Positions 1 to 15,084 of a stretch of DNA of 15,084 nucleotides are shown one piece after another. Both the position numbers and the translations under genes were made by a program. The first letter of the stretch is position 1. Each line of letters begins with the position of its first letter. The DNA is from an uncultured Desulfobacterium sp. GTDB taxonomy: Bacteria > Desulfobacterota > Desulfobacteria > Desulfobacterales > Desulfobacteraceae. The notes beneath the pieces are model-generated. The model was given only the letters and a program-made list of their open reading frames with translations, was not told where the DNA came from and ran no database searches. Where the stretch lies: positions 1 through 15,084 of the forward strand of contig CAKZLA010000170.1 in the NCBI GenBank assembly GCA_937124525.1, in the 5' to 3' direction.

Positions 1-195
1 ATCTCCTTTATATCACCCTTTTCGCTTATTTTTATAGAATGTTGTAATCAAAACAAAATATCAACATGATTTTTTGATGTCCAACTTTTTGGTATTAATA
101 AATTTACAGGTTATGAAAAAATGAGCGAATTGCAGGTTATATTCTACGTTTAAAGTATCATCTCAACTTTAGCGGTCAGAAGAAATCGTGTGCGG

Positions 196-225
196 TTGAC
201 AAAACAGTCCATGGAAACGTAAACT
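196..225 (+). promoter_or_regulatory. Candidate sigma70-type promoter for the hydrolase
   Basis: A perfect -35 hexamer TTGACA (196-201) is followed after 18 bases by TAAACT (220-225), which matches four of six -10 positions. It would give a leader of roughly 60 bases before the ATG at 295. The -10 is weak, so this is tentative. Confidence 0.35.
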
Positions 226-282
226 GTATTGATCATGTTCGGTGGGGTAAAGGTCTAAGAGGCATTGTTCCCACCTAAAAAT

Positions 283-290
283 AAGGAGGA
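283..290 (+). promoter_or_regulatory. Strong ribosome binding site that fixes the hydrolase start
   Basis: AAGGAGGA lies four bases before the ATG at 295 and is nearly the full anti-Shine-Dalgarno complement. It selects this ATG over an in-frame TTG at 265, which has no such signal. Confidence 0.8.
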
Positions 291-294
291 TATC

Positions 295-1080
295 ATGCCT
301 GACAAAATAAATCCCGATTATAGTGTCCTGGACCACCCCATGGTGCTGGCCCATATTTTTCACCCCAGACCCGAGGATGGATATAGAAAAATAACAAATA
401 ATGATTTGTTGATACCTGTGTCGGACAATGTTCACATTGGTGCCTGTTTTCATATGTTTGATAAACTGGGACCCACCATTTTGTTTTTCCACGGCAACGG
501 TGAGATTGTTTCCGATTACGATGAGCTGGGGAAAGTTTACAACCGCATGGGAATAAACTTTGTGGTTGTTGACTACAGGGGCTATGGTCGCTCCACGGGT
601 TCTCCCTCTGTTGGCGCCATGATGTCAGACTGTCATGTTATTCTTGCCTTTGTCCGTGAATACTTGGAAGAAAAGGGGTTTACCGGCACATTGAGTATCA
701 TGGGAAGATCCCTTGGCAGTGCCTCTGCCCTGGAGCTTGCATCACAGTCCTCTCCCGGTTTTGAGAATCTGATCATTGAAAGCGGATTTGCCCATGCCGG
801 TGAATTGTTAAAGGTCTTGGGGATTGACCCTGATTCCATTCATTTCCAGGAAACAGAGGGTTTTGGAAATTTTGAAAAGATAAAAGAATGGGCAGGACCC
901 ACCTTGATTATCCATGCCCAGTTTGATCACATCATTCCCTTTTCTGACGGACAGGATCTCTTTGATGCCTGCCCCTCTTCAAATAAATCCCTTTTAAAAA
1001 TTCCAGGTGCCAACCACAATGATATTTTCATGAGGGGGCTCAATGCGTACATGGATGCTGTTAAAAAGCTGGTGACATAA
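295..1080 (+). CDS. Alpha/beta hydrolase family protein
   Basis: This is a predicted 261-residue serine hydrolase of the alpha/beta fold, probably cytoplasmic because no signal peptide or membrane segment is seen. An oxyanion-type HGNGE motif is at residues 66-70 and a VVDYRGYGRS strand-turn at 91-100. The nucleophile elbow G-R-S-L-G places the catalytic serine at 139. Asp211 (in QFDHIIPF) and His241 (in GANHND) are well placed to complete the triad. The length and layout suit the small BAAT/esterase/YqkD-like group. The substrate cannot be read from the sequence. The gene stands alone: the next gene is on the opposite strand, 188 bases away, with no clear terminator between them. Confidence 0.85.
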   Translation: MPDKINPDYSVLDHPMVLAHIFHPRPEDGYRKITNNDLLIPVSDNVHIGACFHMFDKLGPTILFFHGNGEIVSDYDELGKVYNRMGINFVVVDYRGYGRSTGSPSVGAMMSDCHVILAFVREYLEEKGFTGTLSIMGRSLGSASALELASQSSPGFENLIIESGFAHAGELLKVLGIDPDSIHFQETEGFGNFEKIKEWAGPTLIIHAQFDHIIPFSDGQDLFDACPSSNKSLLKIPGANHNDIFMRGLNAYMDAVKKLVT

Positions 1081-1268
1081 GAATATATGTTTGGCCAGCT
1101 TATGTGCGATAATGATTTGGGATGCCTAAAACAATGCTTTGTGATGATGTCGGCTAACCATTTGAAATCATTAAGCTTGAATTTTAATAGAGATAATGAG
1201 TTCTGCAAGTTATGAGAAATTATGATTCTGGAGTTTGGTTTTGTGGATGGTTTTCCGGGAAAACAGGT

Positions 1269-4121
1269 TCAGAGGTCTTTCTTTAATTCATCCAGAACCT
1301 TGCGAATGGTTTCAGCCAGATCCTTTTTTAAGACCGGTTTACCAAGAAAGGCTTTGATGCCCATGGCATGAAGCGGCTGTTCTGCAAATTTATGCTGATA
1401 CCCAGAACAGATAATGATTGGAATATCCGCTCTGATTTTTATCAGTTCCACTGCCAGCTGGGTTCCCGAAAGATTTGGCATAGTGATGTCCGTGATGACA
1501 AGGTCAAACCGTTTGGGCTTTGCTTTGAACAGGGTTAGAGCCTCAATACTGCTGGTTCGGATGGTCACCTTATATCCAAGCCGTTTCAGGATCAGGCTGT
1601 TAATTTTTGCAATGGGCAGCTCATCATCCACAAATAAAAGATGTTCCGTGCCCATGGGAAGGTCGGCTTCGAGACGGGGGGTAAGACAGGTTTCTGCTTT
1701 TCGTTGGGCAGGAAGATGTATCGTAAAGACAGTGCCTTCCCCGGGGTGGCTTTTTACCGAAATTTCACCATGGTGATTTTTGACGATGCCGTGGACCACC
1801 GCAAGGCCCATTCCTGTGCCCTCACCCTTTTTCTTGGTGGTAAAATAGGGTTCGAAAATGGATGACATGATGCCGGGGGGGATGCCGTGCCCGGTGTCTT
1901 CAATGGTAATTTCAATGTAATCGCCAGGGGGGAATGCCCCGGGGGATTCCAGGGAGTTGTCATGGATATGGACGTCCTTCACCCTTAAAGTTAATCGTCC
2001 GACTTGGCTTCCCATGGCATGGGCGGCATTGGTGCAAAGGTTCATGAAAATCTGGTGAATCTGTGTGGCATCGCCCATGATCATCCCTTTGCTTAAAATC
2101 TGCTGCTGGAGATCAATGGTGGTTGGCAGGGTGGATCTAAGCAATTTAAGGGCTTCTTTGGCAATGGCATCCACCCTCAGGGGTTTTATTTCTTCTTTGA
2201 CCTGGCGGGCAAAGGTGAGAATTTGTTTTACCAGTTCCCGGGCCCGCATGCCCGCCGTTAAAACCGCTTGCAGGTTCTGTTCCTGCTCAGAGGGGTGGGG
2301 CACATCTTCCAGGGTCAGTTCTGTGTATCCGATGATGGCCGATAAAATATTGTTGAAATCATGGGCAATGCCACCGGCAAGGGTTCCCAGGGATTCAATT
2401 TTCTGGGATTGGACCAGCTGATAATGGATCTGTTCCTTTTCCGCCTCGCTGTAGCGATGGATCAGAATACCTGCCAGGGTGTTGGCAATGGTGGTTAGAA
2501 AAATTTTCTCCAGCTCATTGGGCTGATGGTTTTTTTTCAGATAGATGGTAATGACGCCAAGGGTCTGGTTTCTGGCCCTGATGGGGATACAATAGTGACC
2601 GTGGTCCTGAATCCCGGGGGTTGAGATGGTGTGATCATGATTCACGTGATCGGCAAAAATAACCTTTCCGGTCAAGGCTGCCTGGCCGCAAAGGCATTTT
2701 CCAAAGGCAATGGTTTGACACGCTTTGATTTGCTCGTCTGAAAATCCCCGATGGGTTTTAAGTTCCAGAAGATTCGGCTCTTGTTTCACCAGAAAGATGC
2801 CCCCCATGGATTCAAAGGAGAGCCATGGAAGGGAGAGAAGAATATCAAGGGTCTGGTCCAGAATTTTGGAAATTTCAGTCTTTTTCAGTGAATTTTTTAA
2901 CAATTGATTCACCGCAGTCTGGATGTCATGACTGCATTTCAATTTAAAATCCGTTTCTTTCCGAAGCGAAATATCACGTATGATGGCAGTGATGACCTGT
3001 TCTTTGTTTTGTTTAAAACTGGACAGGGTCAATTCAATGGGAACCTGATGCCCGGTGTCTGTCCTGCCTTCAATTTCAACCGCCCGATCCAGGATGCTGG
3101 AAGGGCGGTCACTGAGAAAATCGTTTATGCCCGACTTGTGATCGGGCATGAAATACTCTGGGATCAAGATCGTGACCGGTTTTCCCAGGGCAGATTCCGG
3201 TGAGTAACCGAAAATGGCAGTGGCCGCTTGATTCCATTGGATGATCCGCTGGCTTTCATCAATGGAAATGATGGCATCCGCAGAACTTTGAACCAAGGAG
3301 CGATAGCGGTCCTCTTTTTCCTGAAGAGTTGATTCCGCAGCCCTTCGTTCTTCTACTTCAAGCTGAAGTATCTGGTTGGCTTTTTCAAGATCGCTTGTCC
3401 GCTCAATTACTTTTTTTTCAAGCAGGGCATGGGCGTTTTGCAGTGCGGATTCTGCCTGGGTTCTTTCAAGCATATGTCGGCTTGCTTTGAGTAGGGTTGC
3501 AATGATGACAACAAGCATGAAAACAGAAAACAGAACTATGGCATGCTTAAGGCGGTTTAAAAGAAGAGTCAAACTGTTTTTATGCTCGGTGATGTCGTAG
3601 TAGATCTCAACTGCACCGGCGAAAATGCCTTTTTGGTAGAAAGGAGTATAGGTTTCCACCACATCAATGGAAACCTTTCTGCCTTCAAGGGTGATGCAGT
3701 CTTTTTCAACGAGATTGGTTACGATTTCCCCTTGGGCCACCCTGTCTTTAAAATAGGTGTGAGTGTTGAGTTTCCCCAGGTCTTTGGGGTCGGTGGAAAA
3801 CAGCGTTTCTCCTAAGCTTGAAAAAATTTGCAATTTTTCCAGCTGAAAGTCTTTTTTAAGTTTGAAAAGTCCTGCTATGACGTCCGGAGTGAGAGAAATG
3901 TCGACGGCTTTATTGTTTTTGAAAATGTTATGGTGAACGTGCTGGGATACACGTATGGCGGTTTCTTCAGTGCGGATTGTAAGATATCCCACAAATCGGG
4001 GGAAGATAAGATAGAAGGTGACCAGGGGAAAAAGAAGAGTTACCCCCATGGTTATTATCAGAATGCGTCTTAATAGCGGATTTTCAATGAGATGCCATGC
4101 AACGTGTTTGTGTTCTTTCAT
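1269..4121 (-). CDS. Membrane hybrid sensor histidine kinase (Cache-like, PAS, GAF, HisKA, HATPase, receiver)
   Basis: This 950-residue hybrid kinase should sense a signal at the membrane and pass phosphate from His to its own receiver. A membrane segment at about 20-47 and another at about 193-212 flank a Cache-like extracytoplasmic domain. A coiled coil (about 215-272), PAS (about 272-385) and GAF (about 400-555) domains follow. HisKA has the phospho-acceptor H587 in GIAHDFNN. The HATPase shows the N box (N694, N698), DTGHGIP (742-748), FEPYFTT (756-762) and GEGTGMGLA (766-774). The C-terminal receiver has D832/D833, phospho-acceptor D878, S906 and K928, so it looks active. The ATG at 4121 is preceded by GAAGGG eight bases upstream and is preferred over an in-frame TTG at 4157. 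No DNA-binding partner regulator is adjacent, so the output is unknown. The GAF domain has an unusual Cys/His cluster. Confidence 0.93.
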   Translation of the reverse strand: MKEHKHVAWHLIENPLLRRILIITMGVTLLFPLVTFYLIFPRFVGYLTIRTEETAIRVSQHVHHNIFKNNKAVDISLTPDVIAGLFKLKKDFQLEKLQIFSSLGETLFSTDPKDLGKLNTHTYFKDRVAQGEIVTNLVEKDCITLEGRKVSIDVVETYTPFYQKGIFAGAVEIYYDITEHKNSLTLLLNRLKHAIVLFSVFMLVVIIATLLKASRHMLERTQAESALQNAHALLEKKVIERTSDLEKANQILQLEVEERRAAESTLQEKEDRYRSLVQSSADAIISIDESQRIIQWNQAATAIFGYSPESALGKPVTILIPEYFMPDHKSGINDFLSDRPSSILDRAVEIEGRTDTGHQVPIELTLSSFKQNKEQVITAIIRDISLRKETDFKLKCSHDIQTAVNQLLKNSLKKTEISKILDQTLDILLSLPWLSFESMGGIFLVKQEPNLLELKTHRGFSDEQIKACQTIAFGKCLCGQAALTGKVIFADHVNHDHTISTPGIQDHGHYCIPIRARNQTLGVITIYLKKNHQPNELEKIFLTTIANTLAGILIHRYSEAEKEQIHYQLVQSQKIESLGTLAGGIAHDFNNILSAIIGYTELTLEDVPHPSEQEQNLQAVLTAGMRARELVKQILTFARQVKEEIKPLRVDAIAKEALKLLRSTLPTTIDLQQQILSKGMIMGDATQIHQIFMNLCTNAAHAMGSQVGRLTLRVKDVHIHDNSLESPGAFPPGDYIEITIEDTGHGIPPGIMSSIFEPYFTTKKKGEGTGMGLAVVHGIVKNHHGEISVKSHPGEGTVFTIHLPAQRKAETCLTPRLEADLPMGTEHLLFVDDELPIAKINSLILKRLGYKVTIRTSSIEALTLFKAKPKRFDLVITDITMPNLSGTQLAVELIKIRADIPIIICSGYQHKFAEQPLHAMGIKAFLGKPVLKKDLAETIRKVLDELKKDL

Positions 4122-4170
4122 CTGCAAAATCCCTTCGGGGTGATGTATGAACGTCAAGGAAAGTCTATCT

Positions 4171-4198
4171 ATTACACATGTTTTCAGCGGAATGTCAA
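4171..4198 (-). promoter_or_regulatory. Candidate sigma70 promoter of the hybrid kinase gene
   Basis: Read on the minus strand, a perfect TTGACA (4198-4193) is followed after 16 bases by TGTAAT (4176-4171), which matches five of six -10 positions. Transcription would start near 4164, leaving a leader of about 43 bases before the ATG at 4121. Confidence 0.5.
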
Positions 4199-4287
4199 TG
4201 GGTTGAGTTTTTCATAAATGATTCTGATTTTACGTCGGATGATGGGAGATGGTGGATAAAATTAGAATCAATCCCACTATTTGAAAA

Positions 4288-4315
4288 TTGCCATGTGGTA
4301 TTGATTTGTGATAAA
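4288..4315 (+). promoter_or_regulatory. Candidate extended -10 promoter of asd
   Basis: TTGCCA (4288-4293, five of six -35 positions) is spaced 16 bases from GATAAA (4310-4315), with a TG dinucleotide at 4307-4308 giving an extended -10. A short perfect dyad GATAA-4-TTATC (4310-4323) overlaps the -10 and could be an operator, but it is too short to be sure. No riboswitch fold was recognised in the leader. Confidence 0.35.
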
Positions 4316-4370
4316 TGGTTATCGAAGTATTTAGTTCAATGGGGTGAAAAATAAAAATGAGGTGCACAAA

Positions 4371-5477
4371 ATGAAAAAAGTCGGATTTGTCGGATGGCGG
4401 GGAATGGTGGGATCTGTCCTCATGGAACGGATGATTGCAGAGAATGATTTCAAGGGGCTGACTCCCCTTTTTTTCACCACCTCCCAGGCGGGTCAGAAAG
4501 GGCCGGACATTGGCATGGAAAGCCCACCCCTGGTGGATGCCCATAACATAGATGCCTTGATGGCCATGGATATCATAGTCTCATGCCAGGGTGGTTCTTA
4601 CACCGAAGCCGTGCGACCCAAGCTGAAAGCCAACCAGTGGAAGGGTTACTGGATTGATGCGGCATCCACCTTGAGAATGGATGACAAAAGCATTATTGTT
4701 CTGGACCCGGTTAACCGCAAGGTCATTGACCAAGCCCTGAACGACGGTATTAAAAATTACATCGGTGGTAACTGCACTGTTTCTCTTATGCTCATGGCAT
4801 TGGGGGGATTGTTTGAAAATGATCTGGTGGAGTGGGTCACCTCCATGACCTACCAGGCCGCCTCGGGTGCCGGAGCCAAGAATATGCAGGAACTGGTGGC
4901 CCAGATGAAGTTTATCGGGGATGTTGGGGTGGATATTATGAATCAGACCGGGATGTCCATTCTGGATGTGGACAGAAAGGTGACAGCCAGCCTGAGATCA
5001 GATGGGCTTCCCACGGACAACTGGGCCGTTCCCCTGGCGGCAAGTCTGATTCCCTGGATTGACCGGGCCATGGAAAACGGTCAGACCCGGGAGGAGTGGA
5101 AGGGCGGTGTTGAAACCAATAAAATATTAGGCCGGTCGGATAGTCCGGTTCCCATTGACGGACAATGTGTAAGGATCGGTTCCATGCGGTGCCACAGCCA
5201 GGCATTTACCATAAAGCTCAACAAGAATGTGCCCCTGGATGATATCAATGCCATGCTGGCGGACAATAATGACTGGGTAAAAGTGGTTCCCAATATCAAA
5301 GAGCAGACCATTACTGAACTGACACCAGCGGCTGTCACAGGAACACTCACTGTTCCTGTGGGACGTATCAGGAAAATGATTCTTGGGGACGACTATCTAA
5401 CGGCGTTTTCTGTGGGGGATCAGCTTTTGTGGGGGGCGGCTGAGCCCCTGCGCAGGATGTTGAATATTATTCTTTAG
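4371..5477 (+). CDS. asd: Aspartate-semialdehyde dehydrogenase
   Basis: This cytoplasmic enzyme reduces aspartyl-4-phosphate with NADPH to aspartate semialdehyde, the branch-point metabolite for lysine/diaminopimelate, threonine and methionine. The 368-residue product is almost exactly the length of the Escherichia coli enzyme and belongs to the same subtype. It has the N-terminal nucleotide-binding loop GWRGMVGS (8-15), the catalytic C135 in GGNCTVS, and the substrate and acid/base residues R268 and H275. The ATG at 4371 is chosen because GAGGTG lies six bases upstream and the N-terminus then matches the family. An in-frame GTG at 4344 lacks this support. The gene is monocistronic, divergent from the hybrid kinase and closed by a strong terminator. 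Confidence 0.97.
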
Positions 5478-5497
5478 AAGAAGACGATTAAGTCCAT

Positions 5498-5548
5498 AAA
5501 AAACATTGCCATCCCCATGCACTGGGTGGGGATGGCGATGTTATTTTT
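5498..5548 (+). terminator. Rho-independent terminator of asd, probably bidirectional
   Basis: A 16-base arm at 5502-5517 pairs with 5527-5542 with only one G-T wobble, around a 9-base loop, and is followed by ATTTTT. On the other strand the same hairpin is followed by six T residues (complement of 5498-5503). It could therefore also stop the minus-strand transcript from the 5674-6108 gene. Confidence 0.8.
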
Positions 5549-5639
5549 GAGTTTATCAAAATATTACAAAAAAACATTTCTCTTTGCACCTCCCCACTCT
5601 TTTTTCCTCATTATAAGCTGTTTGGTGATTTCTTAATTG

Positions 5640-5671
5640 GGCGCTCCCCATGCGGGGGCGTGGATTGAAAC
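5640..5671 (+). CRISPR. Solitary type I-C-like CRISPR repeat
   Basis: This 32-base sequence ends in GTGGATTGAAAC and contains a CGCTCCCC / GGGGGCG stem (7 pairs, one of them T-G, small loop). As remembered, it differs at about two positions (2 and 12) from the common I-C repeat type that begins GTCGC and has a CCCC-ACGC-GGGG centre. No second copy is present one spacer length to either side, and no cas gene lies in the window. The orientation, with ATTGAAAC at the right end, means a leader would lie to the left in the AT-rich stretch 5550-5639. This is seen directly as a single repeat; being a relic or a minimal array is inference. Confidence 0.7.
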
Positions 5672-5673
5672 AA

Positions 5674-6108
5674 TCAATCATCGGGATCAACCGGTTCGGA
5701 CTCAAATCCTTCCATATAGGGTGCTATCAGATTTCGCTCGTTCGGCAGGATTGGTCTCCAGGATACTGTGTAAAGGGGGGTTGACGACAGTGATCCCGCC
5801 CGGTTTAGTGTCGCCACCTGTATGTCTCCAGAAGGATATTCCAGTAGTTCAATCCAGAGTGTCTTTTCCATTTGGAGCTGGTATTTTGCCGAAATCAGCC
5901 GTGCGAAATTCTGGGCATAGTTCCGAATGGAGGTGCCTTTTCCCATGTTTCGACACAATACCGCGTGTTCCTTTAGAAAATGAATTTCCGGATTTTCTGC
6001 ATTCAGCCGGATGATGCGTATGCGATATTCTCCAGGCCACCAGCATATAGGTGTCTGACCATCCCTTTGCTTGCCATCCCATTTATAAATACCGTCATAT
6101 ACGATCAT
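5674..6108 (-). CDS. Unrecognised 144-residue protein abutting the CRISPR-like repeat
   Basis: I do not recognise this protein. It begins with a Tyr/Trp-rich stretch, has Trp at 10, 23, 24, 91 and about 122, and ends in an acidic tail (FESEPVDPDD). No signal peptide, membrane segment or nucleotide-binding motif is visible, so a soluble protein is likely. The ATG at 6108 is chosen because AAGGGG lies about seven bases upstream; the frame stays open to 6207 but without a comparable signal. Codon use differs from the neighbours: ATA is used four times and CTA three times, with several CGA and TCG/TCA codons, which hints at horizontal acquisition. The stop codon lies two bases from the solitary CRISPR-like repeat. 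A regulatory or phage-related role is possible but unsupported. Confidence 0.65.
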   Translation of the reverse strand: MIVYDGIYKWDGKQRDGQTPICWWPGEYRIRIIRLNAENPEIHFLKEHAVLCRNMGKGTSIRNYAQNFARLISAKYQLQMEKTLWIELLEYPSGDIQVATLNRAGSLSSTPLYTVSWRPILPNERNLIAPYMEGFESEPVDPDD

Positions 6109-6131
6109 GGTTATTCCCCTTTGATGAAATT

Positions 6132-6173
6132 TGGATTCAGGACAGAACCCAAAATAAGCTTCCCCTGAATCCA
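6132..6173 (-). repeat. 10-bp perfect inverted repeat in the leader of the 144-residue gene
   Basis: TGGATTCAGG (6132-6141) is perfectly inverted at 6164-6173 across a 22-base spacer, ending 23 bases before the start codon at 6108. It is not followed by a T-run in either direction, so it is not an ordinary terminator. It could be an mRNA hairpin controlling translation, a dyad operator or a chance pairing. Confidence 0.5.
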
Positions 6174-6242
6174 TGGCTGTCTTGGTTTTATATAAAACTT
6201 CGTCCAAAATGCTGTAATTATTAGAGTTTGAATATTAGTTGT

Positions 6243-6273
6243 GGGCAGGCCTGATCCCCAATACGGTCTGCCC
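6243..6273 (-). terminator. Hairpin downstream of the flavin-binding protein gene
   Basis: GGGCAGGCC (6243-6251) pairs with 6265-6273 in nine pairs including one G-T, with a 13-base loop. It begins eight bases after the stop codon at 6281. There is no clear T-tract after it on the minus strand, so it may be a weak terminator or an mRNA-stabilising 3' hairpin. Confidence 0.35.
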
Positions 6274-6280
6274 GTGGCAG

Positions 6281-6691
6281 TTATACCAATTGCTTTCCGG
6301 CACCAGGTCCTGGTGATACACCGTATATCTCTTTAATGTTGAGTATCACAGCACCCTTGGATTTTAAAGGATGACCTGCCTTGTTGCCCAATGCTTCAAT
6401 CCATTTTGCCGTTTCTTCGTATTGATCGCCCTGGGTTTCAATGGTGATGCTGCATTTCAACTGATACCCTTCATGACCTTCCCAGAAGGTAACTGCTGCC
6501 TGGGGATTAGTTTTGAGGTTGGCAAGGGTTTTGTTGAAGTACTGATCCGAAATAAGGATTGTTTCATCATCAATGATTTTTTTTGCACCCACTGGAACCG
6601 CATTGGGGGTTCCGTCCAGTGTTGCCGTTGTGAGAACTGCCGTGGGGACTTTTGTGAAAAGTTCTTTCATTCGTTCCGTCATTTTTGCCAT
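6281..6691 (-). CDS. Pyridoxamine 5'-phosphate oxidase-like FMN-binding split-barrel protein
   Basis: The 136-residue product fits the small FMN-binding split-barrel family. It has the typical opening P-T-A-V-L-T-T-A-T-x-D-G-x-P-N-A-V-P-V (16-34), then DDETILISDQYFNKTLANLK (41-60), a sheet with AAVTFWEGHEGYQLKCSI (65-82), and a C-terminal GAVILNIKEIYGVSPGPGAGK. It is likely a soluble dimeric flavin-dependent oxidoreductase or flavin-binding protein. True PdxH enzymes are longer (about 200 residues), so vitamin B6 synthesis is not implied. The ATG at 6691 has AAGGAG six bases upstream; a longer frame up to 6784 lacks a signal. It follows arfB by 99 bases in the same direction. The substrate is unknown. 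Confidence 0.85.
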   Translation of the reverse strand: MAKMTERMKELFTKVPTAVLTTATLDGTPNAVPVGAKKIIDDETILISDQYFNKTLANLKTNPQAAVTFWEGHEGYQLKCSITIETQGDQYEETAKWIEALGNKAGHPLKSKGAVILNIKEIYGVSPGPGAGKQLV

Positions 6692-6790
6692 GGGATGCTC
6701 CTTTTTTAAAGTGATAAGTAATATATCATAAATCAGGTGAAAACCATGCGGTTTAATCCGCCTGGTTCCACCAGCGGTACTCATGGGAAA

Positions 6791-7210
6791 TCAGTCGGAA
6801 AAATTGATTTTTTTCCGCAGGTTTTTTTTCTCACTACGTCTGGCTTTGTTATCCAGTCTGCGTTGCTTTGCCCCCCGGGTTGGACGTGTGGGTCTTCTTT
6901 TTGTAATGGGAACAAGCGCTTTTTGGATAAGTTGTGTCAACCGGTTCAGGGCGTTGCCGATGTTTTTTTCCCGGCTTCGAAACAGCTGGGCCTTTATCAC
7001 GATAATTCCGTCGTTTGAGATGCGCCGGTCGCTGAGATGCAGCAGTTTTTCCTTTATGTTGTCTGGAAGGCTTGATTTTAAAATGTCAAACCGAAGATGA
7101 ACCGCCGAGGACACCTTGTTTACATTTTGGCCCCCTGGACCCTGGGCCCGGATGGCATTGAGTTCTATTTCATTGTCGAGGATAAAAATATCATCCATAA
7201 TGTGTAGCAT
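6791..7210 (-). CDS. arfB: Peptidyl-tRNA hydrolase ArfB (ribosome rescue, YaeJ/ICT1 type)
   Basis: ArfB releases the nascent chain from ribosomes stalled at the end of broken mRNAs by hydrolysing peptidyl-tRNA in the A site. The 139-residue protein has a compact domain with the catalytic GGQ at residues 26-28 in RAQGPGGQNVNK. A basic tail (KRRPTRPTRGAKQRR onward to KKNLRKK) is of the type known to enter the empty mRNA channel. The start at 7210 puts GGQ in exactly the same register as in the E. coli protein and has GAGGAA six bases upstream. A second ATG four codons later has a poorer site. RF1/RF2 can be excluded because codon-recognition domains are missing. Confidence 0.95.
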   Translation of the reverse strand: MLHIMDDIFILDNEIELNAIRAQGPGGQNVNKVSSAVHLRFDILKSSLPDNIKEKLLHLSDRRISNDGIIVIKAQLFRSREKNIGNALNRLTQLIQKALVPITKRRPTRPTRGAKQRRLDNKARRSEKKNLRKKINFSD

Positions 7211-7341
7211 AAAGGCTTCCTCGTCTGTTTGGGACACGTCCATTCGATGATAGGTTTTTGTAGCTGTTTTTTGGGAGAACTGGCTCCCCACTATGTCAAC
7301 ATGAAAACGTCTCATCGAGGTCCGGTGACCCGTAAATGATA

Positions 7342-7369
7342 AATATAGGACACAATTTTCATAGATCAA
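7342..7369 (-). promoter_or_regulatory. Candidate promoter of arfB
   Basis: On the minus strand TTGATC (7369-7364, four of six) is followed after 16 bases by TATATT (7347-7342, five of six). Transcription would start near 7335, giving an unusually long leader of about 125 bases before arfB. Confidence 0.4.
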
Positions 7370-7467
7370 GTGAGCTTATGCCGGAAATAGCCCGAAAGCC
7401 CATTGAAAACCACGAGTGTTAGAATCACTCTATTCCAAAAAACCCGGTGGAAGTTATCAGGGTTTCC

Positions 7468-7476
7468 TGATATAAA
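7468..7476 (+). promoter_or_regulatory. Candidate extended -10 promoter of tilS
   Basis: TGATATAAA is an extended -10 element (TG, one base, then TATAAA, five of six). No good -35 lies 16-18 bases upstream, which is common for extended -10 promoters. It would give a leader of about 40 bases to the ATG at 7521. Confidence 0.4.
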
Positions 7477-7520
7477 CGACTCAAAATTCTTTGTTTGATC
7501 CATGGGAGGAGCACCTTAAA

Positions 7521-8585
7521 ATGGCCGGAAAGCCACAGAAAAAAAATTCCGTTATGGCCCGGGTCCATGGCACGGTGCAAGATCATGCCATGCTCACTCC
7601 GGGGGATTCAGTCCTGGTGGGGGTATCCGGTGGGCCGGACTCCGTGGCCCTGCTCAGGATTCTCATTGCCTTGGCTGAAAAACTGTCCGTTAGCATTGCC
7701 GTGGCTCACCTGAACCATTGTCTCCGGGGAAAAGAGTCTGACAGGGATGAGGCCTTTGTCCGTGAACTGGCCGCCACCCACGGACTGCCCCTCCATGCAC
7801 AGCAAAAAGATGTGACTGCCTGGGCCCGGGAAAATAAAAAATCCATTGAAGAGGCGGCAAGGGATGTGAGATATGCCTTTTATGGAGAACTTGCTTCGCA
7901 GCATGGCTTCAACCGAATTGCCCTTGGCCATAACTATGACGACAATGCGGAGCAGGTGATGATGAATCTTTTGCGGGGAAGTGGTCCCCGGGGGCTTTCC
8001 GGTATTCCCCCCACACGGGACAATTGGATTATCCGTCCCCTGATCCGGATATCCCGGCAGGAGATTCTGGCTTTTTTGACCCATTGTCACCAGCCCTTTG
8101 TTATGGATAGTTCCAACCTGGACACCCGGTATCTAAGAAATAAAATCAGGCATGAACTTCTGCCGCATCTTATGGAGGCCTATAATCCCGGGGTTAAATC
8201 GTCTCTGAATCGGTTGAGTGATATTCTTACCAAGGAAGAGGCATGGATGGAGGAAGAGACCCTGGCCATTGTGGCAGGCCACCTGGAACGGATGGATGAA
8301 GGGGAAAATCGCCTCAGCCGAAAATTGTTCAATTCCATGCATTGCGCTCTGGCCCGGCGGGTTGTGAGATTTGCCATCCAGGAGGTGAAGGGCGATTTGA
8401 GGCGGATCACATTGGGCCATATTGATGATATTCTGGATCTTATTGCCAGCGATACCGGCGGGAAGAATCTGGATCTGCCCCATCGCATCCGAATCACCCT
8501 GACAAAAAAATGGGTCTACTTTACCCGAGCCACTCTGCCACTGCGGGAACTGCCCCCCATTACACCGGATAAGGGGTGGAATTAA
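7521..8585 (+). CDS. tilS: tRNA(Ile)-lysidine synthase
   Basis: TilS uses ATP to attach lysine to C34 of the AUA-reading tRNA(Ile), changing its decoding and charging identity. The 354-residue product has the PP-loop SGGPDS (36-41), LNHCLRG (64-70), EEAARDVRY (110-118), GHNYDDNAEQ (136-145) and RNKIRHEL (206-213), all typical of the catalytic N-terminal domain. The part after about 220 fits the helical substrate-binding domain. The separate C-terminal domain of longer TilS proteins (over 430 residues) appears to be missing, as in the short Aquifex form. The ATG at 7521 has GGAGGA ten bases upstream and is preferred over a TTG at 7491. The gene lies just before ftsH, a neighbourhood also seen in other phyla. 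Confidence 0.94.
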   Translation: MAGKPQKKNSVMARVHGTVQDHAMLTPGDSVLVGVSGGPDSVALLRILIALAEKLSVSIAVAHLNHCLRGKESDRDEAFVRELAATHGLPLHAQQKDVTAWARENKKSIEEAARDVRYAFYGELASQHGFNRIALGHNYDDNAEQVMMNLLRGSGPRGLSGIPPTRDNWIIRPLIRISRQEILAFLTHCHQPFVMDSSNLDTRYLRNKIRHELLPHLMEAYNPGVKSSLNRLSDILTKEEAWMEEETLAIVAGHLERMDEGENRLSRKLFNSMHCALARRVVRFAIQEVKGDLRRITLGHIDDILDLIASDTGGKNLDLPHRIRITLTKKWVYFTRATLPLRELPPITPDKGWN

Positions 8586-8731
8586 GAGAAAATACCTGAA
8601 TACCCGCAGAATTGATTTTGTGTTCATAAATACCTTTTGTACACGGATCACCTGAAGCTATACTATGACTGATGGTGAGATGGGGGTTAAAAAAGCTATC
8701 ATTGCATTGAAAAAACCACATAAAGTTTTCC

Positions 8732-8759
8732 TTGCCTAATCAAAATTGATGTTTATTAT
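8732..8759 (+). promoter_or_regulatory. Candidate promoter of the ftsH operon
   Basis: TTGCCT (8732-8737, four of six) is spaced 16 bases from TATTAT (8754-8759, five of six). It sits in a very AT-rich stretch (8740-8815) that also contains other -10-like sequences, so the exact promoter is uncertain. No CIRCE element or clear heat-shock sigma site was recognised. Confidence 0.35.
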
Positions 8760-8850
8760 TGAATTTAAATGTTTTTTGTGTTTTTTCTATTATAGTTTGA
8801 TTATATTAAAATTAACCCCCCAGTTAAATGGGATCAATAACAGACTCAAA

Positions 8851-8855
8851 AAGGA
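8851..8855 (+). promoter_or_regulatory. Ribosome binding site supporting a TTG start for ftsH
   Basis: AAGGA lies seven bases before TTG 8863. Upstream in-frame ATGs at 8746 and 8749 have no such site, and using them would add an N-terminal extension atypical of FtsH. Confidence 0.7.
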
Positions 8856-8862
8856 ACTACCA

Positions 8863-10866
8863 TTGAATCAGTTTTATAAAAATTTGTCTCTGTGGCTTGT
8901 TATCGTACTGATGATGGTGATGCTGTATAATATTTTCAACCAGCAGCAGGTGAGTGACAACACCCTGGGGTATTCGGATTTTCTGGCCATGGTTGAATCT
9001 GAGCGGGTTCAGAGCGTTGTCATACAGGGTCAGGACCTATATCTTACGGATACGAACGGCTCAAAATATAAAACCTTTTCACCTGGGGACGGAGATCTCA
9101 TTCGCACCCTGAGAAAGAACGGGGTTTCCATTAAGGCCAAGCCGCCCACGGAATCTTCATGGTTCATGTCCATCATCATCTCCTGGCTACCCATGGTTGT
9201 GCTCATTGGCGTATGGATCTTTTTCATGCGCCAGATGCAGGGTGGCGGAGGGGGCAAAGCCATGTCCTTTGGTAAAAGCAAGGCCCGGCTTATGTCCGAT
9301 AAAGGGGCGAAAATTACCTTCAAGGACGTGGCAGGCATTGATGAAGCCAAGGAAGAGCTCACCGAGGTGGTTGAGTTCCTCAAGGAGCCAGAGAAGTTTA
9401 CCCGCCTGGGGGGACGTATCCCCAAGGGGGTGCTGCTGGTGGGATCTCCGGGAACCGGAAAAACCCTTTTGTCCCGGGCCGTTGCCGGGGAGGCCGGGGT
9501 TCCGTTTTTCACCATAAGTGGGTCTGATTTTGTTGAGATGTTTGTGGGTGTCGGTGCTTCCCGGGTGAGGGATCTCTTTGCCCAGGGCAAGAAAAATGCC
9601 CCCTGTATTATTTTCATTGATGAAATTGATGCCGTTGGACGTCAGCGGGGGGCTGGCATGGGCGGTGGTCATGATGAACGGGAACAGACCCTGAATCAGC
9701 TCTTGGTGGAGATGGATGGATTTGAGTCCAATGAGGGGGTTATCCTCATGGCTGCCACCAACCGGGCCGACGTGCTGGACCCGGCCCTGCTCAGACCCGG
9801 CAGGTTTGATCGCCAAGTGGTGGTGGACATGCCAGATATCAAGGGCCGCATCGGTATCCTCAAGGTTCACATGAAAAAAACACCCCTGGACAAGGATGTG
9901 GATGTGGTGACCCTGGCCAAGGGAACCCCTGGTTTTTCCGGTGCAGATCTGGAAAATCTGGTGAACGAAGCAGCCCTGCTGGCAGCAAAGAAAAATCATG
10001 AAAAATTGACCATGATGGATTTCGAGGACTCCAAAGATAAGGTTTACATGGGCCTTGAAAGAAAATCCAAGGTGATTCGCAAGGATGAAAAGCGCACCAC
10101 GGCTTACCATGAAGGGGGGCATGCCTTGGTGGCACGACTGCTTCCCAATACAGATGCTGTCAATAAGGTAACCATTATTCCCCGGGGAAGGGCTGCCGGA
10201 GTGACCTGGTTTCTTCCCGAAGAGAGTGGGTTTAAATATAAAGATCAGCTTGAGAACGATCTTGCCGTGGCCTTTGGGGGACGGGTGGCCGAAGAGTTGA
10301 TTTTTAAACGCATCAGCACCGGAGCGTCAAATGATATCAAGCAGGCCACGGCCATGGCCAATCGTATGGTGCGTGTGTGGGGCATGAGCGAAAAACTGGG
10401 TCCCATGGCCTATGACTCCGGGGAAGAGCAGATTTTTATTGGCAGAGATGTGGGCCATGCCAAGGAGTATTCCGAAGATACTGCCCGGAAAATTGATGCC
10501 GAAGTTTCTGCCATTATTAACAGAAACTATCAAAAGGCCCAGGAGGTGCTGGAAGAAAATATTGATATCCTCCACAGCCTTGCAAAGCTTCTCCTGGAAC
10601 AGGAGACGGTCATGGGTGCAGAACTGGATGCCCTGATTAAATCCATGAAGCCGGAGTTTGATCCGCCAAAACCAGAAAATCTTTTTAAAGATGAAGAATT
10701 GCTGGCAGAAGTGGAAAAAGGTGACACCCCATCCTCTGAAGATGATGAAGCAGAAAGTGGAGACCAGAAAGAGCCAGGAACTCAAACAGAGGCTCATACC
10801 CCTAATGATGCGTCAGATGATGCACAGGAAAAAGAGGGTGAAAAGGATGGAGGCAGCAAAAAATAA
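8863..10866 (+). CDS. ftsH: ATP-dependent zinc metalloprotease FtsH
   Basis: FtsH is the membrane-anchored hexameric AAA+ protease that degrades misassembled membrane proteins and short-lived regulators. Starting at TTG 8863 it has 667 residues: a membrane segment (about 9-25), a periplasmic domain (about 30-100), a second membrane segment (about 101-122), the AAA module and the M41 peptidase. Visible motifs are Walker A GSPGTGKT (194-201), Walker B IIFIDEID (249-256), the pore loop around F223-V224, the second region of homology with R312 and R315, and zinc-site HEGGH (416-420) with a likely third ligand D491. The usual HEAGH is HEGGH here, which keeps the HExxH core. The tail after 600 is acidic and low in complexity. 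The gene opens a coupled operon; its stop overlaps the folP start by one base. Confidence 0.98.
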
Positions 10867-11732
10867 TGAAATCCTTTAGCATTGAATGGGATCGGTATTG
10901 TCTTGATTTGTCCCCGGGTAAAACATGTATCATGGGCATTCTCAACACCACCCCGGACTCTTTTTCCGATGGCGGCAGATTTTTTGGCTTTGATGACGCA
11001 GTGGCCCATGGCCGGGCACTGGTTGCCGCCGGGGCTGGGATTCTTGACATTGGCGGTGAATCTACCCGCCCCTTTTCAAAGGGGGTGTCTGCCCAGGAGG
11101 AAATGGACCGGGTGGTTCCGGTGATTGAACGGCTTTCCCGGGAAATTGAAGTGCCCATCTCCATTGATACGGTGAAAGCAAGTGTGGCAAAGGAGGCGAT
11201 CAAGGCCGGTGCCGCCATCATCAATGATATCACAGCCCTGGAACGGGACCCGGACATGGCCCTTCTTGCAGCAAAGGAAAAGGTACCTGTCATGCTCATG
11301 CACATGAAGGGGACCCCGGAAACTATGCAGATGAATCCCCAATATGATGATTTCATAAATGAGATAACAACTTACCTGGAGCAGCGAATTTCCTTTGCCG
11401 TTGAATCAGGCATAGCAAAGGAGCATATTATTCTTGATCCCGGCATTGGCTTTGGTAAAACCGTGGATCACAATATCATGCTCATTAAAGATCTTCACCG
11501 GATTCATTCGCTGGGCTGTCCGGTGCTGATGGGGCCGTCAAGAAAATCCTTTATCAGGACCCTCTTGTCCAAAGAACTGGATGGGACAGACGTGGATATG
11601 AGCCAAATTGAGCTGGGTAATCTGGGGGCGGTTGCAGCCTGTATCTTGAATGGCGCACAGATTGTCCGGGTCCACGATGTGAATGCAGTTCGTCCCCTGA
11701 CTTGCATTATCAACGCCATACAAACTGTATGA
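10866..11732 (+). CDS. folP: Dihydropteroate synthase
   Basis: This cytoplasmic enzyme condenses p-aminobenzoate with hydroxymethyl-dihydropterin diphosphate in folate synthesis and is the sulfonamide target. The 288-residue TIM-barrel product carries the signatures MGILNTTPDSFSDGG (23-37), DIGGESTRP (61-69), SIDT (99-102), IND (119-121), DPGIGFGK (191-198), GPSRKSF (223-229) and RVHDV (268-272). N27, D101, N120, D191, K227, R268 and H270 are the expected ligands. The ATG overlaps the ftsH stop (TAATG) with a GGAGG-like site about eleven bases upstream, so translational coupling is likely. Linkage of folP with ftsH and tilS is also known in Bacillus. Confidence 0.97.
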   Translation: MKSFSIEWDRYCLDLSPGKTCIMGILNTTPDSFSDGGRFFGFDDAVAHGRALVAAGAGILDIGGESTRPFSKGVSAQEEMDRVVPVIERLSREIEVPISIDTVKASVAKEAIKAGAAIINDITALERDPDMALLAAKEKVPVMLMHMKGTPETMQMNPQYDDFINEITTYLEQRISFAVESGIAKEHIILDPGIGFGKTVDHNIMLIKDLHRIHSLGCPVLMGPSRKSFIRTLLSKELDGTDVDMSQIELGNLGAVAACILNGAQIVRVHDVNAVRPLTCIINAIQTV

Positions 11733-12709
11733 TCCCCCTGGGGAGGCACCTCTTTGGCGCATCCCCCGGGGAGCCCCTTGCGTTGGTATTTCCAGTAAAA
11801 CCATTCCATTATATCTTTTTTATACTGCTCTTTCTGGTTGCAGGGTGCGCCCCTGAACCTGTTGAGACAGATCTGCTGGTTCCTGTGAAATTTGCCGACA
11901 TGCCAGCAGGGCTTATCCAAACTGAATTTTACACCCGGAACATTGAAGTTCGGGTGAGGGGAACCCTGGGTCAGATTCGTCGGGTGGAGGCACTGAACCC
12001 CATCTATCTTGTGGATCTATATGCGGATTTGACCTCGGATCCTGCAGATGGTGCCGCCTTTATTCCTCCGGCATTTTATGCCATTCCTGTGATCAAAGAA
12101 CGACTTCCCACCCCTCCGGGCGTTGACATTATCCATGTTAAGCCAGCATATATTACGGTGGAGCTGGACAGGAAAGAAATTCGCAGTCTGCCGGTAACGG
12201 TGCTGCTCACCGGTGAACCCGCCATGGGGTATGAAGTGGCCCGCACGAAAAGTGAACCGGCAACGGTGGTCCTCACAGGGCCGGAATCACTCTTTCAAAA
12301 AATCACTGAGATTCAAACAAAACCCGTGGATATCACCGGTGCAGATGCGGATCTTAAAAAAACGGGGTCTTTGGATATTGATGCCCTGGGGGGTTCCACC
12401 TCTGCCTCCTTGGTCACCGTGATGGTTGCTATTCAAGAGAAAATAACCACCCATACCTATGGGGCCGTTCCAGTAACCACCCGAAATGGCCCCCCCAGGG
12501 TTCAGATAAGCCCCCCTGAAATGCAAATTACCCTGAAAGGTCCTGTCAATCGATTTAAAGACAAGGGCGCTGATACGGATTTTCAGGTGTATATTGATTT
12601 AAAAAATTTACCCGCCGGGGTGTATGTGCGACCGGCCGTGATCAATGTGCCGGTGGGGTTGATGCTTGTGGAGGCAAAACCGGAAAATTTTACAGTGACA
12701 ATTAGATAA
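11729..12709 (+). CDS. YbbR-domain lipoprotein (CdaR-like)
   Basis: The 326-residue product has a hydrophobic signal (about 28-38) ending in the lipobox LVAGC with the lipidated Cys at 40, so it should be an exported lipoprotein. About three YbbR-type beta repeats follow (about 48-145, 146-235, 236-326), with the typical pattern PVTVLLTGEPAMGYEV and VVLTGPESLFQKI. YbbR/CdaR proteins usually bind and regulate the membrane diadenylate cyclase CdaA, whose gene normally sits directly upstream. Here it is missing, and folP is directly upstream instead. The ATG at 11729 overlaps the folP stop (ATGA). A TTG at 11783 with GGGGAG nine bases upstream would give a more normal 21-residue signal peptide and is a real alternative. 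YbbR identity is by repeat pattern and context. Confidence 0.77.
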   Translation: MIPLGRHLFGASPGEPLALVFPVKPFHYIFFILLFLVAGCAPEPVETDLLVPVKFADMPAGLIQTEFYTRNIEVRVRGTLGQIRRVEALNPIYLVDLYADLTSDPADGAAFIPPAFYAIPVIKERLPTPPGVDIIHVKPAYITVELDRKEIRSLPVTVLLTGEPAMGYEVARTKSEPATVVLTGPESLFQKITEIQTKPVDITGADADLKKTGSLDIDALGGSTSASLVTVMVAIQEKITTHTYGAVPVTTRNGPPRVQISPPEMQITLKGPVNRFKDKGADTDFQVYIDLKNLPAGVYVRPAVINVPVGLMLVEAKPENFTVTIR

Positions 12710-12722
12710 ACAGGGAAAAAAG

Positions 12723-13502
12723 ATGCTGCTGGTAATTGATGTGGGAAACACCAATACGGTGCTGGGTGTGTTTGACAAGGATTGTTTGATTTGCAATTGG
12801 CGTATTCGCACCGTGAGGGATACCACCGCCGACGAGTTTAATATTCTTGCCAGGGGGCTGTTCAGTGGCAATAGGGTTGCCTTTTCTGATATTAAAAAAA
12901 CGGTGATTTCCTGCGTGGTACCTCCGGCGGTGAGAATTCTGGATAATTTTTGCCAGAAATACCTTGATCAGGCCCCTTTGTGGGTGAACCCTGATGCCGT
13001 AAGGCAGCTGATGCCCATTCTCTACAACAATCCTGCTGAAGTCGGGGCAGACAGGGTGGTCAATGCCATTGCTGCCTATGAAAAGTATAAAGAAAGTTTG
13101 ATCATTATTGATTTTGGTACGGCAACCACCTTTGATGTCATCACCGAAAAAGGCGAATACCTGGGGGGGGCCATCATCCCGGGCATCATGATTTCAGCAG
13201 AGGCCTTGTTTCAAAAGGCCTCACGCCTTCCCCGGGTGGAGATCTTCATGCCACCGGAGTCGGTGATCGGAAGGGATACCATCGACAGTATTAAATCGGG
13301 GCTTATGCACGGCAATGCGGCCCTTGTGGACGGCATGGTGGCCCGCATGAAAAAAGAGATGGGAACCACTCCCCGGGTGATTGCCACAGGGGGGCTTGCG
13401 GTGCTCATTGCGGAACTCACTGACAGCATTGAAATTGTGGATAATAATCTCACCCTGGAGGGGCTTCGCATCATCAGCCGGGAGCTGGATAAAACAATTT
13501 AA
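12723..13502 (+). CDS. coaX: Type III pantothenate kinase
   Basis: CoaX phosphorylates pantothenate, the first step of coenzyme A synthesis, and typically needs a monovalent cation. The 259-residue product has the ASKHA-fold phosphate loop DVGNTNT (6-12), GADRVVN (108-114) with the catalytic Asp110, IDFGTATTFD (129-138), GGAIIPG (148-154) and ATGGLA (221-226). The length is typical. AGGGA lies six bases before the ATG, 13 bases after ybbR, so it is the last gene of the ftsH operon. Its stop is only nine bases from the stop of the convergent zinc-ribbon gene, and no strong terminator separates them. Confidence 0.97.
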   Translation: MLLVIDVGNTNTVLGVFDKDCLICNWRIRTVRDTTADEFNILARGLFSGNRVAFSDIKKTVISCVVPPAVRILDNFCQKYLDQAPLWVNPDAVRQLMPILYNNPAEVGADRVVNAIAAYEKYKESLIIIDFGTATTFDVITEKGEYLGGAIIPGIMISAEALFQKASRLPRVEIFMPPESVIGRDTIDSIKSGLMHGNAALVDGMVARMKKEMGTTPRVIATGGLAVLIAELTDSIEIVDNNLTLEGLRIISRELDKTI

Positions 13503-13511
13503 GGCAATCGC

Positions 13512-14198
13512 CTAACCCTTACCTATTTTTTTAAGGGTCTCATTGAATATGGCGTAAAACTGTCCATGGTCTTTCAGGGTCTTTTTAAAGAGATTCAGGG
13601 CGTTGGAAGTCATTTCCTTGTGGTTGATAATTTGGTTGACGCTGGCGTGAAGGGCGGCCATGTTGTCCTGGGTTCTCAGTGATTTGGAGATGAGAATGAC
13701 CACGATCTGTCTTCTCAGGGTCATATCCAGCTCTTTTAATTTTTGGAACAGCGTGTTGGACCCCATATGTTCGGAGTCAAAGGTGTCATCTATCACAATG
13801 ATGTTGAACAGATGGTATTTCATCCGGGTCAATGCCGTCTTGATATCCGCCACCGCTTCAATGTGATATTTCATTTCTTCCAGGGCCGTGCGTGCATGGC
13901 CTGCGGTATTGGTATCCCCCAGGCAGACCAAGGCGGTTTCTGCATTGTCATCCAGGTAGTCAAAGGGCCTTTCTGCCGCATCATAATCAGGGGTGCTGGA
14001 TTGGGGCCTGGGTGCAGGTTCCGCAGTAGCTGCTTTCCGGGGGCTCGGATCACCATTGGTGGTGGTATCCAGGGAATCAGGTTCAATATAAAGGCGCTGC
14101 TTGCACTTGGGGCAGAGAAAAGAAGATTTTTTGTCTTTGGGGATCTTATGATCCGGTACCTTGAGTTTGGCGCTGCAGCCGGTGCAGGTGATTTCCAC
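13512..14198 (-). CDS. Zinc-ribbon protein with receiver-like C-terminal domain
   Basis: The 228-residue protein opens with a zinc ribbon, Cys5-x2-Cys8 and Cys29-x2-Cys32, of the kind seen at the start of many deltaproteobacterial regulators. A Pro/Ala/Thr-rich linker (about 41-80) leads to an alpha/beta domain (about 88-215) resembling a response-regulator receiver: FNIIVIDDTF (131-140) sits where the phospho-acceptor strand would be, followed by IVVILISKS and INHK. The acidic pair expected after the first strand is not evident (ALVCLGDTN), so it may not be phosphorylated normally. The start is uncertain: GTG 14198 has AAGGAG ten bases upstream, whereas GTG 14207 overlaps the upstream stop (GTGA) but has that site only one base away. 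Coupling to the PilT-type gene suggests control of pili or surface motility, by inference. Confidence 0.8.
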   Translation of the reverse strand: MEITCTGCSAKLKVPDHKIPKDKKSSFLCPKCKQRLYIEPDSLDTTTNGDPSPRKAATAEPAPRPQSSTPDYDAAERPFDYLDDNAETALVCLGDTNTAGHARTALEEMKYHIEAVADIKTALTRMKYHLFNIIVIDDTFDSEHMGSNTLFQKLKELDMTLRRQIVVILISKSLRTQDNMAALHASVNQIINHKEMTSNALNLFKKTLKDHGQFYAIFNETLKKIGKG

Positions 14199-14203
14199 GG
14201 GTG

Positions 14204-15084
14204 TCACGCTCCTTCGTAATTATGGTCCAATTCCAGGTTTTCAATTTCAGTGGTCTTTTCTCCCCGAGCACTTTTAATGGAGTCCAGACCCCTGCCCACA
14301 ATGGCCTTTTTGGAGGCATAGCCCATGGCAATCTCCTCGGTGATAAGACCCCTCTGGTAAAGCCCCAGAATGAAGTCGTCAAAGGTGGTCATGCCAAATG
14401 CCGTACCGTCTTTGATGATCTGATAAAAGGTTTTATCCTCGGATTCCCCGTTGGTGATGGCATCTTTGATTCTCAGGTTGTTGCCCATGATCTCAAAGGC
14501 GGCCACCCGGCCCCCTCCGGTTTTGGGCAAAAGCCGCTGGCATACAACCCATCGCACCGTGTCGGCCAGGCGAATGCGGATCTGTTTTTCCTCCTCCGAT
14601 GAAAACATGCCCACAATGCGGTTAATGGTCTGGCCTGCATCCACGGTGTGCAGGGTGGACAACACCAGATGGCCGGTTTCTGCGGCGGAAAGGCCGATTT
14701 CCACGGTTTCTCTGTCCCGCATCTCCCCCACCAGGATTATTTTAGGGGCCTGGCGAAGGGCCGCACGCAGACCACTTGCAAAGGTATCAAAGTCAGATCC
14801 CAGCTCTCGCTGGTTAAAGGTGGCTTTTTTCTGGGGATGCTGGAATTCAATGGGATCTTCCAGGGTGATGATATGAACGGATCGGGTGTCGTTGAATTCA
14901 TCCAGCAGGGCCGCAAGGGAGGTACTTTTACCACTGCCGGTGGATCCGGTGACAAAGATGATGCCATTTTTTTCATGGACCATTTTGTCAAAGGCCCGGG
15001 GCAGGTTCAGTTGCCTTACCGTGGGAATCCGGGTTTCCAGTTTTCTTAAAATAATGGCGTACTTCCCGGATCTTGAAAAAATAT
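14204..15084 (-). CDS. PilT/PilU-type pilus retraction ATPase (5' end beyond the window)
   Basis: The frame is open to the window edge, so the N-terminus is missing; 292 residues are visible. PilT-family ATPases form hexamers at the base of type IV pili and drive retraction. Seen in order are YAIILRKLETRIPT (the family linker), Walker A GSTGSGKS (visible residues 46-53), the Asp box ITLEDPIEF, the Walker B region ILVGEMRDRET, and the His box STLHTVDA. The C-terminal AIRNLIRE-like motif that is diagnostic of classical PilT is altered to LRIKDAITNGE, so a PilU-like or divergent paralogue is possible. An N-terminal start codon cannot be judged. The stop lies at or very near the start of the zinc-ribbon gene, indicating one operon. 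Confidence 0.93.
   Translation of the reverse strand, partial: IFSRSGKYAIILRKLETRIPTVRQLNLPRAFDKMVHEKNGIIFVTGSTGSGKSTSLAALLDEFNDTRSVHIITLEDPIEFQHPQKKATFNQRELGSDFDTFASGLRAALRQAPKIILVGEMRDRETVEIGLSAAETGHLVLSTLHTVDAGQTINRIVGMFSSEEEKQIRIRLADTVRWVVCQRLLPKTGGGRVAAFEIMGNNLRIKDAITNGESEDKTFYQIIKDGTAFGMTTFDDFILGLYQRGLITEEIAMGYASKKAIVGRGLDSIKSARGEKTTEIENLELDHNYEGA

What the first reader, a model, noticed from the sequence alone, without database searches (positions are those of the whole stretch)
5550..5671. A lone type I-C CRISPR repeat with possible leader remnant, without array or cas genes
The 32 bases at 5640-5671 keep the full 3' GTGGATTGAAAC end and a stem, which is unlike the decayed ends of old arrays. 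The AT-rich stretch to its left (5550-5639) contains CTTTGCACCTCCCC, which faintly recalls leader motifs. It may be a leader with one repeat left after array collapse, a site that could still accept spacers in trans, or a repeat carried in by recombination. The repeat is seen directly; the leader role is inference.
Basis: partly seen in the sequence, partly recalled or inferred. Interest (0 to 1): 0.7.

Follow-up and report, generated by a model that had tools for sequence, protein, structure and literature searches.

The report
Lone CRISPR repeat between housekeeping genes
A single, almost perfect copy of the repeat from a bacterial immune memory (CRISPR) sits alone between ordinary genes of a sulfate reducer; it is real, but it looks like a leftover rather than a working part.

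Summary
The repeat is real. Window 5640-5671 (+) matches the type I-C repeat of the closest relative found, Desulfocicer vacuolatum, at 30 of 32 bases (7 exact array copies there, beside cas4, Cas1c and cas2). The next best window site scores 18 of 32; 100 shuffles reach at most 21. No second or partial copy lies nearby, and none of the window's 13 main ORFs matches a cas model. The repeat ends 2 bases from the stop codon of a conserved 177-aa gene. Both neighbours are collinear with D. vacuolatum, which has no repeat there. The leader is not supported: 15 of 174 equally AT-rich genomic segments resemble 17 family leaders as well, and a leader profile finds nothing there, although one shuffle test is weakly positive (8 of 300). 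Best reading: an orphan, probably inert repeat left by a lost array, a mobile element or recombination. Its layout resembles the solitary repeat units known from phages, some of which act as RNA anti-CRISPRs, but no mobile element or + strand promoter was found. Whether its own genome has a I-C system could not be tested.

The parts
5640..5671 (+). solitary type I-C CRISPR repeat, 32 nt, near-intact
   Evidence: 30/32 to the D. vacuolatum I-C array repeat; next window site 18/32
5545..5639 (.). AT-rich intergenic DNA (29% GC), proposed leader; not supported as a leader
5502..5542 (+). intrinsic terminator-like hairpin behind asd; on the other strand the stem is followed by GTTTTTTATGG, so it may also end the 177-aa gene's transcript
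   Evidence: one search lists the + strand only; the minus-strand reading is by eye
4344..5477 (+). asd, aspartate-semialdehyde dehydrogenase (upstream neighbour)
   Evidence: TIGR01745, 577 bits, cut-off 403
5674..6207 (-). 177-aa conserved protein of unknown function; its stop codon (5674-5676) lies 2 bases beyond the repeat
   Evidence: match in 54 of 86 family genomes; no Pfam, PADLOC, NCBIfam or PHROG match at E<=0.001

Best explanation
A single, nearly intact type I-C CRISPR repeat is lodged between two convergent chromosomal genes. It is most likely an orphan relic: the last repeat of a small array or mobile copy that recombined away, or a stray copy brought in by recombination. It has no recognisable leader and no partner repeat, so it should neither gain spacers nor give a guide RNA. 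The 177-aa gene's transcript would carry it in antisense, at most as a small hairpin in the 3' untranslated RNA. Shown: identity, solitariness, place, absence at the nearest relative's matching site. Inferred: origin and lack of function.
For: Repeat identity 30/32 with an array beside cas4, Cas1c and cas2 in the nearest relative found, and matches at 25 to 40 places each in three Nitratidesulfovibrio plasmids, one of which is annotated around the match with cas3-cas5c-cas8c-cas7c-cas4-cas1c-cas2. No other copy or half copy in the window; flank self-match 7 against 32 in an array. Leader not found. No + strand sigma-70-type site in 5400-6400 at the scan's threshold. No repeat at the syntenic site of D. 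vacuolatum. Position 2, T in every copy listed (capped lists; the pattern left this base open), is G here.
Against: Only one or two substitutions, with stem and 3' end intact, is little decay for an old relic. A weak leader-like signal exists in one test: over 17 leaders, 8 of 300 dinucleotide shuffles reach the anchored sum and 18 of 300 the local sum; for the leader L082 alone 0 of 300 (anchored) and 1 of 300 (local).
Confidence: 0.62

Rival explanations
1. Solitary repeat unit of Racr type: the repeat is transcribed as a short RNA that occupies Cas proteins and blocks or tunes a I-C system; here a chromosomal or domesticated copy, or the scar of a phage that carried one.
For: It has the layout of solitary repeat units (intergenic, full-length match, no partial copy within 100 bases; criteria in PMC10651486, passages read). 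Lone I-C-like repeats are frequent among matching viral contigs: 27 of 32 distinct sites have no partner within 100 bases, e.g. L119, also 30/32.
Against: No mobile element recognised; the neighbouring segments are collinear with D. vacuolatum. No + strand promoter-like site at the scan's threshold. Flanks show no clear likeness to those of viral solitary repeats: best local flank score 28, for L157 (no shuffle control was made).
Confidence: 0.13
2. Leader plus one repeat left by collapse of an array at this very site, still able to take spacers in trans.
For: CTCTTTG and ATTATA are shared with family leaders; 8 of 300 shuffles reach the anchored sum.
Against: 15 of 174 AT-matched genomic segments score as well; no nhmmer hit in the region; leader core motifs absent; no cas genes near; the repeat begins GG, not GT.
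Confidence: 0.1
3. Assembly artefact: a true array collapsed to one repeat in a short-read assembly.
For: No genome is held for the window, so it may be a metagenome contig; that short repeats can collapse in assembly is general knowledge, not tested here.
Against: No leader in front; both flanks are collinear with D. vacuolatum, so the contig is not a chimera.
Confidence: 0.08
4. The repeat is a working part of the 177-aa gene's 3' end (a hairpin that ends or protects its mRNA).
For: It lies 2 bases beyond the stop codon; on the + strand the flank adds a second small hairpin (5639-5690: 8 of 200 shuffles fold as well), and the antisense strand also folds.
Against: 0 of 30 loci fetched for this gene (one the same place as L001) have a repeat-like site; a terminator-like hairpin that may serve both genes lies at 5502-5542.
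Confidence: 0.07

Closest known systems
Type I-C (Dvulg) CRISPR repeat of Desulfocicer vacuolatum and other Desulfobacteraceae
   Same: 30 of 32 bases, 3' GTGGATTGAAAC, stem and loop
   Different: one copy, no array, no recognisable leader, no cas genes in the window; base 2 is G
Solitary repeat units / RNA anti-CRISPRs (Racr), PMC10651486 (2023; passages read)
   Same: single intergenic full-length repeat without partner
   Different: those were sought in viruses, prophages and plasmids and are said to lie often downstream of a promoter; this one lies among chromosomal housekeeping genes with no promoter-like site found
Orphan CRISPR arrays (PMC8616872, passages read) and scattered isolated CRISPR repeats in chromosomes (one sentence on Streptococcus thermophilus in PMC10889254, passage read)
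   Same: repeats without cas genes beside them
   Different: an array has at least two repeats and a spacer; the passage on isolated repeats gives no repeat type and no explanation

Membership tests
Type I-C CRISPR repeat | sequence match to repeats of arrays beside I-C cas genes | tested here: met
   30/32 to the L066 array beside cas4, Cas1c (TIGR03640, 501 bits, cut-off 385) and cas2. Cas5d itself was not found in that draft genome
CRISPR array | two or more repeats with spacers of regular length | tested here: not met
   next best site 18/32; no half copies
I-C leader | similarity to leaders of related arrays | tested here: not met
   15 of 174 AT-matched segments as good; nhmmer no hit. 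One shuffle test was weakly positive (8 of 300)
Solitary repeat unit | intergenic full-length repeat match without full or partial repeat within 100 bases | tested here: met
   it lies between the stop codons of asd (to 5477) and the 177-aa gene (from 5674). SRUFinder itself was not run
Solitary repeat unit / Racr | carried by a virus, prophage or plasmid | tested here: not met
   collinear with D. vacuolatum on both sides; of 8 window proteins scanned, none gave a phage structural or replication PHROG (two gave matches to esterase or unknown-function families)
Racr | expressed as a small RNA that binds Cas proteins | not testable with these tools
   no RNA data; no + strand promoter-like site
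I-C system in the same genome | I-C cas genes and arrays | not testable with these tools
   no genome held for the window

The most novel reading that the evidence does not exclude
The repeat is a chromosomally fixed solitary repeat unit that the host, or a vanished phage, used as an RNA decoy or Cas5c cleavage site to tune I-C immunity, i.e. an RNA anti-CRISPR outside any mobile element.
Probability: 0.08. Interest if true: 0.55.

Novelty: new member of a known kind. Interest (0 to 1): 0.24.

Why it matters
If only a relic, it is a small trace of how CRISPR repeats scatter through genomes. If lone repeats in chromosomes were functional, searches limited to viruses, prophages and plasmids would be missing a class of CRISPR regulators. 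The side observation that two places of another genome of the order (G369) share a 70-base stretch that carries a I-C repeat suggests that lone repeats can be copied about.

Tried and rejected
Chance match: rejected (30/32 against at most 21 in 100 shuffles). Repeat as a conserved part of the asd or 177-aa gene region: 0 of 55 loci (the asd loci reach up to 10 kb on each side and several end earlier, the 177-aa loci reach about 1.5 kb, 30 of 56 matches were fetched, and L001 and L036 are the same place). Hidden second repeat: none. Known RNA family: the one relevant match is CRISPR-DR9 at 18 bits against a gathering score of 45. Phage records: no match to the bare repeat at E<=1. Other single hits in family genomes were looked at and set aside: G039:C36 and G070 have one repeat at a contig end right behind a leader-like stretch, and G052 the same with the next repeat cut by the contig end, which I take as arrays broken by assembly; G039 has two more repeats on another contig; G023 has two repeats behind another, type I-E-like array (typed by eye). 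My first leader script had a pattern one base short; one search replaced it. Of 22 upstream stretches I used 17 and dropped L071 (behind another array), L078 (no leader seen), L084 and L109 (inside arrays) and L106 (itself solitary). The AT-matched control drew 1,500 segments from the window and six relatives' loci (both strands, step 25, so overlapping and not independent; coding DNA included). In genomes with arrays, extra lone copies could hide, because lists were capped and only genomes with few hits were inspected. Papers: searches were seen as listings; passages were read of PMC10651486, PMC8616872 and PMC10889254 only.

Full report
Observation. The 32 bases at 5640-5671 (+) are GGCGCTCCCCATGCGGGGGCGTGGATTGAAAC. 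The closest relative found is Desulfocicer vacuolatum DSM 3385 (L001, in genome G001): its DNA is collinear with window 268-14400 in ten pieces of 72-92% identity; window 1079-4277 has no match there. That genome carries seven exact copies of GTCGCTCCCCATGCGGGAGCGTGGATTGAAAC on a 4,053-base contig beside cas4, a type I-C Cas1 (TIGR03640, 501 bits against a cut-off of 385) and cas2. The effector gene cas5d was not found in this draft genome. The window repeat agrees at 30 of 32 positions. The second best place in the window agrees at 18; the best places of 100 shuffled windows agree at 17 to 21. A form that differs from the window repeat only at base 2 occurs in real arrays (three exact copies among those listed for G254; two in viral contig L118). 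Matches also fall at 25 to 40 places each in three Nitratidesulfovibrio plasmids, one annotated with a complete I-C operon. So the repeat is real and it is type I-C.

It is alone. No full or half copy lies elsewhere in the window. A flank self-match test gives 7, against 32 for a repeat inside an array. Recognised genes are household genes: asd, arfB, tilS, ftsH, folP, type III pantothenate kinase and others. Of 13 main ORFs scanned against PADLOC-DB, 11 match nothing, and the other two (FtsH; a secretion-type ATPase-like ORF at 14204-14983, so named by eye) match only other ATPase models, no cas model.

Place. Upstream lies asd (4344-5477, +) with a terminator-like hairpin at 5502-5542. Downstream lies a 177-aa gene on the minus strand (5674-6207), whose stop codon begins after 2 further bases. 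This protein has no Pfam, PADLOC, NCBIfam or PHROG match but has a match in 54 of 86 genomes of the family. The two genes converge; read on the minus strand, the hairpin is followed by GTTTTTTATGG, so it may serve both. In D. vacuolatum the same two genes flank an intergenic stretch of about 350 bases without the repeat (stop codon of the homologue read by eye at L001 9795-9797). Among 55 fetched loci with asd or the 177-aa gene, 0 have a site of 22/32 or better, and only D. vacuolatum (seen as L001 and L036) shows both genes together within the stretch held.

Leader. I took 17 of 22 upstream stretches of I-C arrays as leaders. Many share GCTCTTTGACAATTTGTTTT and end in forms like ATAGTAACA. 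Aligned with the repeat end fixed, window 5540-5639 gets a summed score of -80.5. Of 300 dinucleotide shuffles of the same segment 8 reach it (18 of 300 for the local sum), and for one leader (L082) 0 of 300 do: a weak signal for a leader. But of 174 genomic segments of at least 70% AT, 15 reach the sum (2 of 200 at 66-70%, 4 of 448 at 62-66%, 0 of 678 at 58-62%; the window segment is 71% AT), and a profile of the leaders finds nothing in the region. The core leader motifs tried are absent. I judge the leader not supported.

How rare is it. With up to 3 mismatches, 22 of 86 family genomes have the repeat; with up to 1 mismatch, 19 of 389 order genomes. Genomes with few hits were inspected: three have a repeat at a contig end behind a leader-like stretch and one has two repeats behind another array. 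One genome, G369, has true lone copies: two of them, on different contigs, share 70 bases at 93% identity including 18 bases left and 20 right of the repeat, and a third place shares part of that stretch (sequence). G369 also has a Cas5d (TIGR01876) gene and an array of 11 repeats of another form. In viral contigs, a pattern for the 3' part of I-C repeats found 36 stretches; of 32 sites distinct by their flanks, 27 have no partner repeat within 100 bases (a few of the 27, such as L143 and L148, match a I-C repeat well only in the 3' half). This agrees with the published solitary repeat units, some shown to act as RNA anti-CRISPRs, including a I-C example (PMC10651486, passages read). Scattered isolated CRISPR repeats have also been mentioned in Streptococcus thermophilus genomes (PMC10889254, one passage read).

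Interpretation. The most likely account is an orphan relic: a lost small array, a stray copy moved by recombination, or the scar of an element that carried a solitary repeat. The data cannot tell these apart. Function as a spacer acceptor lacks a recognisable leader; function as an RNA decoy lacks a promoter-like site and a mobile context, and the I-C system of the host is unknown because no genome is held. The near-intact sequence means that the copy is either fairly young or kept; this is the main point against calling it dead.

Noticed in passing
L164:1463-1532 and L165:1463-1532 (G369:C28, C43); L177 about 1500-1553 (G369:C25): A 70-base stretch with a lone I-C repeat between shared flanks stands at two places of one genome (93% identical), with a partial third copy whose repeat end differs: perhaps a small dispersed element that carries a CRISPR repeat.
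   Followed up: partly
L168 minus strand, about 125-185 (G369:C154): On the contig with a Cas5d gene, far from the main array, one repeat is followed by about 35 bases and a repeat-like hairpin, like a regulatory mini-array.
   Followed up: no
L119:586-617 and L130:3949-3980 (one viral contig): Two different lone I-C repeats on the same 45.8-kb viral contig, candidates for RNA anti-CRISPRs.
   Followed up: partly
L118 minus strand 3941-4113: A viral contig with a three-repeat I-C mini-array.
   Followed up: no
window 5674-6207: A conserved 177-aa protein, found in 54 of 86 genomes of the family, without a match in Pfam, PADLOC, NCBIfam or PHROGs.
   Followed up: partly
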